From positions 682,001-746,000 of the forward strand of contig NZ_JAQNDK010000005.1 of NCBI RefSeq assembly GCF_028368935.1: a stretch of DNA of 64,000 nt. Direction: 5' to 3'. The notes beneath the pieces are model-generated. The model did no database searches and was not told the DNA's origin. It saw only the letters and a program-made list of their open reading frames with translations. How positions within the stretch are numbered: position 1 is the first letter of the stretch; every line of letters begins with the position of its first letter. This DNA comes from Sorangium aterium (GTDB lineage Bacteria > Myxococcota_A > Polyangia > Polyangiales > Polyangiaceae). Positions 1-64,000 of this stretch are shown one piece after another. The position numbers and the translations under genes are program-made.

Positions 1-1727
1 CCGAGGCGGAAGATCCGCGCGGCCCCGTCGGCCGAGGCGGTGGCGACGAGGCGGCCGTCGGGGCTGAAGGCCGCGTGCTGGACCGCGCCGCCGCCCCCGA
101 CGAGCACCTCCTGGTCGACGGCGGGGCCCCAGACCGCGTCGCCGAGCGCCTGCACCACGGCGGGGCCCGCGGGGCGGCCGCTCGCCCTGGCGGCGAGGGC
201 CGCCTCCACGGCGAGCAGGCGCGCGCGGGGCAGCAGGCCCTCGGCGCGCTCCTTCGCCGACTGGGCCGCGAGCCGCCGGGCGTCGTTCTCGCGCGACTCC
301 TGCTGCGCGCGGAGCAGCGCCCGCTCCTCCTTCCCCATCTGCCAGACGAGCACGAGGATCAGGCCGCCGAGCAGCGTGACGGCGACGGCGAGCACGGTGA
401 TGAGACGCCGCGTCGATCGCCTCTGGCCCTCCGCCCGCGCGCAGGCGGAGAGGAACGCCGTCTCCTCCGCCGAGAGGTCCCCCCGGCCGTCGCACCACGA
501 CGTGAGCTCCGCGAGCGCCACGCCGCCGACGAGGTAGTCGTCCCTCCGCCCGTGCGACAGCCAGCGCGCGAGAGGCTCCCTCGTGGCCCGGTCCGCCTCG
601 CGCGACAGGACCCACGCCCGGTCGAAGACGCGGCGGAAGACGCGGTTGCGCACGTCGAGGTACGGCGCGCCCGAGGCCGCCGTCCGCTCCACGGAGAGCC
701 CCGAGAGCAGCAGCGTCCGCTGGATCGGGTCCCCGGCGTCGACGCCCACCCGGTGGCCATCGAGCAGCTGCTTGTACAGCCGGAGGAGCGCCGGCGCCCG
801 CCCGCAGCGGGGCCCCTGCGCCTCCAGGCATCGCTCCGCGTGGCGCAGGTTCGGGTCCTCGGTCCGGCCCTGGTCCAGGAACCGCCGCGCCACGGCCTCG
901 TCGACGTCGAGATCGCGCCGCTCTCCGGCGAGATCGGCGCAGAGCCGCTGCGTCATGTAAGGGTGCCCCGAGGTCCACGCGAAGACCGCGTCGAGCAGCG
1001 CGTCGGGGTCGGCCGCGAGCCCCTCCAGGCCGGCGCGGAAGCCGCGCACCTCGGCGCGGGTGAAGTCGTCGAGCCGGATCGGGCGGCCGATGTTGAACGG
1101 CGCGCGCGCCGGATCCGCGGCGAGCTCCGAGGGCGCCGCCGCCCCGAGCAGGCAGAAGGTCAGCCGGGCGTTGGCGGGGCGCTCCGCGCGCCGGTTCACG
1201 AAGGCCCGGAGGATGGCGAAGAAATCGTCCCGCGAGAACGGCAGGTTCAGCGTGGCGTCGACCTCGTCGATGAACAGGACGATCGCGGAGGAGATCTCCA
1301 CGAGCACGACGTCCTCGAGCCAGCGCAACCAGCAGTGCACCGGCCCGAGGTGCCAGTGCGCGTCCCAGAACTCGTCCGGCGGCTCCAGCCCGAGCTGCTC
1401 GGCGATCTCCGAGGCGAGCCCGAGGTACCAGCTCACCGGCGAGGTGGTGTCGGTGCCGAGCGCCCCGAGATCGACGCTCGCACACTCCACCTGCTCGGCG
1501 CGGAGCCGCATCGAGACCTGGAGTCGCAGGCTGGACTTCCCGATGTGTCGGGGCGACAGCACATAGCAGAGCTCTCCGCGCAGGAGCGCCTCGAAGAGCT
1601 CTCTGTCCGCGGGGCGCTCGATATAGATCACGCCCTCGCCCACGGTCCCGCCCGCCTGGAACCGGCGCCTGTGATCTCGGGCACTGGCCTTCGCCTGATC
1701 GAGGTCGGGAGGCGCCGAGAAGGTCAC
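1..1727 (-). CDS. AAA-like ATPase / TM / WD40-repeat protein (C-terminus beyond window)
   Basis: Partial gene read from the complement; it is open through base 1, so 575 codons are visible and the rest is missing. The N-terminal half is an AAA-like (PF14516, STAND-like) NTPase: P-loop PRHIGKSS at residues 59-66 and Walker B LFIDEVD at 151-157. A single TM helix lies at about 441-463, followed by a charged coiled stretch (465-500). The first WD40 blade (AAFSPDGRLVATASADGGAR) begins near 552, and more blades are expected outside the window. This architecture is known in myxobacteria and cyanobacteria as a sensor/scaffold ATPase; its ligand is unknown. The GTG at 1727 is the most sensible start, but the frame stays open upstream (a TTG lies 36 bases earlier), so the start is uncertain. 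Confidence 0.8.
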   Translation of the reverse strand, partial: MTFSAPPDLDQAKASARDHRRRFQAGGTVGEGVIYIERPADRELFEALLRGELCYVLSPRHIGKSSLRLQVSMRLRAEQVECASVDLGALGTDTTSPVSWYLGLASEIAEQLGLEPPDEFWDAHWHLGPVHCWLRWLEDVVLVEISSAIVLFIDEVDATLNLPFSRDDFFAILRAFVNRRAERPANARLTFCLLGAAAPSELAADPARAPFNIGRPIRLDDFTRAEVRGFRAGLEGLAADPDALLDAVFAWTSGHPYMTQRLCADLAGERRDLDVDEAVARRFLDQGRTEDPNLRHAERCLEAQGPRCGRAPALLRLYKQLLDGHRVGVDAGDPIQRTLLLSGLSVERTAASGAPYLDVRNRVFRRVFDRAWVLSREADRATREPLARWLSHGRRDDYLVGGVALAELTSWCDGRGDLSAEETAFLSACARAEGQRRSTRRLITVLAVAVTLLGGLILVLVWQMGKEERALLRAQQESRENDARRLAAQSAKERAEGLLPRARLLAVEAALAARASGRPAGPAVVQALGDAVWGPAVDQEVLVGGGGAVQHAAFSPDGRLVATASADGAARIFRL

Positions 1728-2360
1728 GAATCTGACGGTGCCATGCGACGCCAGGACCGTCAACGGAACGACAGCCCGTGTCGCTGGCGTCCGCGGTGAA
1801 ACAACAGGGCTCGCGACGGCGCGGTGAATGTCACGCGAATGTCGCCTCGACCGGATGGGCTGGCGCTCACGCGATCGGGACTCGTCCGCGGAGGCGCCGG
1901 CGACGCGCGGCCCGGGCTCTGCTGTGCGCCTGCGCGCCTGCGCGCCTGCGCGCCTGCGTTGCGCGCGGCGCGATTGCGTGTGCGCCGATCGTGTCGCGCC
2001 GCGAAAGCCCGCTTTTACGTCCAGAAATCGTGGACCGGTCCACTGCTGCCGGTGTAGCGTCCGCGCCGTGCGAGGTGCGTTGAGGGTGGGGCAGAATCGC
2101 GTCGTGGCCGCGCTGGCCGCCGTGCCGCTGCTCGTCTGTGCATTGCGCTCTGCGGCTCGGAGGGCTCCTGCGGATACTACGGCTTTGCCTGACACTCCAG
2201 AAGTGCCTGCCGGAGCGCGCGGGCGGCCTGACCCGGACGCGCTCGCGCCGGCCGCGCCGCTGCCCATCGGGCTCATCAGGCGAGATGGGCTCTCGTCCGG
2301 CGCGTGTGTCGGCTCGCGTGGATGTGTGATGGCGCGACACGCCGAGCTAAGGTGATCACG
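1728..2360. other. Intergenic region without a convincing gene
   Basis: This 633-base gap separates the divergent AAA/WD40 gene and the amylase gene. I find no ORF with protein-like composition; the frames that are open have Arg/Ala-rich shadow composition. Around 1923-1958 there is a short tandem array of about four 8-base units (tgcgcgcc). Promoters for both flanking genes should lie here, but none can be fixed by eye. Confidence 0.5.
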
Positions 2361-4310
2361 ATGGACCGGCGGCGATCGAGACTCTCCCTCTGGCGGACCG
2401 CGCGGGCGGCCGGGGCCGCCTCGCTCGCGCTTTTCGCGGGGGCGTGCGCCGAGCTCGACCAGGAGCCCGCGCGGTCGGTCTCGCTCTCGCTCGGGACGCA
2501 CGCGAGCGACTGGCGGGAGGAGATCATCTATCAGGTGCTGATAGACCGCTTCGCCGACGGCGACGCGGGGAACAACACCCGGGTGTCCTCGGGGCCGGGC
2601 AGGTGGCACGGCGGCGACTGGAAGGGGCTCGAGGAGCGTCTGCCCTACCTCGAGGAGCTCGGTGTCACCGCGCTCTGGATCTCGCCGATCGTCAAGAACG
2701 TCGACACCGACGCGGGTGTCGACGGATATCACGGTTACTGGACGCAGGATTTCACGGAGCTGAACCCCCATTTCGGCGACCTCGCGTCGCTGCGCCGGCT
2801 CGTCGCGTCGGCCCACGACCGCGGCATGAAGGTCATCCTCGACATCGTGACGAACCACGTCGGCCAGCTGTTCTATTACGACATCAACGAGAACGGGCAG
2901 CCCGACGCGGACGCCCACGGCAGCGGCGGGGACGGGCGCCTCCAGCTCGAGGCGGTGAACGAGTACGATCCGGAGTTCGACCCTCGCGGCGTCCAGGCGC
3001 GGACGCCGCTCGGCAAGTCCGGTCGGGCGCCGATCGTCTTCCGCCGCGAACCCGCGACCAACCACCTCCCGCCGCGGCCCGAGGTCTTCCAGAACCCCGA
3101 GGTGTACAACCGCAAGGGGCGCATCCTCGATTTCGAGGATCTCGACCAGCTCGTGCACGGCGATCTCCCGGGCGGCCTCAAGGACATCGACACCTCCCGC
3201 TGCGACGTGAAGCGGGCGATGGTCGACGTCTTCGTGCGCTGGGTCGAGCTCACCGACGTCGACGGGTTCCGCATCGACACGCTGAAGCACGTCGAGCACG
3301 AGTTCTGGCGCTATTTCACGCAGAACGTCCGGCTGCAGCTGGCCGCGATGGGCAAGACCCGTTTCTTCATGTTCGGCGAGGCCTTCGACGGCGAGGACGA
3401 CCTCGTCGGCAGCTTCACGAGGCACGAGGTCCCGGCTCACCCGCACGACCAAGCGCTCGGCGGCGATCTCGCGCGCGAGAACGGCGGCGAGGCGGAGGGG
3501 GGCTGTCCGGGCACCGCGCCGATCACGGGGGACTCGGTCGACTCCGTCCTGTATTTCCCCCAGCACTATCAGGTCTTTCGAGATGTTTTCCGGGACGCCC
3601 GGGCCACGCGGCGGATCGAGGAGCTCTGGGACGCGCGGGCGCTCAACTACGGCGCTGAGCCGAACGCGAACGGCATCGGTGTTCCGCCGCTGAAGGCGCT
3701 GGTCAATTTCATCGACAACCACGACGTCCCGCGCTTCCTCCATGTCGGCCCGGGCGCCTCGCCCTTCAAGGCCGATCCCGAGGCGGCGCTCAAGAACGCG
3801 CTCCTGTTCCTCTTCACCGAGGACGGCATCCCTTGCCTGTACTACGGCACGGAGCAGGGCTTCAGCGGCGGCGACGACCCGGCGAACCGCGAAGATCTCT
3901 GGGAGAGCGGCTATGACACGCAGCGCCCGCTCTTCCGGTGGGTCCAGCGGCTCACGGCGCTGCGCAGGGGCTACCAGGCGCTCACCCTCGGCGAGCAGCG
4001 GGTGCGCTGGTCGACGGAGCGGACGGGCGAACAGGACGAGGACGCGGGGATCTTCGCGTTCGACCGGGGGGAGCCGGACGGCGACTACGCGCTCGTGGTG
4101 CTCAACACGCACCCCCGGAAGCAGAGCGCCACGAGCTTCGAGGGGGCGGCGATGACCACGGGCCTGACGCGGGGGACCGTGCTCGTCGACGTGCTCTCGC
4201 CCGAAAAAAAGAGATATAGGGTGGGCGCGAACGGCGCCGTCACCGTCACGCTGCCCCCGGTGAGCGGGGCGCTGCTCATCCCGGAAGACCAGGTCATCCA
4301 TGGTCTCTGA
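2361..4310 (+). CDS. Secreted GH13 alpha-amylase family lipoprotein
   Basis: Hydrolyses or rearranges alpha-glucosidic bonds (glycoside hydrolase family 13). All four GH13 regions are visible: DIVTNH at 161-166, DGFRIDTLKH at 301-310 with nucleophile D306, FGEAFD with the acid/base E340, and DNHD with D455. The N-terminus carries a basic stretch, a hydrophobic core and LFAGAC, so it is probably a lipid-anchored exported enzyme of 649 aa. I chose ATG 2361 because AAGG sits just upstream; an in-frame GTG at 2352 and an upstream frame extension to 2304 are less likely. It is followed 39 bases later by a MalK-type ATPase and two permease genes, which suggests that it makes the oligosaccharides the importer takes up. 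Confidence 0.93.
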   Translation: MDRRRSRLSLWRTARAAGAASLALFAGACAELDQEPARSVSLSLGTHASDWREEIIYQVLIDRFADGDAGNNTRVSSGPGRWHGGDWKGLEERLPYLEELGVTALWISPIVKNVDTDAGVDGYHGYWTQDFTELNPHFGDLASLRRLVASAHDRGMKVILDIVTNHVGQLFYYDINENGQPDADAHGSGGDGRLQLEAVNEYDPEFDPRGVQARTPLGKSGRAPIVFRREPATNHLPPRPEVFQNPEVYNRKGRILDFEDLDQLVHGDLPGGLKDIDTSRCDVKRAMVDVFVRWVELTDVDGFRIDTLKHVEHEFWRYFTQNVRLQLAAMGKTRFFMFGEAFDGEDDLVGSFTRHEVPAHPHDQALGGDLARENGGEAEGGCPGTAPITGDSVDSVLYFPQHYQVFRDVFRDARATRRIEELWDARALNYGAEPNANGIGVPPLKALVNFIDNHDVPRFLHVGPGASPFKADPEAALKNALLFLFTEDGIPCLYYGTEQGFSGGDDPANREDLWESGYDTQRPLFRWVQRLTALRRGYQALTLGEQRVRWSTERTGEQDEDAGIFAFDRGEPDGDYALVVLNTHPRKQSATSFEGAAMTTGLTRGTVLVDVLSPEKKRYRVGANGAVTVTLPPVSGALLIPEDQVIHGL

Positions 4311-4349
4311 TCCTCCCTGGCACTCCTGCCTTCCAAGAGAGTCTCCAAT

Positions 4350-5429
4350 ATGGCGTCTGTCAAAGTGCGCGGACTCAACAAGCGATTCGGCCAGACCCAC
4401 GTGCTGCGCGGCGTCTCGGTCGACGTGCCCGACGGATCGTTCGCCGTCCTCGTGGGCCCGAGCGGCTGCGGCAAGTCGACGCTGCTCAGGCTGCTCGCCG
4501 GGCTCGAGGAGGCGGACGACGGCACGATCGCGCTCGACGACCGCGACGTCACGCGGCTGGAGCCGCGCGATCGCGACATCGCGATGGTGTTCCAGTCGTA
4601 CGCCCTCTACCCGCACCTCACGGTGCGCGAGAACCTCGCCTTCGGCCTGAAGCTCCGGAAGACGCCGCCGGCCGAGATCGAGGCGCGCGTGAAGGAGGCG
4701 TCGGAGATGCTCGGGCTCGGCCCGCTCCTCGAGCGGCACCCCCGGGCGCTCTCCGGCGGCCAGCGGCAGCGCGTGGCCATGGGCAGGGCCATCGTGCGGC
4801 GGGCGCAGCTCTTCCTGTTCGACGAGCCGCTCTCGAACCTCGACGCCGCGCTGCGCGCGCAGGTGCGGGTCGACATCCGCAAGCTGCACGATCGGCTCGG
4901 CGCGACGAGCGTCTACGTCACCCACGATCAGGTCGAGGCCATGACGCTCGCCGACGAGATCTTCGTGCTCAACAAGGGCGTCGTCGAGCAGTCGGGTCCG
5001 CCTCTCGAGGTCTTCGCCCGGCCTCGCACCCAGTTCGTGGCGAGCTTCCTCGGCAGCCCGGCCATGAACTTCGTCGACGCGCGCCTGGAGAGGCGCGGCG
5101 ACAGGTGGGTCGCGGCCCAGGGCGACCTCGCCATCGACATCGACGCGGCCGACTTCCCGGGCGCGCTCTCGTCCGGGCGGCGCGTGACGGTCGGCGTGCG
5201 CCCGCACGAGGTGGACCTCGCCCCGCGCGACGGCGGCACCCCGTTCGAGGTGGCGATCGTCGAGGCCCTCGGGGCCGAGTCGTATGCGCACGGCACCGTC
5301 GCGGGGGCGCCGTTCGTTGCGCGCCTCGACCCGGCGGCGCGCGTCGGCAAGGGGGACACCGTGCGCGTCGCGCTCCGCCAGGTGCACCTGTTCGACGCGG
5401 ACTCCGGGCTGAGCCTGCGAGAAGCGTGA
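4350..5429 (+). CDS. ABC transporter ATP-binding subunit, MalK/UgpC family
   Basis: Energises carbohydrate import at the inner membrane. The 359-aa protein has Walker A GPSGCGKST at 36-44, Q-loop Q82, signature LSGGQ at 134-138, Walker B LFLFDEP at 154-160 and the H-loop H192 in VYVTHD. The region after about 235 is the TOBE/OB-fold regulatory domain typical of MalK and UgpC. It is the second gene of the amylase operon and lies 7 bases before the fused binding-protein/permease gene. The substrate (maltodextrin-like) is inferred from the amylase next door, since this ATPase type is shared by many sugars. Confidence 0.93.
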   Translation: MASVKVRGLNKRFGQTHVLRGVSVDVPDGSFAVLVGPSGCGKSTLLRLLAGLEEADDGTIALDDRDVTRLEPRDRDIAMVFQSYALYPHLTVRENLAFGLKLRKTPPAEIEARVKEASEMLGLGPLLERHPRALSGGQRQRVAMGRAIVRRAQLFLFDEPLSNLDAALRAQVRVDIRKLHDRLGATSVYVTHDQVEAMTLADEIFVLNKGVVEQSGPPLEVFARPRTQFVASFLGSPAMNFVDARLERRGDRWVAAQGDLAIDIDAADFPGALSSGRRVTVGVRPHEVDLAPRDGGTPFEVAIVEALGAESYAHGTVAGAPFVARLDPAARVGKGDTVRVALRQVHLFDADSGLSLREA

Positions 5430-5436
5430 GGCGACC

Positions 5437-7740
5437 GTGCCGAGCCGTCGCTGTCGTTTCGCGCTCGCGTTCGCGCTCACGCTCGCTGCGCCCGCGCTGA
5501 TCCTCCTCTTGCCCGCGCTCGCGGCCGCGGCACCGATCCGGCTGTGGCACGCCTACCGCGACGACGAGGCCAGGGCGCTCGACGCCATCGTCGCGGCCTT
5601 CGAGGGCGAGGAGGTCGAGGTCCTCGCCGTCCCGTTCGACGCCTACGCCTCGAAGCTCCAGGCCGCGATCCCGATGGGGGAGGGGCCCGATCTGTTCATC
5701 GACGCCCACGAGCGGCTCGGCGACTTCCGCGCGCGCGACCTCGTCGCGCCCGTGGGCGACGCGCTCGAGCCGGGCGGCGAGGCCGTGTTCCAGGGGCCGG
5801 CGCTCGCCGCGGTCCGGCAGGGGGGCGAGATCCTCGGCCTGCCGATCAGCCAGAAATGCGTGGCGCTCTACATGAACACCGCGCTCGTGAAGGAGGCCCC
5901 GGCGACCCTCGAGGACATCGAGGCGCTGGCCGGCTCGCTCCCGCAGGGCGTCTATCCGCTCGCGTACGAGGCGGCGAACGCCTACGCGCACATGCCGATC
6001 CTCGCGGCGTTCGGCGGCGCGATGCTGGGCGAGGACGACGAGTTCGGCTTCGTCGGCCCGGGGCCCGAGCGCTCGCTCGAGCTCGTCCGTTCGCTGATCG
6101 CGCGGCGGATCGTCCCGGAGGACGCGAACGGCGCGCTGGTGACCGACCTGTTCAACGCGGGCCGCGCCGCGTTCGTGATCAGCGGGCCGTGGTTCGCGGG
6201 CGGCCTCCGGGAAGAGGCGAGGCGGCGCGCCCGCGTCGTCCCGCTCCCGAAGGTGCGCGAGACCGGCCTCCCGATGCGGCCGTTCTTGACCGTCGAGGCG
6301 GTGATGCTCTCTCCCCAGGGCGCGCGGCGCGCCGGGGCGCGAGCGCTCGCGCGCCACCTCGCCGGCGCCGCGGCCGCGGCCACGCGGCTCCGGGTGGCGC
6401 GGACGCCGCCGGTGCGGAGCGACGTGGCGATCCCGGCCGGCGACGCCTTCATCGTGGCGTTCACCGAGCAGGCCAAGGTGGCCATCCCGATGCCGACCTC
6501 GCCGGCGATGCGCTCGACCTGGGAGCCGTCCACGCGCGCGATCCGCAAGGTGCTCCGGGGCGACGCGCCCCCCGACGCCGCGCTCTCCGAGGCCAAGCGC
6601 CGCTTCGACGACGTCCGCCGGCCGCTCCCGCCCCCCGCCTCGCCGGCGCCGCTCCTCGCCGCGCTCGGCGCGCTCGCGCTGCTGCTCGCGCTCCGGTGGG
6701 TCCGCGCCTCGAGGCGCGCGGCGCCTGGCACCGCGCACTGGCGTTTGTTCCGGCGGTCCCTCAAACGCTCGTTCGGACGCTCGATTCCAGCCTACAAGTA
6801 CGTCGCGCACGCGGTCGTCGCGATCGGCGTGCTCGTCGTCGTCCCGCTCGTCATCGGCGCGGCGACGTCGCTCTTCGCCGGCAGGGGCGAGGGCCTCCGG
6901 TATGTCGGCCTCGCCAACTTCATCAGCATCCTCACGGCCCGCGGCGGGCCGCTCTTCGCGAGCGGCTCGTTCTACCTCGTGCTCGCGGTGACCGTGCTCT
7001 GGACCGCGGTGAACCTCTGCCTCCACGTCCTCCTCGGCGTCTCGCTCGCGCTGCTCCTGCACCGCCCGACCCTGCGCCTCCGGGCGCTCTACCGGGTGCT
7101 CCTCATCGTGCCCTGGGCCGTGCCGAGCTACGTGACCGCGCTGTCCTGGAAGGGCATGTTCCACCGGCAGTTCGGGGCCGTCACCGGCCTCATCGAGGCG
7201 GTGAACTCCGCGCTCGGGACGAGCATCGAGCCCATCTCCTGGTTCTCGAGCTTCACGACGGCGTTCACGGCCAACGTGACGACCAACGTCTGGCTCGGGT
7301 TCCCGTTCATGATGGTCGTCACGCTGGGCGCGCTCACCGCCGTTCCGGACGATGTGCTCGAGGCCGCCGAGGTCGACGGCGCAACGCGGTGGCAGCGTCT
7401 GCGGAAAATTACGCTGCCTCTGATCAGGCCGGTGCTCGCGCCCGCGGTGACGCTGGGCGCGATCTGGACGTTCAACATGTTCAACGTCGTGTTCCTGGTG
7501 TCCGGCGGCGACCCGGACGGCACCACGGACATCCTCGTCTCCGAGGCGTACCGGTGGGCGTTCACCCGCGAGGCCCAGTACGGCTACGCGGCGGCGTACT
7601 CGGTGCTCATCTTCCTGCTCTTGACGCTCGCGACGCGGGAGTGGCGCTTCCGGCGGCGGACGCCTGTGTCGGCCCTCCCGAAGGGCGGGGCCGAGGCGGG
7701 ATCGGCGCCCGTGCCGGCGGCGGCGACGGAGGCCGCGTGA
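5437..7740 (+). CDS. Fused sugar-binding protein and MalF-type ABC permease
   Basis: One 767-aa protein joins two normally separate transporter parts. Residues 1-35 form a signal/anchor, and about 35-395 form an extracellular solute-binding domain of the MalE type (PIRLWHAY start, family 1). An additional TM helix lies at about 405-424. Residues from about 450 to 750 are a MalF-type permease with several TM helices and the EAA loop (EAAEVDGATRWQRLRKITLP, beginning at E642), which docks on the ATPase. GTG 5437 follows GTGAGG and lies 7 bases after the ATPase stop. No separate binding-protein gene is present in the operon, so the fusion probably supplies it. The frame is continuous and well conserved on both sides of the junction. 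Confidence 0.9.
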   Translation: MPSRRCRFALAFALTLAAPALILLLPALAAAAPIRLWHAYRDDEARALDAIVAAFEGEEVEVLAVPFDAYASKLQAAIPMGEGPDLFIDAHERLGDFRARDLVAPVGDALEPGGEAVFQGPALAAVRQGGEILGLPISQKCVALYMNTALVKEAPATLEDIEALAGSLPQGVYPLAYEAANAYAHMPILAAFGGAMLGEDDEFGFVGPGPERSLELVRSLIARRIVPEDANGALVTDLFNAGRAAFVISGPWFAGGLREEARRRARVVPLPKVRETGLPMRPFLTVEAVMLSPQGARRAGARALARHLAGAAAAATRLRVARTPPVRSDVAIPAGDAFIVAFTEQAKVAIPMPTSPAMRSTWEPSTRAIRKVLRGDAPPDAALSEAKRRFDDVRRPLPPPASPAPLLAALGALALLLALRWVRASRRAAPGTAHWRLFRRSLKRSFGRSIPAYKYVAHAVVAIGVLVVVPLVIGAATSLFAGRGEGLRYVGLANFISILTARGGPLFASGSFYLVLAVTVLWTAVNLCLHVLLGVSLALLLHRPTLRLRALYRVLLIVPWAVPSYVTALSWKGMFHRQFGAVTGLIEAVNSALGTSIEPISWFSSFTTAFTANVTTNVWLGFPFMMVVTLGALTAVPDDVLEAAEVDGATRWQRLRKITLPLIRPVLAPAVTLGAIWTFNMFNVVFLVSGGDPDGTTDILVSEAYRWAFTREAQYGYAAAYSVLIFLLLTLATREWRFRRRTPVSALPKGGAEAGSAPVPAAATEAA

Positions 7741-8597
7741 CGCGGAGGCCCTCTCCGGTCGAGTCGATCGCGGTGCACGCCGCGCTGATCGCGGCGGTCG
7801 CTTTCGCGCTGTACCCGGTGCTCTGGGTCGCCTCGATCGCCTTCTCCGGGGCGCGCCCGCCGGTGCCGGAGGTGCTGCCCATCCCGAACCAGCCGACGTT
7901 CGAGCACCTCGTGGCGGTGGTCACGACGTCGAAGAAGGTCGGCGGCGAGCCGATCTGGCTCTTCCCCCGCCAGCTCGCCAACTCGATCGTCGTCGCGCTC
8001 GCGACGGCGGCGGTCGGCGTCTCCGTCGCGGTCCCGGCGGCGTACGCGCTCGCGCGCTTCCAGTTCCTCGGCAAGGACCGCGGCCTGCGCGCGCTGCTCG
8101 CGACGCAGATGTTCCCCACGGTGGCGAGCGCGATCCCGCTGTACCTCCTGCTCGACGCGCTCGGCCTGCTCAACTCGCGGACCGGGCTCGTGCTCTGCTA
8201 CGCGTCGACGGCGGTGCCGTTCTCGATCTTCCAGCTCCGGGCGGCGTTCGAGGCCATCCCGGTCGACCTGGAGGAGGCGGCGATGGTCGACGGGGCGACG
8301 CGATTCCAGGCTTTCCTCCGGGTCGTGCTCCCGGCGGCGCGGCCGGCGATCGCCGTGACGGCGCTGTTCGCGATCATGACGGCGTACAACGAGTTCATCC
8401 TCGCGGCGACGCTGCTCGGCAAGGAGGAGATGTTCACGCTGCCGGTGGTGCTGCAGCGGTACATCGGCGAGTACGACGCGCAGTGGGAGCGGTTCGCGGC
8501 GGGGGCGCTCCTCGTGTCGCTGCCGGTCATGGCGGCGTTCTATGTGGTGCAGCGTCACCTGATCGCGGGGCTGACGACGGGCGGCGTGAAGGGGTGA
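7737..8597 (+). CDS. ABC sugar transporter permease, MalG type
   Basis: Second membrane subunit of the glucan importer, 286 aa with about six TM helices. The EAA loop EEAAMVDGATRFQAFLRVVL and the following conserved Pro are present. The GTG start at 7737 overlaps the TGA of the preceding fusion gene by 4 bases (GTGA), a translational-coupling arrangement that decides the start. It ends the operon: amylase, ATPase, binding-protein/MalF fusion, MalG. Confidence 0.92.
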   Translation: MTRRPSPVESIAVHAALIAAVAFALYPVLWVASIAFSGARPPVPEVLPIPNQPTFEHLVAVVTTSKKVGGEPIWLFPRQLANSIVVALATAAVGVSVAVPAAYALARFQFLGKDRGLRALLATQMFPTVASAIPLYLLLDALGLLNSRTGLVLCYASTAVPFSIFQLRAAFEAIPVDLEEAAMVDGATRFQAFLRVVLPAARPAIAVTALFAIMTAYNEFILAATLLGKEEMFTLPVVLQRYIGEYDAQWERFAAGALLVSLPVMAAFYVVQRHLIAGLTTGGVKG

Positions 8598-8827
8598 GCG
8601 CGCCGCGGTGAGCGCGGCGGCGGGCGCCTCGGCCGCCGCGCACCGGCGGCGCGGGCCGTCAGCGCCGGGTCCGCCGGCGACGCGACCCGCGCTGCTCGGC
8701 CTCGTGGTGCTCGGGGTCGAGCGGCGTCCCTCCTACTTGCCCGCTGTGCCCCGGCGTCGCCCGTCCATGGGACCCGACCCTCGCGGCCGTGGACGCCCGA
8801 TCGCGACCCCGCTATCTCCATGAAGCC

Positions 8828-11677
8828 ATGCCGAAGGCCGAGGATCCCCCGCCAGTCGCCGCGCCGGGGACCGCTCACGCGGACCCCCGCCCGTCGCTGG
8901 GCGGCGAGCCCCGCCCATCGCTGGGCGGCGACGCCGACGGCCGCGGCACGTTCCTGCCGCTCCCCTCCGCGCTGCAGCGGCGCCTCAGCCGGCCCTCGTG
9001 GGAGAAGTTCGTGCTCCCGCTGCTCGGCCCCGTGCTCGCGCTGCTCGTCATCGGCGCGGTCGCCACGCTCGAGGCCGCGCTCGACTGGACCGTCCCGAAC
9101 CCGCCCGCGATCCTCTCGATGATCATCGTCTTCGCGGCGTTCAGCGGCGGCCTCTGGAGCGGCATCGTCACCGCGCTCATCTCGTGCGTGTACTTCGCGC
9201 TCTACTTCTCCAAGGATGGCGTCCTGTTGTCGTACGAGGACGACAAGCTCCTCCGGGTCGTCGTCTACGCCGTCACCACCCCCGCCATGGCGGTGATGGC
9301 GAGCATCGCCAAGCGCCGCGCGGACGCCATGGGCGAGGCCTCGCTCGAGAACGAGCGCGAGCACTCCGCGAGCCTGCGCGCCCTGCTCATGCAGCGCCAG
9401 GCGGTCGAGGAGGAGCTCCAGCAGGCCAAGGAGGCCGCCGAGGCGGCGAGCCGCGCGAAGAGCGAGTTCCTCGCCAGCGTGAGCCACGAGATCCGCACCC
9501 CGATGAACGGCATCATCGGCATGACGTCGCTCGCGCTCCAGACCGAGCTCACCCAGGAGCAGCGCGAGTACCTCGAGATGGTCAAGATCTCGGCCGACGC
9601 GCTGCTCTCCATCATCAACGACGTCCTCGATTTCTCGAAGATCGAGGCCGGCAAGCTCGAGATGGAGCCCGTCGTCTTCGACCCGAGCGAGATCATCGGC
9701 GACGCCGTGAAGACGCTCGCGCTCCGCGCCCACGAGAAGCGGCTCGAGCTCGCCTACGACGTCGGCCCCGACGTGCCCGAGGCGCTCGTCGGCGATCCGC
9801 TGCGCCTGCGCCAGGTCCTCGTGAACCTCGTGAGCAACGCGGTGAAGTTCACCGACGCCGGCGAGGTCGTCGTCCGCGCCGAGGTCGACTCGCGCGCCCC
9901 CCTCACGCCGGAGGAGGAGGCCAGCGCGGACAGCCAGGGCACGCCGAGCCTCTACGCGGGCGAGGCGCTCGGCGACGCCGTGGTGCTCCGCGTGAGCGTG
10001 ATCGACACGGGCATCGGGATCGCCCCGGACAAGCAGCGGCTCGTCTTCGACGCGTTCGCCCAGGCGGACGGCTCGACCACCCGCAAGTACGGCGGCACGG
10101 GGCTCGGCCTCACGATCTGCGCCCGCCTCGTCGACATGATGGGCGGCAAGATCTGGATCGAGAGCGAGGTCGGCAAGGGCAGCACGTTCCACTTCACCCT
10201 CCAGCTCCGGGCGCTCGAGGGCGCCGCCCGGTCGCGCCGCCTGGAGATCCCGAAGGACCTCCTCGGCACGAAGGTCCTCATCGCGGACGACAACGCGACC
10301 GCGCGGCGCATCCTCGCGGACACCATCGAGGGCTGGGGGATGAAGGCGGTCCCCGTCGACTCGGGGGCGGCGGCGATCGCCGCGCTCTCGGAGGACTCGG
10401 GCGTGTGGGCGCTGCCCTGGGGCAAGCCGGGGGGCAACGCGGTGGGGCCGAGCAGCTCGTTCGGCCTCGCCATCGTCGACGCCCGCATGCCGAAGGTCGA
10501 CGGCTTCGCCGTGGTCGAGCACTGCCGGAAGCGCGAGATCTTGAAGGGGCGCGTCCTCATGCTGCTCAGCTCGACGTCCGCGCAGGCGGACGTCGCGCGC
10601 TGCCGCGATCTCGGCGTCTTCGGCATGGTCACGAAGCCCGTGAAGACGTCCCACCTCCAGGAGGCCGTGTTCCACGCCTTCGGCATCCCGACGCGGACCT
10701 CGCTCCGGTCGGCCGACCCGCGCCGCGCCGCGTCCGGGATGCGCGCGCGCGGCCTGCGCGTGCTCGTCGCCGAGGACAACGCGATCAACCAGAAGCTGAT
10801 GCGCCGCTGGCTCGAGCGGCAGGGCCACCACGTGCACATCGTCGAGAACGGCCGCCTCGCCGTCGAGAAGATCGCGGGCGGGCAGTACGACGTGGCCCTG
10901 CTCGACGTGGAGATGCCCGAGATGGACGGCCTCCAGGTCGCGCGGGTCGTCCGCGCCCGCGAGCGGCGCGTGGGCGGGCACATGCCGCTCATCGTCGTGA
11001 CCGCCTACGCGATGAAGGGCGATCGCGAGCGCTGCCTCCGGGCCGGCTTCGACGGCTACGTGTCGAAGCCGGTGCAGGTCGAGGAGCTCTACGACATGCT
11101 CGACCGGTTCGCCGCCGGGCCCGCCGCCCTGGAGATCGAGGACCCGGCGCGCATGTCGCTCGGCGCCCCGAGCTCGTACGCGTCGGTGCCCTCGTCGACG
11201 TTCGACAGCGGGCCGCCGAGCACCCGGGCGGAGGAGCGGCTGCAGCCCTCGCCCTCCTCGATCGCGGCCCGGCCGATGTTCGATCGCACCAAGGCGCTGG
11301 AGCGGACGGGCGGCGACGCCGACCTCCTGCGCGAGCTCGCCGAGGTCTTCCTGGAGGAGTGCCCGCGCTGGATGGGCGACATCGACGACGCGGTGGCCGC
11401 CGGCGACGCCCGCAAGCTCCAGCGGGCCGCGCACAGCCTGAAGGGCGGGGTCGACAGCTTCGGCGCGCGGGGCGCGTTCGAGGCCTCCTTCGCGCTGGAG
11501 AAGATGGCGCGCGCGAACGAGCTCGGCAGCCTGGCCGAGGCGCAGTTCGCGCTGCGGGCGCAGATCGAGCGCCTGCTGCCCGAGCTCGCCGCGTTCGTGC
11601 GCGAGGGCGCGCCGGCGGACCCGGCGCCGCCGGTGCAGGGCGAGCGGCGCTCTGATAGCGAGGTGACGCGATGGTGA
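8828..11677 (+). CDS. Hybrid sensor histidine kinase with two receivers and HPt
   Basis: Membrane phosphorelay kinase, 949 aa from ATG 8828; an in-frame GTG at 8789 would add 13 residues and neither has a clear ribosome site. Order of domains: an N-terminal tail with a duplicated PRPSLGG unit, several TM helices (about 45-155), a coiled stretch, HisKA with the phosphorylated His in [10 protein letters not shown] (H220), HATPase (N-box near N333, later DTGIGI and GGTGLGL), receiver 1 (D551), receiver 2 (D693, ending in SKP), and a C-terminal HPt with AAHSLKGG (H869). All phosphorelay residues look intact. Its stop overlaps the next gene by 7 bases, so the receiver/RsbW-like protein is the likely phosphoryl acceptor (inference). 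Confidence 0.92.
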
Positions 11678-12594
11678 GGGTGCTCGTGGTGGACGACTCC
11701 CCGATGGATCGGCGCCTCTCCGGGAGCTTGCTCAAGAAGCGCGCCGGGATGGAGCCCGTGTACGCCGAGAACGGCGTCGAGGCGCTCGAGACGATCGCCA
11801 GGTCGATGCCCGAGATCGTGCTGACCGATCTCCAGATGCCGGAGATGGACGGCCTGGAGCTGGTCGAGGCGATCCGCCGCGAGCACCCGTACCTCCCGGT
11901 GATCCTGATGACGGCGCACGGCAGCGAGGAGATCGCGGTGCAGGCGCTGCGGCGCGGCGCCGCGAGCTACGTCGCGAAGCGGAGCCTCGCGGCGGAGCTC
12001 GTGAACACGGTCGAGAACGTCCTCGCGGTGGCGCGGCTCGATCGGCGGGAGCAGCAGCTCCTCTCGTGCCTGACGGCGACCGAGTCCCACTTCGAGCTCG
12101 ACAACGACGTGGCGAAGGTCCCCGCGCTGGTGGGCCACGTCGAGCAGAGCCTCGGCCGGATGCGGCTGTGCGACGAGACGGGCCGGATCCAGGTCGCGGT
12201 GGCGCTGCGCGAGGCGCTCGTGAACGCCATCGTGCACGGCAACCTCGAGGTCAGCTCGAAGCTGCTCGACGAGCAGCCGAGCGCCTTCTCCGCGCTCGTC
12301 GAGCGACGCCGGACGGAGAGCCCCTTCCGGGATCGGCGCGTGGTCGTCGTGGCGCGGGAGACGCGCACCGAGGCGACGTACGTGGTGCGCGACGAGGGGC
12401 CCGGCTTCGACCCACGCAACCTGCCGGATCCGACCGACCTCGCCAACCTGGACAAGCCGAGCGGCCGCGGCCTGATGCTGATCCGCACGTTCATGGACGA
12501 GGTGCGGCACAACGAGAAGGGCAACGAGATCCGCATGGTGATGCGGTGTCGCTCGCCGGGGGCCAGCGGCGAGCCGGGCGAGGACGGCGGCTGA
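11671..12594 (+). CDS. Response regulator with RsbW-like ATPase output domain
   Basis: 307 aa. The N-terminal receiver has acidic residues in VVDDS, phosphoacceptor D53 ([11 protein letters not shown]) and the SxK-type end YVAKRS. The C-terminal half is an anti-sigma-type HATPase of the RsbW/SpoIIAB class: [11 protein letters not shown] is the N-box, DEGPGFDP the G1 box, and [11 protein letters not shown] the G2 box. Family knowledge: such ATPases are Ser/Thr kinases that phosphorylate STAS proteins or bind sigma factors. Here the kinase is coupled to a receiver, so phosphorylation by the upstream hybrid kinase probably gates it. It overlaps the kinase gene by 7 bases, and 77 bases downstream lies a STAS-domain protein, a plausible partner. 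Confidence 0.9.
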
Positions 12595-12671
12595 CGCCGT
12601 CGCGACGCGACCTGCTATCCTCGGCGCTAGCGCGCGCAGCCGTGGGACGGGGGAGCAGGGAGAGCGAGGTG

Positions 12672-14966
12672 ATGGTTCAGGGTAGCCGGGGCAGTGAAGT
12701 CGAGTCGCCGGGGCAGCGGGGCGGCGGATCTGACGGCTCGGTCCAGGGAGATGGCGCTGCCGGACAGCGAGCCACGGGAGGAGACGCCGGCGGCTCGACG
12801 CGCGTCGCGAATCGCCTCGCGGAGCCGCCCCTCGGCGGAACAGGCGTCGATGAAACACCACGTGTGATGACCGTCGGCGTCATCACCCCCTATCTGGACG
12901 GCTCCTTCTGGAACCCGGTCCTGACGGGCATCCACGAGGCAGCGCAGCAGCACGGTTGTCGGACGCTGGTGATGCGCGGCACGCCCGCCTCGCTAAAGGC
13001 CCCTTCGCTCGCCAGAGAGCAGGTGGATGGATGGATCGTCGTGATCGGGGTGGACGGCATCGAGCAGCTCGCTGGCGAGCGGGTCCCGCGCGTCGTCGTC
13101 GGCACCCATGTCCACAAGGGCGACTGCCCGTCGGTGATCCCGGACAACCACAGCGGGATCCGGAGCGCGGTGCGCCACCTGATCGGCCACGGTCACCGGC
13201 GCATCGCGTTCGTCGGCTGCTTCCATGAGTCCGATGTACGCGAGCGCTTCGACGCCTACCGAGGGACGCTCGACGAGGCGGGGATACCGTTCGATCCAGA
13301 GCTGGTCATCCGGACCGACGACAACTGGTATCCCGGCGGCGAGAAGGCCGCCCCGCAGCTCATCGCGCGGCGGCACGCGTGCACGGCGGCGATCTTCGGG
13401 ACGGACAAGAACGCGCTCGGGATGATGCCGTTGCTGAAGGCGGCGGGCGTCCGTATCCCCGAAGACATGGCGATCGTCGGCTTCGACGATGTGCCGGAGG
13501 CGCAAACGGCCGACCCGCCGCTGACCACCGTGCGCCAGCGGTTCGAGATGCTGGGGAGCGCCGCGTGTGATCTCGTCGTCTCGATGGTCGCCGGCGAGGC
13601 CGCCCCGCCCGATCTCGTGCTCACGCCGAACACCTTGATCCAGCGGATCTCGTGCGGATGCGACGTGCTCCAGAGCTACCTCGACGAGGACGCGGCGCCG
13701 GCGGAGGGCGCCGGCGGCGACCTGGACCGACGGATGGTCGAGCTGCTCCTCGCGCCCCAGCGCCTCGCGCCGGAGACGTCGGCTGCCGCCGTATGGCCGG
13801 GGGTCGGCCTGGTGCTCGAGGCGTATGAAGCGGCGATCCAGGGCGCCGCGCTCCCTCCGGCGAAGGCGCTGGAGCGCGCCTACCAGGAGGCCGTCGGCAT
13901 CTCGTCCGATATGGGCACCTTGATGGCGATCGTCCGCGTGCTCCGCCGGGCCCACGAGCGGCGCCGCGAGCGGCTGGGCGGAGATGCGGCGTCCGCGCAG
14001 CGGGTCGAGGCGTTCCTGGACAGCGCGCACCTCTCGATCGCTCGGGCTCGGCTCAGCGTCGAGGCCGAGTTCGTGGCGCAGCTCGGGATGCTCGTGAGGT
14101 CGAATCACGACGTGGGCCTCGCGCTGTTCAGCGGCTCCCAGGAAGAATCCCTCTCGCTCTCATGGCTTGCAAAGACCAAAGCGGGCTGGGCGTGCCTTGC
14201 GCTCCGGGAGGACGCGTCCACGCTCGTCGTCGCCGGCGCCTACAGCCGCGACGGCGACGCGACGCCCCCGATCGGCAGCCGCTATCGGCAGGAGGCGTTC
14301 CCGCCTGCGGATCTGCTGCCGCCCTCGGTCGCGAGCGGCGCGCTCATGATGATCCTCCTGCCGATCCGCACCGCCCGGCGCGACTGGGGGGTCCTGGCGC
14401 TCATGGGGTCGACCCTCCGCGAGCTGACCGGCGACGAGGGCACGCTCGGGGTCTGGGCGTCGCTGCTCGCCGCGGCCCTCGAGCGCAACGAGCTCGTCCA
14501 GTCGCTCTCGGCCAAGAACGCGGAGCTGCAGACCGCCTACGCGAGCGAGCGAGCGCTCTCGGACACGGTGCGCGAGCTCGGCTGCCCGCTCATCCCGCTC
14601 CTGCCCGGCGTGCTGCTCGTGCCGCTGATCGGCGCCATCGACCGCGACCGCGCCCTCCAGGTGCTGACGGCCGTCGTCGAGGGCGTGGACCGGCACGAGG
14701 CGCGCTTCGTGCTGCTCGACATCACCGGCGTGCCGGCGGTGGACGTCCAGGTCGCCCACGCGCTGGGCCAGACGAGCCGCGCGGTCGCCCTGCTCGGGGC
14801 GCGCGTCGTCCTGGTCGGCGTGCGCCCCGAGCTCGCCAGGAGCCTCGTGGACGTGGAGCTCGGCGATCTGTCCACGTACTCGTCCCTTGCGGCCGCCCTT
14901 CACGAGCTGACGGCGAGGGGCCGCCGCCGTGCCGGCGCGAGGCGCCGCGCGGCGCGCATCGCCTGA
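12672..14966 (+). CDS. LacI-like periplasmic-binding-fold / GAF-like / STAS signalling protein
   Basis: 764 aa from ATG 12672, which has AGGGAG about 8 bases upstream; ATG 12867 is an alternative that would drop a low-complexity Gly-rich leader. Residues about 66-330 are a type I sugar-binding fold like LacI-family effector domains (TVGVITPYLDGSFWNPVLTG, later AIFGTDKNALGMM and AIVGFDDVPEA) without a helix-turn-helix. Residues about 480-615 look GAF-like. The C-terminus (about 637-755) is a STAS domain close to stressosome RsbR proteins (DITGVPAVDVQVAHALGQ, GVRPELARS). No signal peptide or TM helix is evident, so it is probably cytoplasmic. The residue matching the first RsbR phosphosite appears to be Val and the second Ser. 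It is probably a ligand-sensing partner of the neighbouring RsbW-like regulator (inference). Confidence 0.85.
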   Translation: MVQGSRGSEVESPGQRGGGSDGSVQGDGAAGQRATGGDAGGSTRVANRLAEPPLGGTGVDETPRVMTVGVITPYLDGSFWNPVLTGIHEAAQQHGCRTLVMRGTPASLKAPSLAREQVDGWIVVIGVDGIEQLAGERVPRVVVGTHVHKGDCPSVIPDNHSGIRSAVRHLIGHGHRRIAFVGCFHESDVRERFDAYRGTLDEAGIPFDPELVIRTDDNWYPGGEKAAPQLIARRHACTAAIFGTDKNALGMMPLLKAAGVRIPEDMAIVGFDDVPEAQTADPPLTTVRQRFEMLGSAACDLVVSMVAGEAAPPDLVLTPNTLIQRISCGCDVLQSYLDEDAAPAEGAGGDLDRRMVELLLAPQRLAPETSAAAVWPGVGLVLEAYEAAIQGAALPPAKALERAYQEAVGISSDMGTLMAIVRVLRRAHERRRERLGGDAASAQRVEAFLDSAHLSIARARLSVEAEFVAQLGMLVRSNHDVGLALFSGSQEESLSLSWLAKTKAGWACLALREDASTLVVAGAYSRDGDATPPIGSRYRQEAFPPADLLPPSVASGALMMILLPIRTARRDWGVLALMGSTLRELTGDEGTLGVWASLLAAALERNELVQSLSAKNAELQTAYASERALSDTVRELGCPLIPLLPGVLLVPLIGAIDRDRALQVLTAVVEGVDRHEARFVLLDITGVPAVDVQVAHALGQTSRAVALLGARVVLVGVRPELARSLVDVELGDLSTYSSLAAALHELTARGRRRAGARRRAARIA

Positions 14967-15286
14967 TGGCCGGTGGGAGCCCGCTCGGCTGTGGTTCGGG
15001 GGTTCGCTCCGAGCACGCGGAGGCGGTGAACGCCAAGGCAAAGCGGTTGATCTCTGCCCATGAAGAGGGCGAGCAGGCCTGTGAGTACAGGTGTCCGTCG
15101 CAGCACGTCGAGTGCCGAGCAGGGCAACGAGCGCCAGCTCGTGCGTAACAAGAAGTCGTCCTGAGCCGCACGGCAGGACTCCTGACCCGTAGTCCTGGTT
15201 TCGTCCTCTCCTAGATACCTTGTATGTGTTCACGGGTCGTCCTCTCAAAAGACCACGCACGCACCCCGGCCGCGCGGACCCAGCGC
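14967..15286. other. Intergenic region between convergent genes
   Basis: 320 bases between the stops of the STAS protein and the serine hydrolase. The open frames across it have no recognisable domain or ribosome site. I see no strong hairpin followed by a T-run and no repeat. Confidence 0.5.
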
Positions 15287-16453
15287 TCATAGACACGAGT
15301 ACACGGCCTCGATCAGCGCCGGCCACCGCGGGTCGCCGCCCTCGCCGCTCGCGATGGTCTGGTTCGGTGTGTAGCCGAACCCGAGCCCCGCGTCGGGGTC
15401 GGCGAAGCCGAGCGCCCCGCCCGCGCCGGGGTGGCCGAAGGTCCGCGGGCCGCGCCCGAAGGGGCGCAGCGCGCTCGGCAGCATGAACCCGAGCGAGAAC
15501 CGGCTCTCCGCGAGGAGGACGGCGTCGAGCCCGGCCGACCGCTCCGCCAGCGCGGCCTCGATCGCCTCCGGCGACAGCACGCGCGCGGCGCCGGCGAGGG
15601 CCCCGCCGTTCGCGAGCGCGCCGTACATCCGCGCGAGCGCGCGCGCGTTCGCGTGGCCGTTCAGCGCCGGGATCTCCGCGCGCCGGGCGCGGACGGTGTT
15701 GACGAGCCCCGGCGACACGAGGTCGCGCGGCCTGGTGAAGGCCATCGAGGTGAGCGACGCCGGGTCGCGGAAGCTCGCGCCGAACGCGCCGCCCAGGCCT
15801 GTCGGGCTCGCGATGGTCGGCGGCACCTCGGCGATCCGCCCGTCGTGCTCGGCGCCGGTGCCGATGTGGAGGTCCAGGCCGAGCGGGCCCGCGACGGCCT
15901 CCCGGAGGAACGCGCCCACGCGCCGGCCGCTCGCGCGCCGGATCACCTCGCCCACGAGGAAGCCGAACGTCACGGCGTGGTAGCCGTGCCGGGCGCCCGG
16001 CTCCCAGAACGGCTCCTCCGCGGCGAGGGCGGCGGTCATGGCCTGCCAGTCGTAGAGCGCGCCCTCCTTCGGCTCGGCGCGGAGCGCCGGCAGGCCGGCG
16101 CTGTGATCGAGCAGCTGGGCCACGAGGACGCGCCCCTTGCCGGCCGCGCCGAACTCCGGCCAGGCGGCGGCGACCGGCGCATCCACGTCGAGCGCGCGCT
16201 TCTCTGCGAGCGCGTGGGCGCACAGCGCCACGGCGCCCTTCGTCGCCGAGAAGACGTTCACGATCGTGTCGCCGCGCCAGGGCGCGGTCCTCGCCGCGTC
16301 CCGGAAGCCGGCCCAGAGGTCGACGACCACGCGGCCGCGCACGGCGACGCACACGGCGGCCCCGAGCTCGGGGAACCGCTCGAAATTCGAGGCGAACGCC
16401 GCGCGCACGGGCGCAAACGCCGGGTCGCACGTGCCATGGATCGCGAGGTGCAT
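15287..16453 (-). CDS. Serine hydrolase of the beta-lactamase / esterase (EstB) family
   Basis: 388 aa. The penicillin-binding/class C fold is shown by the SxxK motif SATK (S69-K72) and a Tyr motif YHA (Y158), followed by a long region containing DHSAGLPAL and GYGYT-like elements near the C-terminus. Family knowledge: members act as esterases, lactonases or D-aminopeptidases, and few are true beta-lactamases. There is no signal peptide, so it is probably cytoplasmic. ATG 16453 has AAGGGA 7 bases upstream. It is transcribed away from a MarR regulator, and three palindromes lie between the two genes, so it is the probable target of that regulator. Confidence 0.88.
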   Translation of the reverse strand: MHLAIHGTCDPAFAPVRAAFASNFERFPELGAAVCVAVRGRVVVDLWAGFRDAARTAPWRGDTIVNVFSATKGAVALCAHALAEKRALDVDAPVAAAWPEFGAAGKGRVLVAQLLDHSAGLPALRAEPKEGALYDWQAMTAALAAEEPFWEPGARHGYHAVTFGFLVGEVIRRASGRRVGAFLREAVAGPLGLDLHIGTGAEHDGRIAEVPPTIASPTGLGGAFGASFRDPASLTSMAFTRPRDLVSPGLVNTVRARRAEIPALNGHANARALARMYGALANGGALAGAARVLSPEAIEAALAERSAGLDAVLLAESRFSLGFMLPSALRPFGRGPRTFGHPGAGGALGFADPDAGLGFGYTPNQTIASGEGGDPRWPALIEAVYSCL

Positions 16454-16543
16454 CGCTCGTCCCTTCGTCCCTTCCTCGGGGCAGCACGGGCCCGGGCGCG
16501 CGCGGGCGAGCCGCCCGGCCCTTCGAGCCCGACCCCGATGATA

Positions 16544-16572
16544 CGCAACCCATGTTGCGCAACCTTGGTTGA
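16544..16572. promoter_or_regulatory. Two abutting MarR-type operator palindromes
   Basis: CGCAACCCATGTTGCG (16544-16559) has perfect 6-base arms around four bases. It shares its last base with GCAACCTTGGTTGA (16559-16572), whose core CAACCTTGGTTG (16560-16571) is a perfect palindrome. A third copy lies at 16611-16626. Sites of this kind between divergent genes are the usual binding sites of the adjacent MarR protein (inference). Confidence 0.75.
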
Positions 16573-16610
16573 TGGATAGGACCGCCGCCCGCGGCCGTCA
16601 ACGTCATTTG

Positions 16611-16626
16611 CGCAACCTCGGTTGCG
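16611..16626. promoter_or_regulatory. Third MarR-type operator palindrome
   Basis: CGCAACCTCGGTTGCG: 7-base arms with a 2-base centre, the best palindrome of the set. It ends 17 bases before the GTG chosen as the marR start, where a bound repressor would block transcription or early elongation. Its position argues that the coding region begins after it and not at 16569. Confidence 0.75.
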
Positions 16627-16643
16627 GGTTACACGCTCCGGCC

Positions 16644-17117
16644 GTGAAGCCTGCGCGCCCGGACGAGGACCTCGTGCTGCTCTTCGCCGCCATCGCCGCC
16701 GCGAACAGCGACGAGGTGATGCGCCGCGTGGAGCGGGCCGGCCACGGCGATCTCCGGCCGAGCCATGGCTACGTGTTCCAGCACCTCATCCCGGGGCCGG
16801 TGAAGGTGAGGGAGCTCGCGGAGCGGCTCGGCATCACGGCGCAGGGCGCCTCGAAGGCGGTGGCGGAGCTGGAGGAGCTCGGCTACGTGCGCCGGCGCGT
16901 CGCCGAGGACGACCAGCGCAACCGCCTCGTGGAGCTCACCGACCGCGGGTGGGCGGCGGTCGAGGCGGGGCGCGCCGCGCGCGCCGCGGTGAACAGGCGG
17001 CTCCGCGCGCTGCTCGGCGAGGAGCAGGCCGGCGCGCTGCTCGCGTCGCTCCAGCGCGTCGCCGAGCGCACGGGGGGGCTCGAGCTCCTGTCCTCGCGCC
17101 GGCTCCGCCAGCCGTAG
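16644..17117 (+). CDS. MarR-family transcriptional regulator
   Basis: 157-aa DNA-binding regulator. The winged helix-turn-helix is clear: VRELAERLGITAQGASKAVA, then ELEELGYVRRRVAEDDQRNR as the wing, and flanking helices for dimerisation. The frame is open back to 16569, but that longer version would translate two of the three operator palindromes and has a poor N-terminus, so GTG 16644 is preferred. No strong ribosome site is visible. It is divergent from the serine hydrolase gene, and three operators in the 190-base gap suggest autoregulation plus control of the hydrolase. Confidence 0.85.
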   Translation: MKPARPDEDLVLLFAAIAAANSDEVMRRVERAGHGDLRPSHGYVFQHLIPGPVKVRELAERLGITAQGASKAVAELEELGYVRRRVAEDDQRNRLVELTDRGWAAVEAGRAARAAVNRRLRALLGEEQAGALLASLQRVAERTGGLELLSSRRLRQP

Positions 17118-17187
17118 CGCGCCCGGGTCCGACCCGGCGGCTGCGCGGCCGGGGCGGCGACCGAGGCGTAGAAGCGCAGCGCGCGTC

Positions 17188-18723
17188 TCAGTCGCCCGGC
17201 GCGGCAGGCGTGAGGAGCGAGGTGTCGACGCGCAGCACGCGGGCCGTGAAGGGCCCCACGCGTGACGCCTGCGTGCGCATGGCTACGGTGAGCTCCGTGC
17301 CGAACGCGGAGACATCGACGAGCGGGTGGCGCTGGTACACATCGCTGAAATGGCTCTCGCCTGCGATCGCGGGGAGCGGCAGCGTCACAGCGATTTCGGG
17401 CGCCCCTCCGGCGGCAGGCACGCGCACGAGGCGCAGCTCGCCGCGGCTCGCGTCCGCCGCGATGTTGCCGACGCACGTCGGCAGATCGACGTTCTGCACC
17501 TCGTAGGCGATCGTCCAGTCGATGTGGCTTATCAGGAATGCGATCCACACGTCGCCGTCGCTCGTGCGCGCGGCCGAGAAGGCCGACCATTCGAGGCCGG
17601 AGGTCACCTCGTGGCATTCGGCCGGGCAGCCCTCCGACGCGGGGTCGCCGAAGCCGCGCTGGCAGCTGTACGTCGGCGTCGCTGTGCCGGGGATCGCCAC
17701 CTCGTCGACGCCGTCGTCCTCGCCGGCGCTCTCCAGCCGCAGCCCGTCGGGGTGCTGCACGACCGCCGCGAAGCGCGGAATCGTCGCTTGACCAGGGGGC
17801 TGCGGCGGCGGGACGGGTTCGTAACGGAGCGGCGAGCTCGCGGAGACCGGAGCGCCGATGCTGCGCTCCGTGGTGCCGTCGAGCACCTCGAGCTGCCAGC
17901 TATCGGAGCGCGCCTGGACCATGCCAAACGCCAGCGGCGCGTCGTCGGGCGCGAGGGCGAAGCGGGTCCAGCCGCTGTCGACCGGCCGGCTCGCCGGCGC
18001 GACGTCCCAGGCGCCGCCGGAGGTGCGCGTCGCGTGCGCGATGCTCTCCGGCGCGTCCGTGAGGATCCAGATGTGCGGCTCACCCTGGGAGTCCACCGCG
18101 ACATCGAGGACCGGCACGTATTTGTCGTCGCGATCGAACACCATCTGCTTCTCGGCCGCGCCGTCTGCGAGCGGCAGGAACACGACACCGCCGGGATAAC
18201 CGTCACCGCTGCCTTGCGTCTCGTCCACCGCGGCATATGCCTTTCCGTCCGGCGAGAGCGCCACGCTCACGCTATTGCTCTGCACGTCGAAGTCGCGTTG
18301 CGTCGCCCCATCGCCGTCGAGCTCGAACAGCCGCGTCGGGGCGTTGCTGCTCGTCACGAGGTACGTCGCGCCCGTCGCCGGCACGGCCCGCACCCCGCCC
18401 GCTGCAAAGTCGAAGTCGGTGCACGTCACCTCCACGTCGAGCGTGATCGCGCAAGGCGCGTCCGCGGGACAGGCGTCACCGTGGTCGCCCCGCTGCGAAT
18501 CACACGTCACCGGTCCGCCGCCGGCGCCGCCTTGACCGTCGGCGCCGCCCTGACCGCCGGCGCCGCCTCGACCGCCGGCGCCGCCTTCACCCCCGGCGCC
18601 GCCGGCCCCTCCCGTGCCAGCTGGCACGCTGGTATCTCCCTGGCACCCGAGCGTCAGCGACAGGCCGGCGAGCATGCCGGCCCCGAGGATTCGAACGGTG
18701 AGCAACTGCAATTCTCTGCGCAT
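17188..18723 (-). CDS. Lipoprotein with Gly-rich spacer, unknown function
   Basis: 511 aa. A signal peptide with lipobox LTLGC is followed by a low-complexity spacer of GGAGGQ-like units (about residues 36-70), then a Cys-containing globular domain with repeated short beta-type segments (for example VALSPDGKAYAAVDE and WIAFLISHIDWT) that could form a beta-propeller-like fold. AAGGAGG lies 9 bases before ATG 18723. I do not recognise the family. The spacer style is common to surface lipoproteins of Sorangium-like bacteria. It stands alone, convergent with marR. Confidence 0.75.
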   Translation of the reverse strand: MRRELQLLTVRILGAGMLAGLSLTLGCQGDTSVPAGTGGAGGAGGEGGAGGRGGAGGQGGADGQGGAGGGPVTCDSQRGDHGDACPADAPCAITLDVEVTCTDFDFAAGGVRAVPATGATYLVTSSNAPTRLFELDGDGATQRDFDVQSNSVSVALSPDGKAYAAVDETQGSGDGYPGGVVFLPLADGAAEKQMVFDRDDKYVPVLDVAVDSQGEPHIWILTDAPESIAHATRTSGGAWDVAPASRPVDSGWTRFALAPDDAPLAFGMVQARSDSWQLEVLDGTTERSIGAPVSASSPLRYEPVPPPQPPGQATIPRFAAVVQHPDGLRLESAGEDDGVDEVAIPGTATPTYSCQRGFGDPASEGCPAECHEVTSGLEWSAFSAARTSDGDVWIAFLISHIDWTIAYEVQNVDLPTCVGNIAADASRGELRLVRVPAAGGAPEIAVTLPLPAIAGESHFSDVYQRHPLVDVSAFGTELTVAMRTQASRVGPFTARVLRVDTSLLTPAAPGD

Positions 18724-18907
18724 GAGCGCTCGCCTCCTTGCGATGCGCTCTCATCCAGCACCAAACGTGCCAGTCGAGCTCCTCCGCAAAAGCCGCCCTC
18801 ACGCTCGATGGCTTGTGCCGTTCTGTGTCGGAATGTTCGATGTGCTCGCTGCTCCCGCTGCAGGCGCTGGCCCGACGACCACGCGCCTGCCGCGGGCTCG
18901 GAGCGCC

Positions 18908-19678
18908 TCAGAGATTCATCCCGCCTGACGCCTCGATGCGCTGGCCGTTGATCCACTGGCCCTCGGGCGAGAGGAGCGCCGCGACCGCGCCGCCGATGTC
19001 ATCCGGGAGGCCGACCCGGCCGAGGGCGGTCTGGGCGGCGATCATCTTGTTCAGCTCGGCGTTGTCGCGCACGACGCCGCCCCCGAAGTCGGTCTCGATC
19101 GCGCCGGGCGCCAGCGTGTTCACCGCGATCTTCCGCGGCCCGAGCTCCTTTGCCAGGTAGCGGGTCAGCACCTCCACCCCGCCCTTCATCGCGGCGTAGG
19201 CGGAGTAGCCGGGGAAGCTGAACCGCGTGAGCCCCGACGAGACGTTGAGGATCCGCCCGCCGTCCGCGATGAGCGGAAGGAGCTTCTGTATGAGGAAGAA
19301 CGTCCCCTTCAAGTGGACGTTCATGAGGGCGTCGAACTGCTCTTCGGTCGTCTCGGCGAAGCTCGCGTGGCCGCCCATGCCGGCGTTGTTCACCAGGTAA
19401 TCGAAGCGATCGCGCCCGAAGCGACCGGCGAGCTCGGCCTTCACCGCGGAGGCGAACGCGTCGAACCCGCGGGTGCTCCCCAGATCGAGCGCGATGGCCG
19501 CCGCCTTGCTCCCCTTGGCCTCGATCTGCTTCACCACATCTGCCGCCTCGGCCGCGCCGCCGCGGTAGGTGATGATGACGTCCACGCCGCGATCCGCGAG
19601 GTGGAGCGCCATGCTCTTTCCCAGCCCGCGGCTTCCGCCGGTGATGAGGGCGACGGGGCTACGCTTGGATGTGCTCAT
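18908..19678 (-). CDS. SDR-family NAD(P)-dependent oxidoreductase
   Basis: 256-aa short-chain dehydrogenase/reductase of the classical type. Visible: the cofactor motif TGGSRGLG at 13-20, NNAG at 97-100, catalytic Ser at about 148, Y161 and K165 (YAAMK), and a C-terminal INGQRIEASGG segment. The substrate cannot be told from the sequence; relatives reduce 3-oxoacyl groups, ketones or sugars. AAAGGA lies 7 bases before ATG 19678. It is divergent from a LysR regulator 141 bases away, a common arrangement in which the regulator controls the reductase. Confidence 0.92.
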   Translation of the reverse strand: MSTSKRSPVALITGGSRGLGKSMALHLADRGVDVIITYRGGAAEAADVVKQIEAKGSKAAAIALDLGSTRGFDAFASAVKAELAGRFGRDRFDYLVNNAGMGGHASFAETTEEQFDALMNVHLKGTFFLIQKLLPLIADGGRILNVSSGLTRFSFPGYSAYAAMKGGVEVLTRYLAKELGPRKIAVNTLAPGAIETDFGGGVVRDNAELNKMIAAQTALGRVGLPDDIGGAVAALLSPEGQWINGQRIEASGGMNL

Positions 19679-19800
19679 GGTCGGGTCCTTTCGATGGCGA
19701 CGCGGCTGCTCGCCGCTGTCCGTGGCGGCTGCTCGCCGCCGTCTGTGAGTGTGAATAGCGATCCGATCCCGGTTGCGGAAGGCCCGAGGCTCCGACAGAC

Positions 19801-19819
19801 TGTTTCGTCAATCGAAACA
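19801..19819. promoter_or_regulatory. LysR-type operator touching the lysR start codon
   Basis: TGTTTCG-TCAAT-CGAAACA is a perfect inverted repeat with 7-base arms and fits the T-N11-A LysR rule. Its last base directly precedes the ATG of the LysR gene, so it occupies the place of the ribosome site. Binding would be expected to repress the regulator itself and may activate or repress the divergent SDR gene (inference). Confidence 0.65.
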
Positions 19820-20731
19820 ATGACCGTCGACGTCGGATCGCTGAAGATCTTCGTGAAGGTGGCGGAGCTTGGCAGCTTCACGCGCGCTGGCGAGCACCTC
19901 GGCATGCCCAAGGCGCGCGTGTCGCTGCGGCTGAAGGCCCTGGAGGCCGAGCTCGGCACCCGGCTCCTCCAGCGGTCGACGCGCGTCGTGCGCCTCACGC
20001 CGGACGGAGAGGAGCTCCTTCCGCGGGCGCGGCGCCTCGCGCTCGAGGCCGACGAGCTCGGCGCGATGTTCCAGGCCGCGCGGGGCCTGCGCGGGCGGGT
20101 GCGGATCGATCTGCCGGTGAACTTCGCGCGCGACGTCATCATCCCGCGCTTGCCCGACCTGCTCGCGCGCCACCCCGAGCTCGAGGTGCTCCTCAGCACG
20201 ACCGATCGGCGCGTCGAGCCGCTCCGCGAGGGCTTCGACTGCGTCCTGCGCATCGGCGCCCCGGGGGGCGACGGGCTCGTCGGCCGCAGGCTCGGCGTCC
20301 TGCGGATGGTGAACCTCGCGAGCCCGTCCTATCTGCGCGAGTATGGTACGCCTCGTCGCCTCGAGGATCTCGAACGGCACCTCCTCGTGCATTACTCGTC
20401 GACGCTCGGCGCCGAGGCGCCGTCGTTCGAGTACCCCCACGACGGCGGTTACCGCGAGTGGCCGATGCGCAGCGTGGTGACGGTCAACAGCGCGGACGCC
20501 TATCTCGCGGCGTGCCTGGCGGGCCTCGGCATCATCCAGGCGCCGCGGGTAGGCAAGTTCGCCGGCATCACCGCGGGGGAGCTCGTCGAGGTTTTACCCT
20601 CCCTCACCTGCGCGCCGATGCCGGTCTCGCTCCTCCACACGCACGGCAGGAGCGTGCCGCGCCGCGTGCGCGCGGTGATGAGCTGGATCACCGAGGTGCT
20701 CTCTCCGCACCTCGAGGCGCTCGACCGCTAG
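19820..20731 (+). CDS. LysR-family transcriptional regulator
   Basis: 303 aa. The N-terminal helix-turn-helix (LKIFVKVAELGSFTRAGEHL, then PKARVSLRLKALEAELG) is followed by a type II periplasmic-binding-like effector domain (about 90-295). Members are tetrameric regulators responding to small molecules. The ATG at 19820 sits right after a perfect palindrome; longer versions of the frame back to 19313 run through the SDR gene and are not credible. The TAG stop lies in the left arm of a 129-base hairpin. Confidence 0.9.
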   Translation: MTVDVGSLKIFVKVAELGSFTRAGEHLGMPKARVSLRLKALEAELGTRLLQRSTRVVRLTPDGEELLPRARRLALEADELGAMFQAARGLRGRVRIDLPVNFARDVIIPRLPDLLARHPELEVLLSTTDRRVEPLREGFDCVLRIGAPGGDGLVGRRLGVLRMVNLASPSYLREYGTPRRLEDLERHLLVHYSSTLGAEAPSFEYPHDGGYREWPMRSVVTVNSADAYLAACLAGLGIIQAPRVGKFAGITAGELVEVLPSLTCAPMPVSLLHTHGRSVPRRVRAVMSWITEVLSPHLEALDR

Positions 20732-20857
20732 AGCGGCGGTCACCCGCTTCGGATACGGGCCCATCTCGACGTTTTCGGTGCTCAGCGCACCGGAGTGCGC
20801 TTCCGCGCCGAAAACGCCGATCTGGACCCGTCTCCTGTGCGGGTGACCGCCGCTCTA
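20729..20857. repeat. 129-base hairpin element between convergent genes
   Basis: A perfect 19-base inverted repeat (20729-20747 and 20839-20857; outer sequence TAGAGCGGCGGTCACCCGC) encloses a second imperfectly paired stem (about 24 of 33 positions), so almost the whole element folds on itself. Its two ends supply the TAG stop codons of both convergent neighbours, lysR and the DUF1349 gene. It could act as a bidirectional terminator or be a palindromic mobile or REP-like repeat. No target-site duplication is visible. Confidence 0.8.
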
Positions 20858-21475
20858 ACCCGCGCGCCCGGGCGCGATCCGCAGCAGATCGAACTCCGCC
20901 ACGAAGCCCTCGCCCAGCGGGCTGCAAGCGTAAAGGCCGCACTCCACCTCGCGCGCGCCGTCGTCCTCGTGAAGGTGGGCCATGCGGATCTGCGTCCACG
21001 CCGCGCCGTCGCCCGAGCTGTCGACGAGGTAATCCGGCCCCTCCCGCCGGACGCGCAGCCAGATCTCGCGGCGATCCGAGGGAAACGGCTGGGTCGACCA
21101 GTCGCTGTAGCCCGCGTTCGTCACCACCGCGCCGAGCCGGCTCGGGCCGTCCGGCTCGAACTCGACCGACGTCTTCAGCCAGCACGACTCCGCGATCCGC
21201 ACCATGAGCCCTGCCTGATCGTACTGGTGCGCCGGCCGGAACCGCACATGGCAGGTCATCACGAAGTCGCCGCCGGCGCGGGTGAAGAGGAAAGGCCCGT
21301 TGTCGTTGCGAAAGCCGTAGTGCGTCCGCTGCCAGTAGTCCGTCTTCGCGGCGGGCTCGACGACGAGCACGCTCCGCTCCGGCGCCACCGCCCAGCGCGC
21401 CGGCGGGTTGCGCCACGTGAGCCGCGGATCGATTCCAGGGTTGGTAAATCCCTCTTCCAGAAGCTGTCCTGTCAT
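20855..21475 (-). CDS. DUF1349-type (concanavalin-like) protein
   Basis: 206-aa protein of the DUF1349 family, which has a concanavalin-like jelly-roll fold (motifs GDFVMTCHVRF, YDQAGLMVRI and WLKTSVEFE). Family members are annotated as regulation-of-enolase-like or carbohydrate-binding, and a role is not established. There is no signal peptide. ATG 21475 has GGAGGT 7 bases upstream, which decides the start although the frame is open to 21934. The gene ends in the hairpin element shared with lysR. Confidence 0.85.
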   Translation of the reverse strand: MTGQLLEEGFTNPGIDPRLTWRNPPARWAVAPERSVLVVEPAAKTDYWQRTHYGFRNDNGPFLFTRAGGDFVMTCHVRFRPAHQYDQAGLMVRIAESCWLKTSVEFEPDGPSRLGAVVTNAGYSDWSTQPFPSDRREIWLRVRREGPDYLVDSSGDGAAWTQIRMAHLHEDDGAREVECGLYACSPLGEGFVAEFDLLRIAPGRAG

Positions 21476-21564
21476 GACGCAGACCTCCGAGCGCCGCACG
21501 GCGCGCGGTCCGCCCGCGCGCGGCGAGGGCCGGGAGGCTACCACGGAGCGCGCCGCGTCCGGGT

Positions 21565-21626
21565 GCGCCCCGCTGCGATCCAGCCGCGCCCCGCTGCGAT
21601 CCAGCCGCGCCCCGCTGCGACCGGCC
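21565..21626. repeat. Tandem 21-base repeat, about 3 copies
   Basis: The unit gcgccccgctgcgatccagc plus one c occurs exactly twice (21565-21585 and 21586-21606), followed by an imperfect third copy (21607-21626). It fills the short gap between the response-regulator stop and the DUF1349 gene's upstream side. It is probably a slippage product with no evident function. Confidence 0.8.
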
Positions 21627-21633
21627 GTGCCGC

Positions 21634-22008
21634 TCACGCCGAGGGCTCGCGCGGGCCGAGCACCGCGTCGTGGAGCTGGTCGAGATCGAAGGGTTTGGGG
21701 AGGAACCGCGCGAGCCCGAGCTCCGCGGCCAGCGCCGAGACGTCCACCGCCGCGCTCACGAGCACCACGCGCACCGCCGGATCGACCCGCGCGAGGATCG
21801 CCTTCGCGCAGACGCTGGGAGAGAGCCCTGGCATGAAGTAGTCGCACAGCACCGCCCGCAGCCCGTCGCGCTCGCGCTCGAGGAGCGGGAGCGCCCCGGC
21901 GCAGTCGGCGACCTGGAGGCAATGGAGCCCCCACCCGGTCAGGCTGAGGGCGACGAGCTCCCGGAAATCGGGGTCATCGTCGATGACCAGCACGCGGTTT
22001 CGCAGCAT
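21634..22008 (-). CDS. Stand-alone response regulator receiver
   Basis: 124-aa single-domain receiver: acidic pocket IDDD at 9-12, phosphoacceptor D56 (LCDYFMPG) and conserved K105 (LPKPFD). It has no output domain, so it acts by protein contact or as a phosphate shuttle. It begins 14 bases after the stop of the histidine kinase gene in the same direction, so the two form an operon and very likely a cognate pair. Confidence 0.92.
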   Translation of the reverse strand: MLRNRVLVIDDDPDFRELVALSLTGWGLHCLQVADCAGALPLLERERDGLRAVLCDYFMPGLSPSVCAKAILARVDPAVRVVLVSAAVDVSALAAELGLARFLPKPFDLDQLHDAVLGPREPSA

Positions 22009-22022
22009 GTTCCCTCTGCTAG

Positions 22023-23558
22023 CTAGCGCCTCAGTTCCAGCGAAAAGACCATGAGGTCACCGGCCCTCCGCTCGATCCAGAACCTCGCGCCGTGGAGCCG
22101 GGCGATCCCCTGGACGAGGTGGAGGCCGATGCCCGTGCTGCGCGGCTCGTCACGCCGCCCCTCGAACGCGACGACGGCGAAGGGCTCCAGCAGCTTCTCG
22201 AGGTCCTCCGGGAGATCCTTCCCGCCCCGCACCTCGATCGTGATGAGCACGCGCGTTGCGGAGCCGGCGTCGATCGTGACGAGCACCGGATCGCGCTCGA
22301 GCGCGATGGACACGGCCTGGACGAGCAGGCTCCAGAGCGCCTGCTCGACGAGCTCTGGATCGCCAAGGAGGTGCGCGTCTCCCCTGGGCACCAGGCGGAT
22401 GCTGTGATCTTTGGCCACGAGCTCGAACTCTCCGATCACGCGGCGGGCGAGCTCCTCGACGTCGATCGCCTCGGGCTTGAAGGGGAGCTCGCCTCCGGAG
22501 ATGCGCGCCGACCACAGGAGATCCTGGACCAGGCGGCCGAGGCGCGTCGCCTGGCGATCGATGATCGCGAGGGCGCGCTCGCGGATGGCCGTGTCGTTCC
22601 GGTGGGTGAGCGCGACCTGCGAGAACCCCTTCATGGTGGTGAGCGGCGTCTTCAGCTCGTGCGCGGCGACGGCGAGGAACCTGTCGCGATCCTTGTCGCG
22701 CTCGGCGATGGCCTTGAAGCTCGTGTTCAGCGTGTGGGCGAGCACGGCGAGCTCGTCGTCCCCCCGGTCCCCGAGCGGCTCGTACACGCCGCGCTCGCGA
22801 AAGCGCTGGACGGCGGTCACCATCCGGTGGATGCGCGGCGCGATCGCGCGGCGCACCGCGAGGCCGAAGAGCGACGCCGCCGTGACGCCCCCGAGGCCGA
22901 CGGCCATGAAGACGAGGAGGATGCGCCGCCGGACTCGGTCGAACGTGTCGTAAGCGACCTCCATGTAGCGCAGGTTGATCTTGTGCAGCTTGACGAGGGC
23001 GTCGCTGAGGTGCTCCACGTCGGCGCGCCGCACGTGCGGCGCGGGCGTTGGACCCATGAGCCCGGTCGTGCGCTCGAGGTGCATCACGACAGCGGCGATG
23101 GTGTCCGCCGCCTCGCGCTCTTCCTCCAGGAGCACGAGCTCACCGGCCCGAGCGAGCGCAGCGCGGAGGTGAATGGCCTCCGGTAGGGTCGAGGTCGCCG
23201 TCAACCACTCTCGCTGGTACCGATCGATGAAGGAGCGGAGCCGCACCATCGGCTCTCGGACCTCCATCGAGACGTCCGACGGCGGGCGAGCGAGCAGGGG
23301 ATAGAGAGCGTTCGATGACTCGATGCCGCTGCTGATGACGACGAACGGCTGGAAGACGTAGTGACGCAGGTAGGCTGTCTCGGTGGCCAGCCGCTTGAGC
23401 GCGACAATGGACATCGTGACGCCCAGGGCGGCCAGGATCAGCTGACTCAACACGAGCAAGGAAAGACGCCTTCCTATGGACATCTTCCCCGGAAGACCGT
23501 TGCCCCCGCCGCTCGGAGGCGAGCCCGCGTGCTGAGCGCGTTGAGACCACCGAGGCAT
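22023..23558 (-). CDS. Membrane sensor histidine kinase (HAMP/HisKA/HATPase)
   Basis: 511 aa. TM1 at about 30-55, a periplasmic sensor of about 155 residues, TM2 at about 212-236, HAMP to about 290, HisKA with H300 in AVAAHELKTPL, and a C-terminal HATPase with a STGIGLHLVQGI G-box. The N-box region reads LVEQALWSLLVQAVSIAL, without the usual Asn, which may weaken ATP/Mg binding. GAGGAGGT lies 6 bases before ATG 23558, so this start is preferred to the internal ATG at 23483. It is followed by its receiver gene. Confidence 0.9.
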   Translation of the reverse strand: MPRWSQRAQHAGSPPSGGGNGLPGKMSIGRRLSLLVLSQLILAALGVTMSIVALKRLATETAYLRHYVFQPFVVISSGIESSNALYPLLARPPSDVSMEVREPMVRLRSFIDRYQREWLTATSTLPEAIHLRAALARAGELVLLEEEREAADTIAAVVMHLERTTGLMGPTPAPHVRRADVEHLSDALVKLHKINLRYMEVAYDTFDRVRRRILLVFMAVGLGGVTAASLFGLAVRRAIAPRIHRMVTAVQRFRERGVYEPLGDRGDDELAVLAHTLNTSFKAIAERDKDRDRFLAVAAHELKTPLTTMKGFSQVALTHRNDTAIRERALAIIDRQATRLGRLVQDLLWSARISGGELPFKPEAIDVEELARRVIGEFELVAKDHSIRLVPRGDAHLLGDPELVEQALWSLLVQAVSIALERDPVLVTIDAGSATRVLITIEVRGGKDLPEDLEKLLEPFAVVAFEGRRDEPRSTGIGLHLVQGIARLHGARFWIERRAGDLMVFSLELRR

Positions 23559-23648
23559 TGGCCACCTCCTCGGTGTCGCCGTGGAAGCAAGGGAGGCACC
23601 ACGACAACGCTGGACCGACCCTGGCGATCGCCCCCTCCCGCTCGTTCG

Positions 23649-24923
23649 CTATTGCGGCCGCCCCTGCGCGATCCAGCTCTCGACGAGCTGGATCTCCTCC
23701 GGCCCGACCGCGGGCAGCCCGAGCGGCATGCCGCGCACCGCCGGGGCCGCGCGGCCCGCCTCCTCCGCCTGCCGCGCCAGCAGCGCGGCGACGAGGCGCG
23801 GGGCGCCGTCCGGCCCGCGCGAGAACACGCTCCGCCGCTCGCCCTGATCGTCGACGTAGCCCGCGGCGATCCCCTCGTACGTGGCGAGGTTCAGCCCGCG
23901 CGGCTTGAACCCGAAGCCGCCCGTGTTCCCGGGCCCGCCGTCGCCGAGCGCGTAATCCGGCTCGGAGTGGCAGTGCCTGCACGTGACGCGGAACACCCGG
24001 CGATCGACCTCGGCGTAGGTCACCCGCCGCGACAGCAGCGGCAGCCGCTCGGGCGTGCTCGCCGGCGCCCGCGGCGAGAGCTCCGCGGTCGTGATGAAGG
24101 CCGCGAGGTCCCGCGCCTCGGTGGGCGACATCGGCACCTGGGGCATCGGCGTTCCCGGCTTGATCGCCGCGGGGTCGAGCACCCACGCGGCGAGATCGGC
24201 GGGCTCCATCCGGTCGCGCGCGTGCCTCAGATCCGGCGCCAGGGCGATCGCGGCGCGCGTCTCCTTCTCCATCCCCTTCACGGGCGCGACCGCCGTCAGC
24301 CCGGTCGTTCCGGAGAAGGCGTGGCACGTCCCGCACCCCTTGGCCTCGTAGAGCTCGCGCCCCCGGGCCGCGCTCGCGCCCTCCAGCGGCGCAGTCGGAC
24401 GTTCGCGCCGCTCGCGCGTGAGGTAGGCCGCGATATCGCTCGCCTGCTCGGGCCCGATCGCGAGCCGCGGCATCGTCGCGTGCAGGCGCGGGCGCACGTC
24501 GTGCGGCGACAGCAAGAACCCGCGGATCCAGTCGCGGCGCAGCCTGTCGCCGGCGGCGGCGAGCGACGGCACGTCGCGCAGCTGCACGAGGTTCTCGTTC
24601 CACCGCTTCATCGCCGCGGCCGGCGCCTGGAACCGCCCCGCCGCGATGTCCTGGTGGCACTGGACGCAGTGGGCGTCGCGCGCCGCGGGCGCGTGCCCCG
24701 TCCCGTCGTGGCAGCGGTTGCACTGGAACTCCGCGACGAGCCGCTCCCCGCGCGCCGGATCGCCGGCCAGCGCCGCGGCGGCGGCCGGAGCGTTCGCCCC
24801 GGCGCCGCCGTCGCTGGCGGGTGGCGGCGCGGCCAGCGCGGACCCTCGCGCGTCCTCGGAGGTACACCCCGCGGCGCCCGAGGCGAGCGCCGCGAGCAGG
24901 GCGAGCAGCGGACGTGCGCGCAT
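23649..24923 (-). CDS. Tetraheme c-type cytochrome lipoprotein
   Basis: 424 aa. Lipobox SGAAGC (C20) and four CxxCH heme sites: CNRCH at 68-72, CVQCH at 86-90, CGTCH at 197-201 and CRHCH at 315-319. Distal Met ligands are plausible in KPGTPMPQVPM and LHATMPRL. It resembles multi-domain mono/diheme cytochromes that carry electrons in the cell envelope. ATG 24923 gives a clean signal peptide, while the frame upstream is a shadow. It starts 5 bases after the stop of the gene at 24929-25615, so the two are co-transcribed. The electron partner is unknown. Confidence 0.88.
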   Translation of the reverse strand: MRARPLLALLAALASGAAGCTSEDARGSALAAPPPASDGGAGANAPAAAAALAGDPARGERLVAEFQCNRCHDGTGHAPAARDAHCVQCHQDIAAGRFQAPAAAMKRWNENLVQLRDVPSLAAAGDRLRRDWIRGFLLSPHDVRPRLHATMPRLAIGPEQASDIAAYLTRERRERPTAPLEGASAARGRELYEAKGCGTCHAFSGTTGLTAVAPVKGMEKETRAAIALAPDLRHARDRMEPADLAAWVLDPAAIKPGTPMPQVPMSPTEARDLAAFITTAELSPRAPASTPERLPLLSRRVTYAEVDRRVFRVTCRHCHSEPDYALGDGGPGNTGGFGFKPRGLNLATYEGIAAGYVDDQGERRSVFSRGPDGAPRLVAALLARQAEEAGRAAPAVRGMPLGLPAVGPEEIQLVESWIAQGRPQ

Positions 24924-24928
24924 CGGCG

Positions 24929-25615
24929 TCAGCTCTGTTGGCCGACCGCACCGACCGCGCCGGTCGTCCGGCAGAGCGCCTTGTTCTGCGCCATCGTCTC
25001 GCACCGGGTGGCCGCGGCGTCGTGCCCCGCGTTGTCCCCCGAGAGCGCGCGCAGCCGCGCCAGCGCCGCGTACGCCTCGGGGCTCGTCAGGAGGTCCTTC
25101 TCGGCCAGATCGCCGAGCACCTTGAGCGCCTCGCCGCGGTGCTCGGGCGCCCTGGCGAGCGCCTCGCCCAGGTCGGTCTGGAGCGCCGGATCGTTCTTCC
25201 GCTGCTCGTTCAGCCGGCGCAGCGCGCGGATCGACCAGTCGATGTTCCCCTTGCGCTCCTCGGCCGACGCCCCGCCCCACGTCTCGAGCAGCTCGCGCGG
25301 CAGCTGCGGGCCGACCTGGAGCGCCCCGTCCGCGCGCGCCGTGGCCACCGCGAGGACGCGGAAGGCCCTGTTGATCAGCGGGTCCTTGTCATAAGAGATC
25401 CGCCGGATCTCGGGGAACATCCGGATCACGCTCCCCGCCGCCGCGGTGAACCGGCCGTCGTGAAGCGCTTGCTCGGCCTGGGCGATCCCCATCACGCGGT
25501 GGTCGATCGCGGGCATGATCTCGACTCCACCGCAGGCCGACGCGTCCGCCGAAGGGACGAGGGCGGACGCGATGAGAGCACAAAAAAGCGTGAATCGAAC
25601 GGCGGGACCATTCAT
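24929..25615 (-). CDS. Secreted helical-repeat (TPR-like) protein, partner of tetraheme cytochrome
   Basis: 228 aa with a Sec signal peptide (FTLFCALIASALVPSADASA) and then an alpha-helical body rich in Ala/Leu/Arg with repeat-like pairs (AEQALHDGRFTAAAGSVIRM, GEALKVLGDLAEKDLLTSPE), consistent with TPR helices. ATG 25615 has AGGAGGT about 7 bases upstream, so the long open frame to 25867 is not used. It is the first gene of an operon with the tetraheme lipoprotein and may help assemble or dock it (inference). I do not recognise a named family. Confidence 0.75.
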   Translation of the reverse strand: MNGPAVRFTLFCALIASALVPSADASACGGVEIMPAIDHRVMGIAQAEQALHDGRFTAAAGSVIRMFPEIRRISYDKDPLINRAFRVLAVATARADGALQVGPQLPRELLETWGGASAEERKGNIDWSIRALRRLNEQRKNDPALQTDLGEALARAPEHRGEALKVLGDLAEKDLLTSPEAYAALARLRALSGDNAGHDAAATRCETMAQNKALCRTTGAVGAVGQQS

Positions 25616-25878
25616 GGAAGGACCTCCTCGGGAAGGCTGCGCCGGCGCGCCCCGTCGCTCATCGGGCGCTGCCGATCGACTGTGACAACGCTCGAGGAAA
25701 AAATGTTGCTTCCCCGATCGCGAACTCGAGGGACGGCGCGCCGTGCTCCCGCGCAGTCGACCGTGCTCCCGCCCAGCAGATGAGACCGCTCGTGTGAGCA
25801 AAGGTGCGCCGCTGCGATACGGTGGTTGCCTTGGTGCGCGGCCCGGTGTCCAATGCGGGCCTTCCAAGGAGATCCGGC

Positions 25879-26913
25879 ATGTTGAAGAAGCGGCGCGTCG
25901 CGATCGCGGTCCTGCTGGCCCTCGCCAGCGCGCTCCCGGGGTGCAACAGCAGCAGCAAGAAGGCCGACTGCGCGAGCCCCGAGGTGTTCTGCGTGGGCCT
26001 CGTCACCGACATGGGCAAGATCGACGACAAGTCGTTCAACCAGTCGGCCTGGGAGGCGATCCAGCGGGCGCAGAAGGAGCTCGGCGCCACGACGCAGTAC
26101 ATCGAGACGACGGATCCGAAGGACTACCCCAAGAACATCGCGACGTTCGCCGAGGAGCGCTACGACGTGGTCGTCACGTCGGGATTCGGGCTCACCGAGG
26201 CGACGCGCGGCGCGGCGGATCAGTTCAAGGACGTCAAGTTCATCGGCATCGACCAGTTCCAGATGGCGACCAAGCCGAACGTCGTGGGCCTCGTCTTCCC
26301 CGAGGACCACGGCGGCTTCCTCGTCGGCGCGCTGGCCGCGATGATGACCAAGACGGGGAAGATCGGCGCCGTGCTCGCCACCGACGCCGTCCCGCCCGTC
26401 TTCCGCTTCGGTGAGGGCTTCCGCGCCGGGGCGCGCCACGTCAAGCCCGACATCGAGCTCAGCGTCGTCTATCACAACGACGTCGGCTTCGATAAGACGT
26501 TTACCGATCCCGAGTGGGGGAAGACGACCGCCGTCTCGATGATCGACAAGGGGGTCGATATCGTCTTCGGCGGCGGCGGCAAGACGGGCAACGGCGCGCT
26601 GCTCGGCGCGGCCACGAAGGGCGTTTATGCCATCGGCGTCGACACCGACCAGTACTTCACGGTGCCCGAGGCCCAGAAGGTCCTCCTCTCCAGCGCCGTC
26701 AAGCTCATCTCCGACGGCGCCTTCGAGCTCATCAAGTCGGCCAAGGAGGGGAAGCTGCCGTCGGGGAACTTCCAGGGCAAGTCGGGGTATGCGCCGTATC
26801 ACGATCTCGACGCCAAGGTCCCGGCCGACGTGAAGGCGAAGATGGAGGAGCTCCGGAAAGGGCTCCTCGACGGGACGCTCAAGACAGCGGTGCCGCCGGC
26901 CAAGGGGCCGTGA
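25879..26913 (+). CDS. BMP-family ABC transporter substrate-binding lipoprotein
   Basis: 344 aa. Lipobox ALPGC (C22) and the BMP/PnrA-type fold: GLVTDMGKIDDKSFNQSAWE, EDHGGFLVGALAAMM, and DVVVTSGFGL. Family members (PnrA, BmpA, NupN) bind purine or other nucleosides. AAGGAG lies 7 bases before ATG 25879, the first start giving a lipoprotein signal. It heads an operon with two permeases and a double-ATPase gene, so a nucleoside importer is likely; the exact substrate is inference. Confidence 0.92.
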   Translation: MLKKRRVAIAVLLALASALPGCNSSSKKADCASPEVFCVGLVTDMGKIDDKSFNQSAWEAIQRAQKELGATTQYIETTDPKDYPKNIATFAEERYDVVVTSGFGLTEATRGAADQFKDVKFIGIDQFQMATKPNVVGLVFPEDHGGFLVGALAAMMTKTGKIGAVLATDAVPPVFRFGEGFRAGARHVKPDIELSVVYHNDVGFDKTFTDPEWGKTTAVSMIDKGVDIVFGGGGKTGNGALLGAATKGVYAIGVDTDQYFTVPEAQKVLLSSAVKLISDGAFELIKSAKEGKLPSGNFQGKSGYAPYHDLDAKVPADVKAKMEELRKGLLDGTLKTAVPPAKGP

Positions 26914-26932
26914 CCGCCCTGGGCTCCCGAGG

Positions 26933-28030
26933 ATGCGAGAGAAGCTGATCCGGCGCTTCGAGCCGCTGCTCCTTCCGGCCCTCTCGGTGTTCACCGCGAT
27001 GGTCCTGGGCGGCGTCCTCATCGCCGTGGCCGGGGGCAACCCGCTCGAGGCCTACGCCGGCATGCTCGAGGGCGCGCTCGGGTCGCCGCGGGCGGTGAGC
27101 GAGACGCTCGTCTGGGCGACGCCGTACATCCTGGCTGGCCTGTCGGTCTCGCTGGCGCTCAAGGGCGGCCTCTTCAACATCGGCGCGGAGGGGCAGCTCG
27201 CGCTCGGGGCGCTCTCCGCGGCCTGGGCGGGCCACTGGCTGCCGCAGCTCGTGGGCGGCGGCCTGCCCGCGGCGCTGCACGTCCCCGTGACGCTGCTGTT
27301 CGGCGCGCTCGCGGGCGGGCTGTGGGCCGCGGTGCCCGGCTGGATCAAGGCGCGCGCCGGGGGACACGAGGTGATCAGCACGATCATGCTCAACTACGTC
27401 GCGCTCAACGCGGTCAGCTTCCTCTTGAACGGCCCGATGAAGGACCCCGAGGCGTCCAACGTGCTCTCCCGCACGCCGCTCATCGACGAGAGCGCCTGGG
27501 TCCCCGCGCTCGTGGACGGCTACCGGCTGCACTGGGGCTTCCCGCTCGCCCTGCTCGCGGCGGCGCTCGTCGGGTGGGCGCTCCGGCGGACGACGTTCGG
27601 CTTCGAGATCCGCACGGCCGGGCAGAGCCCGGACGCCGCGCGCTACGCCGGCGTGCGGGTGAGCCGCACCGTGATCGCGACCATGGCGCTCTCGGGCGCC
27701 TTCGCCGGGCTGGCCGGCGCCATCGAGGTGAGCGCGCTGCACCACCGGCACGAGCTCGGGTTCTCGCAGGGATACGGCTTCGACGCGATCGCCATCGCCC
27801 TGCTCGGCAAGGCGCACCCCGGCGGGACGGTGCTCGCGGCCCTGCTGTTCAGCGTGATGCGCAGCGGGGCGACCCGGATGCAGTACCTCACGCAGGTGCC
27901 GATCGACGTGATCTCCGTCATCCAGGCGCTGGTCCTGCTCTTCGTCGCGGCGGACGCCCTGGTCCGGCGCATCTACCGCGTCCGGGGCTCGAGCGAGCGG
28001 CTCGTGCTCACGCGCGGGTGGGGCGGTTAG
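26933..28030 (+). CDS. BMP-type ABC transporter permease 1 (NupP/YufP-like)
   Basis: 365 aa with about nine TM helices and the family segments ATPYILAGLSVSLALKGGLF and FNIGAEGQLALGALSA, followed by GHEVISTIMLNYVALN. This is one of two permeases of nucleoside-type importers. It starts 19 bases after the binding-protein stop with GAGG near the ATG. Confidence 0.92.
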   Translation: MREKLIRRFEPLLLPALSVFTAMVLGGVLIAVAGGNPLEAYAGMLEGALGSPRAVSETLVWATPYILAGLSVSLALKGGLFNIGAEGQLALGALSAAWAGHWLPQLVGGGLPAALHVPVTLLFGALAGGLWAAVPGWIKARAGGHEVISTIMLNYVALNAVSFLLNGPMKDPEASNVLSRTPLIDESAWVPALVDGYRLHWGFPLALLAAALVGWALRRTTFGFEIRTAGQSPDAARYAGVRVSRTVIATMALSGAFAGLAGAIEVSALHHRHELGFSQGYGFDAIAIALLGKAHPGGTVLAALLFSVMRSGATRMQYLTQVPIDVISVIQALVLLFVAADALVRRIYRVRGSSERLVLTRGWGG

Positions 28031-28092
28031 CGCGCCGGCTCGAGCGAGCGGCCGGGGACCAGAGCGGGGAACGCGAGCAGGGAAGGACGAAG

Positions 28093-29175
28093 ATGGCTTA
28101 TCGACGCTACGCATTCATCGCGGTGGTCGTGGGCGTGCTGGTCCTCGTCGTGGCGCTCGTCGGCGCGTCGCAGGTGCCGCCGCTGACGATCGTGGCCAGC
28201 ATGGCGGCCACGACGCTCGCCGTCGCGACCCCGCTCACCCTGGGGGCGCTCTCGGGCGTCTTCTGCGAGCGCTCCGGGGTCGTCAACCTGGGCATCGAGG
28301 GCATGATGCTCGCGGCGGCGTTCTCGGGCTGGTTCGGGTCGATCTACGCGAGCTCGATCCTGGGCTTTCCCCCGCTGCCGAGCCTGCTGCTCGGCGTCGT
28401 GATCGCGGTCGCCACAGGCGCCGCGCTGGGGCTGTTGCTCGCCGCGCTTGCGGTGACCTTCTCGGTGGACCAGATCCTCGCGGGGACGGTGATCAACTTG
28501 CTCGCCGTGGGGCTCACCGGCTTTTTCAACCGCCAGCTCTTCTTCGGGCCGGGAAGCGCGTTCGGCGGGCAGGTGCCTCACGCGCCGGGCGTCCTTCCGC
28601 GCCTCGGCGTCCCGCTGCTCGCGGACATCCCGGTCGTGGGCCCGGTGTTCGAGCAGCAGCCGATCGCCGTCGCCGCCGTCGCGCTGGTCGCGCTGACGCA
28701 CCTCGTGCTCTTCCGCACGCGGTGGGGCCTGCGCGCGCGGGCCGTGGGCGAGCACCCCCGCGCGGCCGCGACGGTCGGGATCGACGTGGCCCGCGTGCGC
28801 TACGTGAACGTCGTGATCGGCGGCGCGATCGCGGGGCTCGGCGGGGCGTATTTCACGCTGGAGTCGGTGCCGTCCTTCGAGCCGATGATGACGAACGGGC
28901 GCGGCTTCATCTCCCTCGCGGCGATGATCTTCGGCGACTGGACGCCGTTCGGCTCGTGGGCCGCGGCGCTCGTCTTCGGCGCGGCGCAGGCGTTCCAGAT
29001 CAACCTCCAGCTCTTCCGCGACCAGATCCCGCCGTCGTGGTCGTTCCTGCAGCAATCGTCGGTCGTCGGGCTGGTGCCGTATCTGCTGACGCTGCTGCTC
29101 CTGACCGGCGTCATCGGCAAGACCACGTCGCCGGCCGCCGACGGCCTGCCGTACGAGCGGGAGGGGCGGCGGTGA
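28093..29175 (+). CDS. BMP-type ABC transporter permease 2 (NupQ/YufQ-like)
   Basis: 360 aa with about eight to nine TM helices and the hallmark VVNLGIEGMMLAAAFSG. The true start is ATG 28093 (GGAAGG 6 bases upstream); the open frame to 27322 is a shadow of the first permease. Its stop overlaps the GTG of the ATPase gene by 4 bases. Confidence 0.92.
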   Translation: MAYRRYAFIAVVVGVLVLVVALVGASQVPPLTIVASMAATTLAVATPLTLGALSGVFCERSGVVNLGIEGMMLAAAFSGWFGSIYASSILGFPPLPSLLLGVVIAVATGAALGLLLAALAVTFSVDQILAGTVINLLAVGLTGFFNRQLFFGPGSAFGGQVPHAPGVLPRLGVPLLADIPVVGPVFEQQPIAVAAVALVALTHLVLFRTRWGLRARAVGEHPRAAATVGIDVARVRYVNVVIGGAIAGLGGAYFTLESVPSFEPMMTNGRGFISLAAMIFGDWTPFGSWAAALVFGAAQAFQINLQLFRDQIPPSWSFLQQSSVVGLVPYLLTLLLLTGVIGKTTSPAADGLPYEREGRR

Positions 29176-30728
29176 CGGCGGTCCTCGAGGCCCGGGGGAT
29201 CACCAGGCGGTTCTCCGGCGTCCTGGCGAACGACAGGGTCGATCTCGACCTCCGCGAGGGCGAGATCCACGCCCTGCTCGGGGAGAACGGCGCCGGCAAA
29301 TCGACCTTGATGAACATCCTTTACGGGCTGCTGCGCCCGGACGAGGGGACGCTCCTCCGGGGCGGGCGCCCTGTCGCGCTGCGCTCGCCGAGCGACGCGA
29401 TCGCGCTCGGGATCGGCATGGTGCACCAGCACTTCATGCTGATCCCTGTGTTCACGGTCGCCGAGAACGTCGTGCTCGGCGCGGAGCCCGTGCGCGGCGC
29501 CCTGCTCGACCGCCGGCGCGCGAGCGCCGAGGTCCGCGAGCTCTCGGCGCGCCACGGGCTGGACGTCGATCCCGACGCCCGGGTGGAGGACCTCCCGGTC
29601 GGCGTGCAGCAGCGGGTGGAGATCCTCAAGGCTCTTTACCGGAAGGCGGAGATCCTGATCCTCGACGAGCCCACGGCCGTGCTCACGCCCCAGGAGGCGG
29701 ACGACCTGTTCCGCGTGCTGCGGGGGCTGACGGCGCGGGGGGTCTCGGTCCTGTTCATCACGCACAAGCTCAGGGAGGTGCTCGCGGTCGCGGACCGGGT
29801 GACGGTCATGCGCGCCGGGCGCGTGGTGGGCGCAGCGATCCCGGCGGAGACGGACGAGCGCGGCCTGGCGGCGACGATGGTGGGCCGCGACGTGGCGCTC
29901 CAGGTGAGCAAGGCGCCGGCGAGCCCCAAGGACGTCGTGCTGGAGGTGCAGCGCCTCGGCGTCGCGGGTCGCCGCGGGTCCGGCGGCGACGTGGTGCGCG
30001 AGGTGAGCTTCTCGGTGCGCGCGGGCGAGATCCTCGGGATCGCCGGCGTGCAGGGCAACGGCCAGACCGAGCTCTGCGAGGCGATCACCGGCCTCTCGCC
30101 GCCCCGCGCCGGGCGCGTGCTCCTGCGTGGCCGCGACGTCACCGGCGCGCCGCCCCGCGCCCTGATCGAGCGCGGCGTCTCGCACGTGCCCGAGGACCGC
30201 CAGCGCCACGGGCTCGTGCTCTCGTACGCGATCGCGGACAACCTCGTCCTGTGCACCTACCACGAGCCCCCGTTCGCCGTGCGCGGCGTGCTCCGCGACG
30301 ACGCCCGCGAGGAGAACGCGAGGCGGTTGATAAAGACCTTTGACATCCGCGCGCCCGGCCCGGAGACGCCCGTCTCCGCGCTGTCGGGCGGCAACCAGCA
30401 GAAGGTGATCCTCGCCCGGGAGATGAGCCGCCCCGTGGAGCTGCTCGTGGCCAGCCAGCCGACCCGGGGCGTGGACGTCGGGTCGATCGAGCACATCCAC
30501 CGCGAGATCGTCGCGGCCCGCGACGCGGGGGCGGCGGTGCTGCTCGTGTCGGCGGAGCTCGACGAGATCCTGGCGCTGTCGGACAGGATCGCGGTCATGT
30601 ACCGGGGCGAGATCGTGGCGACGCGGGACGCGGGTGCGGTATCGCGGACGGAGCTCGGGATGCTGATGGCCGGGGTGGTCCCTGGCGAGGAGGCTCCGCC
30701 GCCCGCCGCGGAGGAGGTCGACGCATGA
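29172..30728 (+). CDS. BMP-type ABC transporter double ATPase (NupO/YufO-like)
   Basis: 518 aa with two nucleotide-binding domains. Domain 1: Walker A GENGAGKS at 37-44, Walker B ILILDEPTA and H-loop ITHK; its signature is the degenerate VGVQQRVEI. Domain 2: Walker A is GVQGNGQTEL (no Lys, as usual in this family), with a good signature LSGGNQQKV and Walker B LLVASQPTRGVD. GTG 29172 overlaps the permease stop (GTGA), which fixes the start. Its own stop overlaps the ATG of the following heme-motif gene. Confidence 0.93.
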   Translation: MTAVLEARGITRRFSGVLANDRVDLDLREGEIHALLGENGAGKSTLMNILYGLLRPDEGTLLRGGRPVALRSPSDAIALGIGMVHQHFMLIPVFTVAENVVLGAEPVRGALLDRRRASAEVRELSARHGLDVDPDARVEDLPVGVQQRVEILKALYRKAEILILDEPTAVLTPQEADDLFRVLRGLTARGVSVLFITHKLREVLAVADRVTVMRAGRVVGAAIPAETDERGLAATMVGRDVALQVSKAPASPKDVVLEVQRLGVAGRRGSGGDVVREVSFSVRAGEILGIAGVQGNGQTELCEAITGLSPPRAGRVLLRGRDVTGAPPRALIERGVSHVPEDRQRHGLVLSYAIADNLVLCTYHEPPFAVRGVLRDDAREENARRLIKTFDIRAPGPETPVSALSGGNQQKVILAREMSRPVELLVASQPTRGVDVGSIEHIHREIVAARDAGAAVLLVSAELDEILALSDRIAVMYRGEIVATRDAGAVSRTELGMLMAGVVPGEEAPPPAAEEVDA

Positions 30729-32737
30729 GGGGGCGCGCGCTGCGCGTGCTGGCCGTGGCGGCGCCCCTCGCGGCGTCGGCCGCGGCCTCGTTCGCGCCGC
30801 CGTCCGCCGCCGCCCCGACGCTGGAGCAATACCGGTATTTCCGGGCGCTCTCCCTCGACCTGGAGGGGCGGCTCCCGACGCGTGAGGAGCTCGCCGAGCT
30901 CGAGTCGCCGGGCTTCGATCTGGACGCCTGGATAGAGCGCCACCTCGACGGCCCGGGGTATGCCGAGCGGCTCACGCGCATCTACATGGATGTCCTGCGG
31001 CTCGAGCTCGGCCCGACGGGGCTGTTCACGCCGCCCGCGACGACGCTCCGCCGGGTGGAGGTGCTCGGCCCGGAGGGCAAGCCGCTCTACGTCTATTACC
31101 GCGTCAGCCAGCGCCGCCTGAACCCGGTGATCGACGGGGAGTTCTGCTTCTCCGACGCCGAGAGCGGGCTCCGGGTCGCGGCCTACGCGCCCGTCACGGG
31201 GACGCCTGCCCGCATCTCTCAGCGGCTGCTCGACGAGCGGACAACGCTCGTGCGCCCCTACTGGCTTTACCGGGATTACCTCTCCGTCGTCCCGACGCAG
31301 CGTTATGGTGACGGGTGGAAGGACCCGGACAGCGCCTATGTCCCGCTGCCGCAGCTCCTTGTCGAGCCTGACGGCAAGACGCCGACGGTCGAGGTCAGGG
31401 TCTGCAAGGAAGAGGCGCAGACCGCCGAGGTCGGCCACATCTATGCGAGCGATATCCCTTCGTCGCCGAAGGGCGCTCCGCCGCCGGGCCGCGCGCGCCC
31501 GCCGGTGCGCGAGGATCGTTATGCGCAGGCGCACCGGGGCGAGCCCATCTCGTGCCGGAGCGCGCTCGCGCCGGCGATGAGCGTCGACTGCGGCTGCGGG
31601 ATCGGCCTCGAGCACTGCCTTCCCGCCGACAGCGCGGGCAGGGATCCGCGCGGCTTCGTGCTGCCCGCCCATATCCCGCTCGGCATCGAGGATCCCATCG
31701 GCTCCGCGCCGCACACGATCACCGGCTGGAACAAGTTCTGGTGGTCGCAGGAGGCGATTCATACGATGAATCACGTCTTTGCGGCGGATCGCGATTTTCG
31801 GGAGATCCTCACCGGTCGTTATACGTTCATCAACGGCCCGCTCGCGCAGTTTTATCGGTCGAGCGCGCCCGCGGCGTGCTGCTCTCTGCACCCGTCGTTT
31901 GGGATGCGCGAGGACGAGGCGCCCCTGTTCTTGCCGGGCGCGGTGCCGCCGGTCGTCGCGCCGCACGACGTCTCGACCTGGACGTTCATCCCGGATCGCG
32001 GGCCGCGCGCGGCGGGGATCCTCACGACGCCGGTGTTCCTCACGAAGTATTCCTCGCGGCGCGCGCGGGCGGCGGCGCTCTACAGCGCGTTCCTGTGCAA
32101 GAGCTTCACGGCCGAGCACGCGGAGCTCCCGCCGTCGGAGGAGCCCGACCTCATGATCCGGCCGGGCTGCGCGAGCTGTCATGCGACGCTGGAGCCGCTC
32201 GCGGCGTATTTCACGCGGGTCGAGGAGACGACGTGGACCTATCTGCCCGCCGAGAGGTTCCCGATCGAGAACCCGGTGTGCAAGCTGAACGCGGAGGGGA
32301 AGACGGGGCAATCGTGCCAGCGCTTCTACGACCCCGTGTTCTCGAGCCGGGAGCGCGGCGTGCTGCGGGGCGCCTATGCCTCGGCGGATCACGCCGAGCG
32401 CGGCCCGGCCGGCGCCGCGGCCGATCTCACGCGCATGCCGGAGTTCGCGTCGTGCGCGGTCGAGCGCGTCACCGAGTCGTTCCTGGGGCGGCCGCTGCGC
32501 GAGGAGGACGAGGCGCTGCTCAGCGCGCTGCGCGAGCGGTTCGTGTCGCGCGGCTACCGGATGCGGCCGCTGGTCGAGGCGATCGTCCGCTCGCCGGCGT
32601 ATGCGCGCGCGAGCAACGTGCGGCCTGCGCTGGAGCGGGGCGGGGCGGCGAAGGGCGAGGCGGAGGAGCGAGGCGGGGCGGCGAAGGGCGGGGCGGGGGA
32701 GCGGGGCGGCGAGACGCGCGGCGAGGGGGCGCGGTGA
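30725..32737 (+). CDS. Exported protein with one CxxCH motif, related to planctomycete-type heme proteins
   Basis: 670 aa with a signal peptide (LRVLAVAAPLAASAAASFAP). The N-terminal segment (EQYRYFRALSLDLEGRLPTR) looks like DUF1549; the C-terminal half has GCASCH (one heme-binding site), and near the end TESFLGRPLREEDEALLSAL with a terminal SRGYRMRPLVEAIVRSPAYA, typical of DUF1585-like tails. The last 40 residues are a low-complexity Gly/Ala/Glu tail built on GGAAKG units. ATG 30725 overlaps the ABC ATPase stop (ATGA). The function is not known; such proteins are thought to be envelope redox or surface proteins. Confidence 0.75.
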   Translation: MRGRALRVLAVAAPLAASAAASFAPPSAAAPTLEQYRYFRALSLDLEGRLPTREELAELESPGFDLDAWIERHLDGPGYAERLTRIYMDVLRLELGPTGLFTPPATTLRRVEVLGPEGKPLYVYYRVSQRRLNPVIDGEFCFSDAESGLRVAAYAPVTGTPARISQRLLDERTTLVRPYWLYRDYLSVVPTQRYGDGWKDPDSAYVPLPQLLVEPDGKTPTVEVRVCKEEAQTAEVGHIYASDIPSSPKGAPPPGRARPPVREDRYAQAHRGEPISCRSALAPAMSVDCGCGIGLEHCLPADSAGRDPRGFVLPAHIPLGIEDPIGSAPHTITGWNKFWWSQEAIHTMNHVFAADRDFREILTGRYTFINGPLAQFYRSSAPAACCSLHPSFGMREDEAPLFLPGAVPPVVAPHDVSTWTFIPDRGPRAAGILTTPVFLTKYSSRRARAAALYSAFLCKSFTAEHAELPPSEEPDLMIRPGCASCHATLEPLAAYFTRVEETTWTYLPAERFPIENPVCKLNAEGKTGQSCQRFYDPVFSSRERGVLRGAYASADHAERGPAGAAADLTRMPEFASCAVERVTESFLGRPLREEDEALLSALRERFVSRGYRMRPLVEAIVRSPAYARASNVRPALERGGAAKGEAEERGGAAKGGAGERGGETRGEGAR

Positions 32738-33471
32738 TGCAGGGCCGGGGGAGGGCGCCCGGTCGGACGGGGGCCTTCGTCCTTGCTGGCGTGGCCGCGG
32801 TGGCCGCGCTGGCTGGCGCGTGCGGCCCGTCGGAGGCGATCGCGCCGCGGCCTGCAGCGCCGCTCCGGGAGACGGGGCGCGTCGCGCAGAGCCGGGCTCC
32901 GAAGCAGGATCTGCGGCTCATCCCGGCAGAGGCGTACCTGAGGACCTATCTCCGGCTCTTCGGCGGCCTCGCGCCCGCCGAGGTCGAGCGCCGCGCGCGG
33001 GGGGACGACAAGGCGGCGCTGTTCGACACCTGGGGAGACTACCTCGCGGCGCTCGGGCTCCCCGATTACGGCCTGGATCTCCCGCGCGCCACGCAGACCA
33101 ACGCGCTCATGCTGGCGGCGTTCGAGCGGCTCGGGATCGCGCTCTGCGACCGCGCCCTGGAGCACGATCTCAAGGCAAAGGAGCGCGTCCCGATCGAGCG
33201 GCGGCTGATCTTCGCGTTCGACCTGCCAGCGCAGGACCTCGACGCGGCGGCCTTCGCCCCGCGCTTCGACGTGCTGCACCGGACGTTCCTGAGCTACCCG
33301 GCGCGCCTCGCGCCGCCGGACCGGGAGGCGAAGTTCTTCGCGCTCTACCAGGGCACGGTCGCGCGGCACCGCGCGAAGGGCGCGCCGAAGTCGCGGTTCT
33401 CGCCGGAGGAGGCGGGGTGGGCGGCCGTCTGTTATGGGCTCGTGCGGCACCCGGAGTTCCACCTGTATTAG
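32737..33471 (+). CDS. Lipoprotein of unknown function coupled to the preceding heme protein
   Basis: 244 aa. Signal and lipobox LAGACG, then an alpha-helical body with LRLIPAEAYLRTYLRLFGGL and a C-terminal VCYGLVRHPEFHLY reminiscent of the ends of DUF1592-type partners. ATG 32737 shares one base with the TGA of the upstream gene (TGATG), so the two are translationally coupled. I do not recognise a named family. Confidence 0.7.
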   Translation: MQGRGRAPGRTGAFVLAGVAAVAALAGACGPSEAIAPRPAAPLRETGRVAQSRAPKQDLRLIPAEAYLRTYLRLFGGLAPAEVERRARGDDKAALFDTWGDYLAALGLPDYGLDLPRATQTNALMLAAFERLGIALCDRALEHDLKAKERVPIERRLIFAFDLPAQDLDAAAFAPRFDVLHRTFLSYPARLAPPDREAKFFALYQGTVARHRAKGAPKSRFSPEEAGWAAVCYGLVRHPEFHLY

Positions 33472-33524
33472 GGGTACTCTCAGCGGGCCACGGCGCGCGT
33501 GGCTCCGGCCGCGCCGGCCGTGAC

Positions 33525-34016
33525 CTACTCGTCGCACTCCTTGACGTGAAACAGAGCGGAGACGAGCAGCGCGGGATGGCCGTCGAGGGCCCGCTGCAGC
33601 TCGCAATCGCCCGTCGAGAAGTCCACCTCGTGCGGGTCGCTGCCGACTGTCGCCACGACGTGGCAAAAGCCATCGTAGAAATCCTCTCCTATGTCCATCG
33701 TGACATTCGGTAGAGGCTCGCCGTCGTCATCCTCGCGCTCGACGTCCAATGAAATTCCGCTGATTGGCGGGTCGTCGTCGCGCGCGCGGTCCAGGGCCAT
33801 CTCCGGCGCGGAGTCTTTCAGGAAGCACCCCGTCGACCACCTCTCCCCTGTTTTCACGAACCTCCGTCCATCATCGCCAGTATCGTAACTCAGGGTTTCA
33901 CCGTCGAGCGCGACGACCGCCTTCCCCGCGATGTCCGGATGGTTGACGCACGCCATCGCTGGCAGCGACAGCACGGCCAGGAGCGTGTGCCGCGCGCTCG
34001 ACATGGACATCGTCAT
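33525..34016 (-). CDS. Small lipoprotein of unknown function
   Basis: 163 aa. Signal peptide TLLAVLSLPAMAC (lipobox-like, Cys 21) then an acidic domain with NHPDIAGKAVVALDGETL and four later Cys residues. Three in-frame ATGs lie in the first 15 bases, and the first (34016) is taken. It starts 5 bases after the stop of the Cys-rich lipoprotein gene, so the two form an operon. No family recognised. Confidence 0.65.
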   Translation of the reverse strand: MTMSMSSARHTLLAVLSLPAMACVNHPDIAGKAVVALDGETLSYDTGDDGRRFVKTGERWSTGCFLKDSAPEMALDRARDDDPPISGISLDVEREDDDGEPLPNVTMDIGEDFYDGFCHVVATVGSDPHEVDFSTGDCELQRALDGHPALLVSALFHVKECDE

Positions 34017-34021
34017 CCGCC

Positions 34022-34912
34022 TCACGGGGTGTCCCACCAGATCTCGGAATAGGAACATACGACGTGCGGCTCGCGTCGCTCCAGGGTGCCGAGCACGGCA
34101 GCGACGCTGGGGGAGCAGGCGCCTGGCTCTTCCTCCACGAGCGTGGCGCGGATCGCGCTGAGCGGGAGGGGCGAGGTGACGTCCGCGCAGGGCATCTCCC
34201 CGAGGCCGACGGGGAGCCCCGCGTCCATGCGGTCGCTGCATGCGCTGTCCGCATACAAGCCGATGTCGGCGACGCACCTGCCGCCCGCTGGGGGACCACA
34301 CTCGCACGGAGCGCAGGCGCGGTTGTCGATGAGCTGTTCGAAGAACTCGTGTCGTGTCAGGCCACGCCTGCAGGTCCCCTCGCTGCTGGCCTGCATGCAG
34401 GGGATGAACCCCGGCGGGTCCTGCGCCGTGTTGCCGGCGCACACCCGGATGAACATTGCCGGAACGGGCGGCGGCTCGGGCGTCGCCAAGGGGGTGCACG
34501 GCGAGAGCGTCGGCGCCTCGTAGACGACGGACGCGAAATCGTCCGGCTGGACGGTCGACGGGAGCGCAGCGCACGTCCCATCCCATCCCGCTCCGGCGTC
34601 GAGCGCGATCGAGGTGCTTCCGCCTGGGCAGGTCATCGCGTTCGCCATGACCGTGGAGGGCAGCTCGCACGCCGCCGGACCGCATTCGCACCCATCGCAC
34701 GTGTCCGGCAGCCCTTCAGGCGCGTCAGCCATCCAGCCTTCCCACTTCGGCGGCTGGCCGTCGATACAGGGAGGCGCATCGTCTTCCGGACCTACCCACA
34801 TCCACAGCACTGGACCCGAATCGGCAGGTGGCGGAAGCAGCGGTACATACCACTCGTCTTCGCACGCGAGCAGCGCCGTCGCGGAGACGAACAGCAACAT
34901 CGGACGTCGCAT
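34022..34912 (-). CDS. Cys-rich lipoprotein of unknown function
   Basis: 296 aa. The N-terminus MLLFVSATALLACEDEW gives a lipobox (LLAC). About 18 Cys residues, many in pairs such as CDGCECGPAAC and CAPCECGPP, suggest a disulfide-rich repeat. GGAGG lies 8 bases before ATG 34912. It is upstream of a second small lipoprotein gene. The Cys-pattern module repeats at least twice (about 73-85 and 200-215). No family recognised. Confidence 0.7.
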   Translation of the reverse strand: MRRPMLLFVSATALLACEDEWYVPLLPPPADSGPVLWMWVGPEDDAPPCIDGQPPKWEGWMADAPEGLPDTCDGCECGPAACELPSTVMANAMTCPGGSTSIALDAGAGWDGTCAALPSTVQPDDFASVVYEAPTLSPCTPLATPEPPPVPAMFIRVCAGNTAQDPPGFIPCMQASSEGTCRRGLTRHEFFEQLIDNRACAPCECGPPAGGRCVADIGLYADSACSDRMDAGLPVGLGEMPCADVTSPLPLSAIRATLVEEEPGACSPSVAAVLGTLERREPHVVCSYSEIWWDTP

Positions 34913-34979
34913 CAGGAATGCCTCCGTGCCAGCTTCACCATGCTCGCGCGCTGGCGGCCCAAAGCGACCTCGCCGACGC

Positions 34980-36026
34980 TCACCATCGAACGCGAACCTC
35001 CGCGCCGTGCGCCGCCACTCGAATCTGCGTGTCGTTTGGCAACCAGACGTACACGAGTGTGGCCGCGCCTGCTGCCGCCCCAGCGATCAACGCGCTGGTA
35101 CCCAGGAGACGCATCAGCTTCCAGTTGGCGGCAGGATCAATGACTTGATTGTAGTCAGGCTGAAATGCGGGATCGAGCTTGCTCATCTCCTGAGCGTGAT
35201 ACCAAGCCGCCTTCGCCTCCTGCTCGTACCCCTGCGCGCTCTGCAGGGACACGGCGCCCGCCACCATGAACCCGACCGAGGCCACCGCGCCCGTCGTGAC
35301 GATCCGGAGGTCCGGCCCGGGCCGGCCCGCGCCCTGCGGCGGCCCTTTGGGCGCCGCAGGCCCGGGCGCTCCAGGCCCGGAAGCCGCTTTCGGCGGCTGA
35401 GCGTGGTCCTTCGGCGGCTGCGCGTGGTCCTCCGGCGCTTGTGCCGGCTTGTCGAACGTGAGCGGCACCGCCTTCGACTCGCCTGCTTCCACCTTCACGC
35501 CCGCGCGCGCGACCTGCCCCTCCTGCCCGACGGCCATCACCTCGTGCTGGCCAGGCCTCACGTAGACGCGGCTGCCGTCCTTCACCCCCCGGCCGTTCAC
35601 GAACATGCCCACGACGCCGGGCGGCGGCATGAGGACCACCTCGCCCACGCGCCGCCGGGCCCGGGCGAGGTCGGCGTGCCGGTGCTCATACAGGCGCCGC
35701 TCCACCTCCGTGCGCGGGGCCGGCATGTGCTCGACGCACTGCGAGAGCTCCACCACGGCCTCCTCCCAGCGGCCCATCCGCAGGTCGAGCTGCCCCATGT
35801 TGCACATCGCGACGTTCGACCGCTCGATATCGTACGCCTCGCCCCAGAACTCCCGGGCCTGCGCGATGTCGAGCCGATCCAGCGCTGCCCCCGCCTCGCG
35901 AATGAGCTCCTTGACGGCTCGCGAGCGCTTCGGAGGCGCCTCCGCATGCGCGGAAGCAGCCGCGAGCAGCACGAGGAGCAACGCTGCCCACGACGGAAGC
36001 CAGGATGCTGATCGAGGACCTTGCAC
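34980..36026 (-). CDS. PEGA/TPR envelope protein
   Basis: 348 aa from GTG 36026, chosen because GAGG lies 6 bases upstream and a clean signal peptide follows (SWLPSWAALLLVLLAAASAH); the frame is open to 36155. A TPR-like region (about 35-125) is followed by a PEGA-like beta segment (GVVGMFVNGRGVKDGSRVYV at about 137-156), a Pro/Ala-rich stretch with a repeated DHAQPPK unit, and two TM helices near 245-265 and 310-335. Such proteins are common in myxobacteria and sit in the envelope; no specific role is assigned. Confidence 0.75.
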   Translation of the reverse strand: MQGPRSASWLPSWAALLLVLLAAASAHAEAPPKRSRAVKELIREAGAALDRLDIAQAREFWGEAYDIERSNVAMCNMGQLDLRMGRWEEAVVELSQCVEHMPAPRTEVERRLYEHRHADLARARRRVGEVVLMPPPGVVGMFVNGRGVKDGSRVYVRPGQHEVMAVGQEGQVARAGVKVEAGESKAVPLTFDKPAQAPEDHAQPPKDHAQPPKAASGPGAPGPAAPKGPPQGAGRPGPDLRIVTTGAVASVGFMVAGAVSLQSAQGYEQEAKAAWYHAQEMSKLDPAFQPDYNQVIDPAANWKLMRLLGTSALIAGAAAGAATLVYVWLPNDTQIRVAAHGAEVRVRW

Positions 36027-36410
36027 GCTCCACCTCGGGCGCGCCAACGCACGTGACCGCGCGCCAGCGTCACGCTCGCTCTCTACCATCCTCCGTGTGT
36101 GCCTGGCCAGCGCTCCCGGCATGTGAGCGATGCCGCGAGGCATCTGGCGTTGCATTGCATTTCGGTGACGAAATTTCTCATCCCACCTGCATCGTTCGCC
36201 GTCTCATCCTTCCGAAATCGCACCCGCGTGGAGGATGGCCCTTGCACGGCAAGAGCGCTCGCGGGCTGCCCGGTACCCGGAGTTTCATCGGTATTGATAA
36301 CGCACTGCCGCAATTCGTTCCTGGTTCTGCGGGAGGCCCCCAGCGAGGGTGTCTTTCGCGCGGTGAGTTGAGCTGCCGTATGAGGCGTGTTATGCGCCGC
36401 ATTGGCCAGC
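36027..36410. other. AT-richer divergent intergenic region
   Basis: 384 bases between divergent genes, visibly less GC-rich than the genes. ATTTCG-GTGA-CGAAAT (36159-36174) is a perfect short inverted repeat that could be an operator. The open frames here have no protein-like composition. Promoters for the PEGA and HAD genes should lie here. Confidence 0.5.
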
Positions 36411-37238
36411 ATGAAAGCCCTCCGACTCGTCGCGCTCGATCTCGACGGCACGCTGCTTCGGACGGATGGCTCGATCTCCGCGCGGACGCGCAGCGCCCTC
36501 GCGATGGCCGAGGCGGCAGGTCTGACGCTCATGTCGGTGACCGCGCGGCCGCCCCGGCGCGTTCGACAGGTCGCGGCTCAGACCGGCCTGCGCGGTACGG
36601 CCATCTGCAGCAACGGTGGGCTCGTCTATGACGTGACCAACGACGCCGTGCTGCGGCAGAACCTGCTGTCGGCTGCCTCCGCGTCGGTGCTCATCGAGAG
36701 CCTGCGCGCCGCTGTACCCGGCGTCGCCTTCGCCGTCGAGGCGGGGATCCAGTACGGGTGCGAGCACGGCTATGTGATCCCCGGCGAACATCCGAACGAT
36801 CGCGACGACCCGCGGATGCGGCGGGACGATGCGGTCGCGCTGTGCAGGGCAGGTGTCACCAAGCTGATCGTCCAGCACGCCGGCTGGCCGCTCGAGGAGC
36901 TGCTGGAAATCACGCGCGCCCACGCGGGCGCGCTCGCGAGCGTCACGCACTCGGGCTCGAACTTCGTCGAGGTCGCCGCGGCTGGCGTCACCAAGGCGCT
37001 TGCGCTCGAGGCGTACTGCGCCGAGCACGGCATCGCGGCGACGCAGGTGATCGCGTTCGGCGACATGCCCAACGACCTGCCGATGCTCGGCTGGGCAGGG
37101 CGCGGCGTCGCCGTGGCCAACGCCCATCCCGACGTGCTCGCCGCCGCCGACGAGGTCACGAGCGCCAACGATCACGACGGCGTCGCCCTCGTGCTCGAGC
37201 GGCTCGCGCACCTCGGCTTCGTTCCGAGCTGGTGTTGA
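36411..37238 (+). CDS. HAD-superfamily (Cof-type) phosphatase
   Basis: 275 aa. HAD motif I DLDGTLL with D10 and D12, motif II in VTARPPRR, and motif IV FGDMPNDLPML near the end, followed by AVANAHPDVLAAADEVT as in Cof/YidA sugar phosphatases. It probably dephosphorylates small sugar or nucleotide phosphates in the cytoplasm; the exact substrate is unknown. ATG 36411 is chosen over the weaker in-frame start at 36387. A nearly perfect tandem 37-base duplication starts in its stop codon. Confidence 0.9.
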   Translation: MKALRLVALDLDGTLLRTDGSISARTRSALAMAEAAGLTLMSVTARPPRRVRQVAAQTGLRGTAICSNGGLVYDVTNDAVLRQNLLSAASASVLIESLRAAVPGVAFAVEAGIQYGCEHGYVIPGEHPNDRDDPRMRRDDAVALCRAGVTKLIVQHAGWPLEELLEITRAHAGALASVTHSGSNFVEVAAAGVTKALALEAYCAEHGIAATQVIAFGDMPNDLPMLGWAGRGVAVANAHPDVLAAADEVTSANDHDGVALVLERLAHLGFVPSWC

Positions 37239-37310
37239 GCGCACCTCGGCCTCGCTACCTCGAGGCGGCATCAGAGCGCACCTCGGCCTCGCCACCTCGA
37301 GGCGGCATCA
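37237..37310. repeat. Perfect-length tandem duplication, 2 x 37 bases
   Basis: Two adjacent 37-base units (37237-37273 and 37274-37310) beginning gagcgcacctcggcctcg differ at a single base. It begins inside the stop codon of the HAD gene. It looks like recent slippage or unequal exchange. Confidence 0.9.
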
Positions 37311-37429
37311 CGACCAGATCCCCGATGAGCTCGCTCGTGTAGCGCCGGTCCACGCGACGGCGGTCGCGTTCGACGGCAAGGTCGTGCGGGCGCGCGCGGC
37401 CCCGGAGGGTATCCTGAGGAGCACGCCCG

Positions 37430-38821
37430 ATGCCTCGCCACGCCCCTTGCCCCCGCCGCCTCGCCGTCCCGCGCCGCGCGCTGCTCGAGGCCGCTGCAGG
37501 CGCGGCGCTCGCCGGCGTCCTCGGCCTGCCGGCGCGCGTGCTCGCCGCGCAGGGCAAGGCCGCGGAGGACGAGTTCTTCCTCTTCATCCACGCGTCCGGC
37601 GGCTGGGACGTGACGCTCTGGGCCGATCCTCGGAACGAGGCCAGGGGCCTCGTGAGCCCGGCGACGACCGACAACACCGACACCGCAGGGCTCCGCCTCT
37701 GGGTCGACGCGCCCGCGGCCGGCGGCGCGAAGAGCTTCGCGCCGATCACGCCCAAGGGATCGAGCCTCGTGTTCGGCCCGGGCATCGGCGCCCTCGCGGA
37801 CATGCACGACCGGCTGTGCATCCTCAACGGCCTGGCGATGAACACCGTGAGCCACCCCGACGGCACGGCCTTCTCGACCACGGGACGACACCTCAGCGGC
37901 GGTCGCACCGTGGCCTCCAGCGTCGACGCGATCTGCGGGAGCGAGCTCGGCGCGAGCCAGACCTTCCCCGTCGTCTCGGTCCAGTTCCCCTCCGCGTTCG
38001 TCGGCGACCGCCTCGATCGGCGCGCCGTCCCGCTCATGGTCGGGGAGATCGGCACCCTGAGCCGCTCGCTGTTCCGCGCGCGCCACTACGACACCGACGA
38101 GGACCGCGCCGCGGTGACAGCGCTCCTCTCCGAGGAAGCCAGCTCCCTCGCCGCGCGATCCAGCCACACCGACGCCCTGCACAGCTTCGCCATCCAGGCG
38201 GAAGGCCTCGGTAAGATGCTGAGCGCAGGCCTCCAGGAGGTGTTCTCCAGGGGCAAGCTCATCCAGGCGCACCCGGAGTTCAACCACGCGGCCCGCTTTG
38301 CCAGGCAAGCGGCCGTCAACGCCGCGTTCGCGATCGAGGCCATGCGGCGGAACGTGGTCCGCTGCGTGAGCTTCTCGAGCAGCGGGTTCGACACGCACAC
38401 GAGCACCTACCGCCAGCACGCGGCCACCCAGCAGGAGCTCTTCGACCTGATCGCCGCGCTCCTCGGCTCGCTCGACAAGACCCCGCACCCGACCCGGGCC
38501 GGCAAGAAGCTCTCGGATCACACCCACATCCTCGTGACGAGCGACTTCTGCCGCACGCCCCAGCTCAACACGGCGATGGGCCGCGACCACTACCCCAACA
38601 ACTCCGCCATGGTGATCTCCCCGCGCTTCCGCGGGAGCTTCGCGTTCGGCAAGACCGACCCGGAGCAGCTCCTGCCGGTCCCGGCGAAGACGTTCCAGGG
38701 CGGGCCGCGGCCGATCGCCCCGCCGGATCTGCTCGCCACCTTCCTGTTCGCCTTCGGCATCTCCCCGCGCGAGCACCTGCGCGACGGCGAGGTGGTGCCG
38801 GAGCTGCTCCGGTCGCCGTGA
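37430..38821 (+). CDS. DUF1501-family exported protein
   Basis: 463 aa. A Tat-like N-terminus (VPRRALLEAAAGAALAGV) is followed by the DUF1501 domain, a sulfatase/phosphatase-like fold (HASGGWDVTLWADP, FGPGIGALADMHDRLCILNG, SSSGFDTHTSTYRQHA, VTSDFCRTPQLN, GRDHYPNN). In planctomycetes DUF1501 proteins pair with heme/DUF1549 proteins. Here the next gene, overlapping by 4 bases, is a heme lipoprotein, which repeats that pairing. The function is not established. Confidence 0.88.
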   Translation: MPRHAPCPRRLAVPRRALLEAAAGAALAGVLGLPARVLAAQGKAAEDEFFLFIHASGGWDVTLWADPRNEARGLVSPATTDNTDTAGLRLWVDAPAAGGAKSFAPITPKGSSLVFGPGIGALADMHDRLCILNGLAMNTVSHPDGTAFSTTGRHLSGGRTVASSVDAICGSELGASQTFPVVSVQFPSAFVGDRLDRRAVPLMVGEIGTLSRSLFRARHYDTDEDRAAVTALLSEEASSLAARSSHTDALHSFAIQAEGLGKMLSAGLQEVFSRGKLIQAHPEFNHAARFARQAAVNAAFAIEAMRRNVVRCVSFSSSGFDTHTSTYRQHAATQQELFDLIAALLGSLDKTPHPTRAGKKLSDHTHILVTSDFCRTPQLNTAMGRDHYPNNSAMVISPRFRGSFAFGKTDPEQLLPVPAKTFQGGPRPIAPPDLLATFLFAFGISPREHLRDGEVVPELLRSP

Positions 38822-40071
38822 CGCTCCTCCGCCGAGCGGCGTCCGCCGCCGCGCTGGCGCTCTCGTCGTCTGCGCTGGCGCTCTCGCGGTCTGCGCTGGC
38901 GCTCTCGTCGTCTGCGCTGGCGCTCTCGTCGTCTGCGCTGGCGCTCTCGCTCGCCGGATGCGCGGCGCAGGCCGCGGCGCCCCTCCCGCCGCTCGTCGTG
39001 CGCGAGGTCGCGTGGCCGTCCCCGGGGGAGCTCGGCCCGGTGCGCGCGGTCGCCGACGACGGGCGCCGCGTCGTGGTGTTCCACGACGGCGCCGCGGCCG
39101 TCTTCGTGAACGGCGCCCTCGCGAGGGTGGAGCGCGCGCCCCACCGCTGGGTGAGCGCCGCGGCCCTGCCCGCGCCCGACGGCTACGGCACGTGGATCGT
39201 CGGCGTCGACGCCGAGGGCCGGCTGCTCCGGCTCCCGGGCCAGGGGACCTTCGAGGCCGTCTCCGACCGCTACGGCCTCGAGCGCGCCGCGGTGCGGTCC
39301 GCGATCGGCCTCGGCGAGGGCGGCGCCACCTTCGCGCTGGACCGCGAGATCGCGGTGGCGGACGGCGAGACCGTCACGCGCTACGCGACGGGCCCGCTCG
39401 CGACGTTCGCGGCGGGGGCCGGGCGCGTGGCCTTCGCGGCCGGGGGCGACGGGCTCGGCGCCCTCGACGTCGCCACGAGGGCGCTGCGATCGTACCCGCT
39501 CCCGGCGGACGGCGCCGCGCCGCTCCTCGCCCTGACCGGCGCGGGCGCGCTGCTCGCGGCGACGCCCGAGGCGCTCTACGCGGAGGACGGCGCCGGCGTC
39601 CTGCGCCTCCGGTTCCGGGCGCGCGCCGCGCTCCACGGGCTCGCCGTCTCCGGCGACCGCGCGTGGTTCGCCGACGGCGACGAGCTCGGCGTGCTCGACA
39701 AGGCCGGCGCGCGCGAGACCCGCGGCGCGCGCCTCCCGCAGGGCGGCAGGCTCGTCGGCTCGCCGAGCGGCGACGTGTGGCTGCTCGCGTCGGGCGCCCT
39801 CCGGCGCTTCGCCGCAGAGGACGACGCCGGGCCCGCCTGGGGCGAGATCGCGCCCGTGTTCGCCCGCGCGTGTGCGCGCTGCCACCGCCCGCGCGGCGAG
39901 GGCGGCGTCGACCTCTCCACGCCCGCCGCGTGGGCTTCGCTCCGCGAGGCCATCGCGCGCCGGGTCGTCGACGAGCGGAATATGCCGCCCCCGGGAAACA
40001 CGCTGTCCGAGGCCGACCGCGCGCGGATCCGCGCCTTCGTCCGGCGCGCAGGGCCGCCCGCGCGGCCGTGA
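38818..40071 (+). CDS. Heme c-binding lipoprotein with beta-propeller-like body
   Basis: 417 aa. GTG 38818 overlaps the TGA of the DUF1501 gene (GTGA). The N-terminus is odd: ALALSSS is repeated about four times before the lipobox LAGC, making a much longer hydrophobic-like leader than normal. A body of short beta segments follows (VAVADGETVTRYATGPLATF, WFADGDELGVLDKAGARETR), and a C-terminal cytochrome-type motif CARCH with VVDERNMPPPGNTLSEADR (Met as likely distal ligand). It is probably an envelope electron carrier paired with DUF1501. Confidence 0.82.
   Translation: MTLLRRAASAAALALSSSALALSRSALALSSSALALSSSALALSLAGCAAQAAAPLPPLVVREVAWPSPGELGPVRAVADDGRRVVVFHDGAAAVFVNGALARVERAPHRWVSAAALPAPDGYGTWIVGVDAEGRLLRLPGQGTFEAVSDRYGLERAAVRSAIGLGEGGATFALDREIAVADGETVTRYATGPLATFAAGAGRVAFAAGGDGLGALDVATRALRSYPLPADGAAPLLALTGAGALLAATPEALYAEDGAGVLRLRFRARAALHGLAVSGDRAWFADGDELGVLDKAGARETRGARLPQGGRLVGSPSGDVWLLASGALRRFAAEDDAGPAWGEIAPVFARACARCHRPRGEGGVDLSTPAAWASLREAIARRVVDERNMPPPGNTLSEADRARIRAFVRRAGPPARP
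38851..38949 (+). repeat. 21-base tandem repeats encoding an extended signal peptide
   Basis: Four units of gcgctggcgctctcgtcgtc(t) (38851-38871, 38872-38892 with two changes, 38893-38913, 38914-38934) plus a partial fifth to 38949. In frame they code ALALSSS four times. The units are near-identical in DNA, so copy number may vary between strains. Confidence 0.9.
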
Positions 40072-40193
40072 TGCGGGCTCGCCGCCGGGGCCGCGATGCG
40101 CGCTCGCCCGCGCGTCCGTGAGGCGCGCTCGCCGCCGCCGCGCGCCCGTCTTGCGCTACCCTGGGGCACCATCGCGAAGAGGAGAGCTGCCTG

Positions 40194-41909
40194 ATGATGT
40201 CGTTCAGCCCGGATCCGCGCGTCGCAGAGCAGCAGATGCACGCCATCATCTACTACCTCACCGGGTTCGGGTACATCGACGGCGAGCTCGATCCGACCGA
40301 GAAGTCCTTCATTCGCGGCTACATCCACGACCTCGTGCGGCAGCGCGCGCGCGACGCCCTCGGCGGCGAGGGGCAGGAGAACCCGGACGTCGTCGGCCGG
40401 TGGACCAGCCACTTCCACGAGGTCTTCTCCGAGATCGACCACCAGATCCAGAGCCATTTCACCGAGAGCGTCGCCGAGGGAGAGGACCCGAAGGACTTCG
40501 TCCTCTCCAAGATCAAGCTCCGCTGCTTCGAGCTCCTCGACGGCTTCGACGACGACAACCGGAAGGCGCTGCTCGCGACCGTCGACGAGCTCATGCTCGC
40601 CGACGGCGTCGTCCACCCGAACGAGCAGCGTTTCCGCGACGAGCTGTCGTCGCTCCTGTCGGCGTCCCCGATCGAGATCGACGACGTGGACATCGAGACG
40701 ATCGAGCAGGGCGCGGTCGTGATCGATCCGGCCACGCGCAAGCAGGCGCGCGAGGTCGATCACCCGTTCTTCAAGGCGTTCGAGTGGGACTACGCGAGCG
40801 ATCCGGCCACGTTCGCGGAGCAGGCCAAGGTCGACATGGACCTGATGCGCAGGTTCGAGGCGAAGCTCGAGGAGCAGCGCGCGCGCGGCGCGGGCCGGCT
40901 CGACGGCGCGGCGGATTTCGCGGGCTTCGCCGGGCAGGCGCCCTTCCTCGACGGCCACGTCTACGTCGCCTCGCCCGATCCCGCCGAGGACGTCGAGCTC
41001 CTGGTCATCGGCGATCTGCACGGCTGTTACTCGTGCCTCAAGGGGGCGCTGATGCAGGCCGACTTCTTCGCCAAGGTGCAGGCCCACCGGGACGATCCCG
41101 CGCACAACCCGCGGATGATGCTGGTGTTCCTGGGCGACTACATCGATCGCGGCAGGTTCAGCTACAACGGCATCCTGCGCACGGTGATGCAGCTCTTCCT
41201 CGCCGCGCCCGACAGCGTCTTCGTGCTGCGCGGCAATCACGAGTACTACGTCGAGCTGAACGGCCGCGTCCTCGCGCCGGTGCGGCCCTCCGAGGCGATG
41301 AGCTCGCTCGCGGCCATCGCCCCGAACGAGGTGTTCGCCGCCTACATGCGCCTCTTCGAGGCGCTCCCCAACATGCTGGTCTTCGACCGGATCCTCTTCG
41401 TGCACGCGGGGATCCCGCGCGACGAGACCATCGCCGCCCGGTGGACGTCGGTGTCCTCGCTCAACGACCCGGAGATCCGGTTCCAGATGCTCTGGAGCGA
41501 CCCCAGCGAGGTCGACGCGATCCCCGCGGAGCTCCAGAGGTCCACGGCGCGCTTTCCCTTCGGCAAGCGGCAGTTCAAGAGCTTCATGCAGAAGCTCGGC
41601 TGTACCACGCTGATCCGCGGCCACGAGCGCGTCCCGGAGGGCTTCCGCGTCGTTCACGACGACCCCGACGGGGTGCTGCTGACCCTGTTCTCCGCGGGCG
41701 GGAAGACCAACGACGACCTGCCAGCGACCAGCAATTACCGCGAGGTCACGCCGATGGCCCTCACCATCCGGTACAAGGGCGGGGTCAGCCAGCTGACGCC
41801 GTTCGCGATCGAGTACGAGCGGTACAACGATCCCAAGTACAACGCGTTCTTCCGCGAGCAGCTGCCGCCGCTCGATATCACCGCCGATCTGGACAACCCC
41901 CGGCCCTGA
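40194..41909 (+). CDS. PPP-family metallophosphatase with TerB-like N-terminal domain
   Basis: 571 aa. Residues about 1-160 are helical and TerB-like (YYLTGFGYIDGELDPTEKSF, then VDELMLADGVVHPNEQRFRD, repeated acidic helices that may bind metal). Residues about 245-565 are a PPP-type Ser/Thr phosphatase: GDLHG at 273-277, GDYIDRG at 314-320, GNHE at 347-350, VHAGIP and RGHE. It is a likely protein phosphatase reversing Ser/Thr kinase signalling. ATG 40194 has GAGGAGAG upstream. It is not clearly linked to its neighbours. Confidence 0.88.
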   Translation: MMSFSPDPRVAEQQMHAIIYYLTGFGYIDGELDPTEKSFIRGYIHDLVRQRARDALGGEGQENPDVVGRWTSHFHEVFSEIDHQIQSHFTESVAEGEDPKDFVLSKIKLRCFELLDGFDDDNRKALLATVDELMLADGVVHPNEQRFRDELSSLLSASPIEIDDVDIETIEQGAVVIDPATRKQAREVDHPFFKAFEWDYASDPATFAEQAKVDMDLMRRFEAKLEEQRARGAGRLDGAADFAGFAGQAPFLDGHVYVASPDPAEDVELLVIGDLHGCYSCLKGALMQADFFAKVQAHRDDPAHNPRMMLVFLGDYIDRGRFSYNGILRTVMQLFLAAPDSVFVLRGNHEYYVELNGRVLAPVRPSEAMSSLAAIAPNEVFAAYMRLFEALPNMLVFDRILFVHAGIPRDETIAARWTSVSSLNDPEIRFQMLWSDPSEVDAIPAELQRSTARFPFGKRQFKSFMQKLGCTTLIRGHERVPEGFRVVHDDPDGVLLTLFSAGGKTNDDLPATSNYREVTPMALTIRYKGGVSQLTPFAIEYERYNDPKYNAFFREQLPPLDITADLDNPRP

Positions 41910-41966
41910 TCGGCTGCGAGGCGGGATGACGTCTCCCACGCTTCGCGCGCGAGGCGGCGGGCGTCG

Positions 41967-42008
41967 CCCTCGACGACGACGTCATGATGTGCCGCGCCGC
42001 TTGGCACA
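41967..42008 (+). promoter_or_regulatory. Conserved 42-base block upstream of Kunitz gene 1
   Basis: 39 of 42 bases match the block at 46586-46627, and both lie about 89 bases before the start codons of paralogous Kunitz lipoprotein genes. It contains TGTGCC-N9-GGCACA (41988-42008), an inverted repeat of operator size. The block is probably a shared promoter or regulatory site (inference). Confidence 0.55.
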
Positions 42009-42097
42009 CCGCGCCCTGCAGCCCCCTCGATTCCGCGGGCGTTTCGCAGATCCATCGACCGGACGTCGTGGGCACACCGGTTGCCACATGCTGCGGC

Positions 42098-43030
42098 ATG
42101 CTCCGCGGCTTACCCCTGGGTCTTGGTTTGCTTACCTCCCTTCTGCTTGTCGCGGGCTGCTCCGGGACGGTGAACCACACAGGTACCGGCGGCGGGGATC
42201 CGGGTGGCGCCGGCTCGGTCGCGGGGACCGGCGACTCCGGCTCGGTCGCGGGCACGGGCGGCTCCGGCTCGGGGACGGGGACCGGCTCGGGGACGGGGAC
42301 CGGAGGCGCGGGGACCGGAGGCGCGGGGATTGCCGGAGCGGGAGGCGCCGGCGGGGGATTGCCCGCGCGATGCACGCTGCCGCAGGATATCGGGCCCTGC
42401 GATGGCGCGATCCCGCGCTACTGGCACGATCCGCGAACAGGCGTGTGCGTCCCTTTCTCTTATGGCGGCTGCGAGGGCAACGAGAATCGCTTCGAGTCGC
42501 TCGAGCAGTGCCAGGAGGCCTGTCAGGGCGGCGTTCCTGACATGGATGCGTGCGAGGCGCTGGGCGATTGCATCCTCGCATCGCCGGGCTGCTGCGGCGC
42601 CTGCGATCCCGTCGATGCCCGCGCGTTCGTCGCGCTCAACCGGGCGAGCGTGCACGACTACCAGATGGCCACCGGGTGCGAGGGGGTGGCGTGCGCGCCG
42701 TGCCCGGATGTCGACGAATCCGAGCGCAGCTCTCAGTACTTCGCCGCCACGTGCGAGGCCGGGCGCTGCGTCGTCGTCGACGTGCGCGAGTCGCCGCTGA
42801 CAGAATGCGCGATCGCGTCGGACTGCGTCCTGCGCGACGGCCTCGACTGCTGCGAGGGGTGCGACGGGAGAGGCATCGTCGCCCTCAACAAGAGCGCGGA
42901 TCTCCAAGGCATGATCTGTCCCGGCAACCTCGGCGCCGCGTGCAATCCGTGCGCGCCCGTGTACCCGCCCGGGATGACGGCGGTCTGCTCGTCGGGCAGG
43001 TGTCAACCGCAGATGCCCGCCACACCTTGA
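42098..43030 (+). CDS. Lipoprotein with Kunitz/BPTI domain (copy 1)
   Basis: 310 aa. Signal plus lipobox VAGC (C21), a Gly/Thr/Ser spacer (25-88), then a complete Kunitz domain: C92, C101, C117, C125, C138 and C142 have exactly the BPTI spacing (8, 15, 7, 12, 3), with the YGGC core. The P1 residue next to C2 is D102, not Lys/Arg. A second Cys-rich region (about 150-300) shows an internal duplication (DCILASPGCCGAC and DCVLRDGLDCCEGC). The protein is probably lipid-anchored and exported; inhibition of a protease is possible but not shown. A paralogue lies at 46716-47546. Confidence 0.85.
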   Translation: MLRGLPLGLGLLTSLLLVAGCSGTVNHTGTGGGDPGGAGSVAGTGDSGSVAGTGGSGSGTGTGSGTGTGGAGTGGAGIAGAGGAGGGLPARCTLPQDIGPCDGAIPRYWHDPRTGVCVPFSYGGCEGNENRFESLEQCQEACQGGVPDMDACEALGDCILASPGCCGACDPVDARAFVALNRASVHDYQMATGCEGVACAPCPDVDESERSSQYFAATCEAGRCVVVDVRESPLTECAIASDCVLRDGLDCCEGCDGRGIVALNKSADLQGMICPGNLGAACNPCAPVYPPGMTAVCSSGRCQPQMPATP

Positions 43031-43089
43031 GCGAGAAGCGCGCCCGGCGTGCGCCGCCGTCGGCCCCAACCAGGGGCAGTTCGTGCAGG

Positions 43090-44289
43090 ATGGGGGCGAA
43101 GGAGCCCGGCGCCACCGTCGCTCTCGATCCGCGAGACGTGATGGGCCCGCTCGACCCCCACCGGCGGGACTTCCTCGCTGCCGCCAAGGCCATCCTCCTC
43201 CTCGCCGCGCCCGCGTTCGTCGCGGCGGCGGGGGATGCCCGTGCCGACATCGCGGTGAGCGCGGGCGGCGTCGAGCTCGACTGGATCGCGCCCGGAGAAT
43301 GCGCGGATCGAGGGCGCGTGCTGGCCGAGATCGAGCAGCGCCTCGGGCGGTCGTCCGCGGCGAACGGCGAGCCGTCGCTGAAGGCGCGCGCGGTGGTGTC
43401 CCGGAACGAGCGCGGGTCGTGGGACCTCCGCCTCACGACGACGCTCGGCGAGACGACACACTCGCGCGAGCTCCACGGCGAGACCTGCGCCGAACTCGCC
43501 GACGCGGCGGCGCTGATCATCGCGCTCGCCATCGATCCCGACGCAGCCAGCCGCAGCACCCCGACGGCGGATCCGGACACTGGCGCGGGGCCAGGCGAAC
43601 TCTCCGGCGCGGATCCAGGCGCCGGCGCGGATCCGGGCGCCAGCGCGGATCCAGGCGCCGGCGCGGATCCAGAGGTGGACGCTGCTCCGGATGCGCCCAC
43701 CGCCGCCGATGCGCCGCCCGCGGTCTCGTCCCCGCCGGGGGCCAGCGCGGCCCCGGCGCAGCACCCGTCGCGTCCCCTCGAGCTGCGCGGCACGCTCAGG
43801 GCCTCCGGCGTCCTCGACACCGCCTCGCTCCCGGCGGTCGCCCCGGGCGCCGCCATCGCCGCAGGCGTGCTGATCGGAGCCGTCCGCGCCGAGCTGTCCG
43901 GTACGTACTTCGGCGCGCAGCAAGCGTTCGTCGAGCGGACGACGATGGGCGGCGACGTCCAGCTGATCACCGGCGGGCTGCGCCTTTGTTATGCCATGCG
44001 CTATCGCGCGTTCGAGCTCGGGCCCTGCGCCGGCATCGAGGTCGGCGTCATGAGCGCGGCCAGCTTCGGCGCGGCGTCGCCCGGCTCGAACCGGGCGCTC
44101 TGGGTCGCGCCGCACCCCGGAGCGCTCGCGAGCTTCGCCCTTTCGGACCAGATCCGCGTCCCGCTCGCGATCGACGTCCCGTTCCCGGTGACGCGGGATC
44201 GGTTCGTGCTCGTCGGCATCGGCGCGGTCCACCGGAGCGCCGCCGCCACGCTCCGCGCCTCGCTGGGGGTCGAGGTGCGATTTCCGTGA
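43090..44289 (+). CDS. Putative outer-membrane beta-barrel protein upstream of ECF sigma gene
   Basis: 399 aa from ATG 43090 (ATG 43141 is an alternative). A hydrophobic leader (AILLLAAPAFVAAAGDARA) precedes a globular domain (about 55-150), a low-complexity linker of ADPGAG-type units (43609-43680 is an 18-base tandem repeat), and a C-terminal region (about 230-399) with alternating hydrophobic strands as in small outer-membrane barrels. Its stop overlaps the GTG of the sigma gene, so they are co-expressed. No named family recognised. Confidence 0.7.
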   Translation: MGAKEPGATVALDPRDVMGPLDPHRRDFLAAAKAILLLAAPAFVAAAGDARADIAVSAGGVELDWIAPGECADRGRVLAEIEQRLGRSSAANGEPSLKARAVVSRNERGSWDLRLTTTLGETTHSRELHGETCAELADAAALIIALAIDPDAASRSTPTADPDTGAGPGELSGADPGAGADPGASADPGAGADPEVDAAPDAPTAADAPPAVSSPPGASAAPAQHPSRPLELRGTLRASGVLDTASLPAVAPGAAIAAGVLIGAVRAELSGTYFGAQQAFVERTTMGGDVQLITGGLRLCYAMRYRAFELGPCAGIEVGVMSAASFGAASPGSNRALWVAPHPGALASFALSDQIRVPLAIDVPFPVTRDRFVLVGIGAVHRSAAATLRASLGVEVRFP

Positions 44290-44909
44290 CGGATCCAGAC
44301 GGCGCCGGCCATGTACTTCGCGTGACGAGGACGTCCCCCGCGTCGGCGCTTCCCTTCGCGGGGTCCGTGTTCGATCCGCACCCTGGCGTCCACGACGCGC
44401 CCGTCTCTCTCGATTTCGACGCGCTCTACGACGAGCAAGCCGACTTCGTCTGGCGAAACCTGCGCCGGCTCGGCGTCAGCGAGGCGAGCCTGGACGACGC
44501 CTTCCAGGACGTCTTCGTCGTGGTCCACCGGCGGCTCGGCGAGTTCGAGCCGCGGTCGAGCGTGAAGGCGTGGCTGTTCGCGATCCTCTGCCGGGTGGCG
44601 CGCGATCACCGGCGCCTCGTCCGGCGCAAGGGAGGGCTCGAGGAGCTGCCGGGCGGCGTGGCGGACCGCGCGCCGGGGCCGGCGGAGCGGCTCGAGCAGG
44701 TCGAGGCCCTGAAGCTCGTCGACGCGCTCCTCTCGGCGCTCGACGACGACAAGCGCGCGGTGCTCGTGATGGCGGAGATCGAGGAGATGAGCGCGCCGGA
44801 GATCGCCGCGGCGCTCGACGTGAAGCTGAACACGGTCTACTCGCGGCTGCGCGCAGCGCGCCGCGAGTTCGAGCTGGCGCTGGCGAGGAGCGGGGGCGGG
44901 TGGCCATGA
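44286..44909 (+). CDS. ECF-family RNA polymerase sigma factor
   Basis: 207 aa. Region 2: LYDEQADFVWRNLRRLG, then SLDDAFQDVFVVVHRRL and SVKAWLFAILCRVARDHRR. Region 4: DDDKRAVLVMAEIEEMSAPE and ALDVKLNTVYSRLRAARREF, the helix-turn-helix. It starts with GTG overlapping the upstream stop (GTGA), and its own TGA overlaps the next ATG (ATGA), so three genes are translationally linked. It probably directs envelope-stress or differentiation genes; the trigger is unknown. GTG codons further in could give a shorter protein. Confidence 0.9.
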   Translation: MTDPDGAGHVLRVTRTSPASALPFAGSVFDPHPGVHDAPVSLDFDALYDEQADFVWRNLRRLGVSEASLDDAFQDVFVVVHRRLGEFEPRSSVKAWLFAILCRVARDHRRLVRRKGGLEELPGGVADRAPGPAERLEQVEALKLVDALLSALDDDKRAVLVMAEIEEMSAPEIAAALDVKLNTVYSRLRAARREFELALARSGGGWP

Positions 44910-45754
44910 GCGATCCGGGCGAGAGGGCGCGCGCGCTCCTGAGGGCGGCCCGAGCGGACGGGCTCGCGCCGTCCGACAAGGCGCGGCTCCGCGCGGCGCT
45001 CGCGGGCAAGCTGGCGGTCGGCGCGCCGCAGGAGCCGTCCGGGGAGGCGCCCACCTCGCCCCCGCCGCCGCTCGCGGGCAGCGGGGCAGGCGGCGGCGTC
45101 CTCGCGGGCAAGGCGGCCGGCGGCGTGCTCTCGGGCAAGGTGATCGCGGCGGGCGCGCTGATCGGCGCCGTCGCCTTCGCCGGCGGCTTCTTCACCGGCA
45201 GGGCGACCGTCGACGCCCCTCCTCCGGCCAGCGCGGCGCCGCCGGCGAGCGCGCCCGCGGTGGCGCCGCCCGCGGCGACGCCGCCCGCTGCGGCTCCGGA
45301 GACCGCGCCGGCGCCGAAGGCGGCGCCCCCGCGCCCGCGCGCCCCTCGCGCGGTCGCGCCGGCACCGCCGCGGCCGCTGGACCTGGGCGCGGAGGACGCC
45401 GCACGAGCGCCCTCGACAGGTGGCGGCGAACGCGAGCCGGCGCGCTCGCGCGGCGGACAGCCGGCGAGGCCGAGCACGCTCGCCGCGGAGATGGCCTTGC
45501 TGCGCGAGGCGCAGGACGCCGTGCGGGACGGCGATCCGTCGGCCGCGCTCGAGCGCCTCGACGACCTCGGCGCCCGGTTTCCAGAGGGCCAGCTCCGCGA
45601 GGAGCGCATGGCCGCGCGCGTGCTCGCCCTCTGCGCCGCGGGGCGGGCGCGGGAGGCGCGCGCGGAGGCCGAGCGGCTCCTCGGCGAAGCAACGGGCTCG
45701 GTGCACGCGGGCCGCGTCCGCGCATCATGCGCGTTCCGAGAAAATCTCGACTGA
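44906..45754 (+). CDS. Membrane protein with TPR-like tail, possible anti-sigma
   Basis: 282 aa. A cytoplasmic helical N-terminus (ERARALLRAARADGLAPSDK), one TM helix (about 68-90, VIAAGALIGAVAFAGGFFTG), a long Pro/Ala-rich periplasmic stretch, and a C-terminal TPR-like region (AEMALLREAQDAVRDGDPSA). An anti-sigma role is inferred only from its topology and its position directly after the ECF sigma gene with ATGA overlap; it has no zinc HxxxCxxC motif. Confidence 0.7.
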   Translation: MSDPGERARALLRAARADGLAPSDKARLRAALAGKLAVGAPQEPSGEAPTSPPPPLAGSGAGGGVLAGKAAGGVLSGKVIAAGALIGAVAFAGGFFTGRATVDAPPPASAAPPASAPAVAPPAATPPAAAPETAPAPKAAPPRPRAPRAVAPAPPRPLDLGAEDAARAPSTGGGEREPARSRGGQPARPSTLAAEMALLREAQDAVRDGDPSAALERLDDLGARFPEGQLREERMAARVLALCAAGRAREARAEAERLLGEATGSVHAGRVRASCAFRENLD

Positions 45755-45817
45755 CAGAGACGGATGTTCCTCGCGCCGGCCATGTACCGATGGACCGCAA
45801 GAGACAGGAGGAACCAC

Positions 45818-46561
45818 ATGAATAGTTCGACTCGCGTCGCGCTCGCGTTGCTCTTCACCGCTGCCTCGCTCGGGAACACCGGCTGTCAGTCGCAGGACCG
45901 GCCCATTGGCGGCGGTGAACCCAGCCCCGACAGCAACGACAGCAACGACTCCAGCGCGGCCGCGCTGCTCATCGCGCGCTGGGAGGGATATATCGAGAAC
46001 TACCAATTCCCCTCGGGAACGGACGTGATCCAGCTCGACATCGACACCGTGGAGGGCACGTCGATTCAGGGGAAGGTGCGCTTCGGCGCGGGGGCCTCGG
46101 TCCCCCCGCCCGTGGATCCGGACGTGGGCTATCCCCCGAGCGCCGACCCGGACCACCGATACGATACCCACGTGCCTTCCGAAGGGTTCGATTTCACCAT
46201 GTTCGGTGCGCAGCTCACCGACCGCCGGCTGCTGTTCTCCATCGACCCCCGGGAGCTCTGGAAGGGATGGTGCGAGCTTCAAGCGTCGTACCCCGTGTCT
46301 CCTGGCTCAGAGACCTACCTCTGCATGCCCAACGAGGGGTGGAGTGGAGGGCCCGACGTCTGCTACCAGGGCGGGCAGCCCGCCGACTGCGGATACCTGG
46401 AGCTGTGTGGAAGCTTCATTTGCGATTGTCGTGAGTCCGGGTGCACCGTCGATGCGCAGAGTGCGGTCGGCTTCGATGTTGCCATCGACGAGCAGGAGGC
46501 GAACGGCAGCATTACGTTCGGGAGCAAGCTCTACAACGTCCGGCTGACGCGCGACCCCTGA
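45818..46561 (+). CDS. Lipoprotein of unknown function
   Basis: 247 aa. AGGAGG lies 6-7 bases before ATG 45818, and the signal ALALLFTAASLGNTGC ends in a plausible lipobox. The N-terminal spacer is rich in Ser/Asn/Asp; the body has about eight Cys residues near the C-terminus (CDCRESGC). No family recognised. Confidence 0.72.
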   Translation: MNSSTRVALALLFTAASLGNTGCQSQDRPIGGGEPSPDSNDSNDSSAAALLIARWEGYIENYQFPSGTDVIQLDIDTVEGTSIQGKVRFGAGASVPPPVDPDVGYPPSADPDHRYDTHVPSEGFDFTMFGAQLTDRRLLFSIDPRELWKGWCELQASYPVSPGSETYLCMPNEGWSGGPDVCYQGGQPADCGYLELCGSFICDCRESGCTVDAQSAVGFDVAIDEQEANGSITFGSKLYNVRLTRDP

Positions 46562-46585
46562 CGGCGAGCAGCTCAGGGACCGGTC

Positions 46586-46627
46586 CCCTCGACGACGCCG
46601 TCATGGTGTGCCGCGCCGCCTGGCACA
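46586..46627 (+). promoter_or_regulatory. Conserved 42-base block upstream of Kunitz gene 2
   Basis: Matches 41967-42008 at 39 of 42 positions and lies 88 bases before the ATG at 46716 (89 in the other copy). The inverted repeat TGTGCC-N9-GGCACA (46607-46627) is kept. The conservation of sequence and distance suggests a regulatory element that was duplicated together with the gene. Confidence 0.55.
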
Positions 46628-46715
46628 TCGAGGCCCAGCGCTCGCGCGATCTGGGCTGCGATCGGCCGGCGCCTCGGCCGGACGCCCAGGGCATGCCCGT
46701 TGCAACTCGCCCGGC

Positions 46716-47546
46716 ATGCCTCGGCGCTTATCCCTGGGTCTTGGCTTGCTTACATCCCTTCTGCTCGCCGCAGGCTGCTCCGGGAAGGTGGACCGCGCAG
46801 GCTCGGGCGGCGGGGACCCGGGCGGCGGCGGTTCGTCTGCGGAGACCGGCGGCGGCGGCGCTGGCGGCGACGGGCAATTGCCCGTCCGGTGCCTGCTGCC
46901 GGCGGATCCTGGCCGGTGTGACGCGGCGTTCCCGAAATACTGGTACGACCCGGCCGCCGGCGCGTGCAGGGAGTTCACCTACGGCGGCTGTGAGGGCAAC
47001 GAGAACCGCTTCGATTCCCTCGACGCGTGCGAGGAAGCCTGTCGGGGCGAGCTTCCCGACATAGGCGTCTGCAACGCGCCGAGCGATTGCGTCCTGGTGT
47101 CGCGGGGCTGCTGCGGCGCCTGTGACACGGCCAGTGCCGAGAACTTCAGAGCCATCAACCGCGCCGGGACGAAGCTCGACGAGATCATCAACGGGTGCGG
47201 GGGCGTCGCGTGCGGGGCGTGCCCGGAGGTCACCGAGGCGGAGCGCACGACCCAGTACTTCACCGCCACGTGCGAGGCGGGGCGCTGCGTCGTCCTCGAC
47301 GTGCGCGAGTCGCCGCTGACGGAGTGCACGGTCGACTTGGACTGCGCCCTGCGGGACGGCCTCGGCTGCTGCGAGGGGTGCGACGGGACAGGCATCGTCG
47401 CCCTCAGCCAGAGCGCGGAGCTCGATGCCCTTGTCTGCCCCGCCGGCATGGGCGCGTGCCCCCCGTGCGCGCCCGTGTTCCCGGACGGGATGACGGCGGT
47501 CTGCTCGTCGGGCAGGTGTCAGCCGCAGATGCCCGCGACACCTTGA
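46716..47546 (+). CDS. Lipoprotein with Kunitz/BPTI domain (copy 2)
   Basis: 276 aa. Paralogue of 42098-43030: near-identical signal (LSLGLGLLTSLLLAAGC), a shorter Gly-rich spacer, and a full Kunitz domain with C59, C68, C84, C92, C105 and C109 at the exact BPTI spacing and YGGC. P1 is again Asp (D69). The downstream Cys-rich tandem region and the C-terminal CSSGRCQPQMPATP end are shared. The pair flanks the ECF sigma operon and the 45818 lipoprotein. Possible roles are protease inhibition, adhesion or a structural disulfide module. Confidence 0.85.
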   Translation: MPRRLSLGLGLLTSLLLAAGCSGKVDRAGSGGGDPGGGGSSAETGGGGAGGDGQLPVRCLLPADPGRCDAAFPKYWYDPAAGACREFTYGGCEGNENRFDSLDACEEACRGELPDIGVCNAPSDCVLVSRGCCGACDTASAENFRAINRAGTKLDEIINGCGGVACGACPEVTEAERTTQYFTATCEAGRCVVLDVRESPLTECTVDLDCALRDGLGCCEGCDGTGIVALSQSAELDALVCPAGMGACPPCAPVFPDGMTAVCSSGRCQPQMPATP

Positions 47547-47849
47547 ACGACCAGGAACGACCAGCGCTCCCGGCGTGCGCGGTCAGGCGCTGTCTCCTGA
47601 ATCGTAGATAAGGCACTTTCCTGTGCCCACCTGGACGCCTTTCGAGGCTCGGCGCGTCAATGGCCGCGCTGCGCCGATTCCGGTGAACAGCTCTGGCGCA
47701 CTGGACGGGAAGGACGGAAACTGAAGAAACTGAAGCGGACCGCTCCACCGCCACCTCGCATTGACGCTGGGCGCGTGGCCCCGATAGCCTTTCCCATGGA
47801 GCGCTCGTAGATTCATCTTTCTTCGACCTCATTCACGAAGGAGCTGCCC
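47547..47849. other. Intergenic region upstream of DUF1592 gene
   Basis: 303 bases with no protein-like frame and no evident repeat. It presumably holds the promoter of the DUF1592/DUF1552 operon. Confidence 0.5.
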
Positions 47850-49571
47850 GTGAATCGAAGCACCCCGAGGATGCTGCTCGCGGCCATCGCGCTCTTCAGC
47901 GCTGCCGCGTGCTCGGGAACGTCGGGAGACGGCGGATCGGATCCGGGCGACGGTCCCGGCACCAGCACCGGCACCGGTCCTGGCCCAGGTCCCGGCACCG
48001 ACCCCGGCGCCCAGTGCGAGCCCGGCGTCACCGCGCCAGGTCCGACCCCGCGCCTGACGCGGCTCACGCACGCGCAGTACGACAACAGCATCCGGGACCT
48101 CTTCGGCAAGGACATGAAGGCCTCGGCGGCGTTCCTCGCGGACCCGGCGTTCGAGGGGTTCAACAACAACGCCAAGGGGCTCCTCGTCTCCGACCGCCTC
48201 GCCCGCGACTACCGCCGCGCCGCGGAGACCATCGCGGCCGACGCCGTCGTCGACCAGGCCGTGCTCGGCAAGATCCTGCCGTGCGCGCCGGAGGGCGACG
48301 GCGCGGCCTGCGCCCGGCAGTTCATCCGGGAGCTCGGCAAGCGCGTCTACAGGAGGCCGCTCTCGGCGGAGCAGGAGGAGGCGTACGTGGCCGCATATGC
48401 CCGCGGCAATGGCCTCTTCGACGCGGGCACGCCGTTCGAGCAGGGCGTGCGCCACGTCATCGAGGCGATGCTCCAGTCGCCGCACTTCCTCTACCGCATC
48501 GAGCTCAGCGAGGAGCTCGACGGCGCGGGGATCATCCCGCTCGACGCCTACGAGGTCGCGACGAGGCTCTCGTACCTGCTCTGGAACAGCCTGCCCGACG
48601 ACGCGCTCCTCGAAGCGGCGGAGGGCGGCGCGCTGGGCACGCCCGAGGGCATCGAGGCCGAGGCGCGGCGCATGCTCGACGACCCCAAGGCCACGAGCGC
48701 CCTGGACGACTTCCACGCCCAGTGGCTCCACATGAGCCGCTATGCGGATCTCTCGAAGGATCCGGCGCTCTACGAGGACTTCGACGCCAGCGTGTCCTCG
48801 GCCATGGTGGGCGAGACGAAGCAGTTCATCCGGCACGTCGTCCTCGAGATGGAAGGCGACTTCAGGACGCTGATGACGGCGCCCGTCGGCTTCGTGAACG
48901 ACAAGCTCGCCCCGATCTACGGCGTCGAGGGGTCGTTCACGAGCGAGCTCGTGGAGACGCCGCTCGACCCGGCGGAGCGGGCGGGGCTCCTCACGCAGGC
49001 CGGCTTCCTGAGCTCGCACGCGTTCTTCAACAAGAGCTCGCCGATCCACCGCGGCGTGTTCATCCAGCGCCAGATCCTCTGCACCGACCTCCCGGACCCG
49101 CCGGCGAACATCAACACGACGCTGCCGCCCATCCAGGGCGAGATCAAGACGACGCGCGACCAGGTGGAGGTGCACACGTCGCCGGACGCGTGCAACAAGT
49201 GCCATGGCGTGATCAACCCCCCGGGCTTCGCGCTGGAGCACTTCGACGCTGTCGGGCGCTACCGGGCCGACGAGGACGGCGAGACGATCGACGCGACAGG
49301 CACGATAGCCGTCGGGGACGGTGAGATCAGCTTCGACGGCGCCGTGGACCTCGCGACGCAGCTCGCGGAGAGCCCCGTGGCGCAGCGGTGTTATCTGACG
49401 AACTGGTACCGCTACGGCAATGCGCGCCAGCTCTCGCGCGAGGACGCGTGCACGATCGCCGATCTCGACGCGAAGCTCGGCGCGTCCGGGTACAACATCA
49501 AGGAGCTGCTGGTCGCGCTCACGCAGACGAAGACGTTCAGGTACCGGGCCGTGGAAGAGGTGGACCAATGA
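47850..49571 (+). CDS. DUF1587/1595/1592/1588/1585 heme-binding lipoprotein
   Basis: 573 aa. Lipobox AAAC and a Gly/Pro/Thr spacer, then the domain series of planctomycete-type proteins: RLTRLTHAQYDNSIRDLFG (DUF1587-like), RVYRRPLSAEQEEAYVAAYA (DUF1595-like), RLSYLLWNSLPDDALLEAA (DUF1592), AGFLSSHAFFNKSSPIHRG with ACNKCHGVINPPG (DUF1588, one CxxCH heme site), and GYNIKELLVALTQTKTFRYR (DUF1585). GAAGGAG lies 6 bases before GTG 47850. Its stop overlaps the DUF1552 gene (ATGA). It is probably an envelope redox protein; the substrate is unknown. Confidence 0.9.
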   Translation: MNRSTPRMLLAAIALFSAAACSGTSGDGGSDPGDGPGTSTGTGPGPGPGTDPGAQCEPGVTAPGPTPRLTRLTHAQYDNSIRDLFGKDMKASAAFLADPAFEGFNNNAKGLLVSDRLARDYRRAAETIAADAVVDQAVLGKILPCAPEGDGAACARQFIRELGKRVYRRPLSAEQEEAYVAAYARGNGLFDAGTPFEQGVRHVIEAMLQSPHFLYRIELSEELDGAGIIPLDAYEVATRLSYLLWNSLPDDALLEAAEGGALGTPEGIEAEARRMLDDPKATSALDDFHAQWLHMSRYADLSKDPALYEDFDASVSSAMVGETKQFIRHVVLEMEGDFRTLMTAPVGFVNDKLAPIYGVEGSFTSELVETPLDPAERAGLLTQAGFLSSHAFFNKSSPIHRGVFIQRQILCTDLPDPPANINTTLPPIQGEIKTTRDQVEVHTSPDACNKCHGVINPPGFALEHFDAVGRYRADEDGETIDATGTIAVGDGEISFDGAVDLATQLAESPVAQRCYLTNWYRYGNARQLSREDACTIADLDAKLGASGYNIKELLVALTQTKTFRYRAVEEVDQ

Positions 49572-50977
49572 ATCGCAGAACGTTCTTGCGGGGCGCGTGC
49601 GGGGTGATGCTCGGCCTCCCGCTCCTCGAGTCGCTGCGCCCGCGCGACGCCAAGGCCGATCCGGCGAGCGCGCCGCGCCGGTTCATCGCCTTCTTCATGT
49701 GCAACGGCGTGAACATGGCGAAGTTCTTCCCGAGCACGCAGTACGGCGCGCTGACGGCCGCGTCGTTCGGGGCGACGCGCGCGATAGCGCCCCTCGCCGC
49801 GTACCGGGACAAGCTCTTGATCCCGCGGGGCATCCACATGGCGCCGCGCGGCTACGGCTTCGACCCGAGCGCGGGCGACGATCACGCGAAGGGGATGGGC
49901 TGCAAGCTCACGGCGCAGCCGCTCGTCCAGGGCAGCCAGTACGCGGCGGGGATCTCGCTCGACCAGTTCATCGCGAACAAGCTCAACCCGCCGGGCACGC
50001 CCGCGCTGACGCTGATGGTCGGGTCGAAGACGCCGAACGTGCGCGGGCACATCTCGTACACCGCCAGCGAGGCGCCGGTCAGCGGCGAGAACAACCCGTG
50101 GCTCGCGTACCGGGACCTGGTCGGCGGGACGGACCTCGAAGAGGAGGCGCTCGTGCGGCTCACGAAGCGCCGCGAGAGCGTGCTCGACCTGGTCTCGGTC
50201 GAGTACGAGGCCCTCCTCAAGAAGAAGCTCAGCAAGGCCGATCGCGACAAGCTCGAGATGCACTTCCAGACGGTGCGCGACCTCGAGGTGGGGATGGGCG
50301 GCACGGGCATCATCCCGCGCGAGCTCTCGCCGGAGCGAGCGGCGGAGATCGAGGCGATCGACCCGGACACGGTGGCGTTCGACGCGGAGTTCAAGAAGGT
50401 CGGTCGGATGCAGATGGACATCCTCGCGCTGGCGATCGCGACCGGTGCGACGCGGGCGGCGACGCTGCAATGGGGCTCGGGCGCGGCGGGGCCCATCTTC
50501 AAGTGGGATGGGATGGCCCACGAGTACAACCACCACAAGCTCTCCCACGGAAACACGAGGGATGACGACACCGGGAGCGCCGTGGACGGTTACGAGGAGA
50601 TGCTCTTCAACATCGATCGCTGGTACGTGGGCGAGTATGTCTATCTGCTCGACCGGCTCGCGGGCTACGAGGAGGGTGGGGCCACGGTGCTCGACAACAG
50701 CGCCGTCGTGTTCATGAACGAGCTCTCCGACGGCAAGCGCCACGATTTCCGCGACCTGCCGTACATCATCGCGGGGAGCTGCGGTGGCTACTTCAAGACG
50801 GGGCAGTACATCAAGGTGACGCGGCAGTCGAGCACGGTGCAGGACAAGGACGCGCCCCACAACAAGCTGCTCACGACGTTCGCGAACGCGGTCGGCTGCA
50901 CCGAGGAGGGCGGGGGGCCGATCGCGAACTTCGGCTCCTTCGGCGAGCCCGGCGAGTTCGGCGAGCTCAAGGCCTGA
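49568..50977 (+). CDS. DUF1552-family Tat-exported protein
   Basis: 469 aa. The N-terminus MNRRTFLRGACG is a Tat signal (RRTFLR). The remainder is the DUF1552 domain (MCNGVNMAKFFPS, GDDHAKGMGCKL, IATGATRAATLQWGSGAAGP, NELSDGKRHDFRDLPYIIAG). ATG 49568 overlaps the stop of the DUF1592 gene. DUF1592/DUF1552 pairs recur in myxobacteria and planctomycetes and probably act together at the cell surface; the activity is not established. Confidence 0.92.
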   Translation: MNRRTFLRGACGVMLGLPLLESLRPRDAKADPASAPRRFIAFFMCNGVNMAKFFPSTQYGALTAASFGATRAIAPLAAYRDKLLIPRGIHMAPRGYGFDPSAGDDHAKGMGCKLTAQPLVQGSQYAAGISLDQFIANKLNPPGTPALTLMVGSKTPNVRGHISYTASEAPVSGENNPWLAYRDLVGGTDLEEEALVRLTKRRESVLDLVSVEYEALLKKKLSKADRDKLEMHFQTVRDLEVGMGGTGIIPRELSPERAAEIEAIDPDTVAFDAEFKKVGRMQMDILALAIATGATRAATLQWGSGAAGPIFKWDGMAHEYNHHKLSHGNTRDDDTGSAVDGYEEMLFNIDRWYVGEYVYLLDRLAGYEEGGATVLDNSAVVFMNELSDGKRHDFRDLPYIIAGSCGGYFKTGQYIKVTRQSSTVQDKDAPHNKLLTTFANAVGCTEEGGGPIANFGSFGEPGEFGELKA

Positions 50978-50982
50978 TCCGG

Positions 50983-51085
50983 CGAGAGATTTCAACGCAA
51001 AGGCGCAAAGTCGCAAAAAAGAACAGATTCTGTGCATTTTTGCGACTTTGCGCCCTTGGCGTCTTTGCGTCGAAATTTCTCCTCG
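50983..51085. repeat. ACGCAAAG-type palindrome, probable bidirectional terminator
   Basis: Arms at about 50983-51019 and 51037-51085 pair; the innermost 17 bases (GCGCAAAGTCGCAAAAA) match perfectly, and the right arm carries one extra repeat unit. The units are variants of (A/G)CGCAAAG. It lies between the stops of the convergent DUF1552 and metH genes. This kind of repeat is scattered through many bacterial genomes, and the position suits transcription termination in both directions. Confidence 0.7.
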
Positions 51086-51116
51086 TTCGCGAGACAGATC
51101 CCTGGCGAGATTTTTA

Positions 51117-53752
<2,636 letters not shown>

Positions 53753-53756
<4 letters not shown>

Positions 53757-54958
53757 GTAAACGCCGGGCTGCTGCGTGAACGGCTGCGAGCCGGACAAGC
53801 GCAGGGGGATCGGCGGGCCGGACGAGGGCGCGCCGCCGGGCGGGGCCTCGTCGGGGGTCTTCGGGGCGAGGGCGCGCGCGGGGGCTTGCCGGCGAGCGCC
53901 TTGGCGATGGCCGCGATGTGCTCGGGCGTGTTGCCGCAGCAGCCGCCGGCGATGTTGAGGAGGCCTGCGTCCGCGAAGCCGCCGATGTGGCGCGCCATGT
54001 CCGGCGGCTCCAGATCGAAGCCCGTGGGCGAGAGCGGGTTGGGCAGGCCGGCGTTCGGGTAGCAGGAGATCGCGGCGCTGGACTTCTCCGAGAGGTCGGA
54101 CAGGAACGGATACATCAGGTCCGGGCCGAGCGAGCAGTTCAGCCCGATGGCGAGCGGGTTCACATGCTTCACCGCGTTCCAGAACGCCTCGACCGTCTGC
54201 GCGGAGATCATCGTCTCTCCGCCGCGCCCGACCGCGGCCGAGATCATCACCGGCAGGGTCTTGCCGTCCTTGTCGAACACCTCTCGAACGGCGACGAGCG
54301 CGGCCTTCGCGTTGAGCGAGTCGAAGATGGTCTCGACAAGCAGCACGTCGGAGCCGCCGGCGATCAAGGCGCGGATCTGGTGGACGTACGCTTGCTTCAC
54401 CTGATCGAACGTCACGACGCGGAAGCCGGGGTCGTCGGCGTCCGGGGAGTTGGACAGCGAGACGGTGAGCGGGCCGATGGCGCCCGCGACGAACCGCTGC
54501 CGCCCGTCGGCGTTCGCCACGCGATCGGCCCACTCGCGGCACTGCCGCGCGGACTGCTCGTTGATCTCCCAGGCGAGGTCGTTGAGGAACGGGTCGTCGA
54601 TGATCCCTTGATAGAAGGCTGCATCCTTCCGCCCGCCGTGCTCCCGCGGGTCGTCCACGAAGAACTCGCTCTGGGTGATGCTTGTCGCGCCGAAGGTGTT
54701 CGTCTCGATGATGTCCGCGCCGGCCTCGAGGAACCGCCGGTGGATGTCGCAGATCATCTCCGGCTGCGTGAGCGAGAACAGATCGCCGTTGTTCAGCAGG
54801 TCTTTCTTCGAACCCGCGAATCGCTCTCCCCGGATGTCCGCTTCCTTCATCCCGTAGGTGCGGATGGTCGTCCCCATCGCGCCGTCGATGATGACGATGC
54901 GGCTCTGGAGGAGCTTCTGGAGTGGATGGAGGGGAGGCGTGGGGTTGTTGGACGGCAT
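53753..54958 (-). CDS. metH: Methionine synthase MetH, N-terminal homocysteine-binding part
   Basis: 401 aa. Homocysteine S-methyltransferase barrel: [32 protein letters not shown], zinc Cys in IGLNCSLGP and [11 protein letters not shown]. After the CCGN motif the frame turns into Arg/Pro-rich shadow sequence ([12 protein letters not shown]) and stops at 53753. The authentic continuation is in the frame of the C-terminal part; the shift falls around 53880-53884, a run of five Cs on this strand. ATG 54958 lies 2 bases after the stop of the ArsR-methyltransferase gene, so they form an operon. Confidence 0.85.
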
Positions 54959-54960
54959 GA

Positions 54961-55914
54961 TCAGCCTCGCTTGGCGCTCTTGGAGGGACAGGGGGTCGGC
55001 TTGTCGGCGATGGCGAGCACGACCTGGAAATGGGGCTTCTTCGTCTCGCGGCAGGCGACTTCGGACGCGACGACATCGAGCTTCACGCGGGTGAGCATGG
55101 CGCGGATGTCGGCGGGCGAGAAGCCGGGGTGGCGCTCGCCGTAGGGCACGGTGATCTCCCGCTGCTGGTGCGCGTCGAGCGACAGGACGACCACCCTGCC
55201 GCCCGGGCGGAGCACGCGGGCGCACTCTTCCAGCGCCCGCGGCGGGTCCTCGGCATAGGTCAGCGTGTGAAACACGAGGACCGAGTCGAAGGAGGCGTCT
55301 CCGAACGGCAGAGCGTGGACATCCGCGACCTGGACGTGGACGTGGGGCTGGGTCGAGAACCGCTCTCTCGCGGCCTCGATCATCCGGCTGCTCGAGTCGA
55401 CGCAGGTGAGCGAGCGGCAGTAAGGCGCGAGCGCGCTGGCCGCCGCGCCGTCGCCCGATCCGACGTCGAGGACGTCGCCGAGGCGGAGCAACGCGGCGAT
55501 GCCGACCGCGAGCGACTGCCACGTCCGGCCCGGGGAGTAGTGCCGCTCCATCTCGCCGGCGAAGGACTCGGGGAGGCCGCCGCGCCGCTCGGCGTCGAGC
55601 TCCAGGAGGCGCCGCTGGTCGCCTTCCAGCGTCGGGTCGGGCGACTTCGTGGCCTCATCGAGGAGGGCCTTCGCGGTCCCGGGCAGGGTATCGAGCGCGA
55701 GCGCATAGAACGACTGCGGGCCCTGGCGCCGATCCCGGACGAACCCCGCCTCGCGGAGCCGCCCGAGGTGCGTCGAGACGCGCGACTGCGCGATGCCCGT
55801 CACGCGAACCAGATCCGTCACCCGCAGCTCGCGCTCGCGGAGGAGCACGCAGAGCCGTATCCGGCTCTCGTCCCCGAGGAGGTTCAGCGTCTCGATGTAT
55901 TCGGAAAGACTCAT
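54961..55914 (-). CDS. ArsR-family regulator fused to SAM-dependent methyltransferase
   Basis: 317 aa. The N-terminal ArsR winged helix-turn-helix ([20 protein letters not shown], then [19 protein letters not shown]) is joined to a class I methyltransferase ([15 protein letters not shown] at about 148-162, then [18 protein letters not shown] and [13 protein letters not shown]). The metal-binding Cys residues of classical ArsR are not evident. Two bases separate it from metH, so it probably senses the SAM/SAH state and controls methionine synthesis, as ArsR-type SahR does in other bacteria (inference). Similar fused proteins are found beside metH in several bacteria. Confidence 0.88.
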
Positions 55915-55916
55915 GT

Positions 55917-55940
55917 ATTCATGTATCTAGATGTGCGAAT
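55917..55940. promoter_or_regulatory. Candidate ArsR operator
   Basis: A 24-base imperfect palindrome just upstream of the ArsR-methyltransferase ATG: outer ATTC/GAAT and inner ATCTAGAT match (16 of 24 positions). Position and symmetry suit autoregulation, but the match is moderate. Confidence 0.4.
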
Positions 55941-56478
55941 GTCATAGAGGCGCCGGCTGCCGGAGTCAAGCGCGCCGGTGCCCGAGGAGCGCCGAGCGCT
56001 GGCCGCCGAGCTGAGCCCGGAACACTGGCCGGGCTTCGGACCGCCGCTGTTCAGAACGATCCGCCGACCGCGAAAATTGTCTTGTATAGCGTCATGTAAT
56101 CCGTTATAGCGGACACATGTCTTCTTTCCTCGTGGCCACGCGGGCGTTCGGTGTTCACTCGGGGGCCCCTGGCGGGTGCTGTCGAGCGAGCGCTCGTCGC
56201 TCTTGCTGTAGTTAGCCGCATGGGCCGCGGCGCGAGCTGCGGTGAGGAGAACAGCGAGGCAGCGCACCCGCGTCCACGGGGCGCGCCGCGCTGCCGTTCG
56301 TCGTGACGGCCGAGCCACGCGGCTCATCACCGTCCGAGTTGCCCTTCTCGTGGCGCGCCCGGCTGACTTTTGGCCAGTGCGTGAGCCGAGGCGTCCCTTC
56401 GGGAGGACGGCGGAACCTCGCTGTCGACGACGTTCGACTCCGGCATGCGGCGCTTCCAGCACTCTCAAGGAGACAGGT
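55941..56478. other. Divergent intergenic region
   Basis: About 540 bases between the ArsR-methyltransferase and the sulfatase. It contains an AT-richer patch (about 56075-56135) and a hairpin GCCCGG-N8-CCGGGC (56015-56034) with no T-run. I see no cobalamin, SAM or SAH riboswitch pattern. The open frames look like shadows. Confidence 0.5.
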
Positions 56479-58530
56479 ATGAAGCGGTTCTTCGAACGTC
56501 ACCGATGGATTGGTTCGGCGCTCGCGACCGGGCCCTGGTTGTTCGCCACGCTGCTCGGCCCGATCGGCTGCGAGAGCAACGACGACTCGGGCAGCGGCGG
56601 CAATGCTGCTCAGACCAGCAGCTCGAGCGGTTCCTCGGGCGGCACCGGCAACGCCACGAGCGGAGCCGGCGGCGGTGGCAACTCGGGTGAAGCCGGCGCG
56701 ACGGGCGAAGGCGGCGGCGGTGCAGCGGGCTCGGGCGGCGCTGCCGGGGCCGGCGGTGCAGCGGGCGGCGGCGGCGGTACGGGCGGCGGAGATGGCGGTG
56801 CCGGCGGCAGCGGCGGTACGGGCGGAGGTGGCGGCACGGGCGGCGGCGGCGGAGGTGGCGGCGACGGCGGCACGGGCGGCGGTGACGGCGGCACGGGTGG
56901 CGGCGACGGCGGCACGGGTGGCGGCGACGGCGGCACGGGCGGCGGCGGCACGATCGTCGAGTTGCCCAACATCGTCACGATCGTGGCCGACGATCTGGGC
57001 TTCTCGGACCTCGGCGCGTTCGGCGGCGAGATCAGCACACCGAACCTCGATACGCTCGCCGCCGAAGGCCGCATCCTCACCGGGCACCGCTCCGGATCGC
57101 TGTGCGCGCCGACCCGCGCGATGCTGGTCTCGGGCACCGACAGCCACGCTGTCGGGCTGGGCCGCATGGGCGGTGGTACTGGACCGCAAGCAGGGCAGCC
57201 CGGCTATGAGGGCTACCTGACCGACAACGCGCTGTCCGTCGCCGAGATCCTGAGGGACGCCGGCTACCATACGTACATCGCCGGCAAGTGGCACCTCGGC
57301 GACACGGAGGATCAGAGCCCTCCGGCGCGCGGCTTCGAGAAATCGTACGTCCTGCTCCCCGGCGTGGCAACGTTCTTCAACGAGTTCGCCGACCCGCCCA
57401 CGACCGCGCAGGCTCAGCTCTATCGCGAGGACGGCGTGTACACGCAGCCGCCGCGCGACTTCTATGCGCCCGAGTTCTACACGGACAAGCTCATCCAGTA
57501 CATCGAGAGCAACCTCGCCGACGGCAAGCCGTTCTTCGCGTTCGCGACGTACACAACGCCGCACTGGCCGCTCCAGGCTCCGCCAGAGTACATCGACAGG
57601 TACCGCGGCCGCTACGACGCGGGCTACGACGCCATCCGCGAGCGGCGCCTCGAGCGGCTCAAGAGCCGAGGCGTCATCCCCCGATCGTTCACGCCGAATC
57701 CCCGCTTGCCGAGCGGCGGCAGCAACCCGAAGACCTGGGAAGAGCTGACACCGGACGAGAGGATCTACGAGGCGCGGCGCATGGAGATCTACGCCGCCAT
57801 GGTCGAGAACCTCGACGCCAACATCGGCAGGTTGATCCAGTACCTCAAGCGGGTCGGCGAGTACGAGAACACCTTCATCTTCTTCCAGTCCGACAATGGC
57901 GCGGAAGGTGGCACGCGCGAGGGCTTCGCCGCCACCGACCCGAGCCGCTCCGGACCGGTGGTGAACACGCTCGAGAACCTGGGCCGACCGGGCTCGTACA
58001 TCGGCGTCGGACCCCGCTGGGCCGAGGTGAGCGCCACGCCGTTCCGGCTGTGGAAGAGCTACACGACCGAAGGCGGCATCGCCGTTCCGGCCATCGCACG
58101 GCTGCCGGGACAGCACCAGGCCAGGCCGCAGTTCGACGGAACCACGCACGTGATCGATTTCCTGCCGACCGTGCTCGAGCTGGCCGGCGTGCCCAATCCG
58201 GGGAGCACCTACAAGGGCAGGGAAGTCGAACCGATCAGCGGGCACTCGATCCTGCCGGTGCTCGAAGATCGGGCGACCGGCCTGCGCGCGCCCGGTGAGA
58301 CGTTGATCTGGGAGCACGGCAATCACCGCTACGTGATCCGCGACAACTGGAAGCTCTTGTGGCTCAGCGCGCCTTATGGCCCGACGCCGCGCGCCTGGAG
58401 CCTGTTTGATCTGGCCACCGACCGCGGCGAGATCAACGACGTTTCCGCGGCTCATCCGGACGTGGCGGCCGAGCTCGCCGCCGCGTGGGCGCAGTACGCC
58501 ACCGCTCGCGGAGTCATCCTCACCGAGTAA
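56479..58530 (+). CDS. Sulfatase (arylsulfatase-like) lipoprotein
   Basis: 683 aa. Signal with lipobox GPIGC (C31), a very long Gly-rich spacer (about 40-145; its 56860-56943 part is a tandem 21-base repeat coding GGGDGGT), then the sulfatase domain from LPNIVTIVADDLGFSD. The formylglycine site is CAPTR with C209, matching CxPxR, which needs formylglycine-generating enzyme. Further motifs are YIAGKWHLGD and HVIDFLPTVLELAGV. It removes sulfate from sulfated glycans or aryl sulfates outside the cell. AAGGAG lies before ATG 56479. Confidence 0.92.
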   Translation: MKRFFERHRWIGSALATGPWLFATLLGPIGCESNDDSGSGGNAAQTSSSSGSSGGTGNATSGAGGGGNSGEAGATGEGGGGAAGSGGAAGAGGAAGGGGGTGGGDGGAGGSGGTGGGGGTGGGGGGGGDGGTGGGDGGTGGGDGGTGGGDGGTGGGGTIVELPNIVTIVADDLGFSDLGAFGGEISTPNLDTLAAEGRILTGHRSGSLCAPTRAMLVSGTDSHAVGLGRMGGGTGPQAGQPGYEGYLTDNALSVAEILRDAGYHTYIAGKWHLGDTEDQSPPARGFEKSYVLLPGVATFFNEFADPPTTAQAQLYREDGVYTQPPRDFYAPEFYTDKLIQYIESNLADGKPFFAFATYTTPHWPLQAPPEYIDRYRGRYDAGYDAIRERRLERLKSRGVIPRSFTPNPRLPSGGSNPKTWEELTPDERIYEARRMEIYAAMVENLDANIGRLIQYLKRVGEYENTFIFFQSDNGAEGGTREGFAATDPSRSGPVVNTLENLGRPGSYIGVGPRWAEVSATPFRLWKSYTTEGGIAVPAIARLPGQHQARPQFDGTTHVIDFLPTVLELAGVPNPGSTYKGREVEPISGHSILPVLEDRATGLRAPGETLIWEHGNHRYVIRDNWKLLWLSAPYGPTPRAWSLFDLATDRGEINDVSAAHPDVAAELAAAWAQYATARGVILTE

Positions 58531-58610
58531 ACGCGCACCCCGCCGCGCGCGAGACCCGGGCGTCTCTGCACGATCCGCGTCTCGCGGCGGCGCTCGCCTC
58601 TGCCCCGCAC

Positions 58611-60920
58611 ATGGCCGATTCCCGACTCGCTCGCTCGTGGCCCATCGCTGTCGTGATCCTGGCGCTCGGCGGGCTCGTGGTCTGGCGCGCGCCAACGAGC
58701 GCGTCCTCCCTCACCCCAGCCGGCGCCATTCCGGCGAGCGCTCCGGGGGTGAAACCCGGGGCGGCGCGCGGCGACGCCGCGGAGGCCTCGTCGGCTGCCG
58801 CAACGCGGGTCAGCCCCGCGGAGCGGTCGCCAGAGCGTGCAGCCTCCGGCTTCGTCGGCAGCGACCGCTGCGCGCCGTGCCACGCCGAGGAGCACGCCGC
58901 GTGGCAGGGCTCGCAGCACGCGCGGGCCATGCAGCACGCGAGCGCCGCCACCGTGCTCGGGAATTTCGAGGGCGCGCGCCTGCGTTACGCCGGGCAGGTC
59001 CACCGCTTCGATCGCCAGGACGGAAAATACTGGGTCACCACGGACGGCCCCGATGGTCAGCTGCACCGCTATGAGGTGCTGTACACCTTCGGCGTCGAAC
59101 CGCTCCAGCAGTACCTCGTTGCCGGCCCGGGCGGACGCTTGCAGGCGCTGCCATTTGCGTGGGACGCGCGCCCCCAGACACGCGGTGGGCAGCGCTGGTA
59201 CCACCTGAACGAGCGCGACGACGTGCGCGCCGGCGACGTGCTGCACTGGACCGCCGCCAGCCAGAACTGGAACCACATGTGCGCCGAGTGCCACTCGACG
59301 CACGTCACGAAAGGGTACGACGCGGCCGCGGATCACTTCACCACCACCTGGTCCGAGATCAGCGTCGGGTGTGAAGGCTGCCACGGCGGCGGCGCGCGCC
59401 ACCTCGACTGGACCAAGGCGAGGACGCCGGACCCCTCGAAGGGCCTCGACGTGCGCTTCGACGAGCGCCAGGACGCCACGTGGACGCGGCTGCCCAGCGG
59501 CACCGCGCAGCGTGGCAAGCGTCCATCGAGCGGCACCGAGAGCGCCACGTGCGCGTTCTGCCACAGCCGCCGCGAGACCCTCTCGCAGCCGTTCCGGCAT
59601 GGTGCCCCGCTGCTCGACAGCGTGGCGCTCGAGCTGCTGACCGCGCCTTTCTACACGCCCGACGGCGTGATGAGCGACGAGGTCTTCACCTACGGCTCGT
59701 TCCAGCAGAGCAAGATGGCGAATGCCGGCGTGACGTGCAGCGACTGCCACGATCCGCACTCCGGCCGCCTGCGCGCCGAGGGCAACGGCGTGTGCGCGTT
59801 CTGCCACGAACCGGCGCGCTTCGATGTCCCCGCGCATCACCACCACGCAGCGAACGCCGCCGCAGCGAACGCCAGCGCCACGCCCGGCGCGCCCGCCGCT
59901 CCGCGCTGCGTCGACTGCCACATGCCGGCGCGCACGTACATGGGCGTCGACGTCCGTCACGATCACGGCTTCCGGGTGCCTCGGCCGGATCTCTCGGTCC
60001 GCCTCGGGATCCCGAACCCATGCGCCGACTGCCACGCGCAAAAGCCCGCGAGCTGGGCCGCCGACGCCGTGCGAGCCTGGCTCGGCCGCCCCGCGCAGGG
60101 CTACCAGACCTATACCGAGGTCTTCGCTCTCGCGCGCACCGCGCCTGGCGATCCGGCCGTTGCCGCTGAGCTCCAGCGGCTCGCGACCGACCGCGCCATC
60201 CCCGCCATCGCGCGCGCCACCGCGCTCGCCTCGCTGCGCGCCGCCCCGACGGCCGCGTCGCTCGCTGTCCTCCGCGCGGCGCTCGCCGATCCCGAGCCAT
60301 TGCTACGGCGCGCTGCGCTCAGCGCGCTGGAGGGCTACGATCCTCGTCGCGCCGCGACCGTCGCCGCGCCGCTCCTCGCCGATCCCGTCCGCGGTGTGCG
60401 CGTCGAAGCCGCGCGCGTGCTCGCGGGCGTCGACCTTCGCGCCTTGCCCGAGCGCGCCGCGCAGGAGCTGGACGGGGCGTTGCGCGAGTACATCGCCACG
60501 CAGACCCTCCACGCCGATCGGGCCGAGGCCCAGAACAACCTGGGCCTCGTCTTCACCCGCACGGGCAAGCCGCGCGACGCCGAGCACGCCTACCTCGCCG
60601 CGCTTCGCATCGAGCCCGGCTACGTCCCCACCTACGTGAACCTCGCCGACCTCTATCGCGAGCTCGGCCGCGACGCGGACGGCGTCGCGCTGCTCCGGCG
60701 CGGAATCACCCGCCTTCCCGAGGAGGCCGAGCTGCTCCACTCGCTGGGCCTCGCCCTGGTCCGGCAAGGCCACCAGGATCAAGCGCTCGAGCCGCTGAAA
60801 CGTGCCGCCGAGCTCGCGTCCGAGCAGGCTCGCTTTCAGACCGTCTACCAGGCCGCGCTGACCGCCCTGCGATCATCCCCCCAGGCTGCTCACGCCCAGC
60901 CGCGTCTCGGACGGCCATGA
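58611..60920 (+). CDS. Octaheme c-type cytochrome with HEAT-like and TPR regions
   Basis: 769 aa from ATG 58611 (an in-frame start at 58485 would overlap the sulfatase gene). An N-terminal TM anchor (WPIAVVILALGGLVVW) is followed by eight CxxCH heme sites between C87 (CAPCH) and C471 (CADCH): CAPCH, CAECH, CEGCH, CAFCH, CSDCH, CAFCH, CVDCH and CADCH. A His-rich patch (HHHH near residue 408) and an Ala-rich HEAT-like region (about 500-600) precede C-terminal TPR repeats (about 615-755, AEAQNNLGLVFTRTGKPRDA). It resembles multiheme nitrite/hydroxylamine-type cytochromes plus a docking domain. The redox partner is unknown. Confidence 0.85.
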   Translation: MADSRLARSWPIAVVILALGGLVVWRAPTSASSLTPAGAIPASAPGVKPGAARGDAAEASSAAATRVSPAERSPERAASGFVGSDRCAPCHAEEHAAWQGSQHARAMQHASAATVLGNFEGARLRYAGQVHRFDRQDGKYWVTTDGPDGQLHRYEVLYTFGVEPLQQYLVAGPGGRLQALPFAWDARPQTRGGQRWYHLNERDDVRAGDVLHWTAASQNWNHMCAECHSTHVTKGYDAAADHFTTTWSEISVGCEGCHGGGARHLDWTKARTPDPSKGLDVRFDERQDATWTRLPSGTAQRGKRPSSGTESATCAFCHSRRETLSQPFRHGAPLLDSVALELLTAPFYTPDGVMSDEVFTYGSFQQSKMANAGVTCSDCHDPHSGRLRAEGNGVCAFCHEPARFDVPAHHHHAANAAAANASATPGAPAAPRCVDCHMPARTYMGVDVRHDHGFRVPRPDLSVRLGIPNPCADCHAQKPASWAADAVRAWLGRPAQGYQTYTEVFALARTAPGDPAVAAELQRLATDRAIPAIARATALASLRAAPTAASLAVLRAALADPEPLLRRAALSALEGYDPRRAATVAAPLLADPVRGVRVEAARVLAGVDLRALPERAAQELDGALREYIATQTLHADRAEAQNNLGLVFTRTGKPRDAEHAYLAALRIEPGYVPTYVNLADLYRELGRDADGVALLRRGITRLPEEAELLHSLGLALVRQGHQDQALEPLKRAAELASEQARFQTVYQAALTALRSSPQAAHAQPRLGRP

Positions 60921-61034
60921 GCTCCTCCAGCCCTCAGCGGTCACCACTTCGGTCGTGAACGCGGGCTCGTCCCTGCGTTCGCATGGCATGTCCCCTGCAG
61001 TCGGGGTTCGCCCTGAAAAGGAGCGTTGCCTGTC

Positions 61035-62135
61035 ATGACGAAGCGACCTTCTCGGCGGACCTTTCTCCACGCCGCCGGTGCCAGCCTCGCGCTCGGCGCG
61101 TGTGCGCGGAGCGCGCAGCTGCGGCAAAACGCTACATCCCCGGGCGCGGGCGCTCCGGAGCCTCCCGAGGGGCCTTCCTCCGGGGCGCCGGAGGAAGAGG
61201 ACGTCGAACTGCCGGCGGGCGGCGTGATGCCGATGAGGACTCTCGGGCGGACCGGCGTGAAGGTCAGCCTCCTCGGCCTCGGCGGCTACCACATCGCGGT
61301 TCCCGACGACGAGCAGGAGAGCATCCGGCTCGTTCGCTTCGCGATCGATCACGGGGTCACCTTCCTCGACAACTGCTGGGACTATCACGACGGCAAGAGC
61401 GAGGAGCGCATGGGCAAGGCGCTTCAGGACGGATACCGCAGCAAGGTCTTCCTGATGACCAAGCTCGACGGCCGCACCCGGGCGACCGCCGAGGCGCAGC
61501 TCGAGCAGTCGCTCCGGCGGCTGCGCACCGACGTCATCGATCTCGTGCAGATGCACGAGATCATCCGGATGGGCGATCCCGAGCAGATCTACGGGCCCGG
61601 CGGCGCGATGGAGGCGCTCGTGGCCGCGAAGAAGGCCGGCAAGATCCGGTTCATCGGCTTCACGGGACACAAGGACCCGGACATCCACCTCGCCATGCTG
61701 AAGATGGCCGAGCGGCAGGGCGTCCCGCTCGACACCGTGCAGATGCCCCTCAACGTTTTGGATCCCCATTACCGGAGCTTCGAGAAGAAGGTGCTCCCGG
61801 TGCTGGCGCAGCAGGGCATCGGGGTGCTGGGAATGAAGCCGTTCGCCGGCGGGGAGATCGCGAAGACAGGCGTGGTCTCGCCGATAACCTGCCTGCACTA
61901 CCCCATGAGCTTGCCGACGTCGGTGGTCATCACCGGCTGTGACAGCCTGGGTGTCCTCAAGCAGGCGCTCAAGGCGGCTTACACGTTCCAGCCGCTCGGC
62001 AGCGAGCGCGTCTCGGCGATCCTCGCGCGCACCGCCGAGCTCGGCGCCAGAGGGGAACACGAGAAGTTCAAGACCACGGAGCGCTTCGACGGCACGACGA
62101 GGAACCCCCACTGGCTGACGACCGCGAACCTCTGA
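61035..62135 (+). CDS. Tat-exported aldo/keto reductase
   Basis: 366 aa. A Tat signal (SRRTFLHAAGASLALGAC, which may also be a lipobox) and a Pro/Glu-rich spacer precede an AKR barrel with the catalytic tetrad D112, Y118, K143 and H174 (FLDNCWDYHDG, LMTKLDG, VQMHEI). It probably reduces a carbonyl in the periplasm; whether it has NADPH there is unclear. AAGGAG lies upstream. Together with the sulfatase and octaheme cytochrome it makes a set of exported enzymes in one direction. Confidence 0.85.
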   Translation: MTKRPSRRTFLHAAGASLALGACARSAQLRQNATSPGAGAPEPPEGPSSGAPEEEDVELPAGGVMPMRTLGRTGVKVSLLGLGGYHIAVPDDEQESIRLVRFAIDHGVTFLDNCWDYHDGKSEERMGKALQDGYRSKVFLMTKLDGRTRATAEAQLEQSLRRLRTDVIDLVQMHEIIRMGDPEQIYGPGGAMEALVAAKKAGKIRFIGFTGHKDPDIHLAMLKMAERQGVPLDTVQMPLNVLDPHYRSFEKKVLPVLAQQGIGVLGMKPFAGGEIAKTGVVSPITCLHYPMSLPTSVVITGCDSLGVLKQALKAAYTFQPLGSERVSAILARTAELGARGEHEKFKTTERFDGTTRNPHWLTTANL

Positions 62136-62492
62136 GCAGGAGCCCCGCGGGGCTCCCAACGCAAGGGGGCAAGCCTCGCAACGGACGTCGCCGCGCCGGC
62201 GCCCTGCTCCTCCGCCGGCGCCCCGCGCGCGCCAGCCGCCGCACGTGCCCGAGCGTATGGATTTTTTAGCCCCACAAGAGAGAGCGCCGCCGACGACATC
62301 GATCGGTTTTTGAACTACCGTCGCTTTCTCAGGAGAGTGAATGAATCAGGGTTGCATGTCCGATATGGCCGGCTGCCTCGCCGCCCAGGCGCGAGCCCAT
62401 GTCCGATATGCAGGGGGGCCTGGTCGAGCACGCGTCGGCCATGTCGTCCGGGCGTTGGGGCTCCTGCATGTCGATGTCCAGTGGTGCGGCGT
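62136..62492. other. Lower-GC intergenic region left of the MITE
   Basis: About 360 bases without a convincing gene. The 13-base sequence CATGTCCGATATG occurs twice (62355-62367 and 62398-62410). An open frame at 62341-62670 runs through this stretch and into the MITE and has no recognisable domain. The base composition is lower in GC than the neighbouring genes. Confidence 0.5.
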
Positions 62493-62687
62493 GTCAATGA
62501 ATCACGAACCTGTTCGACGACTTGACCAGGATGGTGGATGGCATGTTCTGCCCACTGCGATGTGGGATAAGACGCCCCTTGACTTACGGAACCCGTTTGC
62601 TTGCACTATCCGCCCGAGTCGGTCTCCCTCCGCCACGCGGCGATTCGATCCTGGTCAAGTCGTCGAATAGGTTTGTGATGTCAATGA
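62493..62687. mobile_element. Complete MITE with 32-base TIRs and 8-base target duplication
   Basis: Terminal inverted repeats at 62501-62532 and 62648-62679 match at 30 of 32 bases (inner 20 perfect: TTCGACGACTTGACCAGGAT). Immediately outside both ends is the same 8-base word GTCAATGA (62493-62500 and 62680-62687), as expected for a target-site duplication. The element is 179 bases long, has no transposase, and lies 24 bases before the nitroreductase start. The parent transposon family cannot be named by eye; 8-base duplications are made by several IS families. Confidence 0.9.
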
Positions 62688-62711
62688 GAAGATCTGAAGA
62701 GGCAGGCGGTC

Positions 62712-63377
62712 ATGGACGTCTATGAGGCAGTCAGGAGCCGACGGGCGGTGCGCGGATTCACCGACCAGCCCGTCTCGAGGGAAGTGCTGGAGCGCGTGCT
62801 ATCCGCGGCGGCTTGGTCGCCATCCGGGTCGAACCTCCAGCCGTGGAACATCTACGTGGTGACCGGCGCGCCGCTGGCCGAGCTCAAGAAGCTCGCCGTT
62901 GAGCGCGTGGCTGCAGGCGACCCCTGGGACGAGCGGGAGTACGAAATGTACCCGACGGGGCTGAAGTCGCCGTACAGAGAGCGCCGGTCCGCCTTCGGCA
63001 GGGAGCGCTACGCCTCGCTCGGCATTGCTCGCGAGGACTGGGAGGCGCGGCAGAGGGCCGCGATCGCGAACTGGGACTGTTTCGGCGCGCCCGCCGCCCT
63101 GTTCTGCTACATCGACCGCGACGTGGGCCCGGCCCAATGGGCCGACACCGGGATGTATCTGCAGACCGTCATGCTGCTGCTGCGCGCCGAAGCGCTGCAC
63201 AGTTGCCCGCAGATGGCGTGGTCGCAGGTTCGCAAGACCGTCGCGCAGGTCCTGTCATCCCCGGACGGGCTCATCCTCTTCTGCGGCATGTCGATCGGCT
63301 ACGAGGACCCCACGGTCGGTTACACCCGTACGGGCCGGGCGCCGCTCGACGAGACAATCAAGTTCGTCGACGGTTAG
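62712..63377 (+). CDS. Nitroreductase-family FMN oxidoreductase
   Basis: 221 aa. Family features: RRAVRGFTDQPVSREVLERV at the N-terminus, the FMN-binding SPSGSNLQPWNIYVV, and C-terminal LFCGMSIGYEDP. It reduces nitro, quinone or enone groups with NAD(P)H; the physiological substrate is unknown. The MITE ends 24-25 bases before ATG 62712, so its promoter may lie in or be changed by the element. Confidence 0.9.
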   Translation: MDVYEAVRSRRAVRGFTDQPVSREVLERVLSAAAWSPSGSNLQPWNIYVVTGAPLAELKKLAVERVAAGDPWDEREYEMYPTGLKSPYRERRSAFGRERYASLGIAREDWEARQRAAIANWDCFGAPAALFCYIDRDVGPAQWADTGMYLQTVMLLLRAEALHSCPQMAWSQVRKTVAQVLSSPDGLILFCGMSIGYEDPTVGYTRTGRAPLDETIKFVDG

Positions 63378-63401
63378 TTCGCGCTCTTCAGGGACCGGAC
63401 A

Positions 63402-64000
63402 CTAGAAGCCGAAGGTCGGATCCTTCTCGGAAGTGCCCTTGTTGGAGGGCGCAGCCTGGGAAGGCCGCCTCGCCGGCGGAGGCGCCGACGGACGTGTCGA
63501 TCTGAGCGTGGCCCTCGCCGAGCCGGAGGGGGGAGCGGGTGAGGGAGCTGCCGACGCGGCGTCTGCGCCCGCCGGGGCCGACGAAGCCGACGTGGCGGGG
63601 ACGGCGCTCTCGTCCGGGGGAGGCGGGGAAGGCACCTCCTCCACCCGCGCCGGCGCTGCGGCGGATCCCGGAGCGTGGGGCGGAGACGCCGCCGCAGGGG
63701 CAGCGGTGACCTCGGGAGCAGGCGAGCGAAGCAGGACGACGGCGGCGATCCCCAGGCCGACCACGAGTACGCTGGCAGCCACGGCGAGCGCCGCTCGCGA
63801 CGGGGCGCGACGATCCACGGGCGGGGACAGCGCACCTCCCACGGCCTCCAGCGTGCCGCTGGCGGTCAGCGTGCCGCCCGCGGCCAGCGTGTCGCCCGGG
63901 CCCCCCACGCCTCCCGGGACCTGGGTGCGGTCCGCCACGACCGTCCCGCCCGCCGCCAGCGTGCCGCCGGCGGTCACCGCGTCGTCCAGGGCCACGGTGC
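63402..64000 (-). CDS. C-terminal part of a membrane protein, probably a Ser/Thr kinase
   Basis: About 199 codons, open at the right edge, so the N-terminal part lies outside the window. It has a repeated AGGTL-type segment (DAVTAGGTLAAGGT, DTLAAGGTLTASGTLEAVGG), one TM helix (LAVAASVLVVGLGIAAVVLL), and a long Pro/Ala/Ser-rich tail ending in DPTFGF. Myxobacterial Ser/Thr kinases often have a TM helix and a Pro-rich tail like this, but no kinase motif is visible, so this is an inference. Confidence 0.6.
   Translation of the reverse strand, partial: TVALDDAVTAGGTLAAGGTVVADRTQVPGGVGGPGDTLAAGGTLTASGTLEAVGGALSPPVDRRAPSRAALAVAASVLVVGLGIAAVVLLRSPAPEVTAAPAAASPPHAPGSAAAPARVEEVPSPPPPDESAVPATSASSAPAGADAASAAPSPAPPSGSARATLRSTRPSAPPPARRPSQAAPSNKGTSEKDPTFGF

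Follow-up and report, generated by a model that had tools for sequence, protein, structure and literature searches.

What does an animal-type inhibitor fold with an acidic residue at P1 do in a bacterial lipoprotein? This question is raised by two genes, kunA and kunB, found in the 64-kb window analysed here (the whole stretch of DNA under study), whose products carry a Kunitz domain followed by two cysteine-rich repeats. All features given below lie on the forward strand.

Two Kunitz lipoproteins and their surroundings

KunA (P0001, 310 aa; 42098–43030) matched the Kunitz/BPTI family PF00014 with an E-value of 7.2e-21 and has orthologues, and KunB (P0002, 276 aa; 46716–47546) matched it with an E-value of 9.1e-21. 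Two observations favored the starts at 42098 and 46716: the longer in-frame extension of KunA runs into a conserved block upstream, and the matching ATG before KunB is out of frame. The initial annotation had described lipoproteins with a Gly-rich spacer, and a lipobox and Gly/Ser/Thr-rich spacer could be read in both proteins. The predicted signal peptide of KunA (42098–42160) ends in the lipobox LVAGC, whose Cys21 is unchanged in all 13 aligned proteins, and leads into a spacer (42161–42364) which is in part tandem-repeat DNA; that of KunB (46716–46778) has the lipobox LAAGC. Judged from these sequence features, KunA and KunB are bacterial lipoproteins.

The Kunitz domains, taken from Cys1 to Cys6, span 42371–42523 in KunA and 46890–47042 in KunB. 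As had been claimed, both have the BPTI spacing C-x8-C-x15-C-x7-C-x12-C-x3-C and the YGGC motif. This pattern occurred exactly twice in the six frames of the window and never in 100 codon-shuffled windows, and PF00014 was matched over its full length (74.6 bits for KunA and 74.2 for KunB, against a cut-off of 21). Structure prediction likewise favored the proposed fold, as residues 86–145 of the KunA model aligned with Kunitz structures at Z-scores of about 9 (best match Z = 9.7, rmsd 1.8 over 59 residues; BPTI variant 1qlq Z = 9.2, rmsd 1.7 over 58 residues). The Kunitz block of this model (pLDDT 61–81) has strands at 105–111 and 116–122 and a helix at 135–142; the mean pLDDT of the whole-protein model was only 56, with repeat 2 uninterpretable. 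Its structural matches included the Kunitz folds of dendrotoxin and collagen VI, which are channel-blocking and matrix proteins, respectively. By profile match and predicted fold, then, each protein carries one Kunitz domain, and homology suggests disulfides 1–6, 2–4 and 3–5.

The same genome, which is Sorangium-like, encodes a third copy elsewhere. KunA and KunB are 66% identical, the same level as to their orthologues, and a recent tandem duplication was unsupported: their relation was unresolved in one tree, and in the tree of the cysteine-rich tandem they were successive branches and not sisters (91/88). By eye, about four genes lie between them (outer-membrane-like, sigma factor, unknown and lipoprotein). 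The sigma-factor gene was judged to be missing elsewhere from the short gaps between the neighboring genes, the query being out of frame with six stops. A palindrome, TGTGCC-N9-GGCACA, is found within the conserved block upstream of KunA (41987–42008) and again upstream of KunB (46606–46627). It was rejected as an RNA hairpin, its stability being no better than that of shuffled sequences (z = −0.42 and 0.73), and a sigma-54 promoter in the block was rejected by eye on account of unsuitable spacing.

Kunitz domains proved to be as uncommon in bacteria as the initial annotation had stated. They were found in 24 of 377 genomes of the window's phylum and in 1/343 and 6/345 genomes of two other phyla, the seed genome being included in each of these last two counts; a search of viral contigs found no relative. 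As a test of horizontal transfer from animals, we built a tree from 78 of 88 bacterial domains (51-aa rows; genomes G395 and G396 omitted as long branches) and 10 of 11 animal domains (the second HAI-1 domain, with Lys at P1, aligned incompletely and was omitted). On its 50 alignable columns, with 43 of 85 inner branches open, animal rows were split from Sorangium rows (100/99) and the other bacteria fell into no group, a result that speaks neither for nor against such transfer.

The P1 residue and the inhibitor loop

As first reported, both proteins have Asp at P1, the position that follows Cys2, encoded by GAT in KunA (42401–42403) and GAC in KunB (46920–46922). The third copy also has Asp, so that the Lys or Arg which marks the canonical trypsin-type inhibitor (MEROPS I2) is absent from all three. 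Bacterial Kunitz stretches were collected through family-profile searches and a single pattern scan that started from Sorangium sequences, a census which is therefore biased toward the window's phylum. Of 109 stretches, ten were discarded for being truncated or poor in Cys; removing a further 11 gave a strict set of 88 distinct six-Cys domains. P1 was acidic in 56 of these (Asp in 40, Glu in 16) and Lys or Arg in 18; without the eight Sorangium rows, a hand count gave 49/80 acidic and 17/80 basic. Asp at P1 is thus no special trait of this locus, but the commonest state in the collected domains, and Lys takes its place in one of the Sorangium copies of this protein (L037/L040).

Beyond P1, the canonical inhibitor loop is retained. 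The sequences GPCDG (KunA) and GRCDA (KunB) retain the P3 Gly and small P1′ of canonical inhibitors; across the set P3 was Gly in 87/88 domains and P1′ was Ala or Gly in 80/88, including 51/56 acidic-P1 and 17/18 basic-P1 domains. P1 itself was more variable (entropy 2.4 bits, compared with 0.1 for P3 and 1.1 for P1′). In the 83 domains that are 51 aa long, 63% had an acidic residue at P1 and the other 44 non-Cys columns averaged 13%, with columns 10 and 46 having an acidic share equal to or higher than that of P1. On the domain tree, the acidic or basic class of P1 required 11 changes, five of them forced by well-supported branches, and a single multi-Kunitz protein (L050) mixes the states R, R, D, D, T, E, R and D. 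Such switching is as expected of a residue which sets specificity. In addition, Kazal inhibitor domains were found in five of seven bacterial Kunitz proteins scanned, one (L054) slightly below the Pfam cut-off.

Other observations weigh against an inhibitor. The sample is small, and P1 class was clustered on the tree (for the acidic class, 1 of 500 shuffles was as low), so inheritance accounts for part of the pattern. The excess of Asp over Glu at P1 fits known Glu-preferring endopeptidases poorly. Among the 20 trypsin-like proteases of the genome itself (PF00089 matches), no enzyme of acidic P1 preference was recognized; in 13 of them the active-site motif could be read, and one of these (L163) has the trypsin Asp by eye.

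The ten-Cys tandem and its fusion to the Kunitz domain

The second Cys-rich tandem noted at the outset is real, and consists in each protein of two homologous ten-Cys repeats (KunA 42551–42769 and 42806–43003; KunB 47070–47288 and 47325–47519). Pfam at E ≤ 1 matched the Kunitz domain alone in P0001 and P0002 and nothing in four Kunitz-free tandem proteins, NCBIfam gave no match in P0001 or P0002, and a PDB sequence search with the repeat gave a single match (E = 0.29) which we regard as chance. A model of KunA repeat 1 predicted from 17 rows had a mean pLDDT of 83.5. With this model, Foldseek gave nothing at E ≤ 0.001 among the 47 matches listed, and structural alignment placed 0 of 135 candidates at Z of 2 or more; the repeat may nevertheless have a known fold.

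Of the 377 genomes sampled from the phylum, 38 proved to encode the ten-Cys pair, in most cases with no Kunitz domain. In the tandem tree, which left aside four tandem ORFs having one repeat only, Kunitz-free lipoproteins made up 33 of the 46 rows. This distribution points to a separate, more widespread and as yet unnamed module which recurs in myxobacterial lipoproteins, and we consider it the more novel part of these proteins than the acidic-P1 Kunitz domain.

The 13 proteins in which Kunitz domain and tandem are fused form one clade across four genera; P1 is acidic in 11 of them and all six Cys are intact in 12. From their sequences this looks like one stable fusion. Two Sorangium copies depart from it: that of So0157-2 (L036/L041) has Gly for the YGGC Cys with the remainder kept, and that of So ce26 (L034/L043) has a C terminus which passes into another frame. 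In genus g18 the Kunitz gene and a tandem ten-Cys gene are unfused and lie 2.7–3.7 kb apart in all six genomes examined. The stand-alone Kunitz proteins there (L019, L021–L023, L061 and L064) all have Arg at P1, which again counts against an inhibitor reading of the acidic residue.

Explanations and known systems

The explanation we tentatively prefer, at close to an even chance, is that KunA and KunB are surface-tethered inhibitors or binders which use a canonical Kunitz loop against a target that is not trypsin-like. Signal peptide and lipobox would anchor them at the surface, the spacer would hold the Kunitz domain off the membrane with the two ten-Cys domains following, and the Kunitz domain would block or capture a protease or protease-like partner on the surface of the cell that bears it, as might happen when prey or competitors are met. 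Since the canonical loop is kept while P1 is acidic, the primary pocket of this partner is most likely not trypsin-like. A second partner, or the cell surface, is the probable ligand of the ten-Cys pair. A broader proposal, possible but rather doubtful, is that bacterial Kunitz domains are a distinct functional class of inhibitors with the canonical loop, in which P1 has moved to Asp or Glu to suit acidic-P1-preferring or other non-trypsin proteases, with the single fusion to the undescribed tandem in Polyangiaceae serving as a cell-surface anti-protease.

It is quite conceivable that the Kunitz domain is instead a disulfide-rich module with a structural or adhesive role and no inhibitory one, its acidic P1 avoiding trypsin-like proteases while the ten-Cys pair carries out the actual function, binding a ligand or a surface. 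The many tandem lipoproteins which lack a Kunitz domain, the So0157-2 copy which has lost the YGGC Cys, and the dendrotoxin and collagen VI matches agree with this, as does the finding, in the accessible part of PMC9312475, that an acidic P1 disfavors the serine proteases tested. The conserved P3 Gly and small P1′, a P1 more variable than either, and the Kazal inhibitors in the same proteins as bacterial Kunitz domains argue instead for inhibition. Relaxed selection on a relic domain, suggested by the lost Cys and the shifted C terminus, is improbable given that nearly all fused proteins retain six Cys and that the window genome keeps three copies. Still less do we expect ordinary trypsin-type inhibitors active at low pH, where the acidic P1 would be neutral. 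Work cited in the same part of PMC9312475 describes an acidic-P1 BPTI variant still able to bind trypsin, best at low pH, and the Lys of one Sorangium copy and the Arg of the six g18 genomes lean the same way; yet acidic P1 in 34 of 47 census genomes is above expectation for a merely tolerated residue, and among the BPTI P1 variants reported there Asp gave the lowest association constants with four proteases. The initial opinion that these proteins cannot be ordinary trypsin inhibitors is in keeping with those low constants.

Were the acidic P1 functional, these domains would provide a natural bacterial Kunitz set whose specificity seems to be rare among animals. They would then be of use as reagents and would hint at which proteases are important in microbial predation. 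A family model could be made for the ten-Cys pair, and the fused and unfused neighboring forms offer a testable functional link from an inhibitor fold to an unknown domain.

Among known systems, KunA and KunB resemble the animal Kunitz/BPTI proteins (PF00014, MEROPS I2) in six-Cys spacing, YGGC motif, profile match (E about 1e-20) and predicted fold, but differ in their acidic P1, their bacterial lipoprotein form and the fused ten-Cys pair. Kunitz domains have been reported in a bacterium as KABP1–5 of Acinetobacter baumannii (PMC11511053); as described in the accessible part of that report, these have Arg or Leu at P1 and inhibit coagulation factors or elastase, and no ten-Cys pair is mentioned there. 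The beetle protein Kun_Lyd-37798 shares Asp at P1, but is a single animal sequence, termed by its authors, in the part available, an unusual Kunitz domain seemingly remote from a canonical serine protease inhibitor (PMC9312475). Bacterial pacifastin-like domains, from what is accessible of PMC13388995, represent another animal-type six-Cys inhibitor fold in myxobacteria, of a different fold family. The stand-alone g18 proteins belong to the same bacterial family and have a tandem ten-Cys gene nearby, but are unfused and basic at P1.

Kunitz lipoproteins and their bacterial distribution

The window belongs to a 13.47 Mb host genome, to which Sorangium strains are the closest named relatives among the genomes scanned. 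In both KunA (42098-43030, + strand, 310 aa) and KunB (46716-47546, + strand, 276 aa), a lipobox signal peptide is followed by a Gly-rich spacer, a single Kunitz domain and a pair of ten-Cys repeats. The initial annotation had recognised them as Kunitz proteins by their BPTI Cys spacing, and profile searching confirmed this, with PF00014 covered over its full length (E = 7e-21 and 9e-21) and the Cys pattern occurring twice in the window and in 0/100 codon-shuffled windows. The AlphaFold model (mean pLDDT 56 for the whole protein, 61–81 for the Kunitz blocks) placed the BPTI strands and helix at corresponding positions, and the modelled domain matched Kunitz structures with Z ~9 and rmsd ~1.8, so that structure prediction also points to a BPTI-like fold. 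At E ≤ 0.001 the host genome contains three PF00014 matches, the third (L126) on a different contig, and all three copies have Asp at P1, the residue after the second Kunitz Cys.

Kunitz domains are uncommon across bacteria, as had been stated, yet recurrent in this lineage. PF00014 was found in 24/377 genomes sampled from the window's phylum, 28/108 of its family and 6/6 of its genus (own genome included), compared with 1/343 genomes (the seed itself) for the phylum searched from a Planctomycetota seed record and 6/345 (seed included) for that searched from a Chitinophagales one. Three loci from these latter groups (L050, L051 and L052) encode large multi-Kunitz proteins with Kazal domains, L050 having nine Kunitz domains. 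A Myxococcales Kunitz protein (L049, 3726-5354) carries an additional Cys-rich stretch which resembles the ten-Cys repeat by eye, but it is absent from the ORFs above the profile threshold.

The P1 residue and possible function

To compare P1 residues, 125 loci were reduced to 109 distinct stretches, of which 99 were readable and 88 had strict six-Cys spacing. P1 in these 88 domains was Asp (40), Glu (16), Arg (15), Thr (4), Lys (3), Ala (3), Gln (3), Asn (2) or Leu (2). An acidic P1 was present in all three sampled groups, at 43/68 domains in the window's phylum, 5/10 in two Planctomycetota genomes and 8/10 in two Chitinophagales genomes. Of 47 genomes, 34 contained a domain with acidic P1 and 16 a domain with basic P1, with 5 containing both kinds. 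None of ten animal domains (T, R, K, K, A, K, R, R, M, R) was acidic at P1, a small yardstick comprising the same ten domains as the bacterial/animal tree.

The acidity is local, as the P1 column was 63% acidic against a mean of 13% over the 44 other non-Cys columns; positions 10 and 46 were at least as acidic as P1. The flanking residues of the canonical inhibitor loop are conserved, with P3 Gly in 87/88 domains and P1' Ala or Gly in 80/88. On the domain tree, P1 class required 11 changes, 5 of them forced by well-supported branches, but it was also clustered (for the acidic class, 1/500 shuffles was equally low). Taken together, these data show that Asp at P1, which had been singled out in the two window copies, is a bacterial habit within the sample (acidic in 56/88 domains) and no peculiarity of this locus, and they suggest that P1 behaves as a specificity site. 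The L036/L041 copy (Sorangium So0157-2) retains both P1 Asp and the tandem, but has Gly in place of the YGGC Cys, which would cost its Kunitz domain one disulfide.

We tentatively favour KunA and KunB as surface-tethered canonical-loop inhibitors or binders of non-trypsin specificity, a reading that may well prove wrong. That their Kunitz domains are adhesive modules without inhibition is a somewhat less probable explanation. No protease partner was recognised among the own-genome trypsin-like proteases examined.

Locus order and upstream palindrome

At four other Sorangium loci (L038, L039, L041 and L042) a phosphoesterase/TerB gene is followed by a single Kunitz gene, a DUF1592 gene and a DUF1552 gene, in that order, with gaps too short for further genes. 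The window has the same flanking order, with KunA and KunB separated by an extra block (43084-46561; by eye, genes for an outer-membrane-like protein, a sigma factor, a product of unknown type and a lipoprotein) for which the four loci have no room between the corresponding flanking genes. These neighbours were absent from the 10–11 kb examined at each of L040, L043 and L126. A fresh tandem duplication of KunA and KunB was unsupported, as the two did not group as sisters in the trees. Elsewhere in the window, at 38851-38949, 4.7 tandem copies of a 21-bp unit (94% matches) encode repeated ALALSSS within the signal peptide of a lipoprotein of cytochrome c type.

A block of ~45 bp, ~85–150 bp before the start, is common to 9/9 aligned Sorangium Kunitz copies (about 41964-42011 for KunA, 46588-46630 for KunB), including those at other genomic places. 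Both window blocks contain the palindrome TGTGCC-N9-GGCACA, KunA's being one base off at the first position of the search pattern. Searching the genome with KunB's 22 bases (≤3 mismatches) gave five matches versus two for the reversed-sequence control: KunB (0 mismatches), KunA (2), one unrelated site (2) and two sites (3). The third copy of the genome (L126) is too diverged for this KunB-based search to detect. RNA hairpin stability was not above that of shuffled sequences. The simplest guess is that the palindrome is a DNA operator.

The ten-Cys tandem and its fusion to Kunitz

The second Cys-rich tandem of the initial annotation proved to be two C-terminal ten-Cys repeats, which are homologous to one another, as their profiles cross-matched (best E 2e-8 and 4e-8, weakest 0.002). 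Two repeats were present in 41/44 distinct ORFs among the collected loci, with 19 invariant Cys over 13 members chosen for diversity, and the tandem mostly ends within ~10 residues of the C terminus (L098, with a ~50-residue tail, is an exception). A single-repeat model was strand-strand-helix-strand-strand (mean pLDDT 83.5). In L034/L043 (Sorangium So ce26) the end of the second repeat lies in a different frame, through a frameshift or sequencing error. An 11-row profile found the repeats in 30/192 genomes of the class; a 13-row tandem profile, with at most ten candidates scored per genome, found the tandem in at least 38/377 genomes at phylum level, of which 20 belong to the same family, 15 to the same order and 3 to neither.

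When 46 tandem regions were placed in a tree, those of the 13 proteins in which Kunitz and tandem are fused formed one clade (99/92), which includes two long branches (L098 and L119); a branch set the 13 apart from all others in 97% of 200 bootstrap trees. The clade spans four genera (labels of the family survey), and its P1 residues were Asp (9), Glu (2), Lys (1) and Asn (1). In genus g18 the genes are unfused, the tandem gene lying 2.7–3.7 kb from the Kunitz gene on the opposite strand in 6/6 Kunitz-bearing genomes (L196-L201), with P1 Arg in all six. At L196, the one locus read, two genes lie between them, one encoding a large exported protein and the other a further lipoprotein. Genome G102 has both genes, far apart. 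The g18 neighbours and the fused form make a Rosetta-stone-like link, though it counts as a single evolutionary observation.

The literature search found one paper on bacterial Kunitz and none joining Sorangium with Kunitz, nor did it find the P1 pattern, the fusion or the ten-Cys pair, which has no name to search by; no Pfam or NCBIfam family matched the pair in the scanned proteins. Public databases likely already annotate such genes automatically as Kunitz proteins, so the presence of the Kunitz domain here is not new. The ten-Cys tandem carries more of the novelty.
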